A stretch of DNA of 64,000 nt, taken from the NCBI RefSeq assembly GCF_003003215.1, contig NZ_PVUF01000004.1:124001-188000 (forward strand). The letters run 5' to 3'. Shown here piece after piece: positions 1 to 64,000 of this stretch (positions within the stretch are counted from its first letter, which is position 1; every line of letters starts with the position of its first letter). The translations under genes and the position numbers were made by a program. The notes below the pieces were generated by a model. That model saw nothing but the letters and a program-made list of their open reading frames with translations, did no database searches and was not told where the DNA came from. Source of the stretch: Tritonibacter scottomollicae. GTDB taxonomy: Bacteria; Pseudomonadota; Alphaproteobacteria; Rhodobacterales; Rhodobacteraceae.

Positions 1-36
1 CTTGCATAGGGCGCGCGGCTTGCGCACAGTCAGCCC

Positions 37-501
37 ATGTATACCGATGCACTTCTCAAGGACATTCTGACCCGCACCAAGGTGATTGCCGTGGTCGGCG
101 TGTCTCTCAATCCGGTCCGCCCCAGCTACTATGTGGCGCGCTACCTGTCGCTCAAGGGCTATCGTGTGATCCCGGTAAACCCAGGTCACGCGGGCAAGAT
201 GCTGTTTGGCGAGACCGTTCAGGCCTCGCTGTCGGACATCGAAGGGGAGGTCGACATGGTCGATATCTTCCGCCGCCCCGAGGCGGTGCCGGCCATCGTG
301 GAGGAGGCCTTGACGGTGTTTACGGACCTGCAGACCATCTGGATGCAGATCGGCGTGGAGCATGCCGAGGCGGCAGCGCAGGCAGAGGCGCGGGGGGTGA
401 CGGTGATCCAGAACCGCTGTCCTAAGATCGAATACCAGCGCCTGTTCGGCGAGCTACGCCAGGGCGGCTTTGCCACTGGTATCATTTCCTCCAAACTCTG
501 A
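37..501 (+). CDS. CoA-binding domain protein (YccU-like)
   Basis: A 154-residue protein made almost entirely of one Rossmann-type CoA_binding_2 domain. The nucleotide-binding signature IAVVGVSLNP is at about residues 17-26, followed by the PVNPGH and MVDIFRRPE motifs and an IWMQIGV segment typical of the family. Proteins of this type bind CoA in vitro, but no reaction has been assigned to them. The ATG at 37 has no clear Shine-Dalgarno sequence. The length is normal for the family, so the gene looks complete. It faces the his genes on the opposite strand and has no evident operon partner inside the window. Confidence 0.85.
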   Translation: MYTDALLKDILTRTKVIAVVGVSLNPVRPSYYVARYLSLKGYRVIPVNPGHAGKMLFGETVQASLSDIEGEVDMVDIFRRPEAVPAIVEEALTVFTDLQTIWMQIGVEHAEAAAQAEARGVTVIQNRCPKIEYQRLFGELRQGGFATGIISSKL

Positions 502-872
502 AGTCTCGCGCAGAGCAGTGGGCAGTACCGCCGCAGTGCCGACGCATCGGCATCAAGGTGGGGCTCCCGCCCGTCGGGCGCGCATGAGACATGCGCTGCG
601 CCGGTTGGGCCCCGCGCCTTGCCTGACGGCAAGGCGCGGGGTCGGTGCCGCAGGTGTGAGCGCGCGCTGGCAGGTGCACCGGGTATGTTACAGACGGGGA
701 GGAAGGTGCTGGGGAGGCGCTTCAGTGGCAGGTCTGCCCTGAAGCGCCTGTGCAATTCTACTGGGCAAAAGCCCGCCTCAAGGGTGAACCGCGCGTGCCG
801 CGCGGCCGCTTCAGCGGCCCTTGACCCGGGATTGTGCCCGGGGCGGTATGTTTCGAGGTGCGGGGTCGCGGC
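502..872. other. non-coding gap with three strong hairpins
   Basis: I see no credible gene here; the short reading frames are shadows. The gap holds several perfect inverted repeats: a 14-bp stem at 610-623/628-641 (loop TGAC), an 11-bp stem at 715-725/739-749, and GGCCGCT/AGCGGCC at 804-810/813-819. None is followed by a T-run. It lies between two convergent genes, so the hairpins may protect or end both transcripts. Confidence 0.6.
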
Positions 873-1190
873 TCAGGTTTTGGGGCGGGCTGCCTTCTCG
901 GCGACGCCGCTCAGGCCCTGCCGGTCGGCCAGCACCTGCAGCACGTCGTCCAGTGCCACATCGCGTGCCGCCAGCATCACCAGGAAATGATAGAGCACAT
1001 CTGCGCCCTCAGACGCGAGCCCTGCCTTGTCGTCCTTCACCGCCTCTATGATGGCCTCGATGGCTTCTTCGCCGAATTTCTCCGCACATTTCTCCGGCCC
1101 TTTGGACAGGAGTTTTGCGGTCCAGCTGGTGTCTGGATCGCTGCCCTTGCGGGAGAGAATGGTCTGTTCGAGGTCATGCAGCAGGGTCAT
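873..1190 (-). CDS. hisE: phosphoribosyl-ATP pyrophosphatase (HisE)
   Basis: HisE hydrolyses phosphoribosyl-ATP to phosphoribosyl-AMP and pyrophosphate, the second step of histidine synthesis. The 105-residue protein shows the all-alpha MazG-like fold signatures SWTAKLLSKG, EKFGEEAIEAIIEAV (metal-binding Glu residues) and EGADVLYHFLVML. The ATG at 1190 is preferred over an upstream start because it overlaps the stop of the preceding gene (ATGA) and gives the usual length near 105. It is the last gene of a coupled hisF-unknown-hisE group. Confidence 0.93.
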   Translation of the reverse strand: MTLLHDLEQTILSRKGSDPDTSWTAKLLSKGPEKCAEKFGEEAIEAIIEAVKDDKAGLASEGADVLYHFLVMLAARDVALDDVLQVLADRQGLSGVAEKAARPKT

Positions 1191-1609
1191 CCGAGAAAAT
1201 GCTCCAGTCTTGGATCTTTTATTAGAACCGCATCGATGCAGCTCCAAAACTCAGGCGCATAGCTGGTTTGAAGCACGTCGTCGCGCCCAAGGGGGGTAAA
1301 GAGGCTTATTTTGGCTTTCGCCTCATCCGACCAATCCACGAGCGTGCAGCCACCATCTGGGCCAAAGCGAACTTCGGCTTGCGCGCCCCAGCGTTGATCG
1401 GAAGAGGCACCCTCTCGCCAATCGCCACAGTAAATTGTGATGATCATGGGGACATCGGGGTGTCCGCTGGACCAACGCGCTGAGTACCACGCCAAGAAGT
1501 CGTTGCCCTGATAGAGGTCACCAGTTGCATCTGTGGTGACCGCTCGGCAGCAGTCGCACGGGGTATCGGTAGCCTGCGTCACCTTCACCTCGAGAGACTG
1601 CCAATCCAT
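1187..1609 (-). CDS. unknown protein translationally coupled between hisF and hisE
   Basis: A 140-residue soluble protein with no recognised domain. It has an N-terminal CDCC cluster (Cys18, 20, 21) and further cysteines in IITIYCGDW and GGCTLVDW, and is rich in Trp and acidic residues. Its start overlaps the hisF stop (TGATG) and its own stop overlaps the hisE start, so it should be translated together with both. That placement suggests it is expressed with histidine enzymes; the cysteines could bind a metal, but this is only inference. A GTG at 1612 is an alternative start. Confidence 0.75.
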   Translation of the reverse strand: MDWQSLEVKVTQATDTPCDCCRAVTTDATGDLYQGNDFLAWYSARWSSGHPDVPMIITIYCGDWREGASSDQRWGAQAEVRFGPDGGCTLVDWSDEAKAKISLFTPLGRDDVLQTSYAPEFWSCIDAVLIKDPRLEHFLG

Positions 1610-2370
1610 CACTGCAGCCTCATCGGGATGCCATTGGCGATCATGTGTTGCTTGGCTTCCTGCACAGTATATTCGCCAAAGTGGAAGATCGACGCGGCCA
1701 GCACCGCGCTGGCGCCCCCTTTGGTCACACCGTCAACGAGGTGATCCAGATTGCCGACACCGCCGGAGGCGATCACCGGCACATCCACCGCATCGGAAAT
1801 CGCGCGGGTCATCTCGAGGTTGAAACCCGATTTGGTGCCGTCGCGATCCATTGAGGTCAGCAGGATCTCGCCTGCGCCCTTGGCGGTCACAAGGCGGGCA
1901 AACTCCACCGCGTCGATGCCGGTCTCGCGGCGCCCGCCATGGGTGAAGATCTCCCATTTTCCGGGGGCGACAGATTTGGCGTCGATGGCGCAGACGATGC
2001 ACTGGCTGCCGAACTGGTCGGCGGCCTCGCGGATCACATCCGGGTTGGCGACGGCGGCAGAGTTGAACGACACCTTGTCGGCGCCGGCCAGCAGCAGCGC
2101 GCGCACGTCGTCCTTGGTGCGCACCCCGCCCCCCACCGTCAGCGGCACGAAGCATTGTTCGGCGGTGCGGCGCACCATGTCGAACATGGTGCCGCGGTTT
2201 TCATGGGTGGCGTGGATGTCGAGAAAGCAGATCTCGTCAGCGCCGGCGGCATCATAGGCGCGCGCAGCCTCCACCGGATCACCGGCATCGCGCAGGCCGA
2301 CAAAGTTCACGCCCTTGACCACACGGCCATCGGCGACATCGAGACAGGGAATGAGACGGGTCTTCAGCAT
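1609..2370 (-). CDS. hisF: imidazole glycerol phosphate synthase cyclase subunit (HisF)
   Basis: HisF is the (beta-alpha)8 cyclase that uses ammonia from HisH to convert PRFAR into imidazole glycerol phosphate and AICAR. The 253-residue protein begins [20 protein letters not shown], carrying the catalytic Asp11 in IPCLDV. It also shows [14 protein letters not shown], the second catalytic Asp in [13 protein letters not shown], and IASGGVG phosphate loops. The reading frame stays open far upstream, but the ATG at 2370 gives the family length and canonical N-terminus. Its glutaminase partner is encoded at 7007-7645 rather than next door. Confidence 0.95.
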
Positions 2371-2536
2371 GCGGGTCTTATGGACCGGAACGGGCAGCGG
2401 GAAAAGAGGGCAATGCGGCGTGCAGGGCTGGTCCTTGCCGATTTTGGCGATTGACGGCCTTGTGGCTGGTGTGTGCCGGCAGGGCGAGGCAAGATCTGTG
2501 CCGATCTGAACCATACTCGTGAAGCAGGAGATTTCG

Positions 2537-2980
2537 ATGAAAACCATTTTGACCGCCGCCGCGCTCTGCGTGATGACGGCGCTGCCGGCTCTGGCAGGCC
2601 TTGTTAAGGTTGAGAGCCGCCATTCGGTCGATGCGACGATCAACGCCTTGGAGACCGCTTTGGGTGAGGCTGGTGCGACAGTGTTTGCCCGTGTGGATCA
2701 CGCCAAGGGCGCGTCTGACATTGGTGCGGAGCTGCCCGACTCGCAGATCCTGATTTTCGGCAATCCGAAGATCGGCACCCCGGCGATGCAGGCTGACATG
2801 CGTGCGGGCCTGTTCCTGCCGCTCAAGGCGCTGGCCTATGAGGATGCGGAGGGCAAGGTCTGGCTCACCTATGAGGATCCGGTGATGATGTTCAAGGGTC
2901 TGGATATCAAACCGAGCGCTGAGTTCATCGCGGTGATGACCGGCGCGCTGCAGAAACTCTCCACCGCTGCGACGCAATAG
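2537..2980 (+). CDS. exported DUF302-domain protein
   Basis: A 147-residue protein with a signal peptide at residues 1-20 ([20 protein letters not shown]) followed by a DUF302 domain. The domain is recognisable by [44 protein letters not shown] and [10 protein letters not shown]. The function of DUF302 is not established. The protein is probably periplasmic. The ATG at 2537 is chosen because of the signal peptide and the CAGGAG ribosome site at 2525-2530; a GTG at 2519 lies further upstream. It is divergent from hisF. Confidence 0.85.
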
Positions 2981-3058
2981 AGCAGTGATGACAGTGCCCA
3001 TCGTGCCCGATGACACAGGGTTCGATGGGTGCCGCGATTTGCGGCCCGGACGGCGTCT

Positions 3059-3541
3059 CTATCCGTTGCTTGCAGAGGCCATGGTCCGCGTCCCCGCGCG
3101 TGAAATCCGGCGCATGGCATCGCGCACGATCAGGATATGAAACGGCATGACCACCATCAGGTAGACCCGCCCGATCCAATTGTTGCGATGCACCCATGTG
3201 GCCATGTGGATGCGCCCATCCTCGCGCCGCACGCAAATGCGGAAATTCAGGTGGCTGTCGTCGGTGCCAAGGATCAGCTCCTGCGCGTCCTCATGGGTGA
3301 TAGGAAAGATCGCCCCTTCACCCGTGTTGCTGACCTCGGTCTTCAACCCGAGGGGCCGCACGATACGATTGCGCAGGGCAAGCAGGGTGCCAGCCCATTT
3401 GGGCATGCTCAGGCCAATATCGGCGGCGTCTCGCGCTGACAGGCTGCTCTGCACAGCGTAGCCATCGATAAAGTCTTCAGGCTGCACGCTCTGCCACAGG
3501 GCGGAAGCACGGGGCAGGGGGCACTTTTCGATTTTTGACAT
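3059..3541 (-). CDS. DUF2867-family protein
   Basis: A 160-residue protein resembling DUF2867. It has YAVQSSLSARDAADIGLSM near the N-terminus, TGEGAIFPI and DSHLNFRICVRRE in the middle, and a C-terminal hydrophobic stretch GRVYLMVVMPFHILIVRDAM that may touch the membrane. Family members have no defined function. The ATG at 3541 has a good GAGGAG ribosome site, while the frame open upstream encodes implausible sequence. It lies between hisA and hisF on the same strand, with an oppositely oriented DUF302 gene beyond it. Confidence 0.8.
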   Translation of the reverse strand: MSKIEKCPLPRASALWQSVQPEDFIDGYAVQSSLSARDAADIGLSMPKWAGTLLALRNRIVRPLGLKTEVSNTGEGAIFPITHEDAQELILGTDDSHLNFRICVRREDGRIHMATWVHRNNWIGRVYLMVVMPFHILIVRDAMRRISRAGTRTMASASNG

Positions 3542-3704
3542 AAGGTTGGTCTCCTCTGGTTGCAGCGTCTCAGCTAAATACGCCGCAAGCCAGAGGGCGT
3601 GATGCCGCAGATCACGTGTTGAAGAGCAGAGGCGCCCCGGCGCAGAGGCCAAGGGCAAAACTCGTTCAGACGAAATCGCGGGGCCGATTGTGGTGGCAGG
3701 GGGC

Positions 3705-4427
3705 TCAGCCCTTCATAACCGCCAGCGCCTCGGCAAGATCAATGGCGCCGTCGTAAAGCGCGCGACCGGAGATGGCACCGTTCAGCGGCGCACCACAGGA
3801 CTTGAGCGCGCGCAGATCGTCGAGCGATGAGACCCCGCCCGAGGCGATCACCGGGATCGAGACCGCATTGGCCAGCGCTGCCGTTGCATCGATGTTGGGG
3901 CCTTTCATCGCCCCGTCCCGCATGATGTCGGTGTAGATGATGGCCGCAACGCCTGCATCCTCAAAGGACCGTGCCAGATCGGTGACCTCAACGTCGGTTT
4001 CCTCCGCCCAGCCTTTCGTCGCGACCTTGCCATTGCGGGCATCTATGCCGACCGCAACCTTGCCGGGGAAGGCGCGCGCCGCCTCGCGGACCAGATCCGG
4101 GTCTTCCACCGCAACGGTGCCCAGGATCACCCGCGCCAGCCCCTTGTCCAGCCAACGCTCGATGGTGGCCATGTCGCGGATGCCGCCGCCCAGCTGTGCG
4201 GGCACCTGTGTCTGTTTCAGGATCTCTTCGACCGGTGCGGCGTTGACAGGTTCGCCCGCGAAGGCGCCGTTCAGATCGACCAGATGCAGCCATTCACAGC
4301 CCGCCGCCACGAACTCCAGCGCCTGCGCGGCGGGGTTGTCGTTGAACACGGTGGTCTTGTCCATGTCACCGTGCAGAAGCCGCACGGCCTGGCCGTCCTT
4401 GAGGTCGATTGCAGGGTAGAGGATCAT
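3705..4427 (-). CDS. hisA: ProFAR isomerase (HisA)
   Basis: HisA catalyses the Amadori isomerisation of ProFAR to PRFAR, the step before HisF/HisH. The 240-residue (beta-alpha)8 barrel starts [17 protein letters not shown] with the catalytic Asp8. It continues with [43 protein letters not shown] (second catalytic Asp) and IASGGVSS. I chose the ATG at 4427 over 4448 because it has an AAGG ribosome site and matches the family length. There is no his gene immediately beside it. Confidence 0.95.
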
Positions 4428-4611
4428 CGGCTGCGCCCTTTTGGTCATGCTTGAATGCGTCGGCTGCCCTTTTGCCCAAGCTCACGGTGAATTGCAACGC
4501 GCCTGCGTGGGCCGGAGGTGCGACCGCACCCGGATAGGGCGACCCAAGGTCAGTCTTGCCTGAATGCGGCGCTGTCGGTCAGACTTCTGCCAGAATAGGG
4601 AGGACACAACC

Positions 4612-5001
4612 ATGAAACAGATGATTGCAACCCTTGCGGTTTCACTTGGCCTGGCCGGTGCCGCGCTTGCCGCTGATCCGGCGGAGGGGACGTGGAAGAC
4701 CCAGCCGGATGATGGATCCTACGCGCATGTGGCAATAGCCCCCTGCGGCAGCGCCGTCTGCGGCACGATTGCGCGGACGTTCAATGACAGCGGCGAGTAT
4801 AAATCGCCCAATCTCGGCAAGACGCTGGTGATCGACATGGTGCCCCAGGGCGGCGGCGCTTACGAAGGGCAGGTCTGGCGGCCGTCCAACAACAAGATCT
4901 ACATCGGCAAGATGGATCTGAACGGCGACAGCCTGCGCCTGCGGGGCTGCGTCGCGGGCGGGTTGATCTGCTCCAAGCAGACCTGGACACGGGTGAAGTA
5001 A
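4612..5001 (+). CDS. exported DUF2147-family protein
   Basis: A 129-residue protein with a clear signal peptide (cleavage after LAGAALA, about residue 20) and a DUF2147 beta-barrel core. The core is recognised by GTWKTQPDDGSYAHVAIAPCGSAVCGT, GGAYEGQVWRPSNNKIYIGKM and LRLRGCVAGGLICSKQTWTRV. Four cysteines in two pairs suggest periplasmic disulfides. DUF2147 proteins are lipocalin-like and have no assigned reaction. The start at 4612 is set by the signal peptide and the AGGGAGGA ribosome site. It is convergent with the WGR gene. Confidence 0.85.
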   Translation: MKQMIATLAVSLGLAGAALAADPAEGTWKTQPDDGSYAHVAIAPCGSAVCGTIARTFNDSGEYKSPNLGKTLVIDMVPQGGGAYEGQVWRPSNNKIYIGKMDLNGDSLRLRGCVAGGLICSKQTWTRVK

Positions 5002-5020
5002 GACCCCTCGGGTGGCGCGT

Positions 5021-5338
5021 TCAGAACAGCCCCATCTGCACCGGGATCGGCACGAAGCCCCGCTTCACCTGCCGGTCCCGCGTAGTCTCGAAGAGATCCT
5101 GCGCCTCATTCAGGGAGCTGCAATAGTTGCGCCGCTCCTGTCCGCCGGGCTGACCGATCGGACCTGAGGCCTGCACCACACACCAGTCGCCGAATAGCGT
5201 CTGTGTCAGGCTTAGCACCAGATAGCGGTGCTGCCCGTCCCGGTGGCTGAATTTTTCAAAGCGCAAGTACAACGTAAAACGGGCCTGACCGTTGAAGGTG
5301 GTCAGGCCCGTATGCCTTGTTGCTATGCCTATGTCCAT
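5021..5338 (-). CDS. WGR-domain protein
   Basis: A 105-residue protein consisting of one WGR-type domain. After a non-conserved N-terminus it runs FTLYLRFEKFSHRDGQHRYLVLSL, then GDWCVVQASGPIGQPGGQERRNYCSSLNEA, and ends ETTRDRQVKRGF. WGR domains accompany nucleic-acid enzymes such as PARPs; stand-alone copies are common in Rhodobacteraceae with unknown roles. The ATG at 5338 has only a weak ribosome site, and a terminator-like hairpin at 5280-5310 lies inside the first 20 codons. A downstream TTG at 5272 is therefore an alternative start. Confidence 0.75.
   Translation of the reverse strand: MDIGIATRHTGLTTFNGQARFTLYLRFEKFSHRDGQHRYLVLSLTQTLFGDWCVVQASGPIGQPGGQERRNYCSSLNEAQDLFETTRDRQVKRGFVPIPVQMGLF
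5275..5310 (-). terminator. intrinsic terminator after the peroxiredoxin gene, inside the WGR frame
   Basis: On the minus strand an 11-bp perfect stem (5300-5310 with 5280-5290, 9-nt loop) is followed by TTTT at 5276-5279. It lies about 80 bases past the peroxiredoxin stop and should end that transcript. It also overlaps codons 10-20 of the WGR gene as annotated. Confidence 0.65.
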
Positions 5339-5388
5339 TGCTCACGTGGCTGTCGGGGACCGAGGATGCAGGACGGATGCGGGGGCGA

Positions 5389-5925
5389 TCAAACGGCGCC
5401 GGTATACTCGCCGCGCGCCGGGTAGTTGTTGGCGATGGCAAAATCCAGTGCCGACACCAGTTCGGAGAAATGAGGCCGGACAAACGGCATCGTCTGAACC
5501 GAGCCATAGTAGAGCGTTTGTTCCGGTGACACCATGAACAGGCCCGGCTCGGAGAACAGGGCGGGCTCTTCCAGGCCGATGGAGGTCATGCCACGCGAAG
5601 TGGAGATATAGAGCCCCCAGTCCTTGGCCACATTCAGCGGTAGATCATAGGCAAAGCGCAGGTTTTTGGCCTCGATCTTTTCCGCCATCAGGCGGGTGCG
5701 TTCTTCGCCGTCAGAGCTGATGGCGATGCAGTTGACACCACGCTCGGCAAAATCGGCCGCGCGCTTTTCGAACTCTTTCAGGTAATTGGCGCAGATCGGG
5801 CAGTGCAGGCCGCGATAAAAACAGATGACGGTGCCGCGCTCTGAGGTTTCGGTCGAGAGGTCGAAGTGACCACCGCCCAACAGGGGCAGGGACAGGGCAG
5901 GGGTTTTCTGGCGGGGGATCAACAT
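5389..5925 (-). CDS. peroxiredoxin-like (AhpC/TSA superfamily) protein
   Basis: A 178-residue thioredoxin-fold protein of the AhpC/TSA superfamily. The active-site segment FYRGLHCPICANYLKEF (CPIC near residues 42-45) resembles the PRX-like atypical peroxiredoxins with a CXXC. The central AISSDGEERTRLMAEK and the C-terminal FMVSPEQTLYYGSVQTMPFVRPHF complete the fold. It probably reduces peroxides in the cytosol, but the reductant is unknown. It is divergent from an AraC-type regulator across a 138-base gap, which suggests that regulator controls it. Confidence 0.85.
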   Translation of the reverse strand: MLIPRQKTPALSLPLLGGGHFDLSTETSERGTVICFYRGLHCPICANYLKEFEKRAADFAERGVNCIAISSDGEERTRLMAEKIEAKNLRFAYDLPLNVAKDWGLYISTSRGMTSIGLEEPALFSEPGLFMVSPEQTLYYGSVQTMPFVRPHFSELVSALDFAIANNYPARGEYTGAV

Positions 5926-6063
5926 GAGGCAGTCCTATGTGTAAGTGAGGTGATGGAGGCCGTCGAAAGGCTGAAACCTATATCGCCGAAGTTGAGGCTT
6001 GATAATTCCGAAAAACCTGACACGTTTGCCGAAGTCTTGCCAAATAGTCTTACAGGAGATGCC

Positions 6064-6792
6064 ATGGACCGGCTTTCCAGCCTCATCTCTCGATTTCGTA
6101 TGCGGGTGAATATCGCCTCTCCGTCTGAGGCGAATCTCCTGGTGCTGACATCACCCGAAGGGGCGGCGGAGACGGTGCTGTTCTGCGCACAGGCACCGTT
6201 GCTCCCGCCGCGGGACGGTGCGTGCCTCGCGCTGCGCGTGGAGTGGGCCGGGTCACATAATCCGCTGATTTCCGCGCTTCCTGCCTGGGTGGAGGTCAGA
6301 TTGGCGCAGACTCCGCAGCTCGCCGCGCTTCTGACGTTGATGCGTCAGGAAGTTGAGTGCCACAGATGCGGCGCAGAATCCGTGTTGAGCAGTCTTGGTC
6401 AGGCGTTCATGGTGCGTCTGCTGCGCCATCTGATCGAGGCTGGCACGGCGGAGCCTGGGCTTTTGGCCGGGCTGTCGGACCTGCGCCTTGCGCGGGCCAT
6501 CGTGTCGATGCACGACCATCCGGGGCGTTTGTGGACGACACAGGATCTGGCAACCGAAGCCGGGCTGTCTGTGTCCCGATTTTCCGAATTGTTCGCGGCC
6601 CAGGTCGGAGAAACCCCGATGGGGTATCTGCGCCGTTGGCGGTTGACCCTCGCCCGGCAGGATTTGATCCGCGGTGATCGGGTGGAGGCGGTGGCGCGTC
6701 GCTACGCCTATGAATCGCCCGAAGGGTTCACACGCGCTTTTCGCAAGGCCTACGGTGTCGCACCAGTCTCCCTCAGGCATAGCGCCGCCTGA
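6064..6792 (+). CDS. AraC-family transcriptional regulator
   Basis: A 242-residue regulator. The N-terminal half (about 1-130) resembles the cupin-type sensor of the AraC_binding/cupin_6 group, and the C-terminal 100 residues form the double helix-turn-helix. The second half reads WTTQDLATEAGLSVSRFSELFAAQVGETPMGYLRRWRL and continues with VARRYAYESPEGFTRAFRKAYGVAP, the standard AraC signature. The ATG at 6064 follows a CAGGAGA ribosome site. It is divergent from the peroxiredoxin gene, its most likely target. Confidence 0.9.
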   Translation: MDRLSSLISRFRMRVNIASPSEANLLVLTSPEGAAETVLFCAQAPLLPPRDGACLALRVEWAGSHNPLISALPAWVEVRLAQTPQLAALLTLMRQEVECHRCGAESVLSSLGQAFMVRLLRHLIEAGTAEPGLLAGLSDLRLARAIVSMHDHPGRLWTTQDLATEAGLSVSRFSELFAAQVGETPMGYLRRWRLTLARQDLIRGDRVEAVARRYAYESPEGFTRAFRKAYGVAPVSLRHSAA

Positions 6793-6889
6793 GGGGAGGG
6801 GTGCGTTTGGCTCTCCTGCGGCGTGTTGTGCAAAACAGGGGCTGGCGTGTGGCGGTCCACGTCTTTGTGTGACGTGATGGCCAAACGCC

Positions 6890-6920
6890 GCGCGCCCGCC
6901 CCTCGATGGGGCGGGCGCGC
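6890..6920. terminator. 13-bp GC hairpin between convergent genes
   Basis: A perfect 13-bp inverted repeat (6890-6902 with 6908-6920, loop TCGAT) lies between the ends of the AraC gene and hisH. A second stem at 6965-6971/6976-6982 with a TTAC loop follows. Neither has a T-run, so the terminator role is inferred from position. Confidence 0.5.
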
Positions 6921-7006
6921 GGGCCTGCCGGTGGCGCGCATGCGGCCAAGGGCCCCATGCGCGCGCCGCCCTTACGGGCGGCAGGCGTCCAGATCAGAGC
7001 AGGTTG

Positions 7007-7645
7007 TCAGGGGGTCCAGGTGAGGAAGTTGCCGATCATCCTGAGGCCCACATGCTGGCTCTTCTCCGGGTGAAACTGCATGCCGAGCATGGTGTCGCGC
7101 CCGATCACCGCCGTGACATCGCCCGCATAATCGACATGCGCCAGACGTTCAGCGGGATTGGCGACGCGGAAATGATAGCTGTGCACGAAATAACAGTGAT
7201 CGCCCGTGGAGATGCCATCAAACACCGGGTGGGGGTGGTCGATCACCAGATCGTTCCAGCCCATATGGGGCACTTTCAGGCGCGCGTCCTCAGGCGTGAT
7301 CTTAACCACGTCGCCGCCGACCCAGCCAAGGCCCGGCGTCTCGGAATATTCGTGACCCGTCGTGGCCATCAACTGCATGCCGACGCAGATCCCGAGGAAG
7401 GGGCGGCCCTTCACCTCTACGGCTTCGACCATCGCGTCATAAATGCCTTTGTGGCCGCGCAGTTCCGTCGCGCAGGCGGGAAAGGCACCGTCTCCCGGCA
7501 GCACCAGCCGGTCAGCGCGCGCCACCACGTCGGCATCGGACGTCACCACCACCTCGCCTGCGCCCACCTCGGCTGCCATGCGCTGAAACGCTTTTTCGGC
7601 GGAGTGCAGGTTACCGGATTCGTAGTCGATGATGGCGGTCAGCAT
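7007..7645 (-). CDS. hisH: imidazole glycerol phosphate synthase glutaminase subunit (HisH)
   Basis: HisH hydrolyses glutamine and channels ammonia to HisF. The 212-residue class I glutamine amidotransferase has the oxyanion strand LVLPGDGAFPAC, the nucleophile Cys87 in FLGICVGMQLM and the His192/Glu194 pair in GMQFHPEKSQ. N-terminal IIDYESGNLHSAEKAF is typical. The length is normal and all three catalytic residues are present. It is separated from hisA by about 2.6 kb and from hisB by a TetR regulator and a DUF2306 gene. Confidence 0.95.
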   Translation of the reverse strand: MLTAIIDYESGNLHSAEKAFQRMAAEVGAGEVVVTSDADVVARADRLVLPGDGAFPACATELRGHKGIYDAMVEAVEVKGRPFLGICVGMQLMATTGHEYSETPGLGWVGGDVVKITPEDARLKVPHMGWNDLVIDHPHPVFDGISTGDHCYFVHSYHFRVANPAERLAHVDYAGDVTAVIGRDTMLGMQFHPEKSQHVGLRMIGNFLTWTP

Positions 7646-7717
7646 AGGAAGACGTCCTCATTGTCATGCGCCCCTGAAGTGGCGGGAAACCGCGCGAGGG
7701 TCAAGAGGCGCAGGGGA

Positions 7718-8326
7718 TCACGTGGTGCCCGATGTTCCCAGCGCATTCAGCAAGCCGAGGATCTGGTCAAACAGCCCGTCCTCCAGCGGCCCACCCGGCG
7801 CGCCGAATTCGCCCGCCAGGCTCAGCATGGTGAAGCCATGGATCAGCGACCAGACCTGCAGCTCGATCACCCGCGCAGTGGTGCCCTCGGGGACAAAGGG
7901 CGCGCAGACCTCGCGCAGGATCTGATAGGCGTCTGCGTCTTCGCGCGCACCACCGGGCACCAGCCCCGCCAGCCCCCGGTCGCCAAAGATCACCCGCAGG
8001 ATGCCACCATGATCGACGCCAAACTGCAGGTATCCCCGGCAAATCGACTTGAGTTGCCCGCGCGCGCTTTGGTCACCCTGCGCGCGCGCCTCGCGCATGT
8101 AGTTGGAAAAGATCCGAAATCCTTCAGCCGCAATCGCCGCCTTCAGCCCCGCAAGCCCGTCGAAATGATGCGCCGGAGCGGCATGGGAGACACCGGCCCG
8201 CGCAGCGCATTTGCGCAAGGTCAGCGCCTCTATCCCGCCCTCTTCCAAGAGGTCGATCCCGGCGCGCACCAAGGTGTTGCGCAGGTTTTTCGGCTGGGCG
8301 TGGGAAGAGGGGGATGAGGCCGTCAT
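7718..8326 (-). CDS. TetR/AcrR-family regulator
   Basis: A 202-residue regulator. The N-terminal helix-turn-helix spans about residues 14-57 (LVRAGIDLLEEGGIEALTLRKCAARAGVSHAAPAHHF), followed by a helical ligand domain of the WHG type. The ATG at 8326 is chosen because an upstream GTG (8371) would put the likely operator inside the coding sequence; no strong ribosome site is visible for either start. It is divergent from a DUF2306 membrane-protein gene and probably represses it and itself through the repeats at 8355-8390. Confidence 0.85.
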   Translation of the reverse strand: MTASSPSSHAQPKNLRNTLVRAGIDLLEEGGIEALTLRKCAARAGVSHAAPAHHFDGLAGLKAAIAAEGFRIFSNYMREARAQGDQSARGQLKSICRGYLQFGVDHGGILRVIFGDRGLAGLVPGGAREDADAYQILREVCAPFVPEGTTARVIELQVWSLIHGFTMLSLAGEFGAPGGPLEDGLFDQILGLLNALGTSGTT

Positions 8327-8354
8327 GAAGGCAGGATCGATGAGGAGCTTGACG

Positions 8355-8390
8355 GTGTCAAGTTTGATCACTACTTTACAGTGTCAAGTT
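8355..8390. promoter_or_regulatory. candidate TetR operator (direct repeats)
   Basis: The 10-mer GTGTCAAGTT occurs at 8355-8364 and again at 8381-8390, 26 bp apart. It lies in the short gap between the TetR gene and the divergent DUF2306 gene. The complement contains TTGACA-like hexamers, so operator and promoter elements probably overlap. Confidence 0.5.
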
Positions 8391-8410
8391 GGCCGTAGAG
8401 GAGTCAAAGC

Positions 8411-9043
8411 ATGACACGTCACTTCTGGACCGGGCGCCGCCTCGCATGGGGGCTCGGCACACTCTGGGTGCTGTCTGTTCTGATTGCGCTGGGATCGCTG
8501 CGGTTCCTCGTGGCGGAGATTTCACTGGTGATGCCGGCGATGGTGCATCACCTGCTGGCGCGTCCGGTGGTGCTGTACCTGCATATCGGGCTGGCGCCGG
8601 TGGCTCTGGGGCTGTTGCCGGTGCAGTTTTCGCACCGATTGCGTGGCAGACGTCCGGGCCTGCACCGATGGGGTGGTCGGCTCTATGCGCTGTGCGTTCT
8701 GATGTCCGGGCTTGCCAGCCTGTGGCTGGCGTATACCACGGCCGAAGGCGTGGTGGCGGGGCTTGGTTTTGCGCTGCTGGCGGTGGTCTGGCTGGCAACT
8801 ACGGCGATGGCGGTGATCGCCGCCCTGCAACGGAGGTTTGCCCAGCACAGGGCCTGGATGATCCGCTCTGCGGCCCTGACGTTGGCAGCGGTGACATTGC
8901 GGCTTTATCTGCCCATCGGCATGACGACTGTGGGGTTTGAGGCCAGTTACCCTGTGATCGCATGGATCTGCTGGGTGCCAAATCTATTGGCGGCAGAGTG
9001 GCTGCTGCGCCGTGAGGTGCACGGGGCCGTGTCTGCGGGGTGA
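8411..9043 (+). CDS. DUF2306-family integral membrane protein
   Basis: A 210-residue inner-membrane protein with about six hydrophobic segments (near residues 11-33, 53-73, 91-110, 117-139, 153-168 and 179-198). Conserved histidines and charged residues include LHIGLAPVALGLLPVQF, LHRWGGRLYAL and RRFAQHRAWMIRSAAL, which fits DUF2306. The histidines resemble haem or quinone ligands but no activity is proven. The RBS is GAGGAG just before 8411. Divergent transcription from a TetR gene suggests ligand-controlled expression. Confidence 0.85.
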   Translation: MTRHFWTGRRLAWGLGTLWVLSVLIALGSLRFLVAEISLVMPAMVHHLLARPVVLYLHIGLAPVALGLLPVQFSHRLRGRRPGLHRWGGRLYALCVLMSGLASLWLAYTTAEGVVAGLGFALLAVVWLATTAMAVIAALQRRFAQHRAWMIRSAALTLAAVTLRLYLPIGMTTVGFEASYPVIAWICWVPNLLAAEWLLRREVHGAVSAG

Positions 9044-9074
9044 GCGCTGCACCAACGCATGTATTTAAAGCGAA

Positions 9075-9098
9075 AAGGCCCGGGCTGTGCCGGGCCTT
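9075..9098 (-). terminator. intrinsic terminator after hisB
   Basis: A 9-bp stem AAGGCCCGG/CCGGGCCTT (9075-9083 with 9090-9098). On the minus strand it continues into TTTTCGCTTT, so it should end hisB transcripts, and it may also stop the facing DUF2306 transcript. Confidence 0.75.
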
Positions 9099-9124
9099 CG
9101 CATCAGAAAACACCCTGAGAGGGC

Positions 9125-9712
9125 TCAGAGCGCGCCTTTGGTTGAGGGCACGGCGTCGGCCTTGCGCGGGTCGACCTCAACGGCGGTGCGCAGCGCGCGG
9201 GCCACGGCCTTGAATGCGGCCTCGGCGATGTGGTGGCTGTTCACCCCATGGATCTGGTCGATGTGCAGGGTGATGCCGCCATGGGTCGCAAGCGCCTGAA
9301 AGAACTCGCGCACCAGTTCGGTGTCGAAAGTGCCGATTTTTTGCGTCGGCAGATTCACATTCCACACAAGGAAAGGTCGGGCCGAAAGGTCCAGCGCGGC
9401 ACGCACCTGTGCGTCATCCATCGGCAAGTGGCACTCGCCGTAGCGGTTGATGCCCTTCTTGTCGCCAAGCGCCTGCACCAGCGCCTGACCCAGCGCGATT
9501 CCGGTGTCTTCGACGGTATGGTGGTCGTCGATGTGGTAGTCGCCCTTCGCGCGGATGGTCATATCGATCAGCGAGTGGCGCGACAGCTGGTCCAGCATGT
9601 GGTCAAAAAAGCCAACGCCGGTCTGATTGTCATATGTGCCGCTGCCGTCGAGGTTGACGGAGACGGAGATCTCCGTCTCGGCGGTGGAGCGGGAAACCTG
9701 GGCTGTGCGCAT
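9125..9712 (-). CDS. hisB: imidazoleglycerol-phosphate dehydratase (HisB)
   Basis: HisB dehydrates imidazole glycerol phosphate to imidazole acetol phosphate. It is a Mn-dependent enzyme. The 195-residue monofunctional form begins [23 protein letters not shown] and has the metal motifs [34 protein letters not shown] and [23 protein letters not shown]. The ATG at 9712 gives the standard family length; the open frame upstream is not conserved in character. The strand matches the other his genes, which it heads. Confidence 0.95.
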
Positions 9713-9903
9713 GGTGAAATCCTCATTCTGTCGGCTAGGCTTATAGGGTGCGGGGTGGCGCAGGCTCAAGGGGGATCGCAGGATTGCTGTGCCTCTGCAG
9801 TGCCTTTGTGGCGCATCAGGGGCGCTCAGGGGTGGGATTGCCCTTTTTCGCGCTGCATGCGAGGTTGCCGGGCAACCAGACCTGACAGAAGCTGAGGCGA
9901 GAA

Positions 9904-10143
9904 ATGTCCACCTGCGTCTTTATCCAGATCCGCTGCAAACCCGGCACCACCTATAAGGTGGCCGAGGATATTGCGCTGCATGAGATCCATTCGGAGCTTT
10001 ATTCCACCAGCGGGGAGTATGATCTGCTGATGAAGCTCTACATCCCCTCGGGCGAGGATGTGGGCAAATATATCAACGACCACCTGTTGCAGATCCCCAA
10101 TATCGAGCGGTCGCTGACGACGATGACGTTCAAGGTTTTCTGA
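9904..10143 (+). CDS. stand-alone AsnC/Lrp-type effector-binding (RAM) domain protein
   Basis: A 79-residue protein equal to only the C-terminal alpha-beta RAM domain of Lrp/AsnC regulators. It reads [45 protein letters not shown] and then [20 protein letters not shown]. No DNA-binding helix-turn-helix precedes it. Such proteins assemble like Lrp domains and bind small ligands, possibly amino acids. The ATG follows GAGGCGAG. No operon partner is seen. Confidence 0.88.
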
Positions 10144-10252
10144 GGGTTGCCAAAAGGAGCGCCTTGCGGCGCGCAGGTTGCGCTTTTCCTTGTAGGAAAA
10201 GCCTGTTTCGAGGCGCTGCCTCGGGCTCCGGGATATTTGGAGTTAGAAGAGG

Positions 10253-10283
10253 AAAGGCGCCCGTTTTGGTCGGGGCGCCTTTT
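10253..10283. terminator. bidirectional intrinsic terminator
   Basis: AAAGGCGCCC (10253-10262) pairs with GGGCGCCTTT (10273-10282) and runs into TTTTGTTTT on the plus strand. On the minus strand it sits directly after the aminotransferase stop. Confidence 0.75.
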
Positions 10284-10291
10284 GTTTTAGG

Positions 10292-11644
10292 TCAGCTACT
10301 CAAGAGGCCTTCGGATTTTAAGGCCTCATAGGCGGTGTCGACGCCTGTCTTGGTGCGTTTGAGCATCTCGTCCACCTCAGGTTTTGTGATGATCAGCGGC
10401 GGGCAGAAGGCGAGCGCGTTTCCGGCCACGGCGCGCAGGATCAGGCCTGCGTCCTGGCAGGCTTTGACTGCCAAAGCACCGCCTTTGCCGCCGGCAATTG
10501 TTGCGCCGGTGGTCTTGTTGGAGACCAGTTCGAGCGCCGCGATCAGGCCTTTGCCGCGCACCTCACCCACCAGCGGGTGATCGGTGAAGATCTCGCGCAG
10601 CTGCTCTTGCATATAGGCGCCCACTTCGGCGGCGTGGTCAAAGATCTTGTCGCGTTCGTAGATTTCCAGCGTTTTTAGGGCGGCGGCACAGGCGGCGGGG
10701 TGGCCGGAGTAGGTATAGCCGTGGCCAAAAACGCCGACCTCATTGGTCTGATCCACCATCGCCTTATACATCCAGCCGGGAATGACCGAGGCGGAGATCG
10801 GGAAATAGGCCGAGGACAGCTGTTTGGCAAAGGTCATCAGGTCCGGCTTGATGCCCATGGTGGTGCAGCCGAAATCCGCGCCTGTGCGACCAAAGCCACA
10901 GATGACCTCATCCGCCCAGATCAGGATGTCATGTTTGCGCAGGAGCGCCTGCAGCCCCTCGTAGTAGCCTTCGGGGGGGACGATCACGCCGGAGGCTCCG
11001 GTGATCGGCTCTACGATCATCGCGGCGATGGTGTCGGGGTCTTCGGTGAGGATCTGGTCTTCAAGGTTTTGCAGGATGCGTTCGACAAACTGCGCCTCGG
11101 TCTCGTTGCCCTGACGGCCAGTGTAGTAATGCGGCGCATCGGCGCGCAGGATCGACAGCGCCTCCAGCGGGGCGTCGAAATGGGCGAGGTTGGCGGGCAG
11201 GGAGGTCAGCGAGCCCGCCGCCACCGTCACGCCATGGTAGCCGCGCTCGCGGGTGATGATCTTGCGCTTTTCCGGCTTGCCGATCGCGTTGAAGTAATAG
11301 CGCAGCATCTTGTAGTGGCTGTCATTGGCATCCGAGCCGGAGTTGCCAAAGAAGAAATAGGCATCCTCCACCGGCACCATTGCCTTGAGCGTCTCGGCCA
11401 GTTGCATCACCGGCGCGTGGGTCTTGCCGCCGAATGTGTGCTGGAAGGGCAGGCGGTTCAGCTGGTCGGTGATCGCCTCCACCACCTCGGTGTTGGAATA
11501 GCCCAGCGAGGTACACCACAGGCCCGCGAGACCTTCGATGTATTCCTTGCCGGTGTCGTCATAGACGTAGATCCCCTCACCATGGGTGATGCAGAGCTGC
11601 TCCGTCGCGGTGAAATTCGTCGTCGGGTAGATCACGCTCGCCAT
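10292..11644 (-). CDS. class III (omega) aminotransferase
   Basis: A 450-residue fold-type I PLP enzyme. Recognisable elements are the N-terminal GEGIYVYDDTGKEYIEGLAGLWC, GNSGSDANDSHYKMLRYY (PLP phosphate site), YHGVTVAAGSLTSL, ADEVICGFGRTG (PLP ring Asp) and the Schiff-base lysine in LMTFAKQLSSAYFP. These belong to the omega-amino-acid/pyruvate transaminase group, which moves amino groups from beta- or omega-amines to pyruvate. The exact amine cannot be told from sequence. The start has an AAAGGA ribosome site. It appears monocistronic. Confidence 0.88.
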   Translation of the reverse strand: MASVIYPTTNFTATEQLCITHGEGIYVYDDTGKEYIEGLAGLWCTSLGYSNTEVVEAITDQLNRLPFQHTFGGKTHAPVMQLAETLKAMVPVEDAYFFFGNSGSDANDSHYKMLRYYFNAIGKPEKRKIITRERGYHGVTVAAGSLTSLPANLAHFDAPLEALSILRADAPHYYTGRQGNETEAQFVERILQNLEDQILTEDPDTIAAMIVEPITGASGVIVPPEGYYEGLQALLRKHDILIWADEVICGFGRTGADFGCTTMGIKPDLMTFAKQLSSAYFPISASVIPGWMYKAMVDQTNEVGVFGHGYTYSGHPAACAAALKTLEIYERDKIFDHAAEVGAYMQEQLREIFTDHPLVGEVRGKGLIAALELVSNKTTGATIAGGKGGALAVKACQDAGLILRAVAGNALAFCPPLIITKPEVDEMLKRTKTGVDTAYEALKSEGLLSS

Positions 11645-11750
11645 CTGGCCAATCCTTTGCTGTCACAGGTTGGGACAAGGATTGGCGCGCATTTGAGAGT
11701 CAGTCAAAGGATTTTGATCAAAAATCACAAGCGCCTGTTCTGAAAAGCGA

Positions 11751-11778
11751 AAAGCCGCATCTGATGATGCGGCCTTTT
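11751..11778 (-). terminator. terminator of tRNA-Gly copy 1
   Basis: AAGCCGCATC and GATGCGGCCTT form a stem around a TGAT loop. Read on the minus strand, T-rich sequence follows. It lies just downstream of the tRNA. Confidence 0.75.
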
Positions 11779-11788
11779 CGGTTCCAAA

Positions 11789-11863
11789 TGGAGCGGGCGA
11801 GGCGATTCGAACGCCCGACCCTAACCTTGGCAAGGTTATGCTCTACCCCTGAGCTACGCCCGC
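11789..11863 (-). tRNA. tRNA-Gly(GCC), copy 1
   Basis: A full cloverleaf is readable: acceptor GCGGGCG/CGCCCGC, D-arm GCTC...GAGC, anticodon stem TAACC/GGTTA with loop TTGCCAA (anticodon GCC), T-arm GGGCGTTCGAATCGCC, discriminator T and encoded CCA. Identical to the copies at 12032 and 12279. Confidence 0.97.
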
Positions 11864-11992
11864 GCTGCCATTTGGTGAGCCGGGGTTTAGGCAATCCCGC
11901 CAAAGGCTGCAAGCGGAAAATTTGCGCATCACAGCAAAAACTTCTGTGTGTCGTCAGGGGCGGAGGATGCGGAATGAGGCGCCAGAAAAGCG

Positions 11993-12021
11993 AAAGGCCA
12001 CATCCGAAGATGTGGCCTTTT
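11993..12021 (-). terminator. terminator of tRNA-Gly copy 2
   Basis: AAAGGCCACATC pairs with GATGTGGCCTTT around CGAA. Compared with copies 1 and 3, a compensatory change keeps the stem paired (GCCAC/GTGGC instead of GCCGC/GCGGC). Confidence 0.8.
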
Positions 12022-12031
12022 CGATTTCGAA

Positions 12032-12106
12032 TGGAGCGGGCGAGGCGATTCGAACGCCCGACCCTAACCTTGGCAAGGTTATGCTCTACCCCTGAGCTAC
12101 GCCCGC
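12032..12106 (-). tRNA. tRNA-Gly(GCC), copy 2
   Basis: Sequence identical to copy 1 over all 75 bases, including the encoded CCA and the GCC anticodon. Confidence 0.97.
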
Positions 12107-12239
12107 GCTACCATTCGGTGAGCCGTGATTTAGGCAATCCTGCCGTAGGCTGCAAGGGAAAAATGCGAATTGGGTGAATTTGTTGGCAAGGCTCTGCATC
12201 TTGGCGCTGAGCGCAGGCTGCTGCCAGACGACAAAAGCG

Positions 12240-12268
12240 AAAGGCCGCATCCGAAGATGCGGCCTTTT
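12240..12268 (-). terminator. terminator of tRNA-Gly copy 3
   Basis: AAAGGCCGCATC pairs with GATGCGGCCTTT around CGAA, directly downstream of the third tRNA on the minus strand. Confidence 0.8.
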
Positions 12269-12278
12269 CGGTTCCGAA

Positions 12279-12353
12279 TGGAGCGGGCGAGGCGATTCGA
12301 ACGCCCGACCCTAACCTTGGCAAGGTTATGCTCTACCCCTGAGCTACGCCCGC
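12279..12353 (-). tRNA. tRNA-Gly(GCC), copy 3
   Basis: Third identical 75-base copy with the GCC anticodon and encoded CCA. About 300 bases without a gene separate it from the outer-membrane protein gene; I see no further structure there. Confidence 0.97.
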
Positions 12354-12660
12354 TTACCTATTCGGTGAGCGGGATTTAAGAAATCTCGACAGGGGCTGCA
12401 AGCAGAAAATGCGAGGAGGGACTATTTCGCCGCCTCCCGTCTTTAAGGGCCGGGATTTTGGCTGCAGTAAAAAGGTTCCATGCAGATTTGCAGGGCAGCG
12501 CGCGAGTGGCGGGATTATGCAGACGGGAGGCTGGGAAAACGGCAGTTTTTTACCGGCTTTATGGTCGCTCGCACGCAGTTGGGGCACAGAGGTTGTGGTG
12601 ACATTCATGGAGCCCATGTTCTCCACACAGCGAAAGGCTGCAATAAATGGAGACAACATC

Positions 12661-13248
12661 ATGAAGCGCATCATCCTCGCATCTACCCTGTCGATCTCGG
12701 CCTCCGCAGCGGTGGCTGGCAATCTGGACGAGCCGGTTGTCGAGCCTGCACCAGCCGCCCCGGCCCCTGTGGTCACGGCTGCGCCGGACACCGATTGGAC
12801 CGGCTTCTACGGCGGTCTGCAATACGGACAGGGCGAAGCGGACCTGTCGCAGGGCGGCGCCTCTGCATCCGAAGATTTTGACGCCTTTGGTATTCACGGC
12901 GGTTATAACCACGACTTCGGCCGCTATGTGGTCGGCGGTGAGCTGATGTATGACGACATCAGCGGCGACAATGGCGGCGACGGCGATATGACCTCGCTGC
13001 GCGCCCGCGCCGGCATGGATCTCGGACGGTTCATGCCATATGTGACCGCAGGCGTGTCGCATCTGTCGCTCGCCTCCGGCGGTGCCGATATTTCCGAGAA
13101 CGCGTTCACCTATGGTGTGGGTGCGGAATACCTCGTCAGCGAGCGGTTCAGCGTCGGTCTTGAGTACACCAAGAGCGACTTCAGCGATATTCCGGCGGGC
13201 GAACTCGACACCGACAAGGTGCAGTTGCGCGCCTCCTACCGGTTCTGA
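12661..13248 (+). CDS. outer-membrane beta-barrel protein
   Basis: A 195-residue protein with a signal peptide (MKRIILASTLSISASAAVAG), a short Pro/Ala-rich linker (EPAPAAPAPV) and a repeated amphipathic strand pattern. It starts with WTGFYGGLQYGQGEADL and ends with VQLRASYRF, whose terminal Phe is the usual outer-membrane sorting signal. This is the pfam13505-type 8-strand barrel seen in Omp25/OmpW-like alphaproteobacterial proteins. The ATG at 12661 follows a TGGAGAC ribosome site. Confidence 0.87.
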   Translation: MKRIILASTLSISASAAVAGNLDEPVVEPAPAAPAPVVTAAPDTDWTGFYGGLQYGQGEADLSQGGASASEDFDAFGIHGGYNHDFGRYVVGGELMYDDISGDNGGDGDMTSLRARAGMDLGRFMPYVTAGVSHLSLASGGADISENAFTYGVGAEYLVSERFSVGLEYTKSDFSDIPAGELDTDKVQLRASYRF

Positions 13249-13299
13249 TCGACCGCAGCACCGATCCGGTGTGGATCGGTATGCGTCGTGGCATAAAAG

Positions 13300-13328
13300 A
13301 AGAGGGGCGGTCTCTAACCGCCCCTCTT
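13300..13328. terminator. bidirectional terminator between the barrel protein and pyc
   Basis: AAGAGGGGCGG (13300-13310) pairs with CCGCCCCTCTT (13318-13328) around a 7-nt loop. T-rich tracts lie on both strands. A smaller hairpin CCGATCC/GGATCGG is at 13261-13279. Confidence 0.8.
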
Positions 13329-13373
13329 TGCATTCTGGATCTGTGTTTGGCGTCTGAACGCTGACGCGCGGCC

Positions 13374-16300
13374 TTACTCCAGCTCGACCAACAGGTCCTT
13401 GGCGTCGATCTGGCCACCGGGCTGGACGTGTACGGCCTTCACCACCGCGTCGCGCTCGGCATGCAGGCCGGTTTCCATCTTCATCGCCTCGATGGTCAGC
13501 AACAGGTCGCCGTCTTTCACCTTCTGGCCTGGTTGCACCCCGATGGAGGCCACAACCCCCGGCATCGGCGCGCCGATGTGATCCGCGTTACCAACCTCGG
13601 CCTTGGGGCGGGCGGCGGTGGAGGATTTCACCAGACGATTCGGCACGCGAATGACGCGGGGCTGGCCGTTCAGTTCAAAGAACACCTTCACTTCACCCTG
13701 TTCATCGGTCTCGCCGATGGCCTGCAGGCGAATTTCCAGCTTCTTGCCCGGATCGATCTCGGCGGTGATCTCGTCGCCGGGCTCCATGCCGTAAAAGAAG
13801 GTCTGCGTCGGCAGAGCACGGACCGGACCGTATTGGCGGTGGCGGCCCATGTAATCCAGGAAGACCTTGGGATACATCAGATAGCCATTGAGATCCTCGT
13901 CATCGACGGTGAGGCCTTCCAGCTCCTTCGACAGATCCGCGCGGGTGCTTTCGATATCCACCGGCTCCAGATGCGCACCGGGGCGTTCGGTGTTCGGGGC
14001 CTCGCCCTTCAGCACCTTCTTGACGATGCCGTCGGGGAACCCACCCGGAGGCTGGCCGAGGTTGCCGCGCATCATGTCCACCACCGAGTCGGGGAAGGAG
14101 ACGTCGGATTTCGGGTCTTCGACCTGCGCGCGGGTCAGGCCCTGAGAGACCATCATCAGCGCCATGTCACCGACCACCTTGGACGAAGGTGTCACTTTCA
14201 CGATGTCACCGAACATCTGGTTCACATCGGCATAGGTCTGGGCGACCTCGTGCCAGCGCTCCTCCAGGCCAAGGCTGCGCGCCTGTGCCTTGAGGTTGGT
14301 GAACTGGCCGCCGGGCATCTCGTGCAGATAGACCTCGGAGGCCGGCGCCATCAGGCCGCTCTCGAACGCTGCATATTGCGCGCGCACGTTTTCCCAGTAT
14401 TCCGAGATTTCGCGGATGTTGCCGATGTCCAGACCGGTGTCGCGGTCGGTGTTCTTCAGCGCCTCCACGATGGACCCCAGACAGGGCTGCGAGGTGCCGC
14501 CAGAGAAGGCATCCATTGCCGCATCCACCGCATCGACGCCCGCATCCGCAGCCGCCAGAATGGTCGCGCCCGCAATGCCGGAGGTGTCATGGGTGTGGAA
14601 GTGGATCGGCAGGCCGACCTCTTCCTTCAGCGCCTTGATCAGCAGTTTGGCAGAGGCCGGTTTCAACAGCCCCGCCATGTCCTTCAGGCCCAGCACATGG
14701 GCGCCCGCCGCTTCCAGTTCCTTGGCCATGCCGACGTAGTATTTCACGTCGTATTTGGCGCGCTCGGGATCAAGGATGTCGCCGGTATAACAGATGGTGC
14801 CTTCGCAGATCTTGCCGCTCTCCACCACGGCGTCCATGGCGACGCGCATGTTCTCGACCCAATTGAGGCTGTCAAAGACGCGGAAGACGTCGATGCCTTT
14901 GGCGGCTTCCTTGACGAAGAACTGCACCACATTGTCGGGATAGTTGGTGTAACCCACCCCGTTGGAGGCGCGCAGCAGCATCTGGGTCATCAGGTTCGGC
15001 ATTGCCTCGCGCAGGTCGCGCAGACGCTGCCAGGGGCATTCCTGCAAGAAACGATAGGCCACATCGAACGTCGCCCCGCCCCAGCACTCGACCGAGAACA
15101 GCTGGCTGAGGTTTTGCGCATAGGCAGGCGCCACCTTGATCATGTCATGGCTGCGCATGCGGGTGGCCAGCAGGGACTGGTGGCCATCGCGCATGGTGGT
15201 GTCGGTAAGCAGCAACTGCCGCTGCGCCGTCATCCAGTCCGCGACGGCCTTGGCGCCCTTCTGCTCCAGCAGGTTGCGGGCACCATAGGGGGTGTTGCCC
15301 TTGTCGACCTTGGGCGCGCGCGGCTCCTTCAGGTCGGGATGCGGCGCGGCGCGGCCCTCGGTTTCCGGGTGACCGTTGACGGAGATATCCGCGATATAGG
15401 TCAGCACCTTGGTGCCGCGGTCGCGGCGCTTGGCAAAGTGGAACAGCTCCGGCGTCTCGTCGATGAACTTGGTGGTGTATTCATTCGACAGGAAGGTCGG
15501 ATGCTTCAGCAGGTTCTCGACAAAGGCGATGTTGGTGCTGACACCGCGCACCCGGAATTCGCGCAGCGCGCGGTCCATACGGGCGATCGCCTTCTCCGGC
15601 GTTGGCGCCTTGGCCGTCACCTTGGTCAGCAGGCTGTCATAGTACCGCGTGATCACGCCGCCCGCATAGGCGGTGCCGCCATCCAGACGGATGCCCATGC
15701 CGGTGGCAGAGCGATAGGCCGTGATGCGGCCATAGTCGGGGATGAAGTTGTTGAGCGGATCCTCGGTGGTGACGCGGGTCTGCAGCGCGTGGCCGTTGAG
15801 GGTGATCTCGTCTTGGCTGGCCTTGCCGGTGGCCTCTGCCAGCGTCTTGCCCTCGGCAATCAGGATCTGTGCCTGCACGATGTCGATGCCGGTGACTTCT
15901 TCGGTGACGGTGTGTTCCACCTGCACCCGCGGGTTCACCTCGATGAAGTAGAACTTCTCCGTCTCCATATCCATCAGGAATTCGACGGTACCGGCGCATT
16001 CATAGTTCACATGTTGGCAGATCTTGCGGCCCAGATCGCAGATCTCGGTCCGTTGCGCATCCGTCAGATAGGGCGCAGGCGCGCGTTCCACGACCTTCTG
16101 GTTGCGGCGCTGCACGGAGCAGTCGCGCTCAAACAGATGGTAGATCTCGCCGTGCTTGTCGCCGAGGATCTGCACCTCGACGTGACGGGCGCGGGTGATC
16201 ATTTTCTCCAGATAGCCCTCGCCATTGCCGAATGCGGCTTCGGCCTCGCGGCGACCTTCCAGAACCTTCTCTTCCAGCTCGTCCTCAGAGTGGATCGGAC

Positions 16301-16814
16301 GCATGCCGCGTCCGCCGCCCCCCCAGGAGGCCTTCAGCATCAGGGGATAGCCGACCTCACCCGCTTCCTTGCGGATCGCGTCCATGTCGGTGCCCAGCAC
16401 CTCGGTGGCGGGAATGACCGGCACACCGGCCTCTACGGCCACGCGACGGGCGCTGGCCTTGTCGCCCAAGGCGCGCATGGTCTCGGCCTTCGGGCCGATA
16501 AAGGTGATGCCGTTGCGCGCGCAGGCGTCCACGAAATCGGGGTTTTCCGACAAGAGGCCATAGCCCGGGTGGATCGCATCAGCACCGCATTCCTTGGCGA
16601 CGCGAATGATCTCGTCGATGGAGAGATAGGCCGCGACAGGGCCGAGGCCCTCGCCGATGCGATAGGCTTCATCCGCCTTGAAGCGGTGCAGGCCCAGTTT
16701 GTCCTCCTCCGCATAGACGGCGACGGTGCGTTTGCCCATTTCGTTGGCGGCGCGCATCACACGGATGGCGATCTCACCACGGTTGGCAATCAGGATTTTG
16801 TTGAACTCAGTCAT
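13374..16814 (-). CDS. pyc: pyruvate carboxylase
   Basis: An 1146-residue single-chain anaplerotic enzyme that makes oxaloacetate from pyruvate, bicarbonate and ATP. Domains in order: biotin carboxylase (about 1-455; ILIANRGEIAIRV, KASWGGGGRGMR ATP loop, EVNPRVQVEHTVTE), carboxyltransferase (about 535-810; LLTDTTMRDGHQSLLATRMRS metal site, LGLKDMAGLLKP), a PYC/OADA domain and the C-terminal biotinyl domain with the modified Lys1112 in EAMKMET. Start 16814 has a GGGGGAAAG ribosome site and gives the normal length. No partner subunit is needed. Confidence 0.96.
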   Translation of the reverse strand: MTEFNKILIANRGEIAIRVMRAANEMGKRTVAVYAEEDKLGLHRFKADEAYRIGEGLGPVAAYLSIDEIIRVAKECGADAIHPGYGLLSENPDFVDACARNGITFIGPKAETMRALGDKASARRVAVEAGVPVIPATEVLGTDMDAIRKEAGEVGYPLMLKASWGGGGRGMRPIHSEDELEEKVLEGRREAEAAFGNGEGYLEKMITRARHVEVQILGDKHGEIYHLFERDCSVQRRNQKVVERAPAPYLTDAQRTEICDLGRKICQHVNYECAGTVEFLMDMETEKFYFIEVNPRVQVEHTVTEEVTGIDIVQAQILIAEGKTLAEATGKASQDEITLNGHALQTRVTTEDPLNNFIPDYGRITAYRSATGMGIRLDGGTAYAGGVITRYYDSLLTKVTAKAPTPEKAIARMDRALREFRVRGVSTNIAFVENLLKHPTFLSNEYTTKFIDETPELFHFAKRRDRGTKVLTYIADISVNGHPETEGRAAPHPDLKEPRAPKVDKGNTPYGARNLLEQKGAKAVADWMTAQRQLLLTDTTMRDGHQSLLATRMRSHDMIKVAPAYAQNLSQLFSVECWGGATFDVAYRFLQECPWQRLRDLREAMPNLMTQMLLRASNGVGYTNYPDNVVQFFVKEAAKGIDVFRVFDSLNWVENMRVAMDAVVESGKICEGTICYTGDILDPERAKYDVKYYVGMAKELEAAGAHVLGLKDMAGLLKPASAKLLIKALKEEVGLPIHFHTHDTSGIAGATILAAADAGVDAVDAAMDAFSGGTSQPCLGSIVEALKNTDRDTGLDIGNIREISEYWENVRAQYAAFESGLMAPASEVYLHEMPGGQFTNLKAQARSLGLEERWHEVAQTYADVNQMFGDIVKVTPSSKVVGDMALMMVSQGLTRAQVEDPKSDVSFPDSVVDMMRGNLGQPPGGFPDGIVKKVLKGEAPNTERPGAHLEPVDIESTRADLSKELEGLTVDDEDLNGYLMYPKVFLDYMGRHRQYGPVRALPTQTFFYGMEPGDEITAEIDPGKKLEIRLQAIGETDEQGEVKVFFELNGQPRVIRVPNRLVKSSTAARPKAEVGNADHIGAPMPGVVASIGVQPGQKVKDGDLLLTIEAMKMETGLHAERDAVVKAVHVQPGGQIDAKDLLVELE

Positions 16815-17239
16815 CTTTCCCCCGAGGTCTTTATGGGTTGGGCAAGTGGTGAAGGCTGTATGACACGCGGACCATTTGGTCCTCTGGGTGTCTGCGGCAT
16901 GATTGCGCTCACTTGCGCCCCTTTTCTTGAATTCCGGCAGGTGGGCGTGCCGAAATGCGAAATTGAAGCCGAGAACTCCCGGCTTTTGCCGCCACGGCAG
17001 GCCGTTTGGGAAGGCGGGCTGGCGATGTTGTACCGAGCGATCGCGCTTGGTGCACGCATTTTTTTGCACTGCAGCATTTTGAGGGTCGCCTTTCGAGCGT
17101 TAACCACTCTTTCGGATAGGACTTCTATTCGAGCGTATTTCGGATAAATTTTAATCAACATCGACGGATCAGTCAGAAGCGATCCTCCAGACCACCGCAA
17201 AGCAAGGTCACACGCTCAACGAAACGAAGGACTCAACAG
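16815..17239. other. divergent intergenic region between pyc and a BLUF gene
   Basis: 425 bases without a supportable gene; the frames that cross it are shadows of pyc. The last 200 bases are AT-richer than their surroundings, with TTCGGATA at 17109 and again near 17139, and probably hold the BLUF-gene promoter. No hairpin or riboswitch-like fold was recognised. Confidence 0.5.
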
Positions 17240-17674
17240 ATGCATCGCTTCATTTATGCCAGCACCGCTTCCCGTGACCTTACCGCGCAGCAGATCGCGG
17301 ACATTGCGGGGGCCTGTCACCGGAACAACCGGCGCGCGGGTCTGACGGGGCTGCTGGTGGTGCATCAGGGCCGGTTCCTGCATATCCTCGAAGGCGACGA
17401 AGCCGCAATTCGCCGCCGTGCGCAGATGATTCAGGACGATCCGCGACACCGGGATTTCGAGGTGATCGAAGCCTGCGAGATCCAGATGCGCGCCTTTGAC
17501 GACTGGACTTTCGTGCATGAGACACCCGCAGCACTGCCGCTCCTTGGCAACGAAAGGGTGAAACCGCTGCGTGATCTGATGCCGATCAACAGCCCGTTTC
17601 GCGGCAATGATCTTGCGGTCCGTCACAAGGTTCGTGATTTTCTGGCCAGCTTCAAACAGCTTCTGGCGGCTTAG
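17240..17674 (+). CDS. BLUF-domain protein with His in place of the photoactive Gln
   Basis: A 144-residue protein with a BLUF fold over residues 1-95 and a helical tail. It reads MHRFIYASTAS, then RNNRRAGLTGLLVVHQGRFLHILEGDE, DDPRHRDFEVIEA and RAFDDWTFVHE. By the numbering of PixD/Slr1694 (Tyr8, Asn32, Gln50), the flavin partners are Tyr6, Asn30 and His48. The invariant Gln of FxQxLEG is thus a His, while Tyr, Asn and Trp are kept. BLUF proteins bind FAD and sense blue light through that Gln, so normal photochemistry is doubtful. A second BLUF-like gene with the same change lies 1.3 kb away. Confidence 0.85.
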   Translation: MHRFIYASTASRDLTAQQIADIAGACHRNNRRAGLTGLLVVHQGRFLHILEGDEAAIRRRAQMIQDDPRHRDFEVIEACEIQMRAFDDWTFVHETPAALPLLGNERVKPLRDLMPINSPFRGNDLAVRHKVRDFLASFKQLLAA

Positions 17675-17725
17675 GCCAAAAGAAATTTTACCACCAGTCT
17701 GACCCGGGGGGGAACGGCGGGGGAT

Positions 17726-17757
17726 GGCGCGGTCCTTGGGCGAGGATCGCGCCTTTT
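17726..17757 (+). terminator. terminator after the BLUF gene
   Basis: GGCGCGGTCC pairs with GGATCGCGCC (17726-17735 with 17744-17753, one mismatch) and TTTT follows. Confidence 0.75.
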
Positions 17758-17774
17758 CTGTAGTTTGGGCGCAG

Positions 17775-18947
17775 TCAGTCCAGGTTCAGGCGCTTCAGAT
17801 CGCGTGCGGATTTCAAATCGGAAATGCCCAATTGCCCCATGTTCGCAGCCAGATCCTTGGTCAGCATGTCGGTCAGATGCGCAGGTCCGCGTGCGCCCAA
17901 TGCGGCAAGCGCATAGTGCCATGCGCGCCCCATCATCACGAAATCTGCGCCAAGCGCCATGGCGCGCAGGATGTCCAGCCCGCCCTCGATCCCGCTGTCG
18001 AGGATCAGCGGCAGCGGGGTGGCTGCTCGGATTTCCTCCAGAACCTCGATCGGGGCGGGGGCCGCATCGAACTGGCGCCCCGCATGGTTGGAGATCCAGA
18101 TCGCATCAGCGCCCGCAGCCTCCAGCCGGGGGACATCTTGCGCATTCAGCACGCCTTTTACCACCAGCGGCCCGTCCCAATGATCGCGCAGCCAGTCAAG
18201 ATAGTCCCAGTCCGGCGCAGTGCGCAGCAGATAGCCAATATGCGCCGTGGAGGACAGGGCGGAGGCGGCGGCACCCTCAATGTATTTGTCCAGCGTGCGC
18301 ATGTGGGGCATGCCGCCATCGCCCTTGTGTTGCATCGCCATGCCCAGGGCCCAGGTCGGGCGCTGCGCCACCTGCGCCAGCAGGCGCGGGGTCAGCCTTG
18401 GCGGTTGTGTCAGGCCAGATCTGACCTGGCGTTCCCTGCGCGAGGCCACCGGCACATCCACCGTCAGCACCAGCACCTTGAACCCGGCATCGCGCGCACG
18501 GGCCAGCATGTCCTTACGGATGGTCTCGTCTTTTGGCGGATAAAGCTGGAACCAGCCGTGCGCGCCCAGATGTGGTGCCAGGTCTTCCGGGCTTTGGCTG
18601 GCGACCGTGGACAGGCCATAGGGCAGGTTCGCGGACTTTGCATGGCGCGCCAGATGTCCCTCTGCGTCCGGCCAGACCAGCCCCGACATGCCCACCGGCG
18701 CGATGCCAAAAGGCAGGGGCAGGGTGGAGCCGAACAGCTCCGTGCTCAGATCCACGTCCTGCGGACCGTTCAGTATCGCGGGCATCAACCCGATCCGGTC
18801 GAGGCAACGGCGGTTGCGCGCTTGCGATGCCTCCCGCCCGGTGGCGCTGTCGAGATACTCCCAGACAAATCGGGGAAGGCGGCGGCGGGCGTGGGCGCGC
18901 AGGTCGTCGAGACCGGGGAAACGTTGATCCAAATTCATGCCGCGCAT
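17775..18947 (-). CDS. FMN-dependent alpha-hydroxy-acid oxidase/dehydrogenase
   Basis: A 390-residue (beta-alpha)8 flavoprotein of the lactate/glycolate/mandelate oxidising family. Key residues are visible: the Tyr in FVWEYLDSATG, the Tyr in WFQLYPPKD, the catalytic Lys in LVVKGVLNAQDV, the catalytic His and the Arg in WISNHAGRQFD, and the phosphate loops in ILDSGIEGG and GADFVMMGRAW. It oxidises an L-2-hydroxy acid; the acceptor (O2 or quinone) cannot be decided. The gene sits between two BLUF-like genes, an unusual flavoprotein group. Confidence 0.88.
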   Translation of the reverse strand: MRGMNLDQRFPGLDDLRAHARRRLPRFVWEYLDSATGREASQARNRRCLDRIGLMPAILNGPQDVDLSTELFGSTLPLPFGIAPVGMSGLVWPDAEGHLARHAKSANLPYGLSTVASQSPEDLAPHLGAHGWFQLYPPKDETIRKDMLARARDAGFKVLVLTVDVPVASRRERQVRSGLTQPPRLTPRLLAQVAQRPTWALGMAMQHKGDGGMPHMRTLDKYIEGAAASALSSTAHIGYLLRTAPDWDYLDWLRDHWDGPLVVKGVLNAQDVPRLEAAGADAIWISNHAGRQFDAAPAPIEVLEEIRAATPLPLILDSGIEGGLDILRAMALGADFVMMGRAWHYALAALGARGPAHLTDMLTKDLAANMGQLGISDLKSARDLKRLNLD

Positions 18948-19016
18948 TCTTTGGCGTCCCGCAGCGGGTGTCCAGTGGAAATGCGCGACCGGTCTTGAGT
19001 ATCCGAGGGGGGGCGG

Positions 19017-19460
19017 TTAGGCCGCAAGACCGCCGGAAAACACAGGCAGCACTTGCCGCATCGGACGGGGCTGGTGACGCCCGGGGCGCGGCTGGGAAAA
19101 ATCCCGTGGCGGCAGGTCATTCAGCAGCGCCAGCGCCTCGTGCAAGGTCTCGGCGATATCCTGCGGCAGCGCATCAATGTCGTGATGCTCCATGCCGCTG
19201 GCGCAGAGCGGCACGTCGATCCCGTTCGTGCCCAGCAGCTGCAGGCTATGATGTCGGGGATCAAGCCGAAGACGTTCAAACCGCGCCATGACCTCTGCCT
19301 CCGGGCCCTCCAGCATATGGATGAACCGGCCTTCGTGGTAGAGAAGGGCACCACGCAATCCGTTTGCCTCGTTGCGACGGCGGGATTTTTGCACGATCGC
19401 AATGACGGCCTCGTCGGGCATCTGGTGAACGGCCTCGCTTATGTAGATCAGTCTGAACAT
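19017..19460 (-). CDS. second BLUF-like protein, same Gln-to-His change
   Basis: A 147-residue protein whose first 75 residues align by eye with BLUF domains: MFRLIYISEAV, RRNEANGLRGALLYHEGRFIHMLEGPE and LDPRHHSLQLLG. Tyr6 and Asn30 are kept but the Gln is His48, the same position and substitution as in the gene at 17240. The usual Trp/Met segment after the second beta-hairpin is absent here. The C-terminus is basic and Pro/Arg-rich. The ATG at 19460 has a GGAGGA ribosome site. Confidence 0.8.
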   Translation of the reverse strand: MFRLIYISEAVHQMPDEAVIAIVQKSRRRNEANGLRGALLYHEGRFIHMLEGPEAEVMARFERLRLDPRHHSLQLLGTNGIDVPLCASGMEHHDIDALPQDIAETLHEALALLNDLPPRDFSQPRPGRHQPRPMRQVLPVFSGGLAA

Positions 19461-19716
19461 CAACCCGTCCTCCGTATGTGGCCAAACTCTTCGCTTGAAT
19501 TCACCCTATCATGCGTGCGGGAACCGCCCCAGCTGTCAGGCGGTTAACGTTTTGGTCAAGCGGTCACGCGACCTATCCAGATGTACAGCGATGCCAACCT
19601 GAGGGCTTTATCCAGCGCATTCGGACTGATAAGCGCGGTGGCGGAAAGAGCGGAAGACGTGCGTTCGGAACATAGCATGAACACACCTCTTCCCGTTATC
19701 GCTGAATCACGCTAGG

Positions 19717-22182
19717 ATGAGCCCCATGAGCAGTTTCGACGAAATGGACGCCTTCGAGGGCGCATCGCTATCCGCCCGCGCCATGGCCGCGCGGCCCACG
19801 CCCTATATGGACGGGCTGAACCCCGCTCAACGCGAGGCGGTAGAGACATTGGACGGCCCGGTGCTGATGCTGGCTGGCGCCGGGACCGGCAAAACCAAGG
19901 CGCTGACCACGCGCATCGTGCATCTGCTCAGCACAAACAAGGCGCGCACCAATGAAATCCTCGCGGTGACCTTCACCAACAAGGCCGCCCGCGAGATGAA
20001 GGAGCGGGTGGGCCGGATGCTGGGCCAACCGGCCGAGGGCATGCCCTGGCTCGGCACCTTCCACTCCATCTGCGTCAAGCTGCTGCGCCGCCATGCGGAA
20101 CTGGTGGGGCTGAAATCGAATTTCTCCATTCTGGACACCGACGACCAGATCCGCCTGATGAAGCAGCTCATCCAGGCCGCCGGCATCGACGACAAGCGCT
20201 GGCCGGCCCGGATGCTGGCCAATATCATCGACGACTGGAAGAACCGCGCACTGACCCCGGAGAAGGTGCCCGCCAGCGACGCCAGCGCCTACAACTATCG
20301 GGGCACCGAATTCTACGCCCAGTATCAGGCGCGCCTGAAGGAGCTGAACGCGGTCGATTTTGGCGATCTGCTGCTGCATGTGGTGGAGATCTTCCAGAAC
20401 AACCCGGATTTGCTGGCGCAGTATCACCGCTGGTTCCGCTACATCCTGGTGGACGAGTATCAGGATACCAACGTCGCCCAGTATCTCTGGCTGCGACTGC
20501 TGGCATCGGGGCACAAGAACATCTGCTGCGTCGGGGATGACGACCAGTCTATCTACGGTTGGCGCGGTGCCGAAGTGGGCAATATCCTGCGGTTTGAAAA
20601 GGATTTTTCCGGCGCCAAAGTGATCCGGCTGGAGCAGAACTACCGCTCCACCGCCCATATTCTGGCGGCGGCATCTGGCGTCATTCGCGGCAACGAGGGG
20701 CGTCTGGGCAAGGAGCTGTGGACCGAGGCCGACGGCGGCGAAAAGGTCCGCCTGATCGGTCATTGGGACGGCGAGGAAGAGGCCCGCTGGATCGGCGAGG
20801 AAATCGAGGCGATGCAGCGCGGCAGTCGTGGCATCCGGCCCATCGACCTCAACGAGATGGCCATCCTGGTGCGTGCCTCGCACCAGATGCGCGCCTTCGA
20901 AGACCGTTTCCTGACCATCGGTCTGCCTTATCGCGTCATCGGCGGTCCGCGTTTCTATGAACGTTTGGAAATCCGTGATGCCATGGCCTATTTCCGTGTG
21001 GTGATCTCACCCGACGATGATCTGGCCTTTGAACGCATCGTCAACACGCCCAAACGCGGTCTTGGCGACAAGGCGCAGCAGAAAATGCAGATGATCGCCC
21101 GCGAAAACGGCGTGTCCCTGCTGGAGGGCGCCCGGATCGCGGTGGAAGAGGGCCACATCAAGGGCAAGGGCGGCGCGGCCCTGCGCCGTCTGGTCGAGGA
21201 TATCGCCCGCTGGGGCCGCATGACCCGCGTGGTGGCCCCGCCCCAAGGTCCGGAAGACGCGGTGCTGGAGGCCACCAGCTTTGACGCCTTCACCTCTGGC
21301 GAGCCGGAGGTTCCGCATGTGGAACTGGCCGAGATCATCCTGGATGAGAGCGGCTACACCACCATGTGGCAGAACGACAAGACGCCGGAGGCCCCGGGCC
21401 GCCTAGAAAACCTCAAGGAACTGGTCAAGGCGCTGGAAAACTTCGAGAACCTGCAGGGCTTCCTCGAACATGTCAGCCTGGTGATGGACAACGACAAGCA
21501 GGATGCGGAGCAGAAGGTCTCTATCATGACCCTGCACGCGGCCAAGGGACTGGAGTTCCCGGCGGTGTTCCTGCCGGGCTGGGAGGACGGCCTGTTTCCC
21601 TCGCAGCGCTCGATGGATGAAAGCGGCCTCAAGGGGCTCGAGGAAGAACGTCGCCTGGCCTATGTGGGCATCACCCGGGCCGAGGAGGTCTGCACCATTT
21701 CCTTTGCCGGAAACCGGCGGGTGTTTGGCCAATGGCAGTCGCAACTGCCGTCACGATTCGTCGACGAGCTGCCCGAAGAGCATGTGGAAGTACTGACGCC
21801 ACCGGGGCTCTACGGCGGGGGCTACGGCGCGGCGGCGCCGGGCGCGGCGCGTGGTTTTGGTGAGGCGACCAATGAATACGGCCGCTCCACCATCGAGGAG
21901 CGGATGGCCAATGCAGATGGCTACAATTCTCCGGGTTGGAAACGCATGCAGGCGCGGGCTGGCGAACATGGGCTGAGCAAACCCCGCGAGAGCAAGACCC
22001 AGGTGATCGACCTGACGGCCACCTCTGCCTTCACCATGGGCGAGCGGGTGTTCCACCAGAAGTTCGGCTATGGCGCGGTCATCGGCATCGAGGGTGACAA
22101 GCTGGAAGTGGATTTCGAGAAGGCCGGGACCAAGAAAGTGGTAGCCCGCTTTGTTTCCGCCAGCGACGACGTGCCGTTCTGA
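19717..22182 (+). CDS. pcrA: ATP-dependent DNA helicase, PcrA/UvrD family
   Basis: An 821-residue superfamily 1A 3'-5' helicase. After about 30 non-conserved residues come the Q motif LNPAQREAVE, Walker A LAGAGTGKT (GTGKT at 56-60), TFTNKAAREMKER, motif II VDEYQDTN, motif III GDDDQSIYGWRGA, LEQNYRS, VSIMTLHAAKGLEF and VGITRAEE. The C-terminal 45 residues (GERVFHQKFGYGAVIGIEGDKLEVDF) form the tudor-like RNA-polymerase-binding domain of PcrA. It probably acts in nucleotide excision repair and transcription-replication conflict. UvrD is an equally valid name. Confidence 0.92.
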   Translation: MSPMSSFDEMDAFEGASLSARAMAARPTPYMDGLNPAQREAVETLDGPVLMLAGAGTGKTKALTTRIVHLLSTNKARTNEILAVTFTNKAAREMKERVGRMLGQPAEGMPWLGTFHSICVKLLRRHAELVGLKSNFSILDTDDQIRLMKQLIQAAGIDDKRWPARMLANIIDDWKNRALTPEKVPASDASAYNYRGTEFYAQYQARLKELNAVDFGDLLLHVVEIFQNNPDLLAQYHRWFRYILVDEYQDTNVAQYLWLRLLASGHKNICCVGDDDQSIYGWRGAEVGNILRFEKDFSGAKVIRLEQNYRSTAHILAAASGVIRGNEGRLGKELWTEADGGEKVRLIGHWDGEEEARWIGEEIEAMQRGSRGIRPIDLNEMAILVRASHQMRAFEDRFLTIGLPYRVIGGPRFYERLEIRDAMAYFRVVISPDDDLAFERIVNTPKRGLGDKAQQKMQMIARENGVSLLEGARIAVEEGHIKGKGGAALRRLVEDIARWGRMTRVVAPPQGPEDAVLEATSFDAFTSGEPEVPHVELAEIILDESGYTTMWQNDKTPEAPGRLENLKELVKALENFENLQGFLEHVSLVMDNDKQDAEQKVSIMTLHAAKGLEFPAVFLPGWEDGLFPSQRSMDESGLKGLEEERRLAYVGITRAEEVCTISFAGNRRVFGQWQSQLPSRFVDELPEEHVEVLTPPGLYGGGYGAAAPGAARGFGEATNEYGRSTIEERMANADGYNSPGWKRMQARAGEHGLSKPRESKTQVIDLTATSAFTMGERVFHQKFGYGAVIGIEGDKLEVDFEKAGTKKVVARFVSASDDVPF

Positions 22183-22199
22183 CACTCTATTGACCACCC

Positions 22200-22310
22200 A
22201 GGCGGGCGGATCGCTATTGCGATCCGACTGTCTGTCGGGATCGGATCGCTAAGGCGATCCGACCCGGGCGGCGGGGCCGCAGGGGCATGCGCCCCTGCGG
22301 CCCCGCCGCC
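22200..22310. repeat. three consecutive hairpins, the last a perfect 20-bp stem
   Basis: Downstream of the helicase are GGATCGC/GCGATCC (near 22207-22224), TCGGATCGC/GCGATCCGA (near 22242-22263) and a perfect 20-bp inverted repeat at 22267-22286/22291-22310 with an ATGC loop. The last is almost pure G+C. It may end the helicase transcript, or be a REP-like element. Confidence 0.7.
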
Positions 22311-22335
22311 ATCCCCTAATTGCAAATGATGACGC

Positions 22336-22366
22336 AAAAAATCCGCCGCGGCGTGACCGGGGCGGA
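22336..22366 (-). terminator. terminator of the DUF1127-sRNA operon
   Basis: On the minus strand TCCGCC (22366-22361) pairs with GGCGGA (22347-22342), and six T residues follow (22341-22336). It lies directly beyond the fourth stem-loop. Confidence 0.65.
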
Positions 22367-22402
22367 GGCGTCTGGATTCACAAATGGGGGAGAGAATAAG
22401 GA

Positions 22403-22440
22403 AACGGCGGCGCCCAGGGAGGAGGAGGGGCACCGCCGTT
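22403..22440 (-). ncRNA. CcsR-like stem-loop sRNA, fourth copy
   Basis: AACGGCGG/CCGCCGTT (22403-22410 with 22433-22440) closes a loop that displays CCTCCTCCC on the minus strand, with an inner GCCC/GGGC helix. It shares loop but not stem sequence with the three copies upstream of it, as in the CcsR/cuckoo RNA family. Confidence 0.8.
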
Positions 22441-22448
22441 CTGTCAAA

Positions 22449-22479
22449 CACCAGGTTAAAGGGAGGAGGAAACCCGGTG
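22449..22479 (-). ncRNA. CcsR-like stem-loop sRNA, third copy
   Basis: CACCAGGTT pairs with AACCCGGTG (22449-22457 with 22471-22479, one mismatch). The loop carries TCCTCCTCCC on the minus strand. Confidence 0.8.
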
Positions 22480-22511
22480 CATCTGATCCCGGCGCGAGGC
22501 CGGTATTAGGT

Positions 22512-22545
22512 GCGGTGGCATCAGGGAGGAGGGAGATGCCACCGC
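22512..22545 (-). ncRNA. CcsR-like stem-loop sRNA, second copy
   Basis: An 11-bp perfect stem GCGGTGGCATC/GATGCCACCGC (22512-22522 with 22535-22545) displays TCCCTCCTCCCT in a 12-nt loop on the minus strand. Confidence 0.85.
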
Positions 22546-22551
22546 GTAGGA

Positions 22552-22583
22552 CAGGTCCTTAAGGGAGGAGGAGAAAGGACCTG
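22552..22583 (-). ncRNA. CcsR-like stem-loop sRNA, first copy
   Basis: CAGGTCCTT/AAGGACCTG (22552-22560 with 22575-22583) closes a 14-nt loop containing CTCCTCCTCCC on the minus strand. It starts only 14 bases after the DUF1127 stop, so it is probably processed from the same transcript. Confidence 0.85.
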
Positions 22584-22596
22584 ATCTCTTGTGTTC

Positions 22597-22815
22597 TTAC
22601 TTATCGCCGTAGGCGGCCTCGATGGCGACGCGCTTCAGCATGGAGCGGTTCAGCCCCAGATCCGCCAGTTCGCGACCGGTCAGAGCGTTCAGCTCATTCA
22701 GGGTCTCGCGATACACGCGGTATTGAGCGAACTTTTCACGCGCGCCCTGGATCATTTGCGTCACGCCACCGGTGGTGAAGGGGGTATGTGTATTGATCTG
22801 GTTCAGGATCGCCAT
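22597..22815 (-). CDS. DUF1127 protein (CcaF1-like RNA-binding protein)
   Basis: A 72-residue protein ending in a DUF1127 domain: YRVYRETLNELNALTGRELADLGLNRSMLKRVAIEAAYGDK. It starts MAILNQINTHTPFTTGG. In Rhodobacter sphaeroides the DUF1127 protein CcaF1 (RSP_6037) is encoded just upstream of four CCUCCUCCC sRNAs (CcsR1-4), acts as a small RNA-binding protein in their maturation, and is induced by stress sigma factors. The same order of gene and four stem-loops is present here, which supports equivalence. ATG 22815 is chosen from family length. Confidence 0.88.
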   Translation of the reverse strand: MAILNQINTHTPFTTGGVTQMIQGAREKFAQYRVYRETLNELNALTGRELADLGLNRSMLKRVAIEAAYGDK

Positions 22816-22879
22816 TGCTTTGTCTCGCTCGTCATCGTCGGGGCCGTGTGCCCGTCTGTCTGTGTGTCTCTGTTGATCC

Positions 22880-22907
22880 TTAAGATACCCAAATGCTGCA
22901 AATGCAC
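22880..22907 (-). promoter_or_regulatory. candidate promoter of the DUF1127-sRNA operon
   Basis: On the minus strand TTGTGC (22907-22902), a 16-bp spacer and TATCTT (22885-22880) lie 65-92 bases before the start codon. A near-repeat ATGCTGCAAATGCAC/ATGCAGCAAGTGCAT (22891-22905 and 22933-22947, 42 bp apart) overlaps it and could bind a regulator. A RpoH-type signal is expected by analogy, but I cannot assign the sigma factor. Confidence 0.4.
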
Positions 22908-23134
22908 AATCCGGGGATTGGTCATTTCTGCTATGCAGCAAGTGCATGGGTATAAGGGATATTCTTCCACGTTTTGCCCAAAGTCTGCGCGACAATATTT
23001 CCTTTCGCCACATATCTGGGCAAGAATTTGTCGCCATGCCTGTTAGCGCTGTCAATTTGTCGCTTGGGCCCCGTGCATGCAGCGCATATATCCGGTGAAA
23101 GCCCGAAGCGATGGCCCAAAAAGGAGTAGTCCCC

Positions 23135-24214
23135 ATGTCAGTGACCAAGGAAGAGATTCGCGCCGCACTGGAGCGTTTGGAGCTTCCCGACGGTGGCACG
23201 TTGGTGTCGCGCGACATGCTGCGCGCCCTCACCATAGAAGGTGACACCGTGCGGTTCGTGATCGAAGCGCCTTCGCCGCAGATCGCCGGGCAGATGGAAC
23301 CGCTGCGCCGCGCGGCACAGGCCTGCGTCGCGGAACTGCCGGGGGTCGAGGAGGTCTCGGTGGTGCTGACCGCCCATGGTCCGGCACAGGCCGGCCCCCA
23401 GAAAGCCGCACCCAGCCTCAAGCTGGGCGGTCATCCCAAACCGCAGGCCGCACCAATGAAGCCCTCGGGCGTCAAGCGTATCCTTGCCATCGCCTCCGGC
23501 AAGGGTGGCGTCGGCAAATCCACCGTCAGCGCCAATCTCGCCGTGGCCCTGGCGCGGCAGGGGCGCAAGGTCGGCCTGCTGGACGCGGATATATACGGTC
23601 CCTCGCAGCCGCGCATGATGGGGGTCTCCGGACGCCCCGCCAGCCCGGATGGCACCACGATCGAGCCGCTGCACGCCCATGGGGTCACGGTAATGTCGAT
23701 CGGCTTCATGGTGGAGGAGCGCAAGGCGGTGGTCTGGCGTGGCCCGATGCTGATGGGGGCGCTGCAGCAGATGCTGGGGCAGGTGAACTGGGGTGAGCTG
23801 GACGTGCTGATCGTCGATCTGCCACCGGGCACCGGCGATGTGCAGCTCACCCTCTGCACCAAGGCGGAGCTGACGGGGGCCATCGTGGTTTCAACACCGC
23901 AGGATGTCGCGCTGCTGGATGCCCGCAAGGCGCTGGACATGTTCGACACGCTCAAGACTCCGGTGTTGGGGCTGATTGAGAACATGTCCTTCTTTACCTG
24001 TCCCGATTGCGGCGGCACTCACAACATCTTTGGCAATGGCGGTGTCGCGGCCGAGGCCGAGGCCCTGCGTCTGCCGCTGCTTGGCGCACTGCCGATCGAC
24101 CTTGAAACACGGTTGGCCGGGGACGGTGGCACGCCGATTGCGGCCGGCGATGGGCCGATGGCCGAGGCCTACGCCCGTATCGCGAGCGGGCTTGTCGAGG
24201 GCGGCATGGCCTGA
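23135..24214 (+). CDS. mrp: Mrp/ApbC (NBP35-type) Fe-S cluster carrier ATPase
   Basis: A 359-residue protein. The N-terminal DUF59/MIP18-like segment (about 1-85) is followed by the ParA/Mrp ATPase domain with the deviant Walker [48 protein letters not shown] and the cluster-binding CPDC in [17 protein letters not shown]. It is expected to carry an Fe-S cluster to client enzymes in the cytosol. ATG 23135 has an AAGGAG ribosome site. The stop lies directly beside the degraded prophage arm. Confidence 0.93.
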
Positions 24215-24245
24215 TCAACGACCTGCCACGCCTCGGGCCAAGTCG

Positions 24246-24413
24246 ATGCAAACCTCCGTGGGCAACCACTCGGCGGCGATTGATCAGATCAGCACCGGCG
24301 TGGATGGTCTGAAGGCGGAGTATGTCATGCGCGCTTCAGCCAGTGGCGTGGTTGGCGGCGCGGTGATTGGTGCGGACGCCGGGGATGGCCGCGGGGTAGG
24401 CGTCCAGCGATGA
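24246..24413 (+). pseudogene. 3' fragment of a phage tail-tip (J-like) gene
   Basis: 55 residues reading TSVGNHSAAIDQISTGVDGL and KAEYVMRASASGVVGGAVIG, the pattern found near the C-terminus of lambda J-type tail-tip proteins (DUF1983-like). No ribosome site or N-terminal part is present, so only the 3' end survives. The tail-tip gene at 61301 belongs to the same protein class. Confidence 0.6.
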
Positions 24414-24432
24414 CGCACCACCCGGCAAGCTG

Positions 24433-25093
24433 ATGAAAGTGTCAGCCTTTGGCCTCGGCGAGATCACTGAGCCCAGCCTCCCGGGCGATGTGTTCCAGTT
24501 CAACGCAACGGGTGTCTACTACGCGCGGCCAGCGAGTTCACTCGGTGCAGGTGATACGCCTTATCAGGGCAATTTCCATGTGTGGAAATCCCAACGGGAT
24601 GAGGACTTTCGAACCGCGCTCCTTATCGCGCAGGGCGTGCGGAGCCTGACGCATAATTGGCGTCAGGCACGGCTCTCTTCAGGGTCCATGGGGCCGTTTG
24701 TTTCATACTGAAAACGTGGTTGGAACCGTCTCGCAGTCCGCAGGCAAGGTCACGGGGGCCGCGGTGCAATACGGCAGCGGGCCGGGCGGCAAGTTCCGCC
24801 GCTTCGCTGACGGCACGCAGGAATGCTGGGTCACCAGCCCGGAGGTCGTGACCGATACGCTGGTCGACTCGCGCGACATCTCCGCCGAGGGGTGGGAATG
24901 GGATTTTCCGGCCGGGTTCCTCTCGACGCCGAATGTCCATGTCACCGCTCGCCGTTGGTCCGGTGCGCATGCGCTTAGCGCCATGAATGGCTCGGGCACC
25001 TTTGGCATCAATGGCTGTAAGCTGCTGCTGTCCACGGAGTACGAGGGCAACTCTGGCTTTCTGCACGGCTATGCCATTGGCCGCTGGTACTAA
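24433..25093 (+). pseudogene. frameshifted tail-fibre gene
   Basis: Two adjacent reading frames make one tail-fibre-like product. Frame one (24433-24711) has VSAFGLGEITEPSLPGDVFQ and runs to GVRSLTHNWRQAR. Frame two (open to 25093) resumes with the RLFHTENVVGTVSQ segment typical of phage tail fibres and ends with HVTARRWSGAHALSAMNGSG and GYAIGRWY. The shift occurs close to 24690. A 5' truncation is also likely. Confidence 0.65.
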
Positions 25094-25109
25094 GACAGGA
25101 GACACCCAG

Positions 25110-25433
25110 ATGCATGAGATTGAATTTTCCCCGCGTGCCGGTCTGCCCGGTCAGCGCGAAACACAGGCCACTGTCAGCGGTGACACGGTGACAGTGGACG
25201 GCATCGCCTATGACCTGTCCGCCGTCCCTGAGGGCGGGTTTGCCGAGGCTGACGGCGACCAGCACCCGTTCCGGGGGCGCATCGCGCGCAGCGGTGGCGT
25301 CTTGCGCTATTGCCTGCGCTGGCGGTTTGACCCTGCCACGGCAGAGCCAGCCCAGCCCGAAGCGATGCCCTCTGCAGCGCTGACCGCTGGCCCGGTTCCA
25401 GATCCCATCATCCGCCGGGAGGGCGCAGCATGA
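25110..25433 (+). CDS. small phage tail-region protein, unknown
   Basis: A 107-residue protein, MHEIEFSPRAGLPGQRETQATVSGD, with a beta-rich first half (TVTVDGIAYDLSAVPEGG, HPFRGRIARSGGVLRYCLRWRF) and a Pro/Ala-rich tail. I recognise no named family. A CAGGAGAC ribosome site precedes the ATG at 25110, and its stop overlaps the next start (ATGA). Its position between tail fibre and DUF4376 gene suggests a tail-fibre assembly role. Confidence 0.7.
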   Translation: MHEIEFSPRAGLPGQRETQATVSGDTVTVDGIAYDLSAVPEGGFAEADGDQHPFRGRIARSGGVLRYCLRWRFDPATAEPAQPEAMPSAALTAGPVPDPIIRREGAA

Positions 25434-25831
25434 CGTTTGAATTGAAGATCACCACCGCGGAGCAAGTCATCGAACAGGACCGGGCCAAGGCCCTGTCCAG
25501 CCTCGCCGATTTCCGCTGGCAGTGTGCCATGGCGGGCGTGGTGCTGCCGGGCGGTCTGCATATTCCGGGCGATGAGGTGACGCGGCTGTCGCTCTCCGGC
25601 GCGGTCAGTGCTTTGCAGCAGGGCATGATCTCCGAGCCGCTGGCGTGGAAGACGCCCACCGGCTTTGTCGAGCTGACGCAGGTGCAGGTCGAGGCGGCGG
25701 CGCAAGCGGTGGTGCAGCACATTCAGGCCTGCTTTGTCGCCGAGGCCACAGTGGCCGCGCAGATCGAGGCGACGGGCGATCCCGCAGGCTTTGACATCCA
25801 GACGGCCTTTGGCGCGGCGCTGGCCGCATAA
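25430..25831 (+). CDS. DUF4376-like phage protein
   Basis: A 133-residue helical protein resembling the DUF4376 domain found in and beside phage tail-fibre assembly proteins: RAKALSSLADFRWQCAMAGVVLPGG, TRLSLSGAVSALQQGM, WKTPTGFVELTQVQVEAAAQAVVQHIQACF. It is coupled to the previous gene by ATGA. A 9-bp hairpin at 25846-25854/25861-25869 follows the stop. The gene is intact despite the decayed neighbours. Confidence 0.75.
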   Translation: MTFELKITTAEQVIEQDRAKALSSLADFRWQCAMAGVVLPGGLHIPGDEVTRLSLSGAVSALQQGMISEPLAWKTPTGFVELTQVQVEAAAQAVVQHIQACFVAEATVAAQIEATGDPAGFDIQTAFGAALAA

Positions 25832-25967
25832 TGCAATCGGGAGGCTGAGAGGCGCGCAAACGCCTCTCAACACGGGGCCAACATTCTCACAAGTAACCCC
25901 GCCGACCAGCTTACACTTCATGGCCGCCTCCTGTCCTCGAGGACGGCCTTCTTTGGAGTGATTCCAC

Positions 25968-26171
25968 TTGAAGCTGCAAGACCAACGTTGTGGTGGATGC
26001 CGCAAGTTGCTATTCAAACTGGAGCCCGGCGCACTTGTCGGGGCGTTGTCTATCAAATGCCCCAGGTGCCGCGCTCATATCGAATTGAGGCCCTTGAGCC
26101 CTTCACCAGAACGCCCCGAGCGTGACGGAAAGGACCCAAAGTGTGGCTCTTTGTTCCCCCCGACGACTTGA
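25968..26171 (+). CDS. com: Com-like translational regulator (zinc finger)
   Basis: A 67-residue protein whose first half matches the Mu Com family: RCGGCRKLLFKLE followed by LSIKCPRCRAHIELRPL, giving four zinc-binding cysteines in two CxxC pairs. In Mu, Com binds mom mRNA and opens its translation start. Here com overlaps the start of a cytosine methyltransferase gene by 50 bases, so it probably controls that gene. It starts with TTG at 25968 behind a GGAG site (25955-25958). Confidence 0.8.
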   Translation: MKLQDQRCGGCRKLLFKLEPGALVGALSIKCPRCRAHIELRPLSPSPERPERDGKDPKCGSLFPPTT

Positions 26172-27042
26172 CGAGTTTCTCGGCATCAGCCTTTGCGCCG
26201 GTGTCGCAGGACTTGATCTCGGCCTTCACCTCGCAGAATCCGGATATCGAACTGTGTGTTATGTCGAACGAAACAGTTTCGCCGCGGCCACTCTCGTGGC
26301 GCGGATGGCGGACACGTCCCTGGATCCGGCTCCTGTTTGGGACGATCTCAAATCCTTCGATGGCAGACCGTGGCGTGGCCGCGTTCATATTGTCACTGCC
26401 GGTTATCCCTGCCAGCCCTTCACGCTCTCCGGAGTGCGGCGGGGAGAGCAGGACCCACGCCATCTCTGGCCGGACGTCGCACGGGTTGTGCGGGAGGTCC
26501 GGCCCGAGTGGTGTTTCTTCGAGAACGTCCCAGGGCATCTCACCCTTGGCCTGCAAGACGTCGTCGGAGATCTTCAGGGCATGGGCTACCGGGTTGCAGC
26601 GCGCATCGTATCAGCGGCGGAAGTCAGCGGGACGCATACCCGTGAAAGGCTGTTCATTCTGGCCCACGCCGACGTTCAAGAGCGGGGGCAACCGGGCGTG
26701 CATCGTCGGCACGCCTCAGGGTCTGCAGTTCAAGGCGGATCTGAACCAGACTGGCAAACAGTTCGGGATCAAGAACGCAGCCAGTGCCTGGACGCTGATG
26801 TGGGATCTGATGGGAGCGGCGGGGTGGACGCCGCAGCGGTTCCGCTCTTCCCACCGCTTCCGGGTGATTTTGCTGAGTGGGGAGAAACACTCCGGCGATC
26901 CCCTGAGCTTAAACCCTGCGTTCACGGACTGGATGATGGGGTGGCCTTCGGGCTGGAGCGATCCGCTGCAGCCGGCAACGGGGTGGTCCCAATGGCTGCG
27001 GCGCGCGCGTTCCTCGATCTGCAGCAGGAGCTTGTAGTGTGA
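26122..27042 (+). CDS. DNA cytosine-5 methyltransferase
   Basis: A 306-residue C5-MTase with the motifs in order: I (ISLCAGVAGLDLGLHLAESG), IV with the catalytic Cys (TAGYPCQPFTLSG), VI (CFFENVPGH), VIII (GTHTRERLFILA), a target-recognition stretch (about 190-255) and X (AAAGNGVVPMAAA). All catalytic elements are present. It starts at GTG 26122 inside com, in another frame, copying the com-mom overlap of Mu with a different modification enzyme. Its likely role is protecting phage DNA from restriction; the target site is unknown. Confidence 0.85.
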   Translation: MTERTQSVALCSPRRLDEFLGISLCAGVAGLDLGLHLAESGYRTVCYVERNSFAAATLVARMADTSLDPAPVWDDLKSFDGRPWRGRVHIVTAGYPCQPFTLSGVRRGEQDPRHLWPDVARVVREVRPEWCFFENVPGHLTLGLQDVVGDLQGMGYRVAARIVSAAEVSGTHTRERLFILAHADVQERGQPGVHRRHASGSAVQGGSEPDWQTVRDQERSQCLDADVGSDGSGGVDAAAVPLFPPLPGDFAEWGETLRRSPELKPCVHGLDDGVAFGLERSAAAGNGVVPMAAARAFLDLQQELVV

Positions 27043-27102
27043 AACCCACTTGAAGGGGCGTTCAACGCCCCTTCAATCCCACCTCAGCCCAAAACTGCGT
27101 TG

Positions 27103-27163
27103 CTGTAAAAAAGTCTGTAAATCACTGTAAAAAAGTCCGTCACGCTACATCCGTCACGCTACA
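27103..27163 (+). repeat. putative right end of the remnant prophage (transposase-binding repeats)
   Basis: CTGTAAAAAAGTC occurs at 27103-27115 and 27125-27137, exactly 22 bp apart, the spacing of MuA sites. It is followed by CCGTCACGCTACA twice in tandem (27137-27149, 27151-27163), each copy ending in the CA expected of a Mu-type end. Confidence 0.6.
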
Positions 27164-27165
27164 AA

Positions 27166-27194
27166 TGTAGGGTGACAGACTTATTTACAGTGAT
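27166..27194 (+). repeat. putative left end of the second Mu-like prophage
   Basis: TGTAGGGTGACAGAC at 27166-27180, continuing to 27194, matches the inverted complement of 27121-27149 at 26 of 29 positions. It begins with TG, as Mu-type left ends do. The two ends face outward with 16 bases between them. Confidence 0.6.
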
Positions 27195-27848
27195 CCCGGA
27201 AGAGGACCGAAGAAGACGGAAGATCTCGGAAGGCCAACAAAATAGGGCTATGAGGCAACAATCGGACGTATAAGCGCCATTATGTGCTGTTTTGCAGTAA
27301 ATCGCGATTTGCCCCCAAACTGGGCCGCAGGCGCTGGAGTGTCGATGTGGATGGTTGTGCGGGGGGCAACGGGCAAAACGCCGTTTAAACAAGGCTTCAA
27401 AGGCTCGCTGAAGCAGCCGTCGCAGAGTGGAATTTGTCGGAAAGCTAAGCTCGGAACTGGGACCATCGCTGCTCAGTTCGATTTTGCGGTCCCAGCTCGG
27501 TGTTTTTGTATTCAATAGTAGCGAGTTAGCTGCTGGCGGTGGCGTTGAGTGGGCGTGTCGAACTGGGACCTGATTTCAGCACCAGCGACTTCGTTCATAC
27601 CTTGATTCAGTTCGTGAAAAGAAAGGTTCTCAGCCCCCTGCAAAGCACACAGAAGTTTCGCTCTTCGCTCAGTTGCAGGCGGCAGTACAGCTTTCGGATT
27701 GCCTTCATACAATGCTACCGTGGATTGTGCTACGGCACTGCAGGCGTAGCGTGTCGTCTCAGCTTTACAAGCTAGAGATAACTCGTTCAACGTTGGGGTG
27801 CTATGACGCGAAATAGTATAAATTAAACGATTCTTTAGAGAGAAGCGT
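27195..27848. other. non-coding left-end region
   Basis: 654 bases with no convincing gene. A minus-strand frame (27512-27862, 116 codons) is possible but unlike any family. GAACTGGGACC occurs at 27454-27464 and 27560-27570, with GGTCCCAG inverted at 27488-27495. AAATCGCGATTT (27298-27309) is a 12-bp palindrome. These could be extra transposase or regulator sites. Confidence 0.45.
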
Positions 27849-29309
27849 ATGTCTGAAGACAACCTGACACCGCCAAAAGCATTCGTATCCTACAGCTGGA
27901 GTAGCCCCGAGCACGAGCACCGTGTACTTGACCTGGCCAGAGACTTACGCGAGTCAGGTGTAGATGTAATCCTCGATAAATGGGACCTGCGCGAGGGCCA
28001 GGAAGCATCTGCGTTTATGGAGCAAATGGTCACTGACGATAGTATCACGAAGGTGATTATCGTTTCGGACCGTAGCTACCAAGAGAAATCTGACAATCGT
28101 TCGGGCGGTGCCGGAACAGAGGCGCAGATCATATCTCCCAAGCTCTATGCCGGCGAGGATGAGGGGAAATTTGTAGCTCTGGTTTTCGAGCGGGATGAGC
28201 AAGGGAGGGCCTGTTTACCTGCTTATTATACATCACGTATCTTTATTGACTTTACTGATGCGGCGCGCGCCACGGACAGCTTCGAACAGCTCGTTCGTTG
28301 GGTTTTCAATAAGCCGCTCCACAAAAAGCCAAAAATCGGTCGTGCGCCCGCGTATCTCGACGCTGAGAAAGGTGGAGTCACAATCGGTACTGGTGCGGCG
28401 TACCGTCGAGCACTAGATGCTGTACAAAACAGTAGGCCGCATGCCTTCGCCGCCACGCAGGAATACCTGACGTCTTTTACCGATAAGTTGCCTGCGTTTC
28501 GGATTAACGTCGACACTGATCTGGATTCTGAGGAAATCATTGAGAACTACCGATCCTTCTTACCTTATCGCAATGAGGTAATCGGTCTAGTTCGTGCGAT
28601 CGCGCGGGCAGAGCCAGATCCGCGGTACGGCGACGCCTTGCACGAGTTCTTGGAGCGATTTCTCCCGCTCTTTCATCCTTCGCCAGACATGGGCCAGTAT
28701 CGCGAGAAAGACTTCGACAACTATAAGTTCTTCGCTCACGAATTGTTGCTATATCTCTGCACCATCGCGGTGGTAGACAAACGCCCGGACCTCTTAGAGG
28801 CGCTACTGGAGCGACCGTACTATGATCGAGAACGCAGCGAGCGCGGAGGTCTAGCATTGGAATCTTACGAGATATTCGCACATTTTGACAGGCTACTTGA
28901 GCGTCGCAACAAAGCGTTGGGCCTGAACCGGTCTTCACTTCAGGCCGATATGCTGCAGGAGCGTGCGAGTGGAAGCGGTTTCCGATTTGAGCAACTGCAG
29001 CAAACGGACTTAATCCTTTACCTGAGGCTTGCGCTCGTCGCCCCGAGTTCATTTTGCCGCTGGCGCCCGATAACCCTGTTTCTCTTACGGCGTAGCCAAA
29101 GTCCATTCGAGGTGTTCGTACGGGCGCAATCAAAGAAGGAACTTGCTCGACTTCTGCCTATGCTTGGTCTGGAAAGTCGAGAACCGCTGGACACATTAAT
29201 TGAAGGGTACGCAGATAACAGCGTGACGGCTCCGAGTTACGATCAGGGGTGGCGGAGATTGGATGTCGCTCAATTTATAGGGTATGCCGAATTGGGTTCG
29301 CGCCCTTAA
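27849..29309 (+). CDS. SEFIR-domain protein, probable antiphage effector
   Basis: A 486-residue protein. Residues 9-150 form a SEFIR (TIR-like) domain: PKAFVSYSWSSPEHEHRVLDLA, VDVILDKWDLREGQEASAFM, KVIIVSDRSYQEKSDNRSGG and AGTEAQIISPKLY, with the conserved Glu91. The remaining 330 residues are mostly helical and unlike known sensors. SEFIR proteins are known antiphage effectors that degrade NAD+ and stop growth of infected cells; that this one does so is inferred. Codon use and lower GC differ from the host genes. It stands alone on the plus strand, with three cargo genes facing it. Confidence 0.82.
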   Translation: MSEDNLTPPKAFVSYSWSSPEHEHRVLDLARDLRESGVDVILDKWDLREGQEASAFMEQMVTDDSITKVIIVSDRSYQEKSDNRSGGAGTEAQIISPKLYAGEDEGKFVALVFERDEQGRACLPAYYTSRIFIDFTDAARATDSFEQLVRWVFNKPLHKKPKIGRAPAYLDAEKGGVTIGTGAAYRRALDAVQNSRPHAFAATQEYLTSFTDKLPAFRINVDTDLDSEEIIENYRSFLPYRNEVIGLVRAIARAEPDPRYGDALHEFLERFLPLFHPSPDMGQYREKDFDNYKFFAHELLLYLCTIAVVDKRPDLLEALLERPYYDRERSERGGLALESYEIFAHFDRLLERRNKALGLNRSSLQADMLQERASGSGFRFEQLQQTDLILYLRLALVAPSSFCRWRPITLFLLRRSQSPFEVFVRAQSKKELARLLPMLGLESREPLDTLIEGYADNSVTAPSYDQGWRRLDVAQFIGYAELGSRP

Positions 29310-29616
29310 AGAAGTCTGCTGTCCGTCCTCTCATCGAGTTGACCTTGCTACAGGGGGCGAACAGGCGTCTTACGTATCGGGCAGCGTTCTTGCTTCGCTA
29401 GTCGCGAATTTCGGCACATTCAGAGACCGCAGCGAGGCCTGGTGATTTATTGCTGCAGTGCAGCGCGTCGAGGTGGTTTCTCTGGTTTTGCATGCACGGA
29501 CCTTGGTCATAGGCGTCAATGCGGACCAGATTAGTATTTTGCCTAAAGTGTCGAACATCTGGAACCGTATAAAGCAAAATTTACGCGGTTCCAGATCGCG
29601 AAGCCTCTCTATCTTT
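29310..29616. other. convergent gap with an 11-bp hairpin
   Basis: No gene is seen between the convergent SEFIR and membrane-protein genes. ATCTGGAACCG/CGGTTCCAGAT (29557-29567 with 29586-29596) forms an 11-bp perfect stem with an 18-nt AT-rich loop and may terminate both transcripts. Confidence 0.5.
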
Positions 29617-30720
29617 CTATTCTTGGTCCCCATGTTCGTCTTGATTAACTCTATGGTGAACGAGTTGTTTGATTTCAGCTTGTTGTGACCTGACCTGCTC
29701 AATCAAAGCAACAAGTTGTTCATTCTCTTGGGCTTGATGATCAATTTGTTCCAAGAACCCTTGATCATCTTCATTCCCTTCAGCCGCATCTGGTTCGGAT
29801 CGCGGGGGAATGAAGTCTACGTCACCACCCTTCTTGTAGAAGTCAAAATACTTTGTAATTGCCTTCTTGAGAGCATTGTCGACCTCCTTTTCAATCAGGT
29901 TCGGAACCGTCTCTTTGATTTCAGTAAGAGTGTCTTCGATGCCGTTTTCCTGAACCTCGGTTTGTTGGCGGATTAGCTCCTCCTCGATAACCTTGTTCAG
30001 ACGCCGTTTATGACGGAAGTCTTCTATGTCGTTGGCGATACTGAGAACCTCGCTCGCAATCCTTCCTGCATTCTTGGCTATGACGGCTAAAACCGTTGTG
30101 ACCGTAGCCACGGTGCCCAGTGTTACAATTATTGAGCCATTGTTGGCGCTGAGCACTTTCACGTCTTGAGGAGTCTCGCCAACGCTGAGTGCCGCGCCTC
30201 TCGCTATGTCGTACCAGTCCGCAGTCCATTTCTTGAGTTTGGCAATGTCATCAACAGAAGCTTCTTCTTTGAACCTCACGCGTACAAGCGGAAGCTGCAT
30301 CACCGCGTGCTCATCGTCGAGCAATTCAAGCCCAAGATCGTACATCGCTGTGTGGGTTTTCTTGAACTTTTGCGTCGTCTCATTAATTTTTTGTATCGCC
30401 GCTTGTAGGTCAGTTGCAGCGGAAACTGGATCAAAATCACTTGTGGAAATTGTTTGGTTGACGAACCTACAGCCGAGGTCGCCGAGGTACTGAAGAGTCT
30501 CTAGGTTACGGAGTAAATCAATTTCCTCATTGGTGAGGCGTTTAAAGGACATCTCATCCAAAAGGTTGCACAGGTTGTTGAGTTCGTCACGCAGTGGTTC
30601 TTTCTGAGCTTGCTGTGCGTTATGGTGTACTTTTTTGTGAAGTTGACTATAACCTGCCGAAATCTTGGGTAAATTCTCGCCTACCCACGCTGCTAGGTTA
30701 ATGACTTGAGAAACGTCCAT
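29617..30720 (-). CDS. membrane/coiled-coil protein of unknown function
   Basis: A 367-residue protein with no recognised family. It is helical throughout, with one clear hydrophobic segment at about 195-216 (GSIIVTLGTVATVTTVLAVIA), followed by long charged helices that read as coiled coil (LNKVIEEELIRQQTEVQENG, IEKEVDNALKKAITKYFDF) and a C-terminus rich in Gln, Glu and His. The ATG at 30720 has a GAGGG ribosome site. It lies downstream of the KAP NTPase on the same strand (192-base gap), so the two probably work together, perhaps at the membrane. Confidence 0.7.
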   Translation of the reverse strand: MDVSQVINLAAWVGENLPKISAGYSQLHKKVHHNAQQAQKEPLRDELNNLCNLLDEMSFKRLTNEEIDLLRNLETLQYLGDLGCRFVNQTISTSDFDPVSAATDLQAAIQKINETTQKFKKTHTAMYDLGLELLDDEHAVMQLPLVRVRFKEEASVDDIAKLKKWTADWYDIARGAALSVGETPQDVKVLSANNGSIIVTLGTVATVTTVLAVIAKNAGRIASEVLSIANDIEDFRHKRRLNKVIEEELIRQQTEVQENGIEDTLTEIKETVPNLIEKEVDNALKKAITKYFDFYKKGGDVDFIPPRSEPDAAEGNEDDQGFLEQIDHQAQENEQLVALIEQVRSQQAEIKQLVHHRVNQDEHGDQE

Positions 30721-30912
30721 TAGTGCCCTCGAATTTAAGTTGCGCGTCAACGTTAAGGTGATGGATTTTGACGAGCAACAGCAGTTGTGCCGGCGACAGT
30801 AGTCGCAACTCCACTAACGGTGCAGTGAGAGATCTCGATGATCGCAAACAAGGGGGGCTATTCAGATCTTGATCCCGGCTTTCTGTAGGCCGCGCTGACA
30901 AGGAAATTTGTG

Positions 30913-33132
30913 CTAGAAGCCTTCCCCCTGCTTGATTGCATCTCGTATGTTGCGCGCTTCCGCAGCATGCTCACTCTCAACAAGCGACTCTACGCGATCT
31001 ACAACCGCATCAGCATCCTCGAAGAAGATTTCGAGCGTCTGCTGGTGGAGTGGGTAGTAGACACGATCACTGACAGCATAGCCGCGCATCTCTTGCAGGA
31101 ACTGCAGGAAAACTTCGTCGTCGATTGTCACCTGGGTGACCCATGCCTTCGGCTCGTCTTCGCCAGATATATCGCGCCAACCGTACATGAACCCGCTTAC
31201 ATCTGGCATCGCGAGGATCTGACCCTGCAACTCCTGATCCGATATCCGCTTACGGGCAATATCAAGTAGCTCTTGCAGCAGGTCTTCTGAAAACACCCAT
31301 TCTTCCGGCGACGTCCTTTGATCCCCGTTACCGACATGACCATGATGGAATAGTTCAGTTCGAAGCAAACCGCCGACAATCCAGTTAATTGACGAGCACT
31401 CAGCCGCAATCCATAGCGCGAGTTTGTGGTGTCGTTCTGGGTTCATGCCATTCAGTCGGCGCAAGCACTCTCCTACAACTCTGCCAGCGAGACGCCCAAG
31501 CGAAGGTGCAAAAAACCTTGGTACATTATCGATCTCAAGAACCGTATCCATGACCTCACAGATACCAGTCACCATTCCGGATAGTTGTTCCTCATCCAGC
31601 TCGCCAATTACACGATCCTCTAGCCTGTCCAGAATGTGCTCAAACCAAGTTCTCCCGGACTGCCTTGTTGTTTTGGCGTACCCTGCAAGGCTTTCAATCA
31701 AACCGGGGACATCTTCTCGCGACAGGTGGAGTGCTTCGTCAATGTCGGCGTCTGACATTATAGTCTTGGGACCTGTAAGGGCAAAGTAGAACCGGTAGTG
31801 AAACGGACTCCCTAAACGCTTGAGGGATACAAACTCCTCATCTTTGTATTGGGGGGTCGCAGCAAACACCGTGTCCTTAGCAGGTTGCCTGGCCTCTATA
31901 CCGGGAACAAAGTTGGACGCATGCCAAATAGATCGGGCTGAGTCTGGTTTTTGTGAAGGAAGAAGTGCTTTCAGTTCTTTGCCGCATCGCTTCTTTTCAT
32001 CAGCGCCGACCCTGCCGTCGCCGCTAACAATAATGGAACGAACAGAAAGGTAGCTTTCTAACCACTTGTAAAACTTGAAATGCGTGGTCTTTATCAGATG
32101 CAGCCTGCAGAAATCTGGAAAGTAAACGTCGTCTTTGACGGATGGATAGGTAAATCTTATTCCGTTCAGTGCCAGCTTGACTTCGCGTGGGGTAGCCAGA
32201 CCTTGGCCTTCTTGATCAACAGCACTCTCGAGATCCTCCAAAGCATCGCCTGCTAAGTCAATCCCTTGCAGTTCCTTATAGAGTTTGAGTACCTCCTGCC
32301 GAAACTGTGTTCGCAGATCAAATGGTTCGGGAAGCGGTATAGCGAAAGTTAATTGTACGATCTTTTGCAAGAAAAGATCACCGTCTTTGACTTTGAGGCC
32401 TTCACTCAATGCATCAGCCAAGACATCTCTGTCATAGCACATAAGGTAAGCCACCTTTGGGAAGTCCGCGACCGACCGAACTAACCGAACGACTTCCACA
32501 GCTTGCGCCGGTTCTAGCCGATCAAGGTCGTCCAGTATGACAACGAAGCCAACATCCAACGCGCGAATTTTTTCAATGATCTCCGCCTTCAAGGCAGTGG
32601 GCGTCAGAGGACGCTCGGCCATGTTATCCATGAGTGCGGCAGCGGCTCCCAGAACTTCACCGGCTGCTTGCATTCCAGGCAAGGCATATCCCGCTAGTGT
32701 AGCTACCGGCGCAAGTTTTCGCGCAGTTTGGCTTCCATAGGTTGAGATTAACTCGCGAATCTGACCGACATTTTCCGCGATTTCAGCACCGGCTTGCTGT
32801 TCAGGCGTCGCGGCCTCGTTTTCGATGAGATGAAGCACATCCGCTATCGGTTCCAAAACTGAATTGACTAGTGACGCAGTATCACCGTTCAGCCAAGGCG
32901 CGACTGTGATTGTGTGAATATGCTCCGCTTCAGCTCCTTTGAGTTCTGAGCGGAGGAAGTTCACCAAGGAAGTTTTGCCAGACCCCCAACGGCCCTCTAA
33001 GCCGATAACCATTCCATCGCCCTTGGAAGCCTCCACAACGCGCGGGGCAAGCTTCTCAGCGATACCTACGAAACCAAACTCATCATTGTCGCTGACCTCT
33101 ACCGCGCGGTCAGAGTCGAGTTCTTTAGCCAT
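30913..33132 (-). CDS. KAP-family P-loop NTPase
   Basis: A 739-residue STAND-like NTPase. Walker A is GRWGSGKTS at residues 47-55 and Walker B VVILDDLD at 197-204, followed by DRLEPAQAVEVVRLVRSVADFPKVAYLMCYDRDVL. A hydrophobic stretch at about 140-170 sits between the two Walker motifs, as in KAP NTPases that carry membrane insertions. The C-terminal 400 residues are unassigned. KAP members such as F-plasmid PifA exclude phages, so a defence role is plausible but unproven. It is flanked by two same-strand membrane-protein genes. Confidence 0.83.
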   Translation of the reverse strand: MAKELDSDRAVEVSDNDEFGFVGIAEKLAPRVVEASKGDGMVIGLEGRWGSGKTSLVNFLRSELKGAEAEHIHTITVAPWLNGDTASLVNSVLEPIADVLHLIENEAATPEQQAGAEIAENVGQIRELISTYGSQTARKLAPVATLAGYALPGMQAAGEVLGAAAALMDNMAERPLTPTALKAEIIEKIRALDVGFVVILDDLDRLEPAQAVEVVRLVRSVADFPKVAYLMCYDRDVLADALSEGLKVKDGDLFLQKIVQLTFAIPLPEPFDLRTQFRQEVLKLYKELQGIDLAGDALEDLESAVDQEGQGLATPREVKLALNGIRFTYPSVKDDVYFPDFCRLHLIKTTHFKFYKWLESYLSVRSIIVSGDGRVGADEKKRCGKELKALLPSQKPDSARSIWHASNFVPGIEARQPAKDTVFAATPQYKDEEFVSLKRLGSPFHYRFYFALTGPKTIMSDADIDEALHLSREDVPGLIESLAGYAKTTRQSGRTWFEHILDRLEDRVIGELDEEQLSGMVTGICEVMDTVLEIDNVPRFFAPSLGRLAGRVVGECLRRLNGMNPERHHKLALWIAAECSSINWIVGGLLRTELFHHGHVGNGDQRTSPEEWVFSEDLLQELLDIARKRISDQELQGQILAMPDVSGFMYGWRDISGEDEPKAWVTQVTIDDEVFLQFLQEMRGYAVSDRVYYPLHQQTLEIFFEDADAVVDRVESLVESEHAAEARNIRDAIKQGEGF

Positions 33133-33266
33133 GTAATACCCCTCACTGGGATAGCTTTGCCCGTGCGGGCTATTGCTTCCCCCAATTCCCTCACTACCTT
33201 ATTTCATAGCGAAGATAGTCGTGATGATCATCGCAAGCACAGAGCATGCGACTGCCCTACCAGAGA

Positions 33267-33761
33267 TCAAACCTTACCTTCTGAAATCGCACGTTGTGCT
33301 TTGCCCAGTGTGGGGAACTGTGTTTCGCCGACGTAGTAGATCTTATCAATCTTGACGATCTCATGGCCCTTGTATTCTCGCACCATTGCACCGTCCTCCC
33401 TCATAACAACATTTGAGGCTATACTCGGCTCCTCTGAAGAGGGCTTGAGGGTCACGTCAGCGGAAGGGGCGGGCACTTCTGCCATGCTCGATAGATCCAC
33501 GCCTTGCTTTTCTGCTATCAGCTTCATGACTTGAAGCGTCATGTGAGAGGATTCCGCTTGGTCGAATATGGCGAAGGCAACCTGGCACACCACGACCAAG
33601 AACAGGCCGCTAAGCGCTGAGGCGATGCCAGATACTAAGAAAGCGCTACCTTCGTCTAAGCTGATTAGGGCTAGGACGCCGCCAATGACAACGAAAGCCC
33701 ATCCGACAAAAACACAAGCAGTCAAAATACTCCGCGCTGTCTGGTATTGTTGAGTAATCAT
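33267..33761 (-). CDS. small two-helix membrane protein
   Basis: A 164-residue protein with two transmembrane helices (about 11-34 and 42-66: ILTACVFVGWAFVVIGGVLAL and AFLVSGIASALSGLFLVVV). A Pro/Ser-rich linker follows, then a small C-terminal domain (EDGAMVREYKGHEIVKIDKIYYVGETQF) with a strand pattern. No family was recognised. It heads the minus-strand group 33761-29617 and ends 134 bases before the KAP gene, suggesting shared transcription. Confidence 0.7.
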   Translation of the reverse strand: MITQQYQTARSILTACVFVGWAFVVIGGVLALISLDEGSAFLVSGIASALSGLFLVVVCQVAFAIFDQAESSHMTLQVMKLIAEKQGVDLSSMAEVPAPSADVTLKPSSEEPSIASNVVMREDGAMVREYKGHEIVKIDKIYYVGETQFPTLGKAQRAISEGKV

Positions 33762-33885
33762 TTAACCTCCAATAGTTCGCGCCGACCTCGATGGCTGGAG
33801 CTTGTTTTAACTGTGCTGTTTACAGTCAGAGGTTGTCAATCAGCGACACATTCGGTTTTCGCTGTTCATGTTCAAGCGGCACACA

Positions 33886-34545
33886 TTACCACTCGTGCAT
33901 GGATGCCACGACACGCCCGACGACACGGACGCCATCAGCCTCCGGCGTCTTGATTTCAATCGGCGCATATTGAGCGTTGCGGCTCACCAGGCGGACCGTA
34001 TCGCCTGGGATATACTGAACGCGCTTCACGAACAGGTTGCCGGAGTATTGAACCGCGTAGATCTTGCCGTCCGCCAGGTCTGTGTTCGCGAGGTCGATCA
34101 GCACGAGGTCACCGTCGTTCAAATCGGGCTCCATGCTGTCTCCACGAACGGAAATCACTGACAATGTGTTCGGCTTCAAGCCCCGTTTGTCGAGCCATTT
34201 GCGGTTGAATGCGTAGGCTTGGGTCCCGGCCTCGGAGGAGACTTCAGACCCATTGCCTGCGGAGGCTTCGACCTCAAGGCGCGGTACTTTGATGAACTGG
34301 TTAGATGTACAATTTACGTCATCAGTCTGTGGTGGAGCCGGTGAATCAGTAAGAAGTGCGTTAATGTCTACCGTAAAGTGTACTGCAAGACCTCGTAGGA
34401 AGTCATGGTCCACCCTCTGTTTTCCGCTCTCTATGTTCTGAATTTTAGACTTTGATACGCCTAGAATGCCTGCAAACGCATCCTGTGACATGCCGGACTT
34501 TGACCTTATTTCTTTGATTTTACTTGTTAAGTCGTGGCTTGGCAT
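33886..34545 (-). CDS. prophage repressor, HTH plus S24 peptidase
   Basis: A 219-residue LexA/CI-like repressor. Residues 1-65 form an XRE helix-turn-helix (IKEIRSKSGMSQDAFAGILGVSKSKIQNIESGKQRV). The C-terminal S24 domain has the Ser nucleophile in VISVRGDSMEPDLNDGDLVLID and the Lys in YSGNLFVKRV, so self-cleavage after DNA damage is expected. ATG 34545 has a GGAG site. It is divergent from the early operon and should bind the palindrome at 34559-34604. Mu's own c repressor lacks this peptidase, so induction here may be SOS-linked. Confidence 0.88.
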   Translation of the reverse strand: MPSHDLTSKIKEIRSKSGMSQDAFAGILGVSKSKIQNIESGKQRVDHDFLRGLAVHFTVDINALLTDSPAPPQTDDVNCTSNQFIKVPRLEVEASAGNGSEVSSEAGTQAYAFNRKWLDKRGLKPNTLSVISVRGDSMEPDLNDGDLVLIDLANTDLADGKIYAVQYSGNLFVKRVQYIPGDTVRLVSRNAQYAPIEIKTPEADGVRVVGRVVASMHEW

Positions 34546-34558
34546 TCGTGATCTCCAA

Positions 34559-34604
34559 AATATCGTAAATAATACTTGCTCTAAGCAGTAATATTTACGA
34601 TATT
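34559..34604. promoter_or_regulatory. repressor operator, 13-bp inverted repeat
   Basis: AATATCGTAAATA (34559-34571) and TATTTACGATATT (34592-34604) are perfect inverse complements in the gap between the divergent repressor and early operon. The right half covers the -10 of the early promoter, so repressor binding would block it. Confidence 0.75.
34576..34604 (+). promoter_or_regulatory. early (Pe-like) promoter
   Basis: TTGCTC (34576-34581), a 17-bp spacer and GATATT (34599-34604) lie 44 bases before the first early gene. The element overlaps the operator half-site. Confidence 0.6.
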
Positions 34605-34647
34605 GGTGTTGTAAGGACACGCCGCAAGGCGGCATCGCGAGGTAACA

Positions 34648-34950
34648 ATGCCAAAGTTTATTAAACCGTTCCAGCCCGGAGCGATCCTACATGAAGTCAT
34701 TGTTGGCGCTTTTCGTTCGGCTGGCACCAGTTTTGAGGCTTGGTGCAAGGAAAACGGCGTTCACCCGAGCACCGCACGCACTGCAACTTACGGGCAGTCT
34801 GGCGGCGCTCAGGGGAGGGCGCTTCTTCGGCGGATCATCGATGCAGCGGGAGAGGATCTCGTCTCTGCAGGTTATGCCAAGAGGATGATCGCAGAGGCCA
34901 CGCGTCTTTCTGAACCAGGCGAAACGAACGCGGAGACCGCGTCCAAATGA
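34648..34950 (+). CDS. small DNA-binding-like protein in the ner/cro position
   Basis: A 100-residue protein, the first gene of the early operon, opposite the repressor where Mu has ner. It reads GAILHEVIVGAFRSAGTSFEAWCKENGVHPSTARTATYGQSGG and RALLRRIIDAAGEDLVSAGY; the SFEAWCKENGVHPSTARTA part resembles a helix-turn-helix. I infer a Ner/Cro-type negative regulator of early transcription. The stop overlaps the next start (ATGA). Confidence 0.65.
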   Translation: MPKFIKPFQPGAILHEVIVGAFRSAGTSFEAWCKENGVHPSTARTATYGQSGGAQGRALLRRIIDAAGEDLVSAGYAKRMIAEATRLSEPGETNAETASK

Positions 34951-35204
34951 ACCAGTTTCGCGAAACCCCAAAACCAAAATCCATCACTCACGGGAAGGCC
35001 GGGGTTTTCGCGACAAGCGAGGCCGAGGTCTCGCAGGGTCCAGGCTGCGCCACACCGGCGCTCACTTTGCGCGCGGCCTGGACGCGCTTTCGCCGCGCCG
35101 AGCGGCAATTTTCTAGCAGCATTTGGGGCGATGTCTTGGGAGCCATCAGCCTCGCCATCATCTTTGGCGGTTTGCTCTACGCGCCGCTGCTTTGGCCGCA
35201 TTGA
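34947..35204 (+). CDS. small protein with one C-terminal membrane helix
   Basis: 85 residues with a polar N-terminal half (NQFRETPKPKSITHGKAG) and a single hydrophobic helix at about 61-80 (DVLGAISLAIIFGGLLYAPL). Coupled by ATGA to the preceding gene. No family was recognised. As an early membrane protein of a prophage it could serve superinfection exclusion, but nothing in the sequence proves it. Confidence 0.6.
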   Translation: MNQFRETPKPKSITHGKAGVFATSEAEVSQGPGCATPALTLRAAWTRFRRAERQFSSSIWGDVLGAISLAIIFGGLLYAPLLWPH

Positions 35205-35221
35205 ACGAGGGAATTCAGGTC

Positions 35222-36079
35222 ATGAAAGCGACCATCATCCAGTCGATCACCGAATTGCCGGTCGGCGACATTGATATGAACAACAGGCTGCGCCCCGTAT
35301 CCAGCGCGGGTGTCGAAGCCATCAAAGCGTCGATAACCGAGCTAGGGGTGATGAAGGACGCGATCCACGTCCGCAAGATCAAGCGCAGCGGCAAGATTGA
35401 GCTGCTGGCCGGGGCGCACCGCCTGACGGCCGCGGGCGATCTCGGCTGGGAAACCATCAAGGTGGTATGCTGGGACTGCAATGACGACTTCGCCCGGCTG
35501 ATGGAGATCGACGACAATCTCGCCGGGGCTGAGCTGACCGCGCTCGACACCGCCGTTTTTCTCGCGGAGCGCAAGAAGGTCTACGAAAGACTGCACCCAG
35601 AAGCGACGCGCGGCGGCGCACGTGGAAATCAACATACCGGCGGTTGGCAAACGGACACGATGTCCTTTTGCCAAGCTACAGCGGAAAAATTCGGGATCTC
35701 CGACCGCCATGTGCGCCGGATGGTCAGCGCAGGGTCGGTATTGACCGGCGGCGATGCTCATCGGCTGCGCTCCTCGGAGAGGCCCATCACGCTCAATGAC
35801 CTGACCGAAATAGCCAAGATCGGCGACGTCAGCGAGCGGTATCGTGTGATTGATCTGCTTGCCGAAGGGGCTGCCAAATCCGCCAAAGACGCGCGCAAGA
35901 CGTGGGCCAGCGAGCAAAACAAGGGCGTCACGCCCCCGATGAACAACACGGAAAAGACGTGGCAGCGGCTGCAGGACGCGTGGAAACGCGCGCCAAAGGC
36001 TGGCCGCGTGACCTTTCTCGAAGAACACGGCGACGAGGTGCAGGCGCTCCTTGACGAAATCCGGGGAGGGCGTGGTTGA
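35222..36079 (+). CDS. ParB/Srx-fold nuclease-domain protein
   Basis: A 285-residue protein whose first 110 residues carry a ParB-like fold: LPVGDIDMNNRLRPVSSAGVEAIKASI, then IELLAGAHRLTAAGDLGWETIKVV with the G-HR signature and the Glu-rich DFARLMEIDDNLAG. A helix-turn-helix follows (CQATAEKFGISDRHVRRMV) before a charged C-terminus. ParB-like genes next to mu A are usual in Rhodobacter-type Mu-like phages. The role may be in target choice or transposition control. The start at 35222 gives the canonical N-terminus; the stop overlaps the transposase start. Confidence 0.82.
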   Translation: MKATIIQSITELPVGDIDMNNRLRPVSSAGVEAIKASITELGVMKDAIHVRKIKRSGKIELLAGAHRLTAAGDLGWETIKVVCWDCNDDFARLMEIDDNLAGAELTALDTAVFLAERKKVYERLHPEATRGGARGNQHTGGWQTDTMSFCQATAEKFGISDRHVRRMVSAGSVLTGGDAHRLRSSERPITLNDLTEIAKIGDVSERYRVIDLLAEGAAKSAKDARKTWASEQNKGVTPPMNNTEKTWQRLQDAWKRAPKAGRVTFLEEHGDEVQALLDEIRGGRG

Positions 36080-38187
36080 TGGACGCGCCGAGCCAAGATT
36101 GGTGGAGCGCGGCGGAGATCGCCGAGGCGCGTCTTCCTGACCTGCCGACCACCAAACGCAAGATAAACCAGCGCGCCAAGAGCGAAGGCTGGGACCGCCA
36201 GCCGGGCAAGGTGCGCCGCCGCAAGGGGAGGGGCGGCGGGTTGGAATATCATTATTCCCTGTTTCCGGTGCGCGCGCGTCTCGCCTTGATCGAGCCGCCG
36301 CAGGAGATCGAGGCCAAACGCAGCCGCGAGGACGCCTGGGCCGACTTTGACCGTCTGAATGATAATGCGAAACAAAAGGCAGAGGCGCGGCTGAAAGCGG
36401 CTTGCCTAGTTGCCGAGTGCGAAGGCGCGGGCATGATCCGCTCGGCGGCAGTCTCCGCAGTTGCGACACGCTCTGAGGTCTCGGAGAAATCCATCTGGAA
36501 CTGGCTGCAGATGATCGAGGGCGTCGCCGAGGCCGACTGGCTTGCGTTCCTCGCTCCCAAGCCGACCGGCGGGCGTGGGAAGGTCGAGCCGATTGATCCG
36601 GCCTTCTTTGGCCTGATCCGCGATGACTGGCTGCGGCTTGAAGGGCCGTCGCTGACCTCTTGTTACGACCGGGCCAAGCGGGTTGCCAAAAAAGAGGGCC
36701 TGCCGGTCGCGCCGATCCATCAGGTGCGCCGCAAGATGAAGGAGGCCGTGTCCAAACCGACGGAGGTCTTCCTGCGCAAAGGGGCCGAGGCCCTGCGGCG
36801 CTACTATCCGCACCAGGACCGCGACAAGAGCGCACTGAGCGCCATGGAATGCGTCTGCGGCGACTATCACAAGTTCGACGTCTTTGTGCGCTGGCCCGGT
36901 GAGAGCCTTCCGGTGCGCGTCCAGGGCGTGTTTTTCTCAGACGTTTATTCCGGCAAGATCCTGTCCTGGCGTTTGTCGCTGACTGCGAACAGCCACACGG
37001 TGCAGCTTGCGCTTGGTGATCTGATCGAGCGTTTCGGCATCCCCAAATCGGCGCTCCTGGACAACGGTCGGGAGTTTGCGGCCAAGGTCATCACAGGGGG
37101 CACGGAAACCCGCTTCCGCTTCAAGATGCGGGAGGATGATATTCCGGGCCTGCTGCCTATGCTGGGCGTCAAGATCCATTGGGCAACGCCGTACTCTGGG
37201 CAGTCCAAGCCTATCGAACGGGCATTCCGTGACCTCTGCGACCGTGTTGCCAAACACCCTGCATTCGAGGGCGCGTACACCGGCAACAAGCCCGACGCGA
37301 AGCCAGAAAACTATGGCAATCGCGCGGTGCCGCTTGAGGAGTTCATCGCTGTCCTCACCGAAGAGGTTGAAGACCACAATGCCCGCGAGGGACGCCGCAG
37401 CGAAATCGCCTACGGCCGGTCCTTCAATCAGGTGTTTGAAGCCTCCTATAAGGCCACGCCCATTCGCAAGGCGACCAAGGAACAGCGCCGCCTCTGGCTC
37501 ATGGGGGCCGAAGGTCTCAAGGCCAGCGCGAAGAATGGAGAGCTGAAACTGCTCGGTTCCCGCTATTGGGCCGAATGGATGTATCGGATTGCCGGGCAAA
37601 AGGTCGTGGGGCGTTTTGACCCTGACAACGTCCATGCGGGTCTGCACGTCTATGACCTGGACGGGCAGTATATCGGCCATGCGGCCTGTGTTGAGAAAGG
37701 CGATTTCCTCGGTGTGGAAGACGCCCGCGAAATGGCCCGCAAGCGCGGCCAGTTCATCCGAGCCGCCAAGGAAGAAGCCCGCGCAAGCCGAGAGTTTTCC
37801 GCAGCCGAGATCGCCGCGCGCCTTCGGGCCGCTGGCGAAGATGCCAAAGCGAACGATCTGCCCGAGGCGGAAATCGTGCAATTGGTCACGCCCCACGCCA
37901 AAGCCCCGAAGACACCCAAAACACCCGTGCTGATGCGCCGCGACAATGAAGCGGCCACCGAGGCGCGTCTGGAAGCTGAGATCGCCCGGCTGGAAGACCG
38001 CCGCACGCCGGTCGCGGTGGAAGACGATCCCGAAGTCAATTTCGAGCGGTGCCAGGAGTTGGAACGCCTCGACGCAGACGGTCACCCGCTGACCGAAGAG
38101 CAACGCAATTTCCTGCGGGATTATCAACGATCTGCCGCCTATCGGAGCTTCCTGCGCATGCGCAGGGCCTTCGGCGGCGAGGAATAA
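36079..38187 (+). CDS. MuA-like DDE transposase
   Basis: A 702-residue transposase that pairs the phage ends and inserts the genome. N-terminal Mu-type DNA-binding domain (WWSAAEIAEARLPDLPTTKRKINQRA, then EGWDRQPGKVRRRKGRGGG), a second HTH region (about 95-180), and an RNase H-fold core with Asp267 (DYHKFDVFV), Asp328 (LLDNGREF) and Glu380 (KPIERAFRD). Mu has D269, D336 and E392, so spacing is close. The C-terminal 130 residues are helical and charged, as in the MuB/ClpX-interacting part. All catalytic residues are present. Confidence 0.93.
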   Translation: MDAPSQDWWSAAEIAEARLPDLPTTKRKINQRAKSEGWDRQPGKVRRRKGRGGGLEYHYSLFPVRARLALIEPPQEIEAKRSREDAWADFDRLNDNAKQKAEARLKAACLVAECEGAGMIRSAAVSAVATRSEVSEKSIWNWLQMIEGVAEADWLAFLAPKPTGGRGKVEPIDPAFFGLIRDDWLRLEGPSLTSCYDRAKRVAKKEGLPVAPIHQVRRKMKEAVSKPTEVFLRKGAEALRRYYPHQDRDKSALSAMECVCGDYHKFDVFVRWPGESLPVRVQGVFFSDVYSGKILSWRLSLTANSHTVQLALGDLIERFGIPKSALLDNGREFAAKVITGGTETRFRFKMREDDIPGLLPMLGVKIHWATPYSGQSKPIERAFRDLCDRVAKHPAFEGAYTGNKPDAKPENYGNRAVPLEEFIAVLTEEVEDHNAREGRRSEIAYGRSFNQVFEASYKATPIRKATKEQRRLWLMGAEGLKASAKNGELKLLGSRYWAEWMYRIAGQKVVGRFDPDNVHAGLHVYDLDGQYIGHAACVEKGDFLGVEDAREMARKRGQFIRAAKEEARASREFSAAEIAARLRAAGEDAKANDLPEAEIVQLVTPHAKAPKTPKTPVLMRRDNEAATEARLEAEIARLEDRRTPVAVEDDPEVNFERCQELERLDADGHPLTEEQRNFLRDYQRSAAYRSFLRMRRAFGGEE

Positions 38188-38199
38188 GGAGAGCAGAGC

Positions 38200-38979
38200 A
38201 TGACACCTAATATTGCCCCTTTGCGCAACGTCGCAGCACTCACCGCACTGGTTGACCGGGTCCATGACCGATCAATGGGGCTTCCCGGCATGGCGGTTTT
38301 CTACGGCCCCTCAGGGTGGGGAAAAACCACGGCGACCACCTTTGTGACCAATGAATACGGCGCGTATTGCGTGCAGGTTCTGAGCTGCTGGACGCCGAGC
38401 TACTTCCTGCAGTCAATCATGAAGGAAATCGGGCTGAAGCCGGTGCGCGGTGTGCCCGCCATGGTGGACGCCATTGCCGCCAATCTTGCGCGGGTGGACC
38501 GGCCACTGATCATCGACGACGCGCAGTATCTGACCAAGAACAAGAAGCTGATCGAACTGGCGCGGGATCTCTACGAGGCCAGCCAGACGACCTTGATCCT
38601 GGTGGGCGAAGAAGAGCTGCCGCAGCACCTCACCAAATGGGAGAATATCCACAACCGCCAGCTTGCCCATGAACCGGCGCTTGCGTGCAACCTGTCCGAC
38701 GCGACCAAGCTGGCGCAGATCTACAGCCCCACGGTTGAGATCACAGAAGACCTGCTGGGCGCGATTGTAGAAGCCTCGGGCGGGTCGATCCGCCGGGTGG
38801 TGACCAATATCGACCGGGCCAAGGAAACGGCACTGTCCAGGGGCACCAACCACGCGGATCTCGCATTGTGGGGCACCCGCGATTTTGAGACCGGCCAACC
38901 CCCGGCGGTGCGCCGTGTCGCGGCAACGCCTGCCCAAGCGTCCCGCCCGGCTCTCAAAGCGATTGGGGGCCAGAAATGA
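38200..38979 (+). CDS. MuB-like AAA+ transposition ATPase
   Basis: A 259-residue ATPase that should bind target DNA and activate MuA. Walker A YGPSGWGKTTAT (36-45), Walker B RPLIIDDAQYL, sensor TLILVGEEELPQHL and an arginine-rich ASGGSIRRVVTNIDRAK segment match MuB/TniB-type AAA+ proteins. It lies 12 bases after the transposase with a GGAGAGCAG ribosome site. The stop overlaps the next start. Without it, target immunity and efficient replication would be lost in the Mu model. Confidence 0.9.
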   Translation: MTPNIAPLRNVAALTALVDRVHDRSMGLPGMAVFYGPSGWGKTTATTFVTNEYGAYCVQVLSCWTPSYFLQSIMKEIGLKPVRGVPAMVDAIAANLARVDRPLIIDDAQYLTKNKKLIELARDLYEASQTTLILVGEEELPQHLTKWENIHNRQLAHEPALACNLSDATKLAQIYSPTVEITEDLLGAIVEASGGSIRRVVTNIDRAKETALSRGTNHADLALWGTRDFETGQPPAVRRVAATPAQASRPALKAIGGQK

Positions 38980-39518
38980 CTGCGTTTCGCTCGGATATGG
39001 AGGCGGCGATCTGGAAGCGTGCCCAGAGCTTGCAGCGCGTCCATTGGACGAACCTCGTGGAGTTGGGCGTGGCGCGTACCACTGCCAAGATCTTTGTCCG
39101 GCGCTGGGCGCAGGCGGGACTGCTGACGCGCATCGACACGGGCGACCACCGCAAGGTCTACGCCTTTGCCGACCAAGGGCCGCAGCCGGAATTTGTGCCG
39201 GAATATGACGAAAGCGCCGAGGGCAACATGTGGCGCAGCATGCGCGGTCTGCGGCAGTTTTCGGCGACGGACATTGCCGCGCACTCCAACGCGGGCGGCA
39301 TTCAGATCCCGGTTCAGAAGGCGCGGGCCTATTGCCGGTTGCTGCTGCAGTCCGGGCACCTCCGCGTCCAGTCTTCGGCGGTGCCGGGCAAGCGCGAGCC
39401 GCGCTATCGGCTGGTCAACTACACCGGGCCGGTCGCGCCCAAGCCACGCCAGATCAAAGGCGTGTTCGACGCGAACACCGCCGATTTCACCTCACTCGAC
39501 AAGGAGATCCTGCTGTGA
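38976..39518 (+). CDS. winged-helix-like early phage protein
   Basis: A 180-residue protein built from two similar winged-helix-like halves: VHWTNLVELGVARTTAKIFVRRWAQAGLLTRI and FSATDIAAHSNAGGIQIPVQKARAYCRLLLQSGHLRV. It is common behind MuB in Rhodobacter Mu-like phages, with no proven function. Overlapping starts and stops on both sides show translational coupling. DNA binding is inferred. Confidence 0.7.
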   Translation: MTAFRSDMEAAIWKRAQSLQRVHWTNLVELGVARTTAKIFVRRWAQAGLLTRIDTGDHRKVYAFADQGPQPEFVPEYDESAEGNMWRSMRGLRQFSATDIAAHSNAGGIQIPVQKARAYCRLLLQSGHLRVQSSAVPGKREPRYRLVNYTGPVAPKPRQIKGVFDANTADFTSLDKEILL

Positions 39519-39889
39519 CCGCAAATGCAGTTGCCATGACAAAAGCCCGCAGTGGCTGGGGCGAGGCCTTGCCCGATTGGGTCCGCGCCCTGGCCGTGGA
39601 GTGCGATCTCACGTCGCAAGCGCGGGCCGCATATCGGCTGGGATATTCGCCCGGCGCAATCAACTCGGTGCTGAGCAACAAATACAAGGCCAGCATGAAG
39701 TCCATCGAGCAGACCGTGCGCGGTGTCCTCATGGCCGAAACCGTGACCTGCCCGGTGCTGGGCAAGATCGGAACGGACAAGTGCCGCATGTGGCGCGAAC
39801 GCTCCAAGGAGTTCAGCGCCGCCAACAGCACCCATGTCCGCATGTTCAAGACATGCCCGACCTGCCCGATGGTGGGGGACGGGGAATGA
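39515..39889 (+). CDS. early phage protein with HTH-like start and Cys-rich end
   Basis: A 124-residue protein from GTG 39515, which overlaps the previous stop; ATG 39536 is an alternative. The middle SQARAAYRLGYSPGAINSVLSNKYKASMKSIEQTVRGVLM resembles an XRE helix-turn-helix. The end has CPVLGKIGTDKC and CPTCP, possibly a zinc site. Similar proteins occur in the early region of Mu-like phages. A regulator role is inferred. Confidence 0.7.
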   Translation: MTANAVAMTKARSGWGEALPDWVRALAVECDLTSQARAAYRLGYSPGAINSVLSNKYKASMKSIEQTVRGVLMAETVTCPVLGKIGTDKCRMWRERSKEFSAANSTHVRMFKTCPTCPMVGDGE

Positions 39890-39939
39890 CCTCCCTGACG
39901 ATCCAAACGGAAATCCTGAACAGGAGTACAGGTAAATGA
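39886..39939 (+). CDS. 17-codon coupled micro-ORF
   Basis: ATG 39886 overlaps the previous stop and its TGA (39937-39939) overlaps the next start ATG 39936. It encodes MTSLTIQTEILNRSTGK and contains the AGGAG site used by the DUF3164 gene. It may only pass ribosomes to the next gene. Confidence 0.3.
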   Translation: MTSLTIQTEILNRSTGK

Positions 39940-40613
39940 CAGAGCAGCACGCTCAACAAAGCGACCCGTCCCGGCAGCCGGCCAAAGTGCCGAGCGGGGA
40001 GGTCGAGATCGACGGTGTCTCCTACATGCGGAACGGCAAGGGCGACATGCGCCCAACTGAACTGGTGAAGCCGCAGGACAAGCTGCAGGACCAGACGGTC
40101 CGCTCGATCATCGGCTTTGCGGTCGCGCTCAGCGAGGAAGTCGGACGGTTCAAACACCACGCCTTTGACGACATCAGCGCCTTCGAGGCGATCATGGCGG
40201 AGAAGTACGACGCCAAGGTGGGCGGGGCCAAGGGCAACAAGACGCTGATCAGCTATGACGGGCGCTACAAGGTTCAGGTCCAGGTCTCCGATCTTATCGA
40301 CTTCGGCCCGGAGCTGCAGATCGCCAAGAGCCTTGTCGACGAATGCCTGATCGAGTGGGCCGCAGACGCACGCCCGGAGATCCGCGACATCGTCACCCGC
40401 GCGTTCAACACCGACAAGGCCGGTCAGATCAATCGCTCGGAAATCTTCATGCTGCTGCGGCTTGAGATCAGCGATGAACGCTGGAAGCGCGCCATGCAGG
40501 CCATCAAGGACGCGATCCGCGTCGTCGGCTCCAAATCCTATGTGCGCTGCTACCAGCGCCCAGCCGTCGACGCGGCGTGGGAGCCAATCCAGATCGACAT
40601 CGCCAAGGCGTAA
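39936..40613 (+). CDS. DUF3164 phage protein
   Basis: A 225-residue protein of the DUF3164 family found in early operons of Mu-like phages: EVEIDGVSYMRNGKGDMRPTELVKPQDKLQDQTV, FKHHAFDDISAFEAIMAEKY, GNKTLISYDGRYKVQVQVSD, ALVDECLIEW-like LVDECLIEWAADARPEIRDIV and the C-terminal helical DAIRVVGSKSYVRCY. The family has no proven activity; the YEG-like beta core and conserved charged residues suggest DNA or protein binding. SD AGGAG is 8 bases upstream. Confidence 0.85.
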   Translation: MTEQHAQQSDPSRQPAKVPSGEVEIDGVSYMRNGKGDMRPTELVKPQDKLQDQTVRSIIGFAVALSEEVGRFKHHAFDDISAFEAIMAEKYDAKVGGAKGNKTLISYDGRYKVQVQVSDLIDFGPELQIAKSLVDECLIEWAADARPEIRDIVTRAFNTDKAGQINRSEIFMLLRLEISDERWKRAMQAIKDAIRVVGSKSYVRCYQRPAVDAAWEPIQIDIAKA

Positions 40614-40624
40614 GGAGGCAAAGA

Positions 40625-40897
40625 ATGCAGATTGCAAAGTTCATGGACCCGCGCCGTGTCGCTGTCCGTCCAGATACCGACGACAAGCCGATTTCGGGCG
40701 GTATTTCCAGCGTTCTAGGGCGCGGGTATCCGGCCCAACTGGCGAATATGAAGGTGGATCACCTGTTGATGGCCGCGAGCGCCGAGGAATTGCAACGGAT
40801 GGCCGAACGCTGGGGGATCCCGGTTTCAATCATCGAGCGCCGCAGTCGCGCGCTCGCCAACCATGCGGCGCATCTGGTCGCAAATCGGAAGGGCTGA
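40625..40897 (+). CDS. early phage protein, unknown
   Basis: A 90-residue protein with an AAGGAGGC ribosome site directly before ATG 40625. The first half (MQIAKFMDPRRVAVRPDTDD, GGISSVLGRGY) is polar, and the second half (VDHLLMAASAEELQRMAERWGIPVSIIERRSRALANHAAHLV) is helical and could be DNA-binding. No family was recognised. Confidence 0.65.
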   Translation: MQIAKFMDPRRVAVRPDTDDKPISGGISSVLGRGYPAQLANMKVDHLLMAASAEELQRMAERWGIPVSIIERRSRALANHAAHLVANRKG

Positions 40898-40900
40898 ACC

Positions 40901-41155
40901 ATGGCGATGACACCGCAGGAAATCGAAGCCAGTTTGGCGCGCGCCTTCAGCCACTATGCGGCACGGCAGCGCCGCGCTGGTTTGGTTTTGGGCAACCGGC
41001 TTGCGGTGCTGAAGAACGAGGCCGGTCTTGCCCGTATTCATGGGGCCGAGTTCGAGGCGATGGCGCGCCGTCAAATGGAAGTCGCCGACACGCGCATGCG
41101 GGTCAATGTCCAATCCGACCACCCTGTGGTCGCGGTGAAACAGGAGGCAACCTGA
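40901..41155 (+). CDS. early phage protein, unknown
   Basis: An 84-residue helical, charged protein (MAMTPQEIEASLARAFSHYAARQRRAGLVLGNRLAVLKNEAGL) ending in a short strand (RMRVNVQSDHPVVAVKQEAT). It lies three bases after the previous stop and two before gemA. No family or motif was recognised. Confidence 0.6.
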   Translation: MAMTPQEIEASLARAFSHYAARQRRAGLVLGNRLAVLKNEAGLARIHGAEFEAMARRQMEVADTRMRVNVQSDHPVVAVKQEAT

Positions 41156-41156
41156 C

Positions 41157-41612
41157 ATGAGCCGCGCCCTGCAGCAGAAAATCCATGTTGGGTGCCGCCA
41201 GTTGGGTCTCGACGCCGACGCGCGGCGCGATCTCCAATTGGTGGTCACTGGCAAGGCCTCGATGTCGGACATGTCGGACACCGAGTTGAAGTCGGTTTTG
41301 AAGCGGCTGGAAAAGGAGGGGTTCAAGCCGACCTCAACCAGCAAAAAGCGCTACAAGACCGCGCCACGCGGCGACCTTCGCTTGGTGCACAAGCTTTGGG
41401 GCGAGCTGGGCCGCGCGGGTGCGCTGCGCGATCCGAGCCGCGCGGGACTGAACCGCTTCATCCAGGCGCGATTTGGCAACGTCTGGGGAAGCGTGCCCGC
41501 TGACGTCGATATGCTGCGCGAGTGGGCGCAGATCGACGCGGTGATCCAGGCGCTGAAAAGCTGGGGCGAGCGGGCGGAGATCGAATTTGACTGGAGCATG
41601 CACCAGAAATGA
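41157..41612 (+). CDS. gemA: GemA-like regulatory protein (DUF1018)
   Basis: A 151-residue protein of the GemA/gp16 family: KIHVGCRQLGLDADARRDLQLVVTGKASMSDMSDTELKSVLKRLEKEGF, then LRLVHKLWGELGRAGALRDPSRAGLNRFIQARFG. In Mu, GemA lowers host gyrase activity and changes host gene expression; the same is assumed here. AGGAGG precedes the ATG. It overlaps the mor-like gene by ATGA, exactly the Mu order gemA-mor. Confidence 0.88.
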   Translation: MSRALQQKIHVGCRQLGLDADARRDLQLVVTGKASMSDMSDTELKSVLKRLEKEGFKPTSTSKKRYKTAPRGDLRLVHKLWGELGRAGALRDPSRAGLNRFIQARFGNVWGSVPADVDMLREWAQIDAVIQALKSWGERAEIEFDWSMHQK

Positions 41613-42004
41613 CGAGGTCACAGGCACACGCGAAACTTCCGGGCGCGTTTCCGAAGCCGACCGCCCAGGTGGAGCCCTTTGTGGAGGCACTCGGGTTTGA
41701 GGACGCGCTGCGCTTTCTCGATGCCTTCGGCGGAACCGAGGTCTACATCCCCGAGAATCCGAAGGGGCGCGGAGAGGTCGAGAAGCTTCTGGGGCGCGAG
41801 AAGGCCAAGATGCTGGCGGGCCAGATGCACCGGATTCCCGCGCGCATCCCCACGGCCAAGGCGTGGCGCGCGCGGGCACATAGGTCGAAGGGCTTGCCAG
41901 TGGTTGAGATTGCCCGCATCTTGGGGGTGACAGACTTTAGCGTGAGGCGCTACTTGAGGTGGGTGACACCGCCCTCTGATCCCAATCAGCCCGGCCTGTT
42001 CTGA
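41609..42004 (+). CDS. mor: Mor-like middle transcription activator
   Basis: A 131-residue protein, close to Mu Mor (129). N-terminal dimerisation-like part (VEALGFEDALRFLDAFGGTEVYIPENPKGRGEVEKLLG) and a C-terminal helix-turn-helix (IPTAKAWRARAHRSKGLPVVEIARILGVTDFSVRRYLRWV). Mor binds an inverted repeat and turns on the middle promoter in Mu. Here a terminator and an 8-bp inverted repeat follow the gene, directly before the lysis genes. It would control those genes. Confidence 0.85.
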   Translation: MTRSQAHAKLPGAFPKPTAQVEPFVEALGFEDALRFLDAFGGTEVYIPENPKGRGEVEKLLGREKAKMLAGQMHRIPARIPTAKAWRARAHRSKGLPVVEIARILGVTDFSVRRYLRWVTPPSDPNQPGLF

Positions 42005-42017
42005 GCCGAAACAACAA

Positions 42018-42046
42018 GCTCCCGCACATCGTTGCGGGCGTTTTTC
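42018..42046 (+). terminator. terminator ending the early operon
   Basis: CCCGCA/TGCGGG (42021-42026 with 42033-42038) followed by TTTTT. It shares stem and loop CCCGCACATCG with the terminator at 51603. Confidence 0.8.
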
Positions 42047-42068
42047 GTTCTAGGCCTCCGTCATCCTG

Positions 42069-42087
42069 AAACCTGCAAAGCAGGTTT
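42069..42087 (+). promoter_or_regulatory. candidate activator site before the lysis operon
   Basis: AAACCTGC-AAA-GCAGGTTT is a perfect 8-bp inverted repeat 14 bases before the endolysin start and 23 bases after the early terminator. By position it could bind the Mor-like protein; alternatively it is an RNA hairpin near the ribosome site. Confidence 0.45.
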
Positions 42088-42100
42088 TGAGGTGGTCGCA

Positions 42101-42970
42101 ATGACATTCATAAACGGTATTCTGGACGGGGTCGCATACCGCGCGGCCCGCCATATCGGTGGCGAAATCACCCCAACCGTTGTGATCCTCCACGACACCG
42201 CCAGCAGCCTTAAAGAGGGCAGCGCCGCCAACTATCTGCGCGACAACGACGCCAAGGTTTCGGTGCAGTTCGTTATCGAGCTGAGCGGCCACATTGAGCA
42301 GCAAGTCCCGATCAATCGGCGCGCAAACCACGCGGGCGCGTCGAGCTACCATGGCCGCAAGGGCTGCAACAATTTCACCATTGGCATTGAGCTGGTGAAC
42401 CCCGGCAAGATGCGCGCGGCAGGGGCCAACGGGGTGACGTGGTTTGGCAAGACGATCCACGACGATCACTTGCGCAACCTCGATCTCGCCGAAACGCCCG
42501 AGCATGGCCGGGGGATGTGGATGCATTACCCGGCTGAACAGCTAGAGGCGCTGCTGTGGCTGCTGCGCAAGCTCTTCGCCAACGTTCCGACCCTGATGGA
42601 CATTCGCCCGCACTGGTATGTGTCGCCAGGGCGCAAGGTGGACACCAACCCGCTGTTTCCGCTGGAGCAGGTGCGCGGGCACATCCTCGGCCGTGAAGAC
42701 CCCGCCGATGATGAGGCGCTTGCGCAAAGCATGGACGCCTCGCCCGATGATCTGGTCATTATCGCCACCAATGGCGATACGCTGAACATGCGGCGCTGGC
42801 CGAGCTTCAATCCAAACATCATTGCCAAGATCCCCGACGAGACTGTTGTGCCAGTCCTGCGGCGCGGCACCTTCGACGGCCGCGTGTGGCTGCAGGTGTT
42901 CTACGCGGGACAGGAGGGATGGGTCGTGGCGAACTATGCCGATGCAGTGACCTTTCCCGCCGCCCACTGA
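42101..42970 (+). CDS. endolysin, N-acetylmuramoyl-L-alanine amidase with SH3-like tail
   Basis: A 289-residue lysis enzyme. Amidase_2/PGRP domain (1-190) with His31 in TVVILHDTASS, FVIELSGHIEQQVPINRRANHAG, GIELVNPG and the second zinc His and the Asp in IRPHWYVSPGRKVDTNP. The C-terminal 75 residues are SH3-like (LNMRRWPSFNPNIIAKIPDETVVPVL, RVWLQVFYAGQEGWVVANY). No signal peptide is seen, so a holin should release it. It heads the late operon. Confidence 0.9.
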   Translation: MTFINGILDGVAYRAARHIGGEITPTVVILHDTASSLKEGSAANYLRDNDAKVSVQFVIELSGHIEQQVPINRRANHAGASSYHGRKGCNNFTIGIELVNPGKMRAAGANGVTWFGKTIHDDHLRNLDLAETPEHGRGMWMHYPAEQLEALLWLLRKLFANVPTLMDIRPHWYVSPGRKVDTNPLFPLEQVRGHILGREDPADDEALAQSMDASPDDLVIIATNGDTLNMRRWPSFNPNIIAKIPDETVVPVLRRGTFDGRVWLQVFYAGQEGWVVANYADAVTFPAAH

Positions 42971-42982
42971 AGGAGTGCCCCC

Positions 42983-43522
42983 GTGAAGAACAAAGACAAG
43001 ATCCTGCAAATCGTCGGTAGCATCGCGCCGACCATTGCGACGGCGCTTGGCGGCCCGCTCGCCGGTGTCGCCACCAAAGCACTGGCGGCGAAACTGCTCG
43101 ACCGCCCCGACGCGACCGAGGAAGAGGTCGAAGCGGCGATCCTGGGCGCGAGCCCCTCGGACCTCCTGAAGCTGAAAGAAGCCGAGGCCGACCTTGAACG
43201 ACATCTGATCGACGCCGGGATCGAACTTGAACAGGTTGCCGCCCGCGACCGCGACAGTGCGCGCCAGCGCCAGATGGAACTCAAGGACAGGGTGCCCGGC
43301 ATCTTGGCAGCCTTGGTTCTGATCGGGTTCTTTTCCGTCATCGCGTATATGCTGAAATACGGTCTGCCGCCCGCCAGTGCCGAGATCCTGGCCTTGCTGA
43401 TCGGTGGGCTGTCTGTCGGGTTCACGCAAATCCTTAACTACTACTTCGGCAGCTCTGCCGGATCGAAGAACAAGGACGTGATGATCGAGCGCATCAAGGC
43501 CGCGTCTGGGGGCAGGGCCTGA
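42983..43522 (+). CDS. holin, 3TM/GTA type
   Basis: A 179-residue membrane protein. The N-terminal half is a predicted amphipathic region (VGSIAPTIATALGGPLAGVATKALAAKLL) plus a charged helix, and the second half has hydrophobic helices at about 108-126 and 132-150 (ILAALVLIGFFSVIAYMLKYGL, ILALLIGGLSVGFTQILNYYFGSS). This fits the GTA_holin_3TM family. It starts at GTG 42983 with GGAG and follows the endolysin by 12 bases. The stop overlaps the next ATG. Confidence 0.83.
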   Translation: MKNKDKILQIVGSIAPTIATALGGPLAGVATKALAAKLLDRPDATEEEVEAAILGASPSDLLKLKEAEADLERHLIDAGIELEQVAARDRDSARQRQMELKDRVPGILAALVLIGFFSVIAYMLKYGLPPASAEILALLIGGLSVGFTQILNYYFGSSAGSKNKDVMIERIKAASGGRA

Positions 43523-43872
43523 TGCACTTCGACCCGACCTTTACAGTCAGCAACGCGCTGACCCTGCTGTCGCTTCTGATTGCGTGCACCAGCGCCGTTT
43601 ATGCCTGGATTGGCACCCGCCGGTCTAATGTCGATGAGCGCTTCAAAACCGGCAAGGAACGCATGGACCGCCATGAACAACGTCTGACCCGCATGGAACA
43701 TGATCTGGCAGATGTGCCGAGCAAGGATGACCTGCACCACATTCAGCTCTCCATGTCTGAAATCAACGGCACCATGAAGCAGATGGCGGCGGTGATGGAG
43801 GGCAATCAGAAGATCATGACCCGCCTCGAAACAGTGGTGTTTCGCCACGAAGACCACCTTCTGAACAAGTAG
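43522..43872 (+). CDS. DUF2730 phage protein
   Basis: A 116-residue protein with one N-terminal membrane helix (SNALTLLSLLIACTSAVYAWIG) and a long coiled-coil (GKERMDRHEQRLTRMEHDLADV, KDDLHHIQLSMSEINGTMKQMAAVMEGNQKIMTRL), the layout of DUF2730 in Mu-like phages. Placed after the holin, it may be a lysis accessory (spanin- or antiholin-like) factor. Confidence 0.8.
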   Translation: MHFDPTFTVSNALTLLSLLIACTSAVYAWIGTRRSNVDERFKTGKERMDRHEQRLTRMEHDLADVPSKDDLHHIQLSMSEINGTMKQMAAVMEGNQKIMTRLETVVFRHEDHLLNK

Positions 43873-43884
43873 GACCGCCTTGCC

Positions 43885-44181
43885 ATGAGCTACGCCGACG
43901 ATCTGCGCAAACACGCCCGCATCGCCATTCTTCGGTTTCTTGAGGATGCACCAAAATACACCTCCAACGTCTCCATGCTGGCGACGCAATTGCCGCGCGT
44001 CGGTATTGCCTACACCCGCGACCAGGTCACGACCGAGGCGCATTGGCTGCGTGAGCAAGGGCTTGTCGAGCTGGAAGACCACGCGGGCTTTGTGGTGGTC
44101 GTGGCGACCACGCGCGGTGCGGAAATCGCCCAGGGAATTGCCCGCCACCCGGAGATCCAGCGCCCCCGGCCGGGAGCGTAA
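43885..44181 (+). CDS. VpaChn25_0724-type phage protein (Mu gp26 position)
   Basis: A 98-residue winged-helix-like protein: ARIAILRFLEDAPKYTSNVSMLATQLPRVGIAYTRDQVTTEAHWLREQGLVELED. Small proteins of this kind always sit between DUF2730 and DUF3486 genes in Mu-like phages. The fold suggests DNA binding, perhaps in packaging or late regulation, but no function is known. Confidence 0.78.
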   Translation: MSYADDLRKHARIAILRFLEDAPKYTSNVSMLATQLPRVGIAYTRDQVTTEAHWLREQGLVELEDHAGFVVVVATTRGAEIAQGIARHPEIQRPRPGA

Positions 44182-44184
44182 GTC

Positions 44185-44739
44185 ATGCCGCCTCCAAAGA
44201 AGCTCGACCTGATCCCGCTGGAGTTTCGGCAGCGGCTTTCCACGGCCCTGCAGGAGCGCGGCTTTGGCGGTATTGTAGAGATCACCGAAGATCTGAATTT
44301 CTGGCTGGATGAGGCAGGCCTGGAGATCCGCATCGGCAAGTCAGCCGTGGGCGAATATTCCAAACTGCTCAAGGATCAGCGGGACGCTTTCGCGATGGCG
44401 GAAACGCTGCTCGGGGATCTGAACATCGAGCAGGAAAGCACCATGCACAAGGTGCTGATGCAGATGATCGCCACCGCGGCATTCCAGATGATGAACTCAG
44501 TATCGGAGGCGGGCGGCGATTGGGACCCGAAGGGGCTCGCGCATCTGTCGCGCATGCTGAAAGACCTGATGCAATCCGCCGGGCTGCGCGAACGCCTGCG
44601 CGAAGACGAAGAGCGGCGCATCGCCCGAAAGGAACGCGAGCGCCTTGCCGGAGAGATCGAGCAGAAGGCGCATCAGCTCGGCATGACCAAGGACACCGTG
44701 GCATCGATCAAAGCCGATATTCTCGGGGTGAACACATGA
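44185..44739 (+). CDS. DUF3486 protein, likely small terminase subunit (Mu gp27)
   Basis: A 184-residue protein with an N-terminal helix-turn-helix-like part (LIPLEFRQRLSTALQERGFGGIVEITEDLNFWLDEAGLEIRIGKSAVGEY) and a helical oligomerisation region. This is the DUF3486/gp27 family that precedes the large terminase in Mu-like phages. It should recognise the phage end for headful packaging. Its stop overlaps the terminase start (ATGA). Confidence 0.87.
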   Translation: MPPPKKLDLIPLEFRQRLSTALQERGFGGIVEITEDLNFWLDEAGLEIRIGKSAVGEYSKLLKDQRDAFAMAETLLGDLNIEQESTMHKVLMQMIATAAFQMMNSVSEAGGDWDPKGLAHLSRMLKDLMQSAGLRERLREDEERRIARKERERLAGEIEQKAHQLGMTKDTVASIKADILGVNT

Positions 44740-46427
44740 CGGCAACCGAGGTCATCACAGACGCGGATTGGGAGGCGCAGCGCGCAGCCGACCGGCAAAT
44801 GCTGCCGAACGTGCTGGACCAAAGTATGGAGCTGCCGCATGTGCTTCTGTCCTACCAGCAGCAGCTCCTGCAAACGACCGCTCACTATCAATTTGTGGTC
44901 TGCGAGAAATCGCGCCGGATCGGGATGACCTGGGCGGTCGGGGCCGATGGCGTTTTGACCTCTGGTCTGGCGCGAGCCGAGGGCGGAATGGATACGCTTT
45001 ACATTGGCTTCAACCTCGATATGGCGCGCGAGTTTATCGACACCTGCGCCATGTGGGCGAAGGCCTTCATGCCCGCCGCCAGTTCGGTGCAGGAGTTCCT
45101 GTTCAAGGACCAGGATGACGGCAAGGAAGACCGCGATATTCAGGCGTTCCGCATCCGCTTTGCCTCCGGGTTCGAGATCGTGGCCCTGTCCTCCAAGCCA
45201 CGTTCGCTGCGCGGTCGCCAGGGCTACGTGATCTTCGACGAGGCCGCGTTCCATGACGAACTGGAAGAGATGCTGAAGGCCGCAAACGCCCTGCTGATGT
45301 GGGGCGGTAAGGTTCTGGTGATCTCCACCCATGACGGCGACGCCAATGCCTTCAACGTGCTGGTGCGTCAGGTCAACGAGGGGGAGAAGGGCGACACCGC
45401 CAAGGTCGTGCGTGTCACCTTCAATGATGCGGTCGACGCGGGGCTTTATGAGCGCATTGCGTTGATCCAACGCGCCCAGGGCCGTGAGCCAATGGGCAAG
45501 CAGAAATGGATCGACAGCACACATGCGGTCTATGGCGACGACGCGGACGAAGAGCTGCACTGCATAGCCAAGGCCGGGACCGGCGCTTGGTTGTCCGCGC
45601 CACTGATTGAGGCGCGCATGAATGCCGAGGCACCTTGCCTGGAGCTGGAGTTGCCCGACGACTACTTGCAGCGCACCAATGCTCAACAGAAGGAGCTGAT
45701 GCGCCTCTTCCTGGAACGTCTGGAAAAGGTGCTGAGTGCCGTGCCGCTGGACGTGCTCTATGCGCTCGGCTTTGACTTCGCCCGCGTCTCTGACCTCTCG
45801 GTGCTAACGCTGCTCGCCATCGAGAAGAACATGCATCGCCGCGAGGCGCTCTCAATCGAGATGCGCAACGTTCCGGGCAACGAGCAGAAGCTCATTGTCG
45901 GCATGGTCATGGAGCGTATCCGCACGCGCTGCGTTGGCGCGGCCTTTGATGCCACCGGCATGGGCTGGACCGTGGCCGAGGATGTCGGGCGCAAGTTTGG
46001 GCTGAAGGAGGGCGACGACAGCCCTGGTATGGTCTGGGCGATCAAGTTCTCGCAGGACTGGTACCGCATCAACATGCCGCCGCTGAAAACCGCCTTTGAA
46101 GAGGCGACAATTTCTATTGGCCGCTGGGATCCACACATGAGCGACCTGCGCGCCGTCAAGAAAGTGCGCGGCATTCCCCGCGTGCCTGAGATCCGCGAGG
46201 CCGACGCCAAGGGTAAGAAACGCCACGGCGACTATGCCATCGCCCTGGCACTCGCCCACTTCGCCTCGCGTATGCGCTGGGTCGAGATCGACTATACCCC
46301 GGTGCCCAACAACCAGAACCGAGAGCCGCACAGCGGTCAATTGGGCATGACCGCAGATGAACAAGACGCGCTGAACCGCCCCTGGTGGAACCCTCCGCTG
46401 GGCACCGCAATGCGCGGCGGTCTTTAG
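44736..46427 (+). CDS. terminase large subunit (Mu gp28-like)
   Basis: A 563-residue packaging motor. The ATPase part has FVVCEKSRRIGMTWAVG (Walker A-type), GRQGYVIFDEAAFHDE (Walker B plus catalytic Glu) and GKVLVISTHDGD (motif III-like). The C-terminal RNase H-like nuclease has YALGFDFARVSDLSVLTLL, GAAFDATGMGWTVAEDV and AKGKKRHGDYAIALALAH acidic residues. The start ATG 44736 is set by the ATGA overlap. Confidence 0.92.
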   Translation: MTATEVITDADWEAQRAADRQMLPNVLDQSMELPHVLLSYQQQLLQTTAHYQFVVCEKSRRIGMTWAVGADGVLTSGLARAEGGMDTLYIGFNLDMAREFIDTCAMWAKAFMPAASSVQEFLFKDQDDGKEDRDIQAFRIRFASGFEIVALSSKPRSLRGRQGYVIFDEAAFHDELEEMLKAANALLMWGGKVLVISTHDGDANAFNVLVRQVNEGEKGDTAKVVRVTFNDAVDAGLYERIALIQRAQGREPMGKQKWIDSTHAVYGDDADEELHCIAKAGTGAWLSAPLIEARMNAEAPCLELELPDDYLQRTNAQQKELMRLFLERLEKVLSAVPLDVLYALGFDFARVSDLSVLTLLAIEKNMHRREALSIEMRNVPGNEQKLIVGMVMERIRTRCVGAAFDATGMGWTVAEDVGRKFGLKEGDDSPGMVWAIKFSQDWYRINMPPLKTAFEEATISIGRWDPHMSDLRAVKKVRGIPRVPEIREADAKGKKRHGDYAIALALAHFASRMRWVEIDYTPVPNNQNREPHSGQLGMTADEQDALNRPWWNPPLGTAMRGGL

Positions 46428-46453
46428 ACACCTTAACGGCAAAGGGCTGAAAC

Positions 46454-48115
46454 ATGGCACGTAGCAAACAAGTGCTGGACCGCTGGGGCAACCCGGTGCG
46501 CCGCGCCGAATTGGCAAAATACGAAGAACCCTCGATGATCGGCGGCGTGCGCAGCCCTCTGACCGGATATCCGGGCGATGGGCTGAACCCGGAGCGGTTG
46601 GCGTCCATCCTGCGTGAGGCCGACGCGGGCGATCCGATCCGCTATCTGGAATTGGCAGAAACCATTGAAGAGCGGGATCTGCATTATCTCGGGGTTCTGG
46701 GAACGCGCCGCCGTTCCGTCTCGCAGCTCGACATCACGGTGGAGCCACGCGACGACAGCGAATTGGCAGAACAGATCGCCGAGCGTGTGCGCACCTGGTT
46801 AAAGCGCGATGAGCTGACGGACGAGCTGTTCGACATCCTCGATGCGCTCGGTAAAGGATACAGCTTCACCCATATCCGGTGGGATACCTCCGAGGGGGAG
46901 TATGAACCTGCCGCGCTGGAATACTGCGACCCGCGCTGGTTCCGCTTTGATCGCAGGGATCTCAAAACGCCCCGGATGCTGAACCCGCAGACCGGCGAAG
47001 AAGAGATCCTGCCGCCGTTCCAATACATCTACGCACCAATGAAGGCGAAGTCGGGCTTGCCGTTGCGCTCCGGGCTGGCGCGTGTTGCGTTGTGGGCGTG
47101 GCTATTCAAGGCATTCACCCAGCGCGATTGGGCGATTTTCACCCAGACCTACGGTCAGCCGCTTCGGATCGGCAAATACGGGCCGGGCACCTCTGAAGAG
47201 GATCGCAAGACGCTGTTTCGCGCGGTGGCGAATATTGCGGGCGATTGCGCGGCCATCATTCCCGAAAGCATGATGATCGAGTTTCAGGAGGCCAAGAGCA
47301 TTGGCGCGTCGACCGATCACTATGAACGGCGAAGCGACTGGCTCGACAGACAGACGTCAAAGCTGGTGCTGGGGCAGACCTCGACCACCGATGCGGAAAC
47401 TGGCGGCTTGGGATCCGGCAAGGAGCACCGTCAGGTGCAAGAGGACATCGAGCGCGCCGACGCCAAGCAATTGGGTGCGATCATCAACCGCGATTTGATC
47501 CGCCCCTGGGTGCAGCTCGAATATGGGGCGGACGCGCCATCGCCGCGATTGAAGATCGGCCGCCCGGAAGAGGAAGACCTCGCATCCTTCTCAAAAGCCC
47601 TGTCGCCGTTGGTGGCGCGGGGGCTGCGGGTGAAGCAATCGGAAGTCCGAGCTAAGTTCGGCCTGTCTGATCCGGGCGAAACAGATGACGTGATTGGCGG
47701 AAAATCGGAGAAAACGCCCCAAACCCCGCCGAAAGCTGCCCCGGCACCCACCGAAACAGGCCCAGCAGCGCCACAGAGCGAAATTGAAGGGCGATTGAAT
47801 GTACATCTCGGCGTTTTAGGGGGCGTTGGGGCCGCGCAGGCAGAAGAGGCCTCAGAGGCGCTCTCTGCGCCGGTTTCGCCAGAGGCTGGTCTCGCGGCGC
47901 GCCTCGGAACGGACGGGCGCAAGGCCATGGCGTCGATGCTGGCACGGATCGAGGCGATGCTGCAGGCGTCTGGTAGCTTGGAAGAGTTCCGCGAAACCCT
48001 GTTGGCAAGCTACGGTGATCTCGATGCAAGCGAGCTGCAACAGGCGCTCGCGCTGGCGAACTTGGCAGCACATTCCGGCGGCCGGGCCATGACCGAGGGT
48101 GAAGCGGATGGCTGA
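46454..48115 (+). CDS. portal protein, DUF935 (Mu gp29-like)
   Basis: A 553-residue DUF935 portal. Typical segments are RNPVRRAELAKYEEPS-like start (WGNPVRRAELAKYEEPS), LGVLGTRRRSVSQLDITVEP, LDALGKGYSFTHIRWD, PMKAKSGLPLRSGLARVALWAWLFKAF, DWAIFTQTYGQPLRIGKYGP and LGQTSTTDAETGGLGSGKEH. It forms the DNA gate of the capsid vertex. A Pro/Ala-rich linker lies near residues 415-440. It overlaps gene F by 8 bases. Confidence 0.92.
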   Translation: MARSKQVLDRWGNPVRRAELAKYEEPSMIGGVRSPLTGYPGDGLNPERLASILREADAGDPIRYLELAETIEERDLHYLGVLGTRRRSVSQLDITVEPRDDSELAEQIAERVRTWLKRDELTDELFDILDALGKGYSFTHIRWDTSEGEYEPAALEYCDPRWFRFDRRDLKTPRMLNPQTGEEEILPPFQYIYAPMKAKSGLPLRSGLARVALWAWLFKAFTQRDWAIFTQTYGQPLRIGKYGPGTSEEDRKTLFRAVANIAGDCAAIIPESMMIEFQEAKSIGASTDHYERRSDWLDRQTSKLVLGQTSTTDAETGGLGSGKEHRQVQEDIERADAKQLGAIINRDLIRPWVQLEYGADAPSPRLKIGRPEEEDLASFSKALSPLVARGLRVKQSEVRAKFGLSDPGETDDVIGGKSEKTPQTPPKAAPAPTETGPAAPQSEIEGRLNVHLGVLGGVGAAQAEEASEALSAPVSPEAGLAARLGTDGRKAMASMLARIEAMLQASGSLEEFRETLLASYGDLDASELQQALALANLAAHSGGRAMTEGEADG

Positions 48116-49256
48116 ACTGGCGGCGATCTTCCGCAAACCGTTCCCTGAGCAGGTCGCCGCATTCCGGCTTCGCTTGGGCGATCTGGTGCCCACCGCGCGG
48201 TGGGATGACATCACCAGGAACGCGCACGACCGAGCGTTTATGGTGGCGGGCGCGACCAAGGCTGACCTGCTTTCAGATATTGGCGCAGCCGTGGAGAAAG
48301 CCATCGCCGACGGCACCGGGTTTGAGGCGTTCCAGCGTGATTTCCGAGATATCGTGGAACGCCACGGCTGGCATGGCTGGACGGGCGAGGGCACGCCGGG
48401 CGGCGAGGCCTGGCGCATGCGCGTGATCTACCGCACCAATATGCGCGTCTCCTATCAAGCCGGGCGCTTTGCGCAGCTTCGCGAGGGCGGTTTTAAATAT
48501 TGGGTCTACCGTCATGGCGGCTCGGATGATCCGCGCCCGGAGCATCTGGCGCTCGATGGCCTGATCCTGCCTGCCGACCATCCGTTCTGGATGATCTGGT
48601 TTCCGCCGAACGGCTGGGGGTGTTCCTGCCGGGTCTTTGGCGCGCGGTCTATGGAGGCTGCGATACGGCGCGGCGGCAATCCGGCTGTGAGGCTGCCGAC
48701 AGGCTGGAACACGCGAGATCCGCGTTCGGGCACGCCCAAGGGGATCGACAAGGGTTGGGACTATGCCCCAGGCGCAAGTGCGGCTGACACGATCCTGGCC
48801 TTCCGCGATAAACTCGAAAAGCTGCAGGCGCAGCCGTCGCAGGATTTGATCGGCGACTGGCTTCAATGGCCGTTCAAAGACTGGTTTGAGAATCCGCGCG
48901 GGGCGTGGCCTTTGGCGCGATTGGGCGATGACGATGCCCAACTGATCGGCTCACAGCCCCGGGTGGCGGAACTGTCGGCTGAGACGCTCGCCAAACAGCG
49001 CCGCCGTCACCCGGAATTGACGCTGGAAGACTATGCACAGGCACAAGCCACCGTGAACCTCGCTACCAATAAGGTGCAGGACGGCGATAGCAGCATGATC
49101 TTCGTCCGAGCTGATCCGGGCGAGGCGGGGCATGTGCTGGTGGTGAAGACCACCAAAACGGGGCAGGGTCTGTTCGTGACCAGCTTCCGCCGCCTGAGCA
49201 GCGATGACCTGAAACGAGATCAGGAACTGATCCGCCTGATGAGAAAAGGCGATTGA
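48108..49256 (+). CDS. head morphogenesis protein (Mu gpF-like), possible C-terminal nuclease-like domain
   Basis: A 382-residue minor head protein. The Phage_Mu_F domain covers about 1-210 (FQRDFRDIVERHGWHGWTGEG, RVIYRTNMRVSYQAGRFAQLREG, YWVYRHGGSDDPRPEHLALDG, WMIWFPPNGWGCSCRV). The last 60 residues (DSSMIFVRADPGEAGHVLVVKTT, GLFVTSFRRLSSDDLKRDQELI) resemble the barnase/EndoU/RelE-like domains often attached to Mu F proteins; this part is less sure. ATG 48108 is preferred over GTG 48099. Confidence 0.88.
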   Translation: MAELAAIFRKPFPEQVAAFRLRLGDLVPTARWDDITRNAHDRAFMVAGATKADLLSDIGAAVEKAIADGTGFEAFQRDFRDIVERHGWHGWTGEGTPGGEAWRMRVIYRTNMRVSYQAGRFAQLREGGFKYWVYRHGGSDDPRPEHLALDGLILPADHPFWMIWFPPNGWGCSCRVFGARSMEAAIRRGGNPAVRLPTGWNTRDPRSGTPKGIDKGWDYAPGASAADTILAFRDKLEKLQAQPSQDLIGDWLQWPFKDWFENPRGAWPLARLGDDDAQLIGSQPRVAELSAETLAKQRRRHPELTLEDYAQAQATVNLATNKVQDGDSSMIFVRADPGEAGHVLVVKTTKTGQGLFVTSFRRLSSDDLKRDQELIRLMRKGD

Positions 49257-49287
49257 GTTTTGAACGCGTGGCAGTGGGGCGCGACAC

Positions 49288-49407
49288 TGTGGTGAAAACT
49301 GCAGGCGGTGGGGCCTCCCAATCCAGCAAGCTGGCAACCCCACATTGCGCTCCGATCCAAGGACCGTGCTACGGCCGGGAGAGTTTCACCGCGTCACGCC
49401 TGCAGTT
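49288..49407 (+). ncRNA. candidate pseudoknotted RNA element before gene G
   Basis: In a 163-base gap of an otherwise overlapping operon, GGTGAAA (49291-49297) can pair with TTTCACC (49384-49390) and AACTGCAGGCG (49297-49307) with CGCCTGCAGTT (49397-49407). These two helices cross. Between them lie GTGGGG/CCCCAC (49308-49313/49338-49343), CCAG/CTGG and CCGT/ACGG hairpins. Function is unknown; it may regulate gpG or be a processing site. Confidence 0.5.
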
Positions 49408-49419
49408 AGAAGAATAGCT

Positions 49420-49926
49420 ATGTACACCCTGAAATTCAATGAAGATGGGTTCGAACTGCGCCTGAAGCAGCTTGAAACTCAGCTATCCGACCTGTCGCCC
49501 GTGATGCAGGATCTGGGCGAGCTCCTGGTGCAATCAACCCAAGACCGAATGCTGAAGGGGCAGCAACCAGACGGCAAGCCCTTCGCGCCACGCTCTCAGA
49601 ACACGCTGGAACGCTACGCCGCGCGCGGGTTCCGGTTCGGCCCGCAACCATTGAACAAGAGCGGTGAAATGCGCCAGCAGCTTCACTACCAGGCCAGCGC
49701 CGCCGGTGTGTCCTGGGGCAGTAATGCAATTCAGGCTGCTGTGATGCAGTTCGGTGCGCAGAAAGGGGCTTTCGGCACATATGAGGGCAAGGGGTTCGGC
49801 GATACGACCCCGAAGATCTCGATCCCTTGGGGCAACATCCCGGCGCGCCCGTTCCTCGGGGTCTCCGAGGGGGACCGCAGCGCGATTGTGGAGGAACTGG
49901 AAGACTGGCTTTATAATAATAGGTGA
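49420..49926 (+). CDS. virion morphogenesis protein (Mu gpG-like)
   Basis: A 168-residue protein of the Phage_tail_S/virion morphogenesis family (pfam05069): LSDLSPVMQDLGELLVQSTQDRMLKGQQPDGKPFAPRSQNTLERY, LNKSGEMRQQLHYQASAAGVSWGSN, AVMQFGAQKG and IPARPFLGVSEGD. In Mu gpG takes part in tail and head assembly. It follows the structured gap and has only a weak ribosome site. An opposite-strand gene follows directly. Confidence 0.87.
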   Translation: MYTLKFNEDGFELRLKQLETQLSDLSPVMQDLGELLVQSTQDRMLKGQQPDGKPFAPRSQNTLERYAARGFRFGPQPLNKSGEMRQQLHYQASAAGVSWGSNAIQAAVMQFGAQKGAFGTYEGKGFGDTTPKISIPWGNIPARPFLGVSEGDRSAIVEELEDWLYNNR

Positions 49927-49939
49927 AATAGCTTGCGCC

Positions 49940-51349
49940 TTACCCACCTTCAGCCATGCTGCGTGCGCCCTTCTTGCCAATATCAAGTTCAAGCCCGTTT
50001 GGGCCTACTTTTGCTGCGCCTGCCAAGCCCATAAGGGCGCGAAGTGCACGAGTGCTTTCATCTTCTTGAGCTTTTTGTGCTCCACCTGAAAAGAGATTCC
50101 GGGTCACAGCCTCAATCCATTCAGACGGGAGTTCCCCCTTGGCCTCATGTTTGACCTCATGGATGGCTTCAATTACCCATGAGGCGCGCTCGATGTCAGC
50201 TGCAAAGGCAATCATTTCACGAGACATGCGCATTTCTTCATCGTAATAGCGCTTCATCCAGGCAACTGCTGCTGAGAACCCGACAAGCGCTACTACAGTG
50301 GACAAAACTAGCTTAATAATCATGAACCATTCAAGCGCGATAGACCCGTCTTTCGCAGGTGAAATGCTAGTTTCTACCGCTTGCGCAGAAGACTCGAGGT
50401 CTCCAGAAGTTGTCTGTGTGATATCGGGAGTTGCTGCGCCTCCGGTATTTTCGTCAAATCTCACTTCGCCTTGGTTGGCGTTTGACGATAGACGTTCGAT
50501 CACCTTAGACATCAACGCACTTTCTGCTGGCGATGGACCCGTGTCATTCATTGAAGAGAAAGATAAGTAACTGCTCATCGCGCCAAATGCACCAATTGAC
50601 ATGTAGGCAAGAAAAACAGCGGTTGCGAAAAACAATGATCTACGACCTTCGCGCTTCAAAGCATTTGATTGCATCAGGTCTTTGATCGATGTGGTAATAT
50701 TCCTTCGTTCACTCATATGAGACTGTAGAAGCAATTTCTTCCGTTCAGCCTCGAGAGCTTCCAACGCCTCAGTGTGAGCTGTTTCTCTGATTTTCTCGGC
50801 GGTCGACGCTTCTTCTTCTAGTTCCGCACGCTTGGCCATCATGTCTTCAACTGACTTATTCAGAGAAGCCATGATCTCTCGATGGGTGGCGCTATTGCTC
50901 AAGATTAGTTCTCTGAGAACGCTAGGACCTTCTCCCGTGTCGACATGTGCAGCAGGAGTGCCTCTACTCGAAATTATGCGCAATACATCCGCAACAATTT
51001 CTGGCTTCTTCTTCCAAGCATTTCGCTCACTGCTGAATATTACAGTCACTTGATCAAACAGAGGTGAGTGATCTCGAGTATTTGTTTGATTTAATCTCGA
51101 GAAACGAACTGAAATCCCTAGGTTGGGAGCTAGACTGAAGTCAAACGACATTTCATTGATCGAATAAGAGTCCGCGGTTAGGTTTGTTTCACCGTATTCT
51201 TCTAAAGTAAATGGAAACCCGTGAACGGGGAAAAGTAATATCTCCTCACGTTCCCCCTGCAGCCGCTCGCGTATTTCCTGCAACATCGAGTAGGCTGCTC
51301 TGTCATCAATCTTGTGCAGCTTGAAGTTCTGTACACCTGTAGTCGCCAT
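49940..51349 (-). CDS. opposite-strand two-helix membrane protein inserted in the head operon (moron)
   Basis: A 469-residue protein of no recognised family. N-terminal globular part (1-140; EEILLFPVHGFPFTLEEYGE, VTVIFSSERNAWKKKPEIV), a coiled coil (about 160-205), transmembrane helices at about 238-262 (SLFFATAVFLAYMSIGAFGAM) and 340-365 (WFMIIKLVLSTVVALVGFSA), and a C-terminal cytosolic helical part. It lies between G and I, reads against the head genes and has lower GC than them, all signs of a moron. Superinfection exclusion or defence is a guess. ATG 51349 is preferred over the upstream TTG/GTG. Confidence 0.7.
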   Translation of the reverse strand: MATTGVQNFKLHKIDDRAAYSMLQEIRERLQGEREEILLFPVHGFPFTLEEYGETNLTADSYSINEMSFDFSLAPNLGISVRFSRLNQTNTRDHSPLFDQVTVIFSSERNAWKKKPEIVADVLRIISSRGTPAAHVDTGEGPSVLRELILSNSATHREIMASLNKSVEDMMAKRAELEEEASTAEKIRETAHTEALEALEAERKKLLLQSHMSERRNITTSIKDLMQSNALKREGRRSLFFATAVFLAYMSIGAFGAMSSYLSFSSMNDTGPSPAESALMSKVIERLSSNANQGEVRFDENTGGAATPDITQTTSGDLESSAQAVETSISPAKDGSIALEWFMIIKLVLSTVVALVGFSAAVAWMKRYYDEEMRMSREMIAFAADIERASWVIEAIHEVKHEAKGELPSEWIEAVTRNLFSGGAQKAQEDESTRALRALMGLAGAAKVGPNGLELDIGKKGARSMAEGG

Positions 51350-51602
51350 TAAATTCACCCGCAAAAAATTCGTACTGCAACGCCTTGCTTCATTTCAGGC
51401 CAAGGGCAGTGGCAGAAGTTATCTCTCTCATAGCAGGATCGAGCGGAGCGGGTCGATAGCTTTGCGGTACTGAGAGTAGACTACCAAACCTAAGCCAGTT
51501 CTCGTTTTGGGGATTCGAAGCGAGGCTGCGATGCCACTATCTTACAAAGAGATTGACCAAGACTAAGCTTCACAACAGGATTAGGACACAGATCCATTAA
51601 CC

Positions 51603-51647
51603 CCCAAACGAACACCCGCACATCGCTGCGGGTGTTTTGCGTTTGGG
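51603..51647 (+). terminator. double-stem terminator before gene I
   Basis: AACACCCGCA/TGCGGGTGTT (51611-51620 with 51627-51636) inside an outer stem CCCAAACG/CGTTTGGG (51603-51610 with 51640-51647). TTTT lies between. The 51350-51602 stretch has no gene and should hold the moron promoter on the minus strand. Confidence 0.7.
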
Positions 51648-51667
51648 CCATTCGCGAAGATGGCTGC

Positions 51668-52747
51668 ATGAGCAGAGCATCACATATCGCCTTGATGGCC
51701 TCCCAGGAACTCCCTTCTGTCACTGAAGACGCGGGCGTTCCCGAATGGATCCAACTGACCCCGGCCGGGCGCATCGAGACCTTTGATGCGCGTGGCCCTT
51801 ACGAGATCACGGACCCGCAAGCCGTGATTGAGGCCAGCTTTGAAGGCCGGGACGAAATCGAGATCGACGTCAATCACGCCTCCTTCACCGCTGCCAAGGC
51901 GGGAGGGGACGCGCCCGCGCGCGGTTGGATCATTGAGATGCAAGCGCGGGAGGACGGCATCTGGGGGAAAGTGCGCTGGACCTCTGAAGGTGCGCGGCTT
52001 GTGGCCGATCAGGCATATCGACGGATTTCCCCGGTTCTCCGACATGACAGCCACAACAGGGTTCAAAAGCTCCTGAACGCGTCGCTCGTGAACCGTCCCA
52101 ACCTGCGCGGCATGGCTGCGCTCAACTTTGAACAGGAGGACGACAGCATGTCGTTTCTGAAACAGCTCGCGGCTTTGTCCGGCCTTGGTGACGACGCCAC
52201 CGAAGACCAGGTCATTGCCGCGATCAAGAAGCAGGGCGAGGGCAGTGACGGCGCAATCGCCGCGCAGTCCCAGCTTGACGAGGTTGCGACCATTCTCGGC
52301 GTAGATGTTGGGGGTGATGTGGTTGCGGCGGCAAAGGCGACGACTGCGGGGGCACCGGATGTGGTGGCGCTTCAATCCGCGCTGACCGAGCTGCAGGGCA
52401 CCATCGCTATGCAGGCCGAGCAGCTCACCACGCTGCAGGGCACAGCCTCCAAGGATAAGGCGGAGGCCTTCATCGACGGCGAAATCAAGAAGGGCCGCAT
52501 GATCCCGAAATCCCTGCGCGATCACTACGTCTCGATGCACCAGGAAGACCCCGCGCGCGTCGAAAAGGAGATCGCCGGTCTGCCGGTATTGAACAGCACC
52601 GGCGTCGCCCACCTCACGCCCGCGAGCGAGGACGGCAAGATTTCTCTGAACGCCGAACAGCAAAGCGCTGCCCGCCTTCTGGGGCTTTCGTCCGAGGATT
52701 ACCAAACCGTTCTCGAAGAAGAACGCGAAGCGCAGGAGGGCCTTTAA
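51668..52747 (+). CDS. head maturation protease (Mu gpI-like)
   Basis: A 359-residue Phage I-like protease/scaffold precursor (pfam10123). N-terminal protease part (WIQLTPAGRIETFDARGPYEITD, DEIEIDVNHASF with catalytic His candidate, GWIIEMQAREDGIWGKVRWTSEG, YRRISPVLRHD, LNASLVNRPNLRGMAAL). The C-terminal half is a helical scaffold (LTELQGTIAMQAEQLTTLQG). ATG 51668 lies only 21 bases behind a terminator. The scaffold is also made from the internal start at 52148. Confidence 0.88.
   Translation: MSRASHIALMASQELPSVTEDAGVPEWIQLTPAGRIETFDARGPYEITDPQAVIEASFEGRDEIEIDVNHASFTAAKAGGDAPARGWIIEMQAREDGIWGKVRWTSEGARLVADQAYRRISPVLRHDSHNRVQKLLNASLVNRPNLRGMAALNFEQEDDSMSFLKQLAALSGLGDDATEDQVIAAIKKQGEGSDGAIAAQSQLDEVATILGVDVGGDVVAAAKATTAGAPDVVALQSALTELQGTIAMQAEQLTTLQGTASKDKAEAFIDGEIKKGRMIPKSLRDHYVSMHQEDPARVEKEIAGLPVLNSTGVAHLTPASEDGKISLNAEQQSAARLLGLSSEDYQTVLEEEREAQEGL
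52148..52747 (+). CDS. nested in-frame scaffold protein (Mu gpZ-like)
   Basis: ATG 52148 is in frame with gene I (codon 161) and is preceded by AGGAGG at 52134-52139, the best ribosome site of this region. It would give a 199-residue product MSFLKQLAALSGLGDDATED equal to the scaffold half. Mu gene Z is nested in I in the same way. Confidence 0.75.
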   Translation: MSFLKQLAALSGLGDDATEDQVIAAIKKQGEGSDGAIAAQSQLDEVATILGVDVGGDVVAAAKATTAGAPDVVALQSALTELQGTIAMQAEQLTTLQGTASKDKAEAFIDGEIKKGRMIPKSLRDHYVSMHQEDPARVEKEIAGLPVLNSTGVAHLTPASEDGKISLNAEQQSAARLLGLSSEDYQTVLEEEREAQEGL

Positions 52748-53179
52748 ATGACGGCGTTGACAACTGATCGGAACACCCCCCGCCATGACGGCGAGCTGCG
52801 CCACGGACTGGTGGCAGCAGCCTCCCTGATCTACGCCGGGTCCATCGTGCTGCGTGCCGCAGACGGCTACCTGCACGAAGGCCACACCGCGACCGGGCTG
52901 GTTGGCGTGGGCCGGGCCGAGGCGCGGGTCGACAACCGCCTGGGCGCAGACGGCGACGAGGATCTGACCTATCGCCCCGGCATTTTCCGGTTCGCCAACT
53001 CCGCAGGCGCGGACGGAATCACGTTCGCCGATGTCGGCGAACTGGCCTTTGTGGTGGATGACCAGACCGTCGCCAAGACGGACGGCACCACCACCCGCTC
53101 GCCTGCCGGGATCATCGACGGCGTGGACGCGAATGGCGTCTGGGTTCGCTTCGATGAAGCCCTGACCAAAGCATCCTGA
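52748..53179 (+). CDS. capsid cement/decoration-like protein (DUF2190-type)
   Basis: A 143-residue beta-rich protein between protease and major capsid genes: GLVAAASLIYAGSIVLRAADGYL, TATGLVGVGRAEARVDN, GADGITFADVGELAFVVDDQTVAKTDG and SPAGIIDGVDANGVWVRFDEA. This is the strand pattern of DUF2190-like head decoration proteins. It would stabilise the capsid shell from outside. The assignment rests on pattern and place. Confidence 0.7.
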   Translation: MTALTTDRNTPRHDGELRHGLVAAASLIYAGSIVLRAADGYLHEGHTATGLVGVGRAEARVDNRLGADGDEDLTYRPGIFRFANSAGADGITFADVGELAFVVDDQTVAKTDGTTTRSPAGIIDGVDANGVWVRFDEALTKAS

Positions 53180-53191
53180 AAGGACTGACAC

Positions 53192-54088
53192 ATGCTCGTT
53201 AACGCAGCAAACCTCGACGCGCTTCGGGTCGGGTTCAAGAAGAACTTCCAGAATGGGTTGGCGCAGGCCTCCTCCGACTGGACCAGCGTCGCGACCGAAG
53301 TGCCGTCGATGACCAAGGAACAGAAATACGGATGGCTGGGCAAGATGCCCAACGTCCGTGAATGGATCGGCGCGCGTGCGATCCAGAACCTCGCCCAGCA
53401 TGACTACTCCATCGCGGAGAAGCCCTGGGAACTGACCATCGGCGTCGACCGTGACGACATCGAGACCGACAACCTCGGGATCTATGCGCCGCTGTTCACC
53501 GAGATGGGCGCATCCACTGGCGCGAAGAAGGATCTTCTTGTCTACGGCGACACGCTGAAGAAGGGCTTCGACATGGCCTGCTATGACGGTCAGCCCTTCT
53601 TTGACACCGACCACCTTGTGCTGGACGAGAACGGCAACGAGACCTCCGTCGCCAACACCGATGGCGGCTCCGATGCGCCGTGGTTCCTGATCGACGACAC
53701 CCGCGCGTTGAAACCGATCATCCTGCAGCGCCGCAAGGACTTCGAGTTCGTGAACATGGACAAGCTGACGGACCAGAATGTGTTCATGAACAAGGAATTC
53801 ATCTACGGAGCGGACGCCCGGTTCAACACCGGCTTTGGCTTCTGGCAGATGGCATGGGGGTCCAAGCAACCGCTGACTGCCGCGAACTACGCCAAGGCGC
53901 GTGCCGCTCTGTCCAGCATGAAAGGCGACCACGGCCGCCCGCTGGGGATCCGCCCGAGCTTGCTGGTGGTGGGGCCGAGCAATGAAAGCGCGGCGCTGAA
54001 GATCCTCAACTCCGAATTCGCTGCTGGCGGCGAGACCAACGAGTGGAAGGGCACCGCCAAGATGCTCAACACTCCCTGGTTGGCATAA
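53192..54088 (+). CDS. major capsid protein (Mu gpT-like)
   Basis: A 298-residue major head subunit of the gpT family: LDALRVGFKKNFQNGLAQASSDWTSVATEVPSMTKEQKYGWLGKMPNVREWIGARAIQNLAQHDYSI, DRDDIETDNLGIYAPLFTEMG and ADARFNTGFGFWQMAWGSKQPLTAANYAKA. The end GRPLGIRPSLLVVGPSNE is the conserved C-terminal strand. Full length for the family. The AAAGGAC site precedes the ATG. Confidence 0.93.
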   Translation: MLVNAANLDALRVGFKKNFQNGLAQASSDWTSVATEVPSMTKEQKYGWLGKMPNVREWIGARAIQNLAQHDYSIAEKPWELTIGVDRDDIETDNLGIYAPLFTEMGASTGAKKDLLVYGDTLKKGFDMACYDGQPFFDTDHLVLDENGNETSVANTDGGSDAPWFLIDDTRALKPIILQRRKDFEFVNMDKLTDQNVFMNKEFIYGADARFNTGFGFWQMAWGSKQPLTAANYAKARAALSSMKGDHGRPLGIRPSLLVVGPSNESAALKILNSEFAAGGETNEWKGTAKMLNTPWLA

Positions 54089-54099
54089 GGAGCTGAGCG

Positions 54100-54525
54100 A
54101 TGAGTGAACGTGATGACCTCAAAGCGCGCGCGGAAGAGCTGAAGCTCGACTTCGCGCCCAACCTCTCAACCGCCAAGCTCGCCGAGCTGGTTGCAGAGGC
54201 CGAGGCGCAAGGCGCCTCTGCTGATGAGGACAAGGCCCCCGCCGATGACGGGAGCAACTCCTTCGAGGAAGCCTTGGCCGTTGCCGCCGCTTCCAGCGAG
54301 AACGCCAAGCAACCGGGCGGCACAGATGCGGCGCAACCGACCTTTCATGGTCGCAAGTTCCTGCGCGTCGTGGGGCCGGAAAAGGGGTTCCGCCGTGCCG
54401 GGCGTAAGTTCGGGTCCAAGCCCGTGGACATCCCGCTTGATGAATTGAGCGAGGAGCAGGAGCTGGCGCTCAAAGGAGAGCGCCGCCTGATCACCAGTTA
54501 CCACGTCGAAGGCGTGTCCGACTAA
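54100..54525 (+). CDS. Mu gp35-like head protein
   Basis: A 141-residue protein: an N-terminal SAP-like helix pair (LKARAEELKLDFAPNLSTAKLAELVAEAEAQ), an Ala/Asp/Ser linker and a C-terminal part (FLRVVGPEKGFRRAGRKFGSKPVDIPLDELSEEQELALKGERRL) like the HI1506/Mu gp35 group. GAGC before the ATG. It is probably a minor head-tail joining component. Confidence 0.75.
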   Translation: MSERDDLKARAEELKLDFAPNLSTAKLAELVAEAEAQGASADEDKAPADDGSNSFEEALAVAAASSENAKQPGGTDAAQPTFHGRKFLRVVGPEKGFRRAGRKFGSKPVDIPLDELSEEQELALKGERRLITSYHVEGVSD

Positions 54526-54606
54526 GCGGCCGTCTCTGCCCCAATAGCCGCTTTGCCCTGGCAGACAGGGCCTTGCTCCGGCGGCGATCCTCGCGTCGCC
54601 GGAGCA
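54524..54606 (+). ncRNA. triple-hairpin element downstream of the capsid block
   Basis: Directly from the previous stop come AAGCGGC/GCCGCTT (54524-54530/54547-54553), GCCCTG/CAGGGC (54555-54560/54566-54571) and TGCTCCGGCG/CGCCGGAGCA (54574-54583/54597-54606). They leave almost no unpaired bases. It resembles in place the Mu-gpT-DE (gpT downstream element) class; I cannot check the covariance model. Confidence 0.6.
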
Positions 54607-54635
54607 TCACCTTCCGCCCATCGGAGCGCAGGCAG

Positions 54636-55064
54636 ATGACCTATACCACCCTTGACCAGCTTACCGACCGCTACGGCGAAGGCATGCTGGTTTCTCTCAC
54701 AGATCGCGGCGAGGTCGTAACCGGCGCGGTCGATCTGGACACAGTGAACCAGGCGATTGCCGACGCGGACGCCATGATCGACGGCTACCTGAAGGGGCGC
54801 TATCAGCTCCCGCTGGCCGAGGCACCCGCCCAGGTCTCCGCCCTGAGCCGGGCCATCACGATCTGGAACCTTCATATCTATGACGCGCCGGAAAAGATCG
54901 CCGCCGACTACAAGGACGCGGTGCGGCAGCTCAAGGAAATCTCTCAGGGCGTGATTACGCTGGATGTCGCAGGCGTGGAGCCGAAGACCAGCGGCAGCCA
55001 GGGCGTGCTGACCACCGACCGCGAACGGCCATTCACCGGACAGAGCCTGAAGGGGTTCATCTGA
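54636..55064 (+). CDS. DUF1320 protein, head-tail connector (Mu gp36-like)
   Basis: A 142-residue helical protein: YTTLDQLTDRYGEGMLVSLTDRG, VNQAIADADAMIDGYLKGRYQLPLAEAPAQVSALSRAITIWNLHIYDAPEKIAADYKDAVRQLKEISQG. This is the DUF1320 family, Mu gp36, which joins head and tail. The tight overlap with the next ATG (55064) supports the reading. It follows the triple hairpin. Confidence 0.9.
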   Translation: MTYTTLDQLTDRYGEGMLVSLTDRGEVVTGAVDLDTVNQAIADADAMIDGYLKGRYQLPLAEAPAQVSALSRAITIWNLHIYDAPEKIAADYKDAVRQLKEISQGVITLDVAGVEPKTSGSQGVLTTDRERPFTGQSLKGFI

Positions 55065-55495
55065 TGCTGGACGCGGTCAAGGATCGTCTTGAGGCGCGTT
55101 TGCCCGAATTCGCGGGGCGCATCGAGACTGCCGTGGATTTCACCCGCCTGCTGAAAGACCGGGGCCTGCCGCAGTCGTCGACCGCCTTTGTGATCCCGCT
55201 TGGCCTTCAGGGGCAGCGTGCAAACGACGCCACCGGGATTTTCTCGCAGGCCTATTCCGAGACCGTCGGCGTTCTTCTGGTTGCGCGCTCCCACGACCAG
55301 ACCGGCTCCAAAGCATTGGGGCAGTTGCGACCGATCATCGGTCAGGTGCTGGAGGCTTTGGCGGGCTGGTCGCCGGGGTCCGATTTCGGCGTCTTCGAGC
55401 TGCGTCGGGGCGATCTCGCCGGAGTGGGCGGCGGGGCGCTGTTCTACATGATCGAGTTTTCCATCAACGACCAACTGAGGATCACGGTGCAATGA
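55064..55495 (+). CDS. DUF1834 protein, tail terminator-like (Mu gp37)
   Basis: A 143-residue alpha-beta protein of DUF1834/Mu gp37 type: LDAVKDRLEARLPEFAGRIETAVDF, SSTAFVIPLGLQGQRAN, YSETVGVLLVARSHDQTGSKAL and LFYMIEFSINDQLRITV. It should cap the finished tail tube. Coupled on both sides by overlapping codons. Confidence 0.85.
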   Translation: MLDAVKDRLEARLPEFAGRIETAVDFTRLLKDRGLPQSSTAFVIPLGLQGQRANDATGIFSQAYSETVGVLLVARSHDQTGSKALGQLRPIIGQVLEALAGWSPGSDFGVFELRRGDLAGVGGGALFYMIEFSINDQLRITVQ

Positions 55496-55644
55496 CCAAG
55501 CCGACCAAACCACAAAAGCCCAAATTGCCCGCCTCGGGCGGCAGCTATGCCGTCCAGCGTGATGGCGCCCTGAAACAAGAGGCGGCGACCCAGCCCAAAC
55601 CACCTCGCACCTCTGCCGGTCAAGCCGCGAAAAAGGAGGCCTAA
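55492..55644 (+). CDS. 50-residue Pro/Lys-rich protein
   Basis: ATG 55492 overlaps the DUF1834 stop. The product is basic and disordered-looking (MTKPTKPQKPKLPASGGSYA... ending TSAGQAAKKEA). An AAGGAGG site at its end serves the tail-tube gene. It sits in the Mu gp38 position but I cannot confirm homology. Confidence 0.6.
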   Translation: MTKPTKPQKPKLPASGGSYAVQRDGALKQEAATQPKPPRTSAGQAAKKEA

Positions 55645-56577
55645 ATGTCCCTGAATTGGAAGCAGAAGATCCTCCTGGTCAAAACCGAGGTGACCTATGG
55701 CACTGACGCGGCCCCAAGCGGCGCGGCCAATGCCATTCTCGCCCAGGACGTGCAGCTCAAGCCCATGGAAGGCACCGACGTTTCGCGTGATTTGGAACGG
55801 CCCTACTTCGGCGCAGATGCCACGATCCCGACCGAGCTGATGAGCGAGATTTCGTTTGATGTGGAACTTGCCCCGTCTGGAACGGCTGGCACGGTGCCCG
55901 CCTGGGGCGCGCTTTTGCGCGGATGCGGGCTGGCTGAAACAGTCAACGCGGGCACCTCGGTGATCTATAACCCGATCACTCAAAACCCGGAGAGCACCAC
56001 CATCCACCTGCATATCGACAGCACCCGCTATGTGATCCTGGGCGCGCGCGGCAACGTGCGGTTTGACCTTCAGGCGCAGGCGGTGCCCAAGCTGCGGTTC
56101 ACCTTCAAAGGCCTGTTCGTGAAACCGACCGAGGCTGCCTATCCCACGGCAGACCTGTCGCCCTGGCAGATGCCGCAGGTCGTGACCATGGGCAACACGC
56201 CGGTCTTTGAGATCGACGGTACGGATCTGGTGATGCGGTCCTTTGCCATGGATCTGGGCAATCAGATCGAAGGGCGGTTCCTGGTCGGGCGCGAAGAGGT
56301 CAAGTTGGGCGACCGCCAGGAGAGCATCGAGACCACAGTCGAGGCGGTGCCGCTGACCACCTTTGACCCGTTCCAGCGGGCGCTCGACCAAAGCGCAACC
56401 GCGCTGCAGCTCGTCCACGGGACCGGGGCGGGCAAGATCGCGACGCTGGATATCCCCGCCGCGCAGATGCAGCGGCCGCAGGGGCTGTCTACTGCACAGA
56501 ACGTGAAGGAATGGCCGCTGCGCCTGGTGCCGCTGCCACAATCCGGCAACGACGAATTCACCCTGACACTCACCTGA
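55645..56577 (+). CDS. tail tube protein
   Basis: A 310-residue beta-rich protein: NWKQKILLVKTEVTYGTDAAPSGAANAILAQDVQLKPMEGTDVSRDLERPYFG, SEISFDVELAPSGTAGTVPAWGALLRGCGL, RGNVRFDLQAQAVPKLRFTFKGLFV and a C-terminal second jelly-like half (DRQESIETTVEAVPLTTFDPFQRAL). This is the tail-tube family of siphoviral Mu-like phages such as B3/D3112 relatives; no sheath gene is present. An AAGGAGG site precedes it. Confidence 0.85.
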   Translation: MSLNWKQKILLVKTEVTYGTDAAPSGAANAILAQDVQLKPMEGTDVSRDLERPYFGADATIPTELMSEISFDVELAPSGTAGTVPAWGALLRGCGLAETVNAGTSVIYNPITQNPESTTIHLHIDSTRYVILGARGNVRFDLQAQAVPKLRFTFKGLFVKPTEAAYPTADLSPWQMPQVVTMGNTPVFEIDGTDLVMRSFAMDLGNQIEGRFLVGREEVKLGDRQESIETTVEAVPLTTFDPFQRALDQSATALQLVHGTGAGKIATLDIPAAQMQRPQGLSTAQNVKEWPLRLVPLPQSGNDEFTLTLT

Positions 56578-56592
56578 TCCGAGGGACAGACC

Positions 56593-56922
56593 ATGTTCAA
56601 AATCGACGAAAACCCCTCCTTTACCCGTACCGTCAAAGTCAATGTCCCCAAGGGCGAGGGACACGAGCAACAGACCTTCAAAGCCACCTTCAATGTGGTG
56701 GATGACGAGGTGGTGGACGGCGTGGCGCTGAACGATTCAGCCAACGTCAAGGCCGCCCTGCGCGAAGTGCTGGCCGGGATGGAAGACCTGGTGAACACAG
56801 CCGGTGAGGCGATCCCTTACAGCGAAGAGATCCGCGAACACATGCTGAAGCGGCCCTATGTGCGGCTTGCGCTGATCGCGGCCTACTACAGCGGCGTGAC
56901 GGATAACCGCTCGGGAAACTGA
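56593..56922 (+). CDS. tail assembly chaperone, zero-frame product (G-like)
   Basis: A 109-residue protein: MFKIDENPSFTRTVKVNVPKGEGHEQQTFKATFNVVDDEVVDG, NVKAALREVLAGMEDLVNTAGEAIPYSEEIREHMLKRPYVRLALIAAYYSGV. It lies between tube and tape measure, the place of lambda G. It ends directly after the heptamer GGGAAAC, so part of the ribosomes should shift -1 and make a longer G-T-like fusion. It would coat the tape measure during tail assembly. Confidence 0.88.
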   Translation: MFKIDENPSFTRTVKVNVPKGEGHEQQTFKATFNVVDDEVVDGVALNDSANVKAALREVLAGMEDLVNTAGEAIPYSEEIREHMLKRPYVRLALIAAYYSGVTDNRSGN

Positions 56923-56951
56923 GGTGGGCCGGTCGCGCCTGGGCGACCGGC
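56913..56951 (+). promoter_or_regulatory. programmed -1 frameshift site
   Basis: The heptamer G-GGA-AAC (56913-56919) stands in the right phase (X XXY YYZ), is followed by the zero-frame stop TGA, and 8 bases later by a 9-bp perfect stem GCCGGTCGC/GCGACCGGC (56928-56936 with 56943-56951, loop GCCTGG). This is the layout of the lambda G-T shift. Confidence 0.85.
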
Positions 56952-57275
56952 ACTTTGGCCGCCGAGGCGACCGGGGGCGAGGTGATCGACGACGCGGCCC
57001 TGTTCGGTCTTCAGTTCGACACCGATGCGTTGGACCAAAAGCGGGCACATTCGGCGATTTGGCGCTGCAACCTTCCATCACTGAACGCTTTTCTAGCGGC
57101 ACAGACGCAATGGCGGGCCTTGGCTCAGGCAGACGGCTCGCGCTTCTGGATCGGTCTTGACTACGCCGCTGTTGAACCGGCGCTCCGCCTGGAAGGTCTG
57201 GACCTAACACCCGCCGAATGGATCGGGTTTCGCATCATCGAGGACGCGGCGCGTACGGCGCTGAACGAGAGGTAG
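56919..57275 (+). CDS. tail assembly chaperone, -1 frame extension (DUF1799, T-like)
   Basis: A -1 frame extension of 118 codons. After the shift the sequence reads LRWAGRAWATGTLAAEATGG and then EVIDDAALFGLQFDTDALDQKRAHSAIWRCNLPSLNAFLAAQTQWR, with WIGLDYAAVEPALRLEGLDLTPAEWIGFRIIEDAA, a DUF1799 domain. The only in-frame independent start is a TTG at 56955 with no ribosome site, so expression as a fusion with the previous product is most likely. The stop is 3 bases before the tape measure. Confidence 0.83.
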   Translation: MRWAGRAWATGTLAAEATGGEVIDDAALFGLQFDTDALDQKRAHSAIWRCNLPSLNAFLAAQTQWRALAQADGSRFWIGLDYAAVEPALRLEGLDLTPAEWIGFRIIEDAARTALNER

Positions 57276-57278
57276 CCA

Positions 57279-59660
57279 ATGACGTTTGTCGTGCAAGGTG
57301 AGATCCTGATGGACGGCTCCGACGCAAAGTCGGAGCTTCAACGCCTGCGGTCCGAAAACGCGAAGCTGGTGGCCTCCACGGACAAGGTCAACCAATCCAC
57401 AACCCGCTGGGGGCGTGCAATGTCGGGCGTGCGATCCCGCGTGTCTGCATTGCGCTCCAATACGGCCAGTTGGGTCGCCGGGTTGCGCAATGTTGACCAA
57501 TCGCAGGCGCTTGCCGCCGGGAGCGCCGCAAACCTCACAGCGCAGTTCAACGACATCGGCGTGATGATGGCAGCGGGCCAGGACCCGATGCAGCTTGCGA
57601 TCCAGCAGGGCACCCAGATCACCCAGGTGTTTGGCAACCGGGGCGCGGCTGCGGCCTTGGGGGCCACCCGCCAAGCCGTTCTTAACATGATCTCGCCGCT
57701 GAACCTGATCACCATTGGCTCAATCGCGGCGGGGGCGGCGTTGGTGAACTGGCTCTCCAGCGCGGGCGAAGAGGCCGAGAGTTTTGAAGATCGTTTGAAG
57801 GCCATGAGTGATGCCGTCAGCACCTTCGGTGACCGTCAGGAAGACGCCTTTCAAAGCGCCGCCGATATGATCAAGAAATTTGGTTCGGCGTCGCCTGAAT
57901 TGCGTGCAATCCTTGGCGACCTCGCCTTGATGTCGAAGCTTGAAGCAAAGGAAGAGCTGGACGAAATCTCTGAGAGTGTTCGTGATCTGGTGCTGGATCT
58001 TTCCTTCTTGGATGACCGCACGTCGCGGTCGGCCGCGCAGGATTTTCTGGGCCTGAGTTCTATCAGCAGTAAAGCCCGTGAACTGGGCGCGATCTTCGCT
58101 TACAATCTGGAAATCTTGAGCAAGTCGGAAGACCCGGTCACGAAGCTGCGGGCGGCGCTCGATGTCCGCGATATGCTTCTTGAGGCGGGCGGCGGTATTG
58201 AAAACCTCAACGCTCAGCAGCGGGAGTTTTACCAAGGGCTAGCCCAGTTGATCCAGCAACTGGAGCTTTTCGGCGCTCGGATCCGCCAGCCATGGGAAGA
58301 TCTGCGTGAGACCGGCAGCGACTTGTGGTCGTCGCTGGCGGCAAACGCGCAAGACTACCTCGGCAACCGGCTGGAGATCGACGCGGCTGCCAGATCCACG
58401 ATCCAGCAACTTCAGCTGGAAGCCGAAATCAATGAGGCAATCCGGGTCAGCGGCGAAGGCAGCGTTGAAGTCGCGGAACTGCGTCTGCAGGCCGAACGCG
58501 AGTTGCACCAGGAACGCGTGAACGAGCTGGAAATCACCGAAACCCTGAAGGCCGAAATGATGGCGTCCTGGGACGCTGCAAACGGCGTCGCCTCGGTCGA
58601 TATGGCCGGGAATATCTCGCTGGCGGCGGATCAGGCGCAACGACTGAAGGAACAGCTCCACGCGGCACGCGGTGCGCGCATCATGGCGCGCGTGAGGGAA
58701 AACCCGGATTTTAGCGACCCGCGTGGCGAAAGCCCCGGAGCGGGCAACTCCGACTATGTCTATCACGATCAGGGGCTACCGCCTGTGCGGATGCCGCCAA
58801 ACCCACGCAAGTCACGTTCTGGTGGCGGTGCGGCGGCCACCAACCGCGAGCGCAAGGCGATTGAAGAGTTGCTGCGCCGCGAGGCCGAGCGCCTCGAAGT
58901 CCTGCGCGAGACCGATCCTGTTCAGCAGGAGATGATCCGCCACCGCGAGGCCATGAAATCCGCCACGGACGCCGAGCGCGAAGCCCTGGAGAAGATCGTC
59001 CGCGAGCGTGTCGAGGAACAGCAGGTTATCGAGGCGACGCAACAGGCGGGCGCGTTTCTCGGCGACACGATGGGCGATGTGCTGACGGCGCTGCAGGCGC
59101 AGGGCGATGATGCGGCCGCCGCCTGGGACCGGGTCAAAGCCTCCATTGCCGCTGCGATCCTTGAGGCCGCGCTGCTGGGCGACGGGCCGCTCGCCGGGGT
59201 GTTTGGCACCGCTGATGGCGGCGGGCTTCTGGGCAGCCTGTTCGGGGTGCAGAAGAAGGCTGACGGCGGGATCATCACGGGGCAGGGCGGTGACCGCAGT
59301 GACAAGGAAATTGCCCTGGTCAGCCCCGGCGAATTCTTCGTGAACGCCAAAGCGACGCGCAAGCACCGCCACCTTTTGGAAGCCATCAACGCGGGTGCGT
59401 TGCTGCCCGGTATGGCACCGGCCTTTGCCAACGGCGGGGCCTTTGCCGCGCCGCCCTTGCCAAGCGCGCCGGGTGGTTCGCTGGGCGCTGAAACCGGCGG
59501 CGGCGTGTCGCGAGTGCTGATCCAGCCGAGTCCGCTGTTCAAGGCGGTGGTCGAGCAGCAATCACGCGATACCGCCATCGAGGTGACCGAGACTTACGAC
59601 CGGGAACACTCACGATCCACCTTTGACCGCAATGTAAATGACCCTTGGAGTGTTGGCTGA
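57279..59660 (+). CDS. tail tape measure protein
   Basis: A 793-residue protein that sets tail length. N-terminal coiled part (SDAKSELQRLRSENAKLVASTDKVNQSTTRWGRAM), a phage tape-measure core (NLTAQFNDIGVMMAAGQDPMQLAIQQGTQITQVFG), a hydrophobic segment (LNLITIGSIAAGAALVNWL, about 146-164), long helices and a C-terminal Gly-rich domain (GDTMGDVLTALQAQGDDAAAAWDRV, GGIITGQGGDRSDKEIALVSPGEFFVNAKATRKHR). Assuming about 0.15 nm per residue the tail would be near 120 nm. The stop overlaps the next ATG. Confidence 0.92.
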   Translation: MTFVVQGEILMDGSDAKSELQRLRSENAKLVASTDKVNQSTTRWGRAMSGVRSRVSALRSNTASWVAGLRNVDQSQALAAGSAANLTAQFNDIGVMMAAGQDPMQLAIQQGTQITQVFGNRGAAAALGATRQAVLNMISPLNLITIGSIAAGAALVNWLSSAGEEAESFEDRLKAMSDAVSTFGDRQEDAFQSAADMIKKFGSASPELRAILGDLALMSKLEAKEELDEISESVRDLVLDLSFLDDRTSRSAAQDFLGLSSISSKARELGAIFAYNLEILSKSEDPVTKLRAALDVRDMLLEAGGGIENLNAQQREFYQGLAQLIQQLELFGARIRQPWEDLRETGSDLWSSLAANAQDYLGNRLEIDAAARSTIQQLQLEAEINEAIRVSGEGSVEVAELRLQAERELHQERVNELEITETLKAEMMASWDAANGVASVDMAGNISLAADQAQRLKEQLHAARGARIMARVRENPDFSDPRGESPGAGNSDYVYHDQGLPPVRMPPNPRKSRSGGGAAATNRERKAIEELLRREAERLEVLRETDPVQQEMIRHREAMKSATDAEREALEKIVRERVEEQQVIEATQQAGAFLGDTMGDVLTALQAQGDDAAAAWDRVKASIAAAILEAALLGDGPLAGVFGTADGGGLLGSLFGVQKKADGGIITGQGGDRSDKEIALVSPGEFFVNAKATRKHRHLLEAINAGALLPGMAPAFANGGAFAAPPLPSAPGGSLGAETGGGVSRVLIQPSPLFKAVVEQQSRDTAIEVTETYDREHSRSTFDRNVNDPWSVG

Positions 59661-60310
59661 TGCCGTTGTCCTGGCCTCTTACCGTCGATCAGTTTTTCGC
59701 GGGCCTTCCGATTCAGAAGATCAGTTGCCGCCTTGGCCGCTCGGAAACCACGTCCGAGACCGGCGGCGGTGAAATCATCAGCCATGGCATGGGCACCCGG
59801 CTTTGGCGGGGGCGCGTTGTCCTGGACAAGGACACCCACGCCTATTGGGCGGCGGTGGAGGCCAAGTTGGCGCTTTTGGAGCAACCGGGGGCAAGCCTGC
59901 TGCTTTGGGACACGCGGATGCGTGGCACGATCCTCGACCCGGATCTTGCGCTCCTGGGCGCATCGGCCCCGGTGATCGGCGACCTCGCGGCCAATAACCG
60001 CGAGCTGGGACTTTCGGGCCTGCCTGCGGGCTATGAGATCTCGGCCGGGGACCTGCTGGGCTTCACCTACGGGGCCAACCCAACCCGCTATGCCTACCAC
60101 CGCGTGGTGGTCGGAAGCTCCGCCGATGGCAGCGGCGTCGCCAGCAACATCGAGGTGATCCCCTACATCCGCCCCGGCGCGCAGACCGGCGCGGCCGTCA
60201 CCCTTGGGGTGCCGGTGCTGAAGGCCCGGATCGCAACCGCAGAATACGGAGAGAGCCGGGCCAGCCTGAGCGAGGGCGGCTCCTTCGAGTGGGTTCAGAC
60301 GCTGAGGTGA
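59660..60310 (+). CDS. distal tail-like protein
   Basis: A 216-residue beta-rich protein directly after the tape measure: PLSWPLTVDQFFAGLPIQKISCRLGRSETTSETGGGEIISHGMGTRLWRGRVVLDKD, WAAVEAKLALLEQPGASLLLWDTR and LLGFTYGANPTRYAYHRVVVG. It takes the place of the lambda M/distal-tail proteins in GTA-like siphoviral tails. ATG 59660 overlaps the previous stop; an upstream ATG at 59645 is less likely. Confidence 0.75.
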   Translation: MPLSWPLTVDQFFAGLPIQKISCRLGRSETTSETGGGEIISHGMGTRLWRGRVVLDKDTHAYWAAVEAKLALLEQPGASLLLWDTRMRGTILDPDLALLGASAPVIGDLAANNRELGLSGLPAGYEISAGDLLGFTYGANPTRYAYHRVVVGSSADGSGVASNIEVIPYIRPGAQTGAAVTLGVPVLKARIATAEYGESRASLSEGGSFEWVQTLR

Positions 60311-60312
60311 CC

Positions 60313-60903
60313 ATGCAGTATGACGCAACAACGCAATCCCAGCTTGAGGAACGGCGCGGCACCGATGCGCGGGTTCTGCTGTGGATCGAGGCCAAGAACC
60401 GCGCCACCGGCTTGCCGGAGGTCATTGGCTTTTGGTCGGGTGACGACCACCAGGAGTTCCTGATCGACGGTGAGCTGCGCACCTATTTCGGCGCGGGTCA
60501 GGTGATCGACGTGCCGCCGATCATTGTCGAGCCGGGGTTCCAGGTGCGCAATTACCGGGTCAAACTGCCGCCCTTCACCGAGGAGGTGAAGACGCTTCTG
60601 CAGGCCTATGAGCCGCGCCTGGCGCGCGTGCAAATCCATTCCTGCCCGCTCGACATCGACACCGGCGCGCCACTTGGCACGCCGCAGCGCCGGTTCAAAG
60701 GCTTCCTCAATCAGGCCCCGGAAGAGCGCAAACGCAAAGGGGTCAGCTTCACCGAGCTGGTGATGGTGTCGAATGCCCGCATGCTGACCTTTGGCCTGCC
60801 GTTGAAGCGGTCCAGCGCCGAGCTGCAGCGCCGCAACCCGGATGATCGGGGCCGGGAATACATCGACACCACCGGCCAATGGACCGTGCCATGGGGGGGC
60901 TGA
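60313..60903 (+). CDS. tail-tip component (DUF2163-position protein)
   Basis: A 196-residue protein: TDARVLLWIEAKNRATGLPEVIGFWSGDDHQEFLIDGELRTYFGAGQVIDVPPIIVEPGFQVRNYRVKLP, RLARVQIHSCPLDIDTGAPLGTPQRRFKGFLNQ and SFTELVMVSNARMLTFGLPLKRSSAELQRRN. This is the arrangement of the lambda L/GTA gp13-like tail-tip proteins (DUF2163-type), where a C-terminal motif may bind metal. GAGGTG precedes ATG 60313; its stop overlaps the next start. Confidence 0.72.
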   Translation: MQYDATTQSQLEERRGTDARVLLWIEAKNRATGLPEVIGFWSGDDHQEFLIDGELRTYFGAGQVIDVPPIIVEPGFQVRNYRVKLPPFTEEVKTLLQAYEPRLARVQIHSCPLDIDTGAPLGTPQRRFKGFLNQAPEERKRKGVSFTELVMVSNARMLTFGLPLKRSSAELQRRNPDDRGREYIDTTGQWTVPWGG

Positions 60904-61304
60904 TGCAGGATCGCGGCGAGCTGTTGTTGACCTATCTACGTGGCGTGCGCCTTCGGTGGTCCGGGTTTCGTCCTGGGCGGGTGGACTGCGCGAACTTCGC
61001 GGGCGGGTGGCACAAGCTGCTGACCGGCCAGGACGTGCGCGCCCAGCTCGGCGTGCAATACAGCTCGCTGGAAGAGGGCAAGCGGGTGTTGAGGGACAAC
61101 GGCTATGCGGACCTCGCAGCCCTTGCCGCCAGCGTGATGCCGGAGCTGCAGCCCGCAGACGCGGCCCTGGGCGACATTGTCGCCTTACGCGAAAATGACG
61201 AGCTGGCGCTTGGCATCATCGGCGGGCCGCAGATCCATGTTCTGACACTGCAGGGCCTGAGCGTTGTTAGCCGCTGCAAAGCCGAGCGGGTGTTCCGCCC
61301 ATGA
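60903..61304 (+). CDS. NlpC/P60-like tail peptidase (DUF6950-type)
   Basis: A 133-residue protein with the short NlpC/P60-like signature FRPGRVDCANFAGGWHKLLTG (Cys29) and a C-terminal DIVALRENDELALGIIGGPQIHVLTLQGLSVV with a His. This matches the DUF6950 family found before the tail-tip gene in Mu-like and GTA-like tails. It may cut peptidoglycan or the tape measure during DNA entry. Confidence 0.8.
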   Translation: MQDRGELLLTYLRGVRLRWSGFRPGRVDCANFAGGWHKLLTGQDVRAQLGVQYSSLEEGKRVLRDNGYADLAALAASVMPELQPADAALGDIVALRENDELALGIIGGPQIHVLTLQGLSVVSRCKAERVFRP

Positions 61305-64000
61305 CCCGCTTTCTTCTGATCCTCGCGCTGGCGCTCTGGGCGGGACCGGCTGCTGCTGACCCGATCAGCACGATTGCGGCGGCAATAACGACGTTCTTTG
61401 GCGGTGGTGCCGCCTTTGCAGCGGCAACTGCTGCCGTCCTGCGGTCGCTGGTCAAAGCCGGGATTTCCCTCTTGGTGGCGAAGATCCAGCAGCGCAAGCA
61501 AAAGACGCCGGGCATTCAGTCCAGCCACACCACAAGCGGCGGCACCGAGCCGCAGGCGACGGTCTTGGGGCGGTTCACCACGCGCGGCCATCTCGTCTAT
61601 CAAAACAGCTATGATGAGAACAACAAGTGGCTGACTCATGTGGTCGAACTGGGCGATGTGCCGGGCGCGTCCCTGCGCCGCCTGATCATCGACGGGGCCT
61701 TTCAGGATCTGCCCGACACGTTGGTGAATGGCCAGTCCTACCCGATCACCAACAAGCAGAAAGACGGCAGTATCTACGGCTACCTGTGGTTCTATGACGG
61801 CAGGCAGACGGCGGCATCGCCGTATCTCACCGGCATTTATGGCGGTGCGGGGCGGCCTTGGACGCCTGATCACATTCTGACCGGCACCTGCTACGCGATC
61901 CTGGCCTTTCATCGCTCCAATGAAGTGTTTCCCAACGGCGTGCCGAACTATGCCTTCGAGCTGGACGGGCCGCCGCTCTATGACCCGCGCCAGGACAGCA
62001 CGGCGGACGGTTCTGGCCCGCAGCGCTTTGGCGATCCCGGCACCTGGGCACAGACCGCCAACCCCATGGTTATCGCCTATAACGTCCTGCGCGGGATCAC
62101 CCTGCCAGACGGTCGGATCTGGGGCGGCGGGTTTGACGCCGAGGATCTGCCCTTTGCCGATTGGTCGGATGCGATGGACGCTTGCGATCTGGGCATCGGG
62201 GCGGAGACCCGTCCGCAGTTCACAGCCGGGTTTGAAGTCAAGTTTGAAGAGCCACCGGCTGACTTCCTGCAGGAGCTGTTCGCCTCGGCGAATGCGCAAA
62301 TTGTCGAGATGGGCGGCTATTGGTTCCCCATGGTCGGCAGTGCGTCGGCGGTGTCTGCGCAGGTGGGCGATGATGACCTGCTGGTGACTGAGCAATGGCA
62401 GCATGACCCTTTTCCCGGCCTTGAAAACACCTTCAATGCGGTGACCACGACCTACACCAGCCCCGCCTCGCTGTGGGAGGCCTCGACGCTGGAGAGCATC
62501 GTGAAGGAGGATTGGGTCGCCGAGGACGGGCGACAGAAGCTCTTCGAGCTGCGCTTGCCGATGGTCTATGCCCCGGAGCAGGCCCGCCAGCTTGCCAATG
62601 CGCTGCTGCTGGAAAACCGCCGGTTTCGGTCACACCGCCTGCCGCTGCCCGGTGAGTTCGCGCGTCTGCGCCCGCTGCAGAACATTGCCCTGTCGCTGGC
62701 AGACTATGGCTATGAGCAGAAGGTGTTCCGCATCATCGAGGCGGCCTATGACCTTCAAACGCTGAACGTCTCGCTGTCGCTTCGCGAAACCGATCCCAGT
62801 GACTTTGACCCGGATCCGGGGCTTGAGCTGCCGGAGACCCCGCATCCGGTTGGACCGATCGCGCCCACCGACGCCGGTGTCGTCGGCTTTGCGGTGGCGG
62901 GCGAGACGGTGAAGAACGACAGCGGCGCGGCGTTTGCCCCGGCGATCCGCATCGTCTGGGACGGGCGTCTGTCGGACACCTGCGAGGGGCTGACGTTCCA
63001 GGTGCGTCTGCAGGGGCAGACCGACGAGGACACGATCAGCACGACGAATGTGGCCAGCGGCACCTATCGCCACCAGCCGGTGCAACCGGCGTCGGAGTAT
63101 GAGGTCCGGGCCAAGGCCATTGCGTCCAGACGGGCCACCGCGTGGAGCGTCTGGCTGCCGGTCAGCACCCCGGATGTGAGGATCTCGCCCGCGCTTTTGG
63201 ACGATGCCGTCTGGGAGGCCATCAGCACAGACGCGGCCAGCGTGGCCTCTGCCCTTGATGCGGAGCTGACGGCCGAGGTGATCGCGCCGATTGCTCGCGA
63301 TCTGGAGCTGCGCACCGTCGAGCAGCGCACCGTTGCGGAGGCGGTGGGGATCATCGGCGAGCAGGTGGTCTGGGCGATCAGTCGCCTGTCGGACGTGGAC
63401 GGGCGGCTGTCTGATGCGGGCATCGTGCAGGACCCGGAAACCGGCACCGTTCGGATCTATGCGCTGGAGCATGAGGCCGAGCGGATCAGCGAGACGGAAA
63501 TCCGCCTCAACGCGGCGGAGGCGTCCCTGTCGCTCTCCGCCACTGAGGCTTGGGTCAATGAGCAGATCTCGCTCGCGGTTCTCGACCCGTCGCAGATCCC
63601 GCTGGTCGATGACCTACAGATGCAGGTCAACCAGGTGCGGGTGGATCTGGACGCCGCCGAGGCGGAGCTGGCGCTGTCGGCGTCGCAAACCGAAGTGGAC
63701 GGCATGTCCGCGCGGCTGTCCACGGCAGAGGCGGATCTGGACGCGGCAGAGGCGGCGATTGCTTTGAAGGCCGAGCAGTCGCAATATGAGGATCTGCAGG
63801 GCCGCGTGCAAACCGCAGAGGTGCAGATCGACGCGCTCGACGGGGCGCAGATCACGCAGACCGTCGCGGACACCCGGCACCTTCTGAACAGTGATGATGC
63901 GGCGGCGGTCCAGACGCTTGCCAACCTGCTGCACGCCCATGAGGCGGGCGAGCGTGTGCAGCAGGACATCGCCTATGCGACACAGGATCTGCGGGCACGG
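61301..64000 (+). CDS. tail-tip/host-specificity protein (J-like), 3' end outside window
   Basis: The frame is open from ATG 61301 (overlapping the previous stop) to the window edge, 900 codons. It starts with a signal-peptide-like stretch MTRFLLILALALWAGPAAAD, then a Gly/Ala-rich part, the J-type core (ATVLGRFTTRGHLVYQNSYDENNKWLTHVVELGDVPGASLRRLIIDG, FEEPPADFLQELFASANAQIVEMGGYWFPMVG, LVTEQWQHDPFPGLENTFNAVTTTYTSP), a fibronectin-like segment (VRLQGQTDEDTISTTNVASGTY, YEVRAKAIASRRATAWSVW) and a long coiled coil from about 720. It should form the tip and bind the host. Confidence 0.88.
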   Translation, partial: MTRFLLILALALWAGPAAADPISTIAAAITTFFGGGAAFAAATAAVLRSLVKAGISLLVAKIQQRKQKTPGIQSSHTTSGGTEPQATVLGRFTTRGHLVYQNSYDENNKWLTHVVELGDVPGASLRRLIIDGAFQDLPDTLVNGQSYPITNKQKDGSIYGYLWFYDGRQTAASPYLTGIYGGAGRPWTPDHILTGTCYAILAFHRSNEVFPNGVPNYAFELDGPPLYDPRQDSTADGSGPQRFGDPGTWAQTANPMVIAYNVLRGITLPDGRIWGGGFDAEDLPFADWSDAMDACDLGIGAETRPQFTAGFEVKFEEPPADFLQELFASANAQIVEMGGYWFPMVGSASAVSAQVGDDDLLVTEQWQHDPFPGLENTFNAVTTTYTSPASLWEASTLESIVKEDWVAEDGRQKLFELRLPMVYAPEQARQLANALLLENRRFRSHRLPLPGEFARLRPLQNIALSLADYGYEQKVFRIIEAAYDLQTLNVSLSLRETDPSDFDPDPGLELPETPHPVGPIAPTDAGVVGFAVAGETVKNDSGAAFAPAIRIVWDGRLSDTCEGLTFQVRLQGQTDEDTISTTNVASGTYRHQPVQPASEYEVRAKAIASRRATAWSVWLPVSTPDVRISPALLDDAVWEAISTDAASVASALDAELTAEVIAPIARDLELRTVEQRTVAEAVGIIGEQVVWAISRLSDVDGRLSDAGIVQDPETGTVRIYALEHEAERISETEIRLNAAEASLSLSATEAWVNEQISLAVLDPSQIPLVDDLQMQVNQVRVDLDAAEAELALSASQTEVDGMSARLSTAEADLDAAEAAIALKAEQSQYEDLQGRVQTAEVQIDALDGAQITQTVADTRHLLNSDDAAAVQTLANLLHAHEAGERVQQDIAYATQDLRAR

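Follow-up and report, generated by a model that had tools for sequence, protein, structure and literature searches.

How do two transposing phages of the same kind come to stop within 16 bases of each other, ahead of the same host gene? The question is raised by a site in the window, the whole stretch of 64,000 nucleotides analyzed here (C4:124001-188000 of a 4.68-Mb draft genome of Tritonibacter scottomollicae). The reading preferred, with a probability of about 0.78, is that 27100-27194 is a junction at which the surviving right end of an old element, A, meets the left end of a younger and complete prophage, B. The following features make up this junction.

27100-27149, plus strand: right end of A, with terminal CA, identical at 50/50 bases to the right end of B (C4:193467-193516)
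27103-27115 and 27125-27137: putative transposase-type sites in the right end of A, recognized as sequence repeats
27150-27163, plus strand: putative 14-bp tail of a still older right end, a tandem copy of the right end's last 14 bases
27161-27165, plus strand: left copy of the target duplication of B, ACAAA, repeated at C4:193517-193521 after B's right end
27166-27194, plus strand: left end of B, with terminal TG; the left ends of relatives are similar
27178-27190, minus strand: putative transposase-type site in the left end of B

A sequence-only reading of this DNA had proposed that the outward-facing ends of two Mu-like prophages lie here, and its description of the bases holds in all particulars: 27121-27149 and 27166-27194 are complementary at 26/29 positions, CTGTAAAAAAGTC recurs with a 22-bp pitch at 27103 and 27125, TCCGTCACGCTACA is duplicated in tandem (27136-27149 and 27150-27163), and the left arm ends in CA while the right arm begins with TG, as Mu-type termini do. 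The inverted match can be extended to 30 bases with 90% complementarity (27121-27150 and 27165-27194), and the best 29-base inverted match in 26800-27600, with gaps of 3-59 allowed, scores 26 against 16-20 in each of 10 dinucleotide shuffles. The left end of B carries CTGTAAATAAGTC on the minus strand at 27178, and CTGTAAAWAAGTC, with at most 2 mismatches, occurs four times in the window against a mean of 0.59, a number that 0/100 shuffles reach. The same reading had predicted a right end past 64 kb followed by a 5-bp target duplication, and both were found there: a copy of 27100-27149 that agrees at 50/50 bases and, directly after it, the ACAAA of 27161-27165. A left end near 33.8 kb, which would have spoken against it, is not where B begins, its left end being at 27166. 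Its proposal of a tandem pair of related elements stands insofar as a right end meets, head-to-tail, the left end of a related Mu-like element; the element on the right is indeed a prophage, but its left partner is a right-arm remnant and not a second prophage.

Since both ends were located and ACAAA flanks them, B measures 42,351 bp with a 5-bp duplication, and it reads as a complete Mu-like prophage with the following features.

27166-64000, continuing to C4:193516, plus strand: prophage B, 42,351 bp, delimited by both ends, the 5-bp duplication and phage genes
33886-34635, minus strand: repressor-like gene (HTH and peptidase S24)
35123-36079, plus strand: ParB-like gene (PF02195), directly before the transposase
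36076-38187, plus strand: MuA-type transposase (PF02914 E 2e-48, PF09039, PF02316, PF09299; phrog_310 E 2e-166)
38200-38979, plus strand: MuB-type AAA ATPase (phrog_296 E 2e-56)

Its genes follow the order repressor-like, ParB-like, MuA, MuB, amidase, terminase, portal, head, major head protein, tape measure and tail fibre, so that transposition, lysis, head and tail genes are all present; the matches to virion genes comprise terminase, portal, minor head, major head protein, tape measure and tail fibre. The Mu-like character of B is seen in a MuA-type DDE transposase accompanied by a MuB-type ATPase, in TG...CA ends with repeated (putative) transposase-type sites and in the 5-bp duplication ACAAA on both sides. 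The succession of a ParB-like gene and MuA is shared with three isolated Rhodobacteraceae phages. Between the left end and the repressor, 27849-33132 matches bSEFIR (PADLOC E 1e-99) and a PifA-type KAP NTPase (E 3e-259), and these genes are likely anti-phage cargo. Just inside the left end, at 27197-27232, three CGGAAGA-like units are spaced by 10 bp, a possible binding or bending array; the left ends of relatives likewise run into CGGAAGA-type sequence. Elsewhere in the window, ORFs of 1231 and 1239 codons overlap on opposite strands at 13374-17147; one of them is probably a high-GC artefact, and the plus-strand ORF had no Pfam or PHROG match.

The left flank is of a different nature. Host genes extend from the left up to mrp, and phage sequence is recognized shortly after it.

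23111-24214, plus strand: host gene mrp (NUBPL/ParA-type Fe-S ATPase; PF10609 E 6e-97)
24427-27149, plus strand: remnant of element A, right arm only (translated similarity, tail-fibre-like match, C5 methylase)
25430-25831: tail-fibre-like ORF of A
26122-27042, plus strand: DNA cytosine methylase gene of A (PF00145 E 3e-26; phrog_363 E 4e-55)

The expectation of the sequence-only reading that right-arm phage genes lie left of the junction was correct, as tail-fibre-like genes and the cytosine methylase precede the right end. In translated comparisons, matches to B and to a further phage locus begin at 24427 and 24665; the 212 bp that separate mrp from recognized phage sequence (24215-24426) may also belong to A. 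A stretch of 669 bp (25468-26136) is 94% identical to B's right arm, and 26547-27149 is 86% identical to a scar in the genome G008. A was found to consist of right-arm sequence and a right end only, the sole MuA gene of the genome being that of B, and C4:84001-225000 yielded no left end for A; by what it retains, A is a right-arm remnant of 2.7-2.9 kb adjoining mrp. A DNA search of phage records with 24215-27149 gave no match. Just inside the right end of A, 27050-27076 forms a perfect 13-bp hairpin, likely a terminator, and several relatives have similar GAAGGGG...CCCCTTC stretches ahead of their right ends.

Beyond what was noted earlier, the pair occupies a recurrent insertion site before mraZ. 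This gene (PF02381) lies 677 bp downstream of B's right end, with TGGGA-type boxes between them that we take to resemble the operator repeats of MraZ. At the 17 mraZ sites collected below, the first TGGGA box follows the right end at 10-71 bp, a loose position, and in genus members that lack a right end (e.g., G011, G002, G012) the end of mrp runs, as read by eye, straight into the boxes and mraZ. The mraZ leader had no Rfam match at the gathering threshold. In R. sphaeroides, mraZ is described, in the portion of the source available, as having a 268-nt leader with the sRNA UpsM (PMC5089854), from which, by analogy, the right end of B probably lies upstream of the mraZ promoter.

Within the genus, mraZ was matched in 17/18 genomes, and in nine of these 17 a right end, whole or partial, lies upstream of the gene (G000, G001, G004, G005, G006, G008, G009, G010, G016). 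A full-length MuA gene occurs in 5/18 genomes, at 73-100% identity, and all five carriers fit a prophage immediately upstream of mraZ, on one contig in G000, G001 and G006 and split, with fitting junctions, in G004 and G010; in G005, G008, G009 and G016 the right end is present at mraZ and a MuA match is absent. In G016 and G008 (loci L153 and L154) mrp and mraZ converge, with mrp ~8.5 kb on the downstream side of mraZ; the window genome differs in this, and the arrangement is read as an inversion next to the scarred site.

Across the family, the MuA search (two best candidates per genome scored) matched 52/394 genomes. Full-length MuA genes of at least 53% identity from the genus and family searches number 11, nine of them at mraZ and two (G088, G303) upstream of a preT-like gene; a partial MuA gene of 54% identity in G132 was left out of this count. 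In G426 a MuA gene lies 37 kb downstream of mraZ. A DNA pattern of the right end was found in 20/394 family genomes (28 rows, 26 distinct places, one probably by chance) and in 17/47 genomes of a set picked for MuA relatives or genus membership and thus not a random sample (26 rows, 25 distinct places), while the reversed control pattern matched 3/394 and 0/47 genomes. The total for Rhodobacteraceae is 51 distinct right ends. Seventeen of them lie 645-701 bp before the start of mraZ, all in the same orientation; 10/51 run into a left end within 16 bp, a proportion that is not a rate, since left ends were located for part of the loci only; one (G205) is probably a chance match; and the remaining 23 are directed at the start of some other conserved gene, 23/23 being co-directional with it. 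Draft contigs break at the repeated ends. A weaker pattern places further right ends or parts of them at mraZ in G005, G010, G367 and G445. The 23 right ends away from mraZ fall at 12 targets, five of which recur in at least two genomes in a grouping checked by tblastn.

Acyl-CoA dehydrogenase: 5 genomes (G434, G435, G436, G437, G116)
DUF2852: 4 genomes (G280, G380, G154, G030)
nrdR: 3 genomes (G442, G441, G453)
ybjN: 2 genomes (G460, G108)
preT-like oxidoreductase: 2 genomes (G088, G303)
Single targets, seven: sufT-like, guaB-like, rpoH-like, acetyl-CoA synthetase, tat operon, second acyl-CoA dehydrogenase, pdeM-like

The sufT-, guaB-, tat- and pdeM-like targets were named by eye; Pfam supports 9/10 of the target proteins tested, mraZ included, and the pdeM-like protein had no match. 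At these sites the first possible start codons follow ~54-263 bp downstream of the right end. On a MuA tree of 24 rows, selected for a known target, the mraZ label can be placed with 4 changes, where shuffles require 8.3 (0/500 as low), yet identical right ends stand at two different genes within G436 and likewise within G380; the mraZ habit thus follows the transposase, but as a preference for a class of sites. Phages of this group, as their ends are distributed, integrate repeatedly, keeping a fixed orientation, ahead of a limited number of genes. Two right ends in G434 (C21:219080-221196) point apart with ~2 kb between them, one facing the acyl-CoA dehydrogenase and the other abutting a left end, and a third, at 264667, faces the second acyl-CoA dehydrogenase.

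The ends also keep a record of succession. The 14-bp tandem copy at 27150-27163, which the sequence-only reading had left as a duplication, fits a third, older right end: the best interpretation is that A inserted into that end, of which this tail is left; the opening TCCGT is the predicted target duplication of A. Comparable tails with matching duplications occur where a new element sits inside an older right end in G004 (GTAAA, read over two contigs), G006 (GCAAT) and G439 (CTGGT). In other genomes a left end and a right end adjoin, separated by exactly 5 bp (e.g., G001, G094, G435, G442, G460), and right flanks at mraZ and elsewhere carry repeated tails such as GTCACGCTACA. Insertions are accordingly read as falling inside, abutting or just beyond older right ends and leaving tail scars, and the layers of the window, from old to young, may be a tentative decayed tail, GACGCTACA, that follows B, then the 14-bp tail, A and B.

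Both junctions could be read in 22 elements, and the 5-bp duplications match in 11 of them (G000, G004, G006, G015, G088, G303, G435, G436, G439, G445, G460), the two ends being on different contigs and assumed to be of one element in G004, G015 and G460. The other 11 do not match: G001, G094, G123, G280, G434, G441, G442 and G463, together with G010, which fits only as 7 bp, G370, which fits only with an end 4 bp longer, and G127, where two left ends stand back to back. Recombination within tandem arrays could explain the mismatches. The left junction of G127 (L196), ~5.2 kb before MuA, has ~5 bp between its back-to-back left ends and is read as an inverted neighbour at mraZ. Two viral contigs, of 82 kb (L294/L319) and 73 kb (L301/L318), each have two MuA genes 39 kb apart and, ahead of the second, a junction composed of a right end, ACAGT and a left end; these are apparently two prophages in tandem. 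In G015 a left end (L172, C41:120464 onward) and a right end (L171, C77:1038) share the flank ACCAC on two contigs, the right end lying before the tat operon; the genome has no MuA match and other B-like sequence is present, so that the element is perhaps transposase-deleted.

Could older ends alone attract newer ones? In that case the transpososome would be drawn to related right ends anywhere, and mraZ would simply be the site of an ancient first insertion. The 10/51 right ends that meet a left end at 16 bp or less, several of them at exactly 5 bp, are in keeping with such attraction, as are the elements lodged inside right ends in G004, G006 and G439. Against it stand clean first insertions whose left side lacks an older right end, at mraZ in G436 (CCCCG) and G445 (ACGTG; the exact left end has alternatives 2 bp either side) and at the preT-like gene in G303 (GTCTG), and the recurrence of the same target genes in different genera. 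These clean insertions and their duplications favour a feature on the host side, which makes attraction by older ends unlikely as the whole explanation, although it may contribute besides that feature. In G123 the element starts ~36 bp past the mrp stop, with a duplication that does not match.

A second alternative holds that insertion is random and that selection spares harmless insertions, prophages accumulating in tolerant intergenic spots. The sites precede genes, at positions where an insertion may do little harm, and replicative transposition of the Mu-like phages of Citromicrobium is reported, in the part of the account available, to be chromosome-wide (PMC12486242); tolerance alone, however, would not lead one to expect the fixed orientation (17/17 at mraZ and 23/23 at other sites), the narrow range of positions at mraZ or the same genes across genera, and we regard this alternative as improbable. 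An origin of the tandem from a single prophage, by its duplication or by homologous recombination, rather than from two insertions would suit right ends identical over 50 bases and the lack of matching duplications in half of the examined elements, but it is very hard to credit given that B has its own 5-bp duplication, that A and B resemble each other in DNA only in the 669-bp stretch (94%) and in the last 112 bp (90%), and that most of A's methylase gene is unmatched in B.

The reading retained, repeated insertion at a site favoured by the host side, can be put as a sequence of events. On this reading B arrived by ordinary Mu-type transposition with a 5-bp duplication. The target feature would lie on the right, on the gene side, so that insertion leaves it intact and later phages hit almost identical bases, whether next to the earlier right end, slightly past it or within it; older prophages would be pushed to the left and decay by deletion until the right end and short tails remain. 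The ends, duplications, nested right ends, orientation, recurrence across genera and clean first insertions can be read in the DNA itself; from them we infer that target capture is guided by a feature on the gene side and that the loss of A came after a further insertion at the site. Candidate guiding features are a promoter, an operator-bound regulator or DNA shape. In its widest form, to which we give somewhat less than even odds, the proposal is that this clade gave up near-random integration and instead captures, in one orientation, regulatory regions ahead of a few core genes, which it reads via a host DNA-bound regulator or promoter complex and without effective end immunity, leaving a layered infection record before mraZ and a dozen other genes.

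Several simpler ideas were set aside. The gene mraZ is not a single attachment site, as 23 right ends lie upstream of 12 other genes and identical right ends stand at two genes in G436 and G380, the latter also arguing that no single sequence is recognized; no shared motif was found among the target sites. The ParB-like protein does not appear to select the target, its pairwise identities not sorting by target in a comparison in which no ORF was found at that place in G439 and G303 and the ORFs from G370 and G094 look unrelated. GANTC is uninformative as a common feature, being within 300 bp in 10/22 non-mraZ flanks (22 of the 23 available were compared).

If true, the proposal would provide a natural system for studying how target capture by MuA and MuB is steered, and would allow one to ask whether target capture is under the guidance of a host regulator or a promoter complex. 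The tails left by right ends are in addition a readable record of infection, by which prophage turnover can be measured at a fixed locus across many species.

Phage Mu and B are alike in their MuA- and MuB-type proteins, TG...CA ends and 5-bp duplication. Textbooks cite Mu for transposition that is near random and for immunity close to its ends, and the phages described here contrast with it. It is said to insert randomly in the available part of one account (PMC12486242), and its cis-immunity is given in another, also available in part, as strongest within ~5 kb of its own ends (PMC7350765); whereas Mu shuns DNA close to its own ends, relatives of B insert inside right ends and only 16 bp separate B itself from an identical one, although A, now a remnant, may have been in another state when B arrived. 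Closest to B are the Mu-like roseobacter siphophages Thiobacimonas phage vB_ThpS-P1 (KT381864) and Pelagibaca phage vB_PeaS-P1 (KT381865), with MuA 62% and 43% identical to that of B, a ParB-like gene ahead of MuA and the same type of right end. The GenBank record of vB_ThpS-P1, an induced roseophage, continues ~60 bp past the right end, into a flank with mraZ-type TGGGA boxes. The accessible sections of the paper on these two phages report no random host sequence of >1 kb at the virion ends and contain no description of the target site, right-end scars or mraZ-type flank (PMC5488378).

Site bias itself has a precedent in the Mu-like phages phiA and phiB of Citromicrobium, for which the available part of the account gives 5-bp duplications and a strong bias in lysogenic integration, phiA using one 40-bp zone in 24 strains and phiB six hotspots (n=20); the phiA zone is inside a hypothetical gene, unlike the upstream sites found here, and upstream regions, fixed orientation, nested scars and cross-genus targets are not described in that part (PMC12486242). 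Insertion upstream of promoters in conserved orientation, with the right inverted repeat on the promoter side, is attributed to TnGBS, ISLre2 and the ISKra4 group, which the excerpted source presents as Mutator-like DDE transposases of conjugative elements and insertion sequences, whereas B is a MuA/MuB phage (PMC3942029). The transposase of B matches the Mu family and not the Mutator-like type, and the distance to the gene start is loose here (~54-701 bp, measured to gene starts and not promoters) when set against the promoter spacing of the TnGBS type. Tn7, homing to attTn7, also inserts in fixed orientation and reuses one site near a conserved gene; the phages described here differ in having several targets and loose spacing, and no TnsD/TniQ-like protein was matched among the ORFs scanned, which cover part of those of B. 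In one open-access library, a literature search for Mu-like phages with mraZ returned only a Thermus genome paper, and the available portion of a survey of Rhodobacteraceae prophages held nothing on Mu-like target sites (PMC8224337). Judged from that library, site-biased integration by Mu-like phages is already published, whereas the orientation rule, the targets shared across genera and the nested scars look new.
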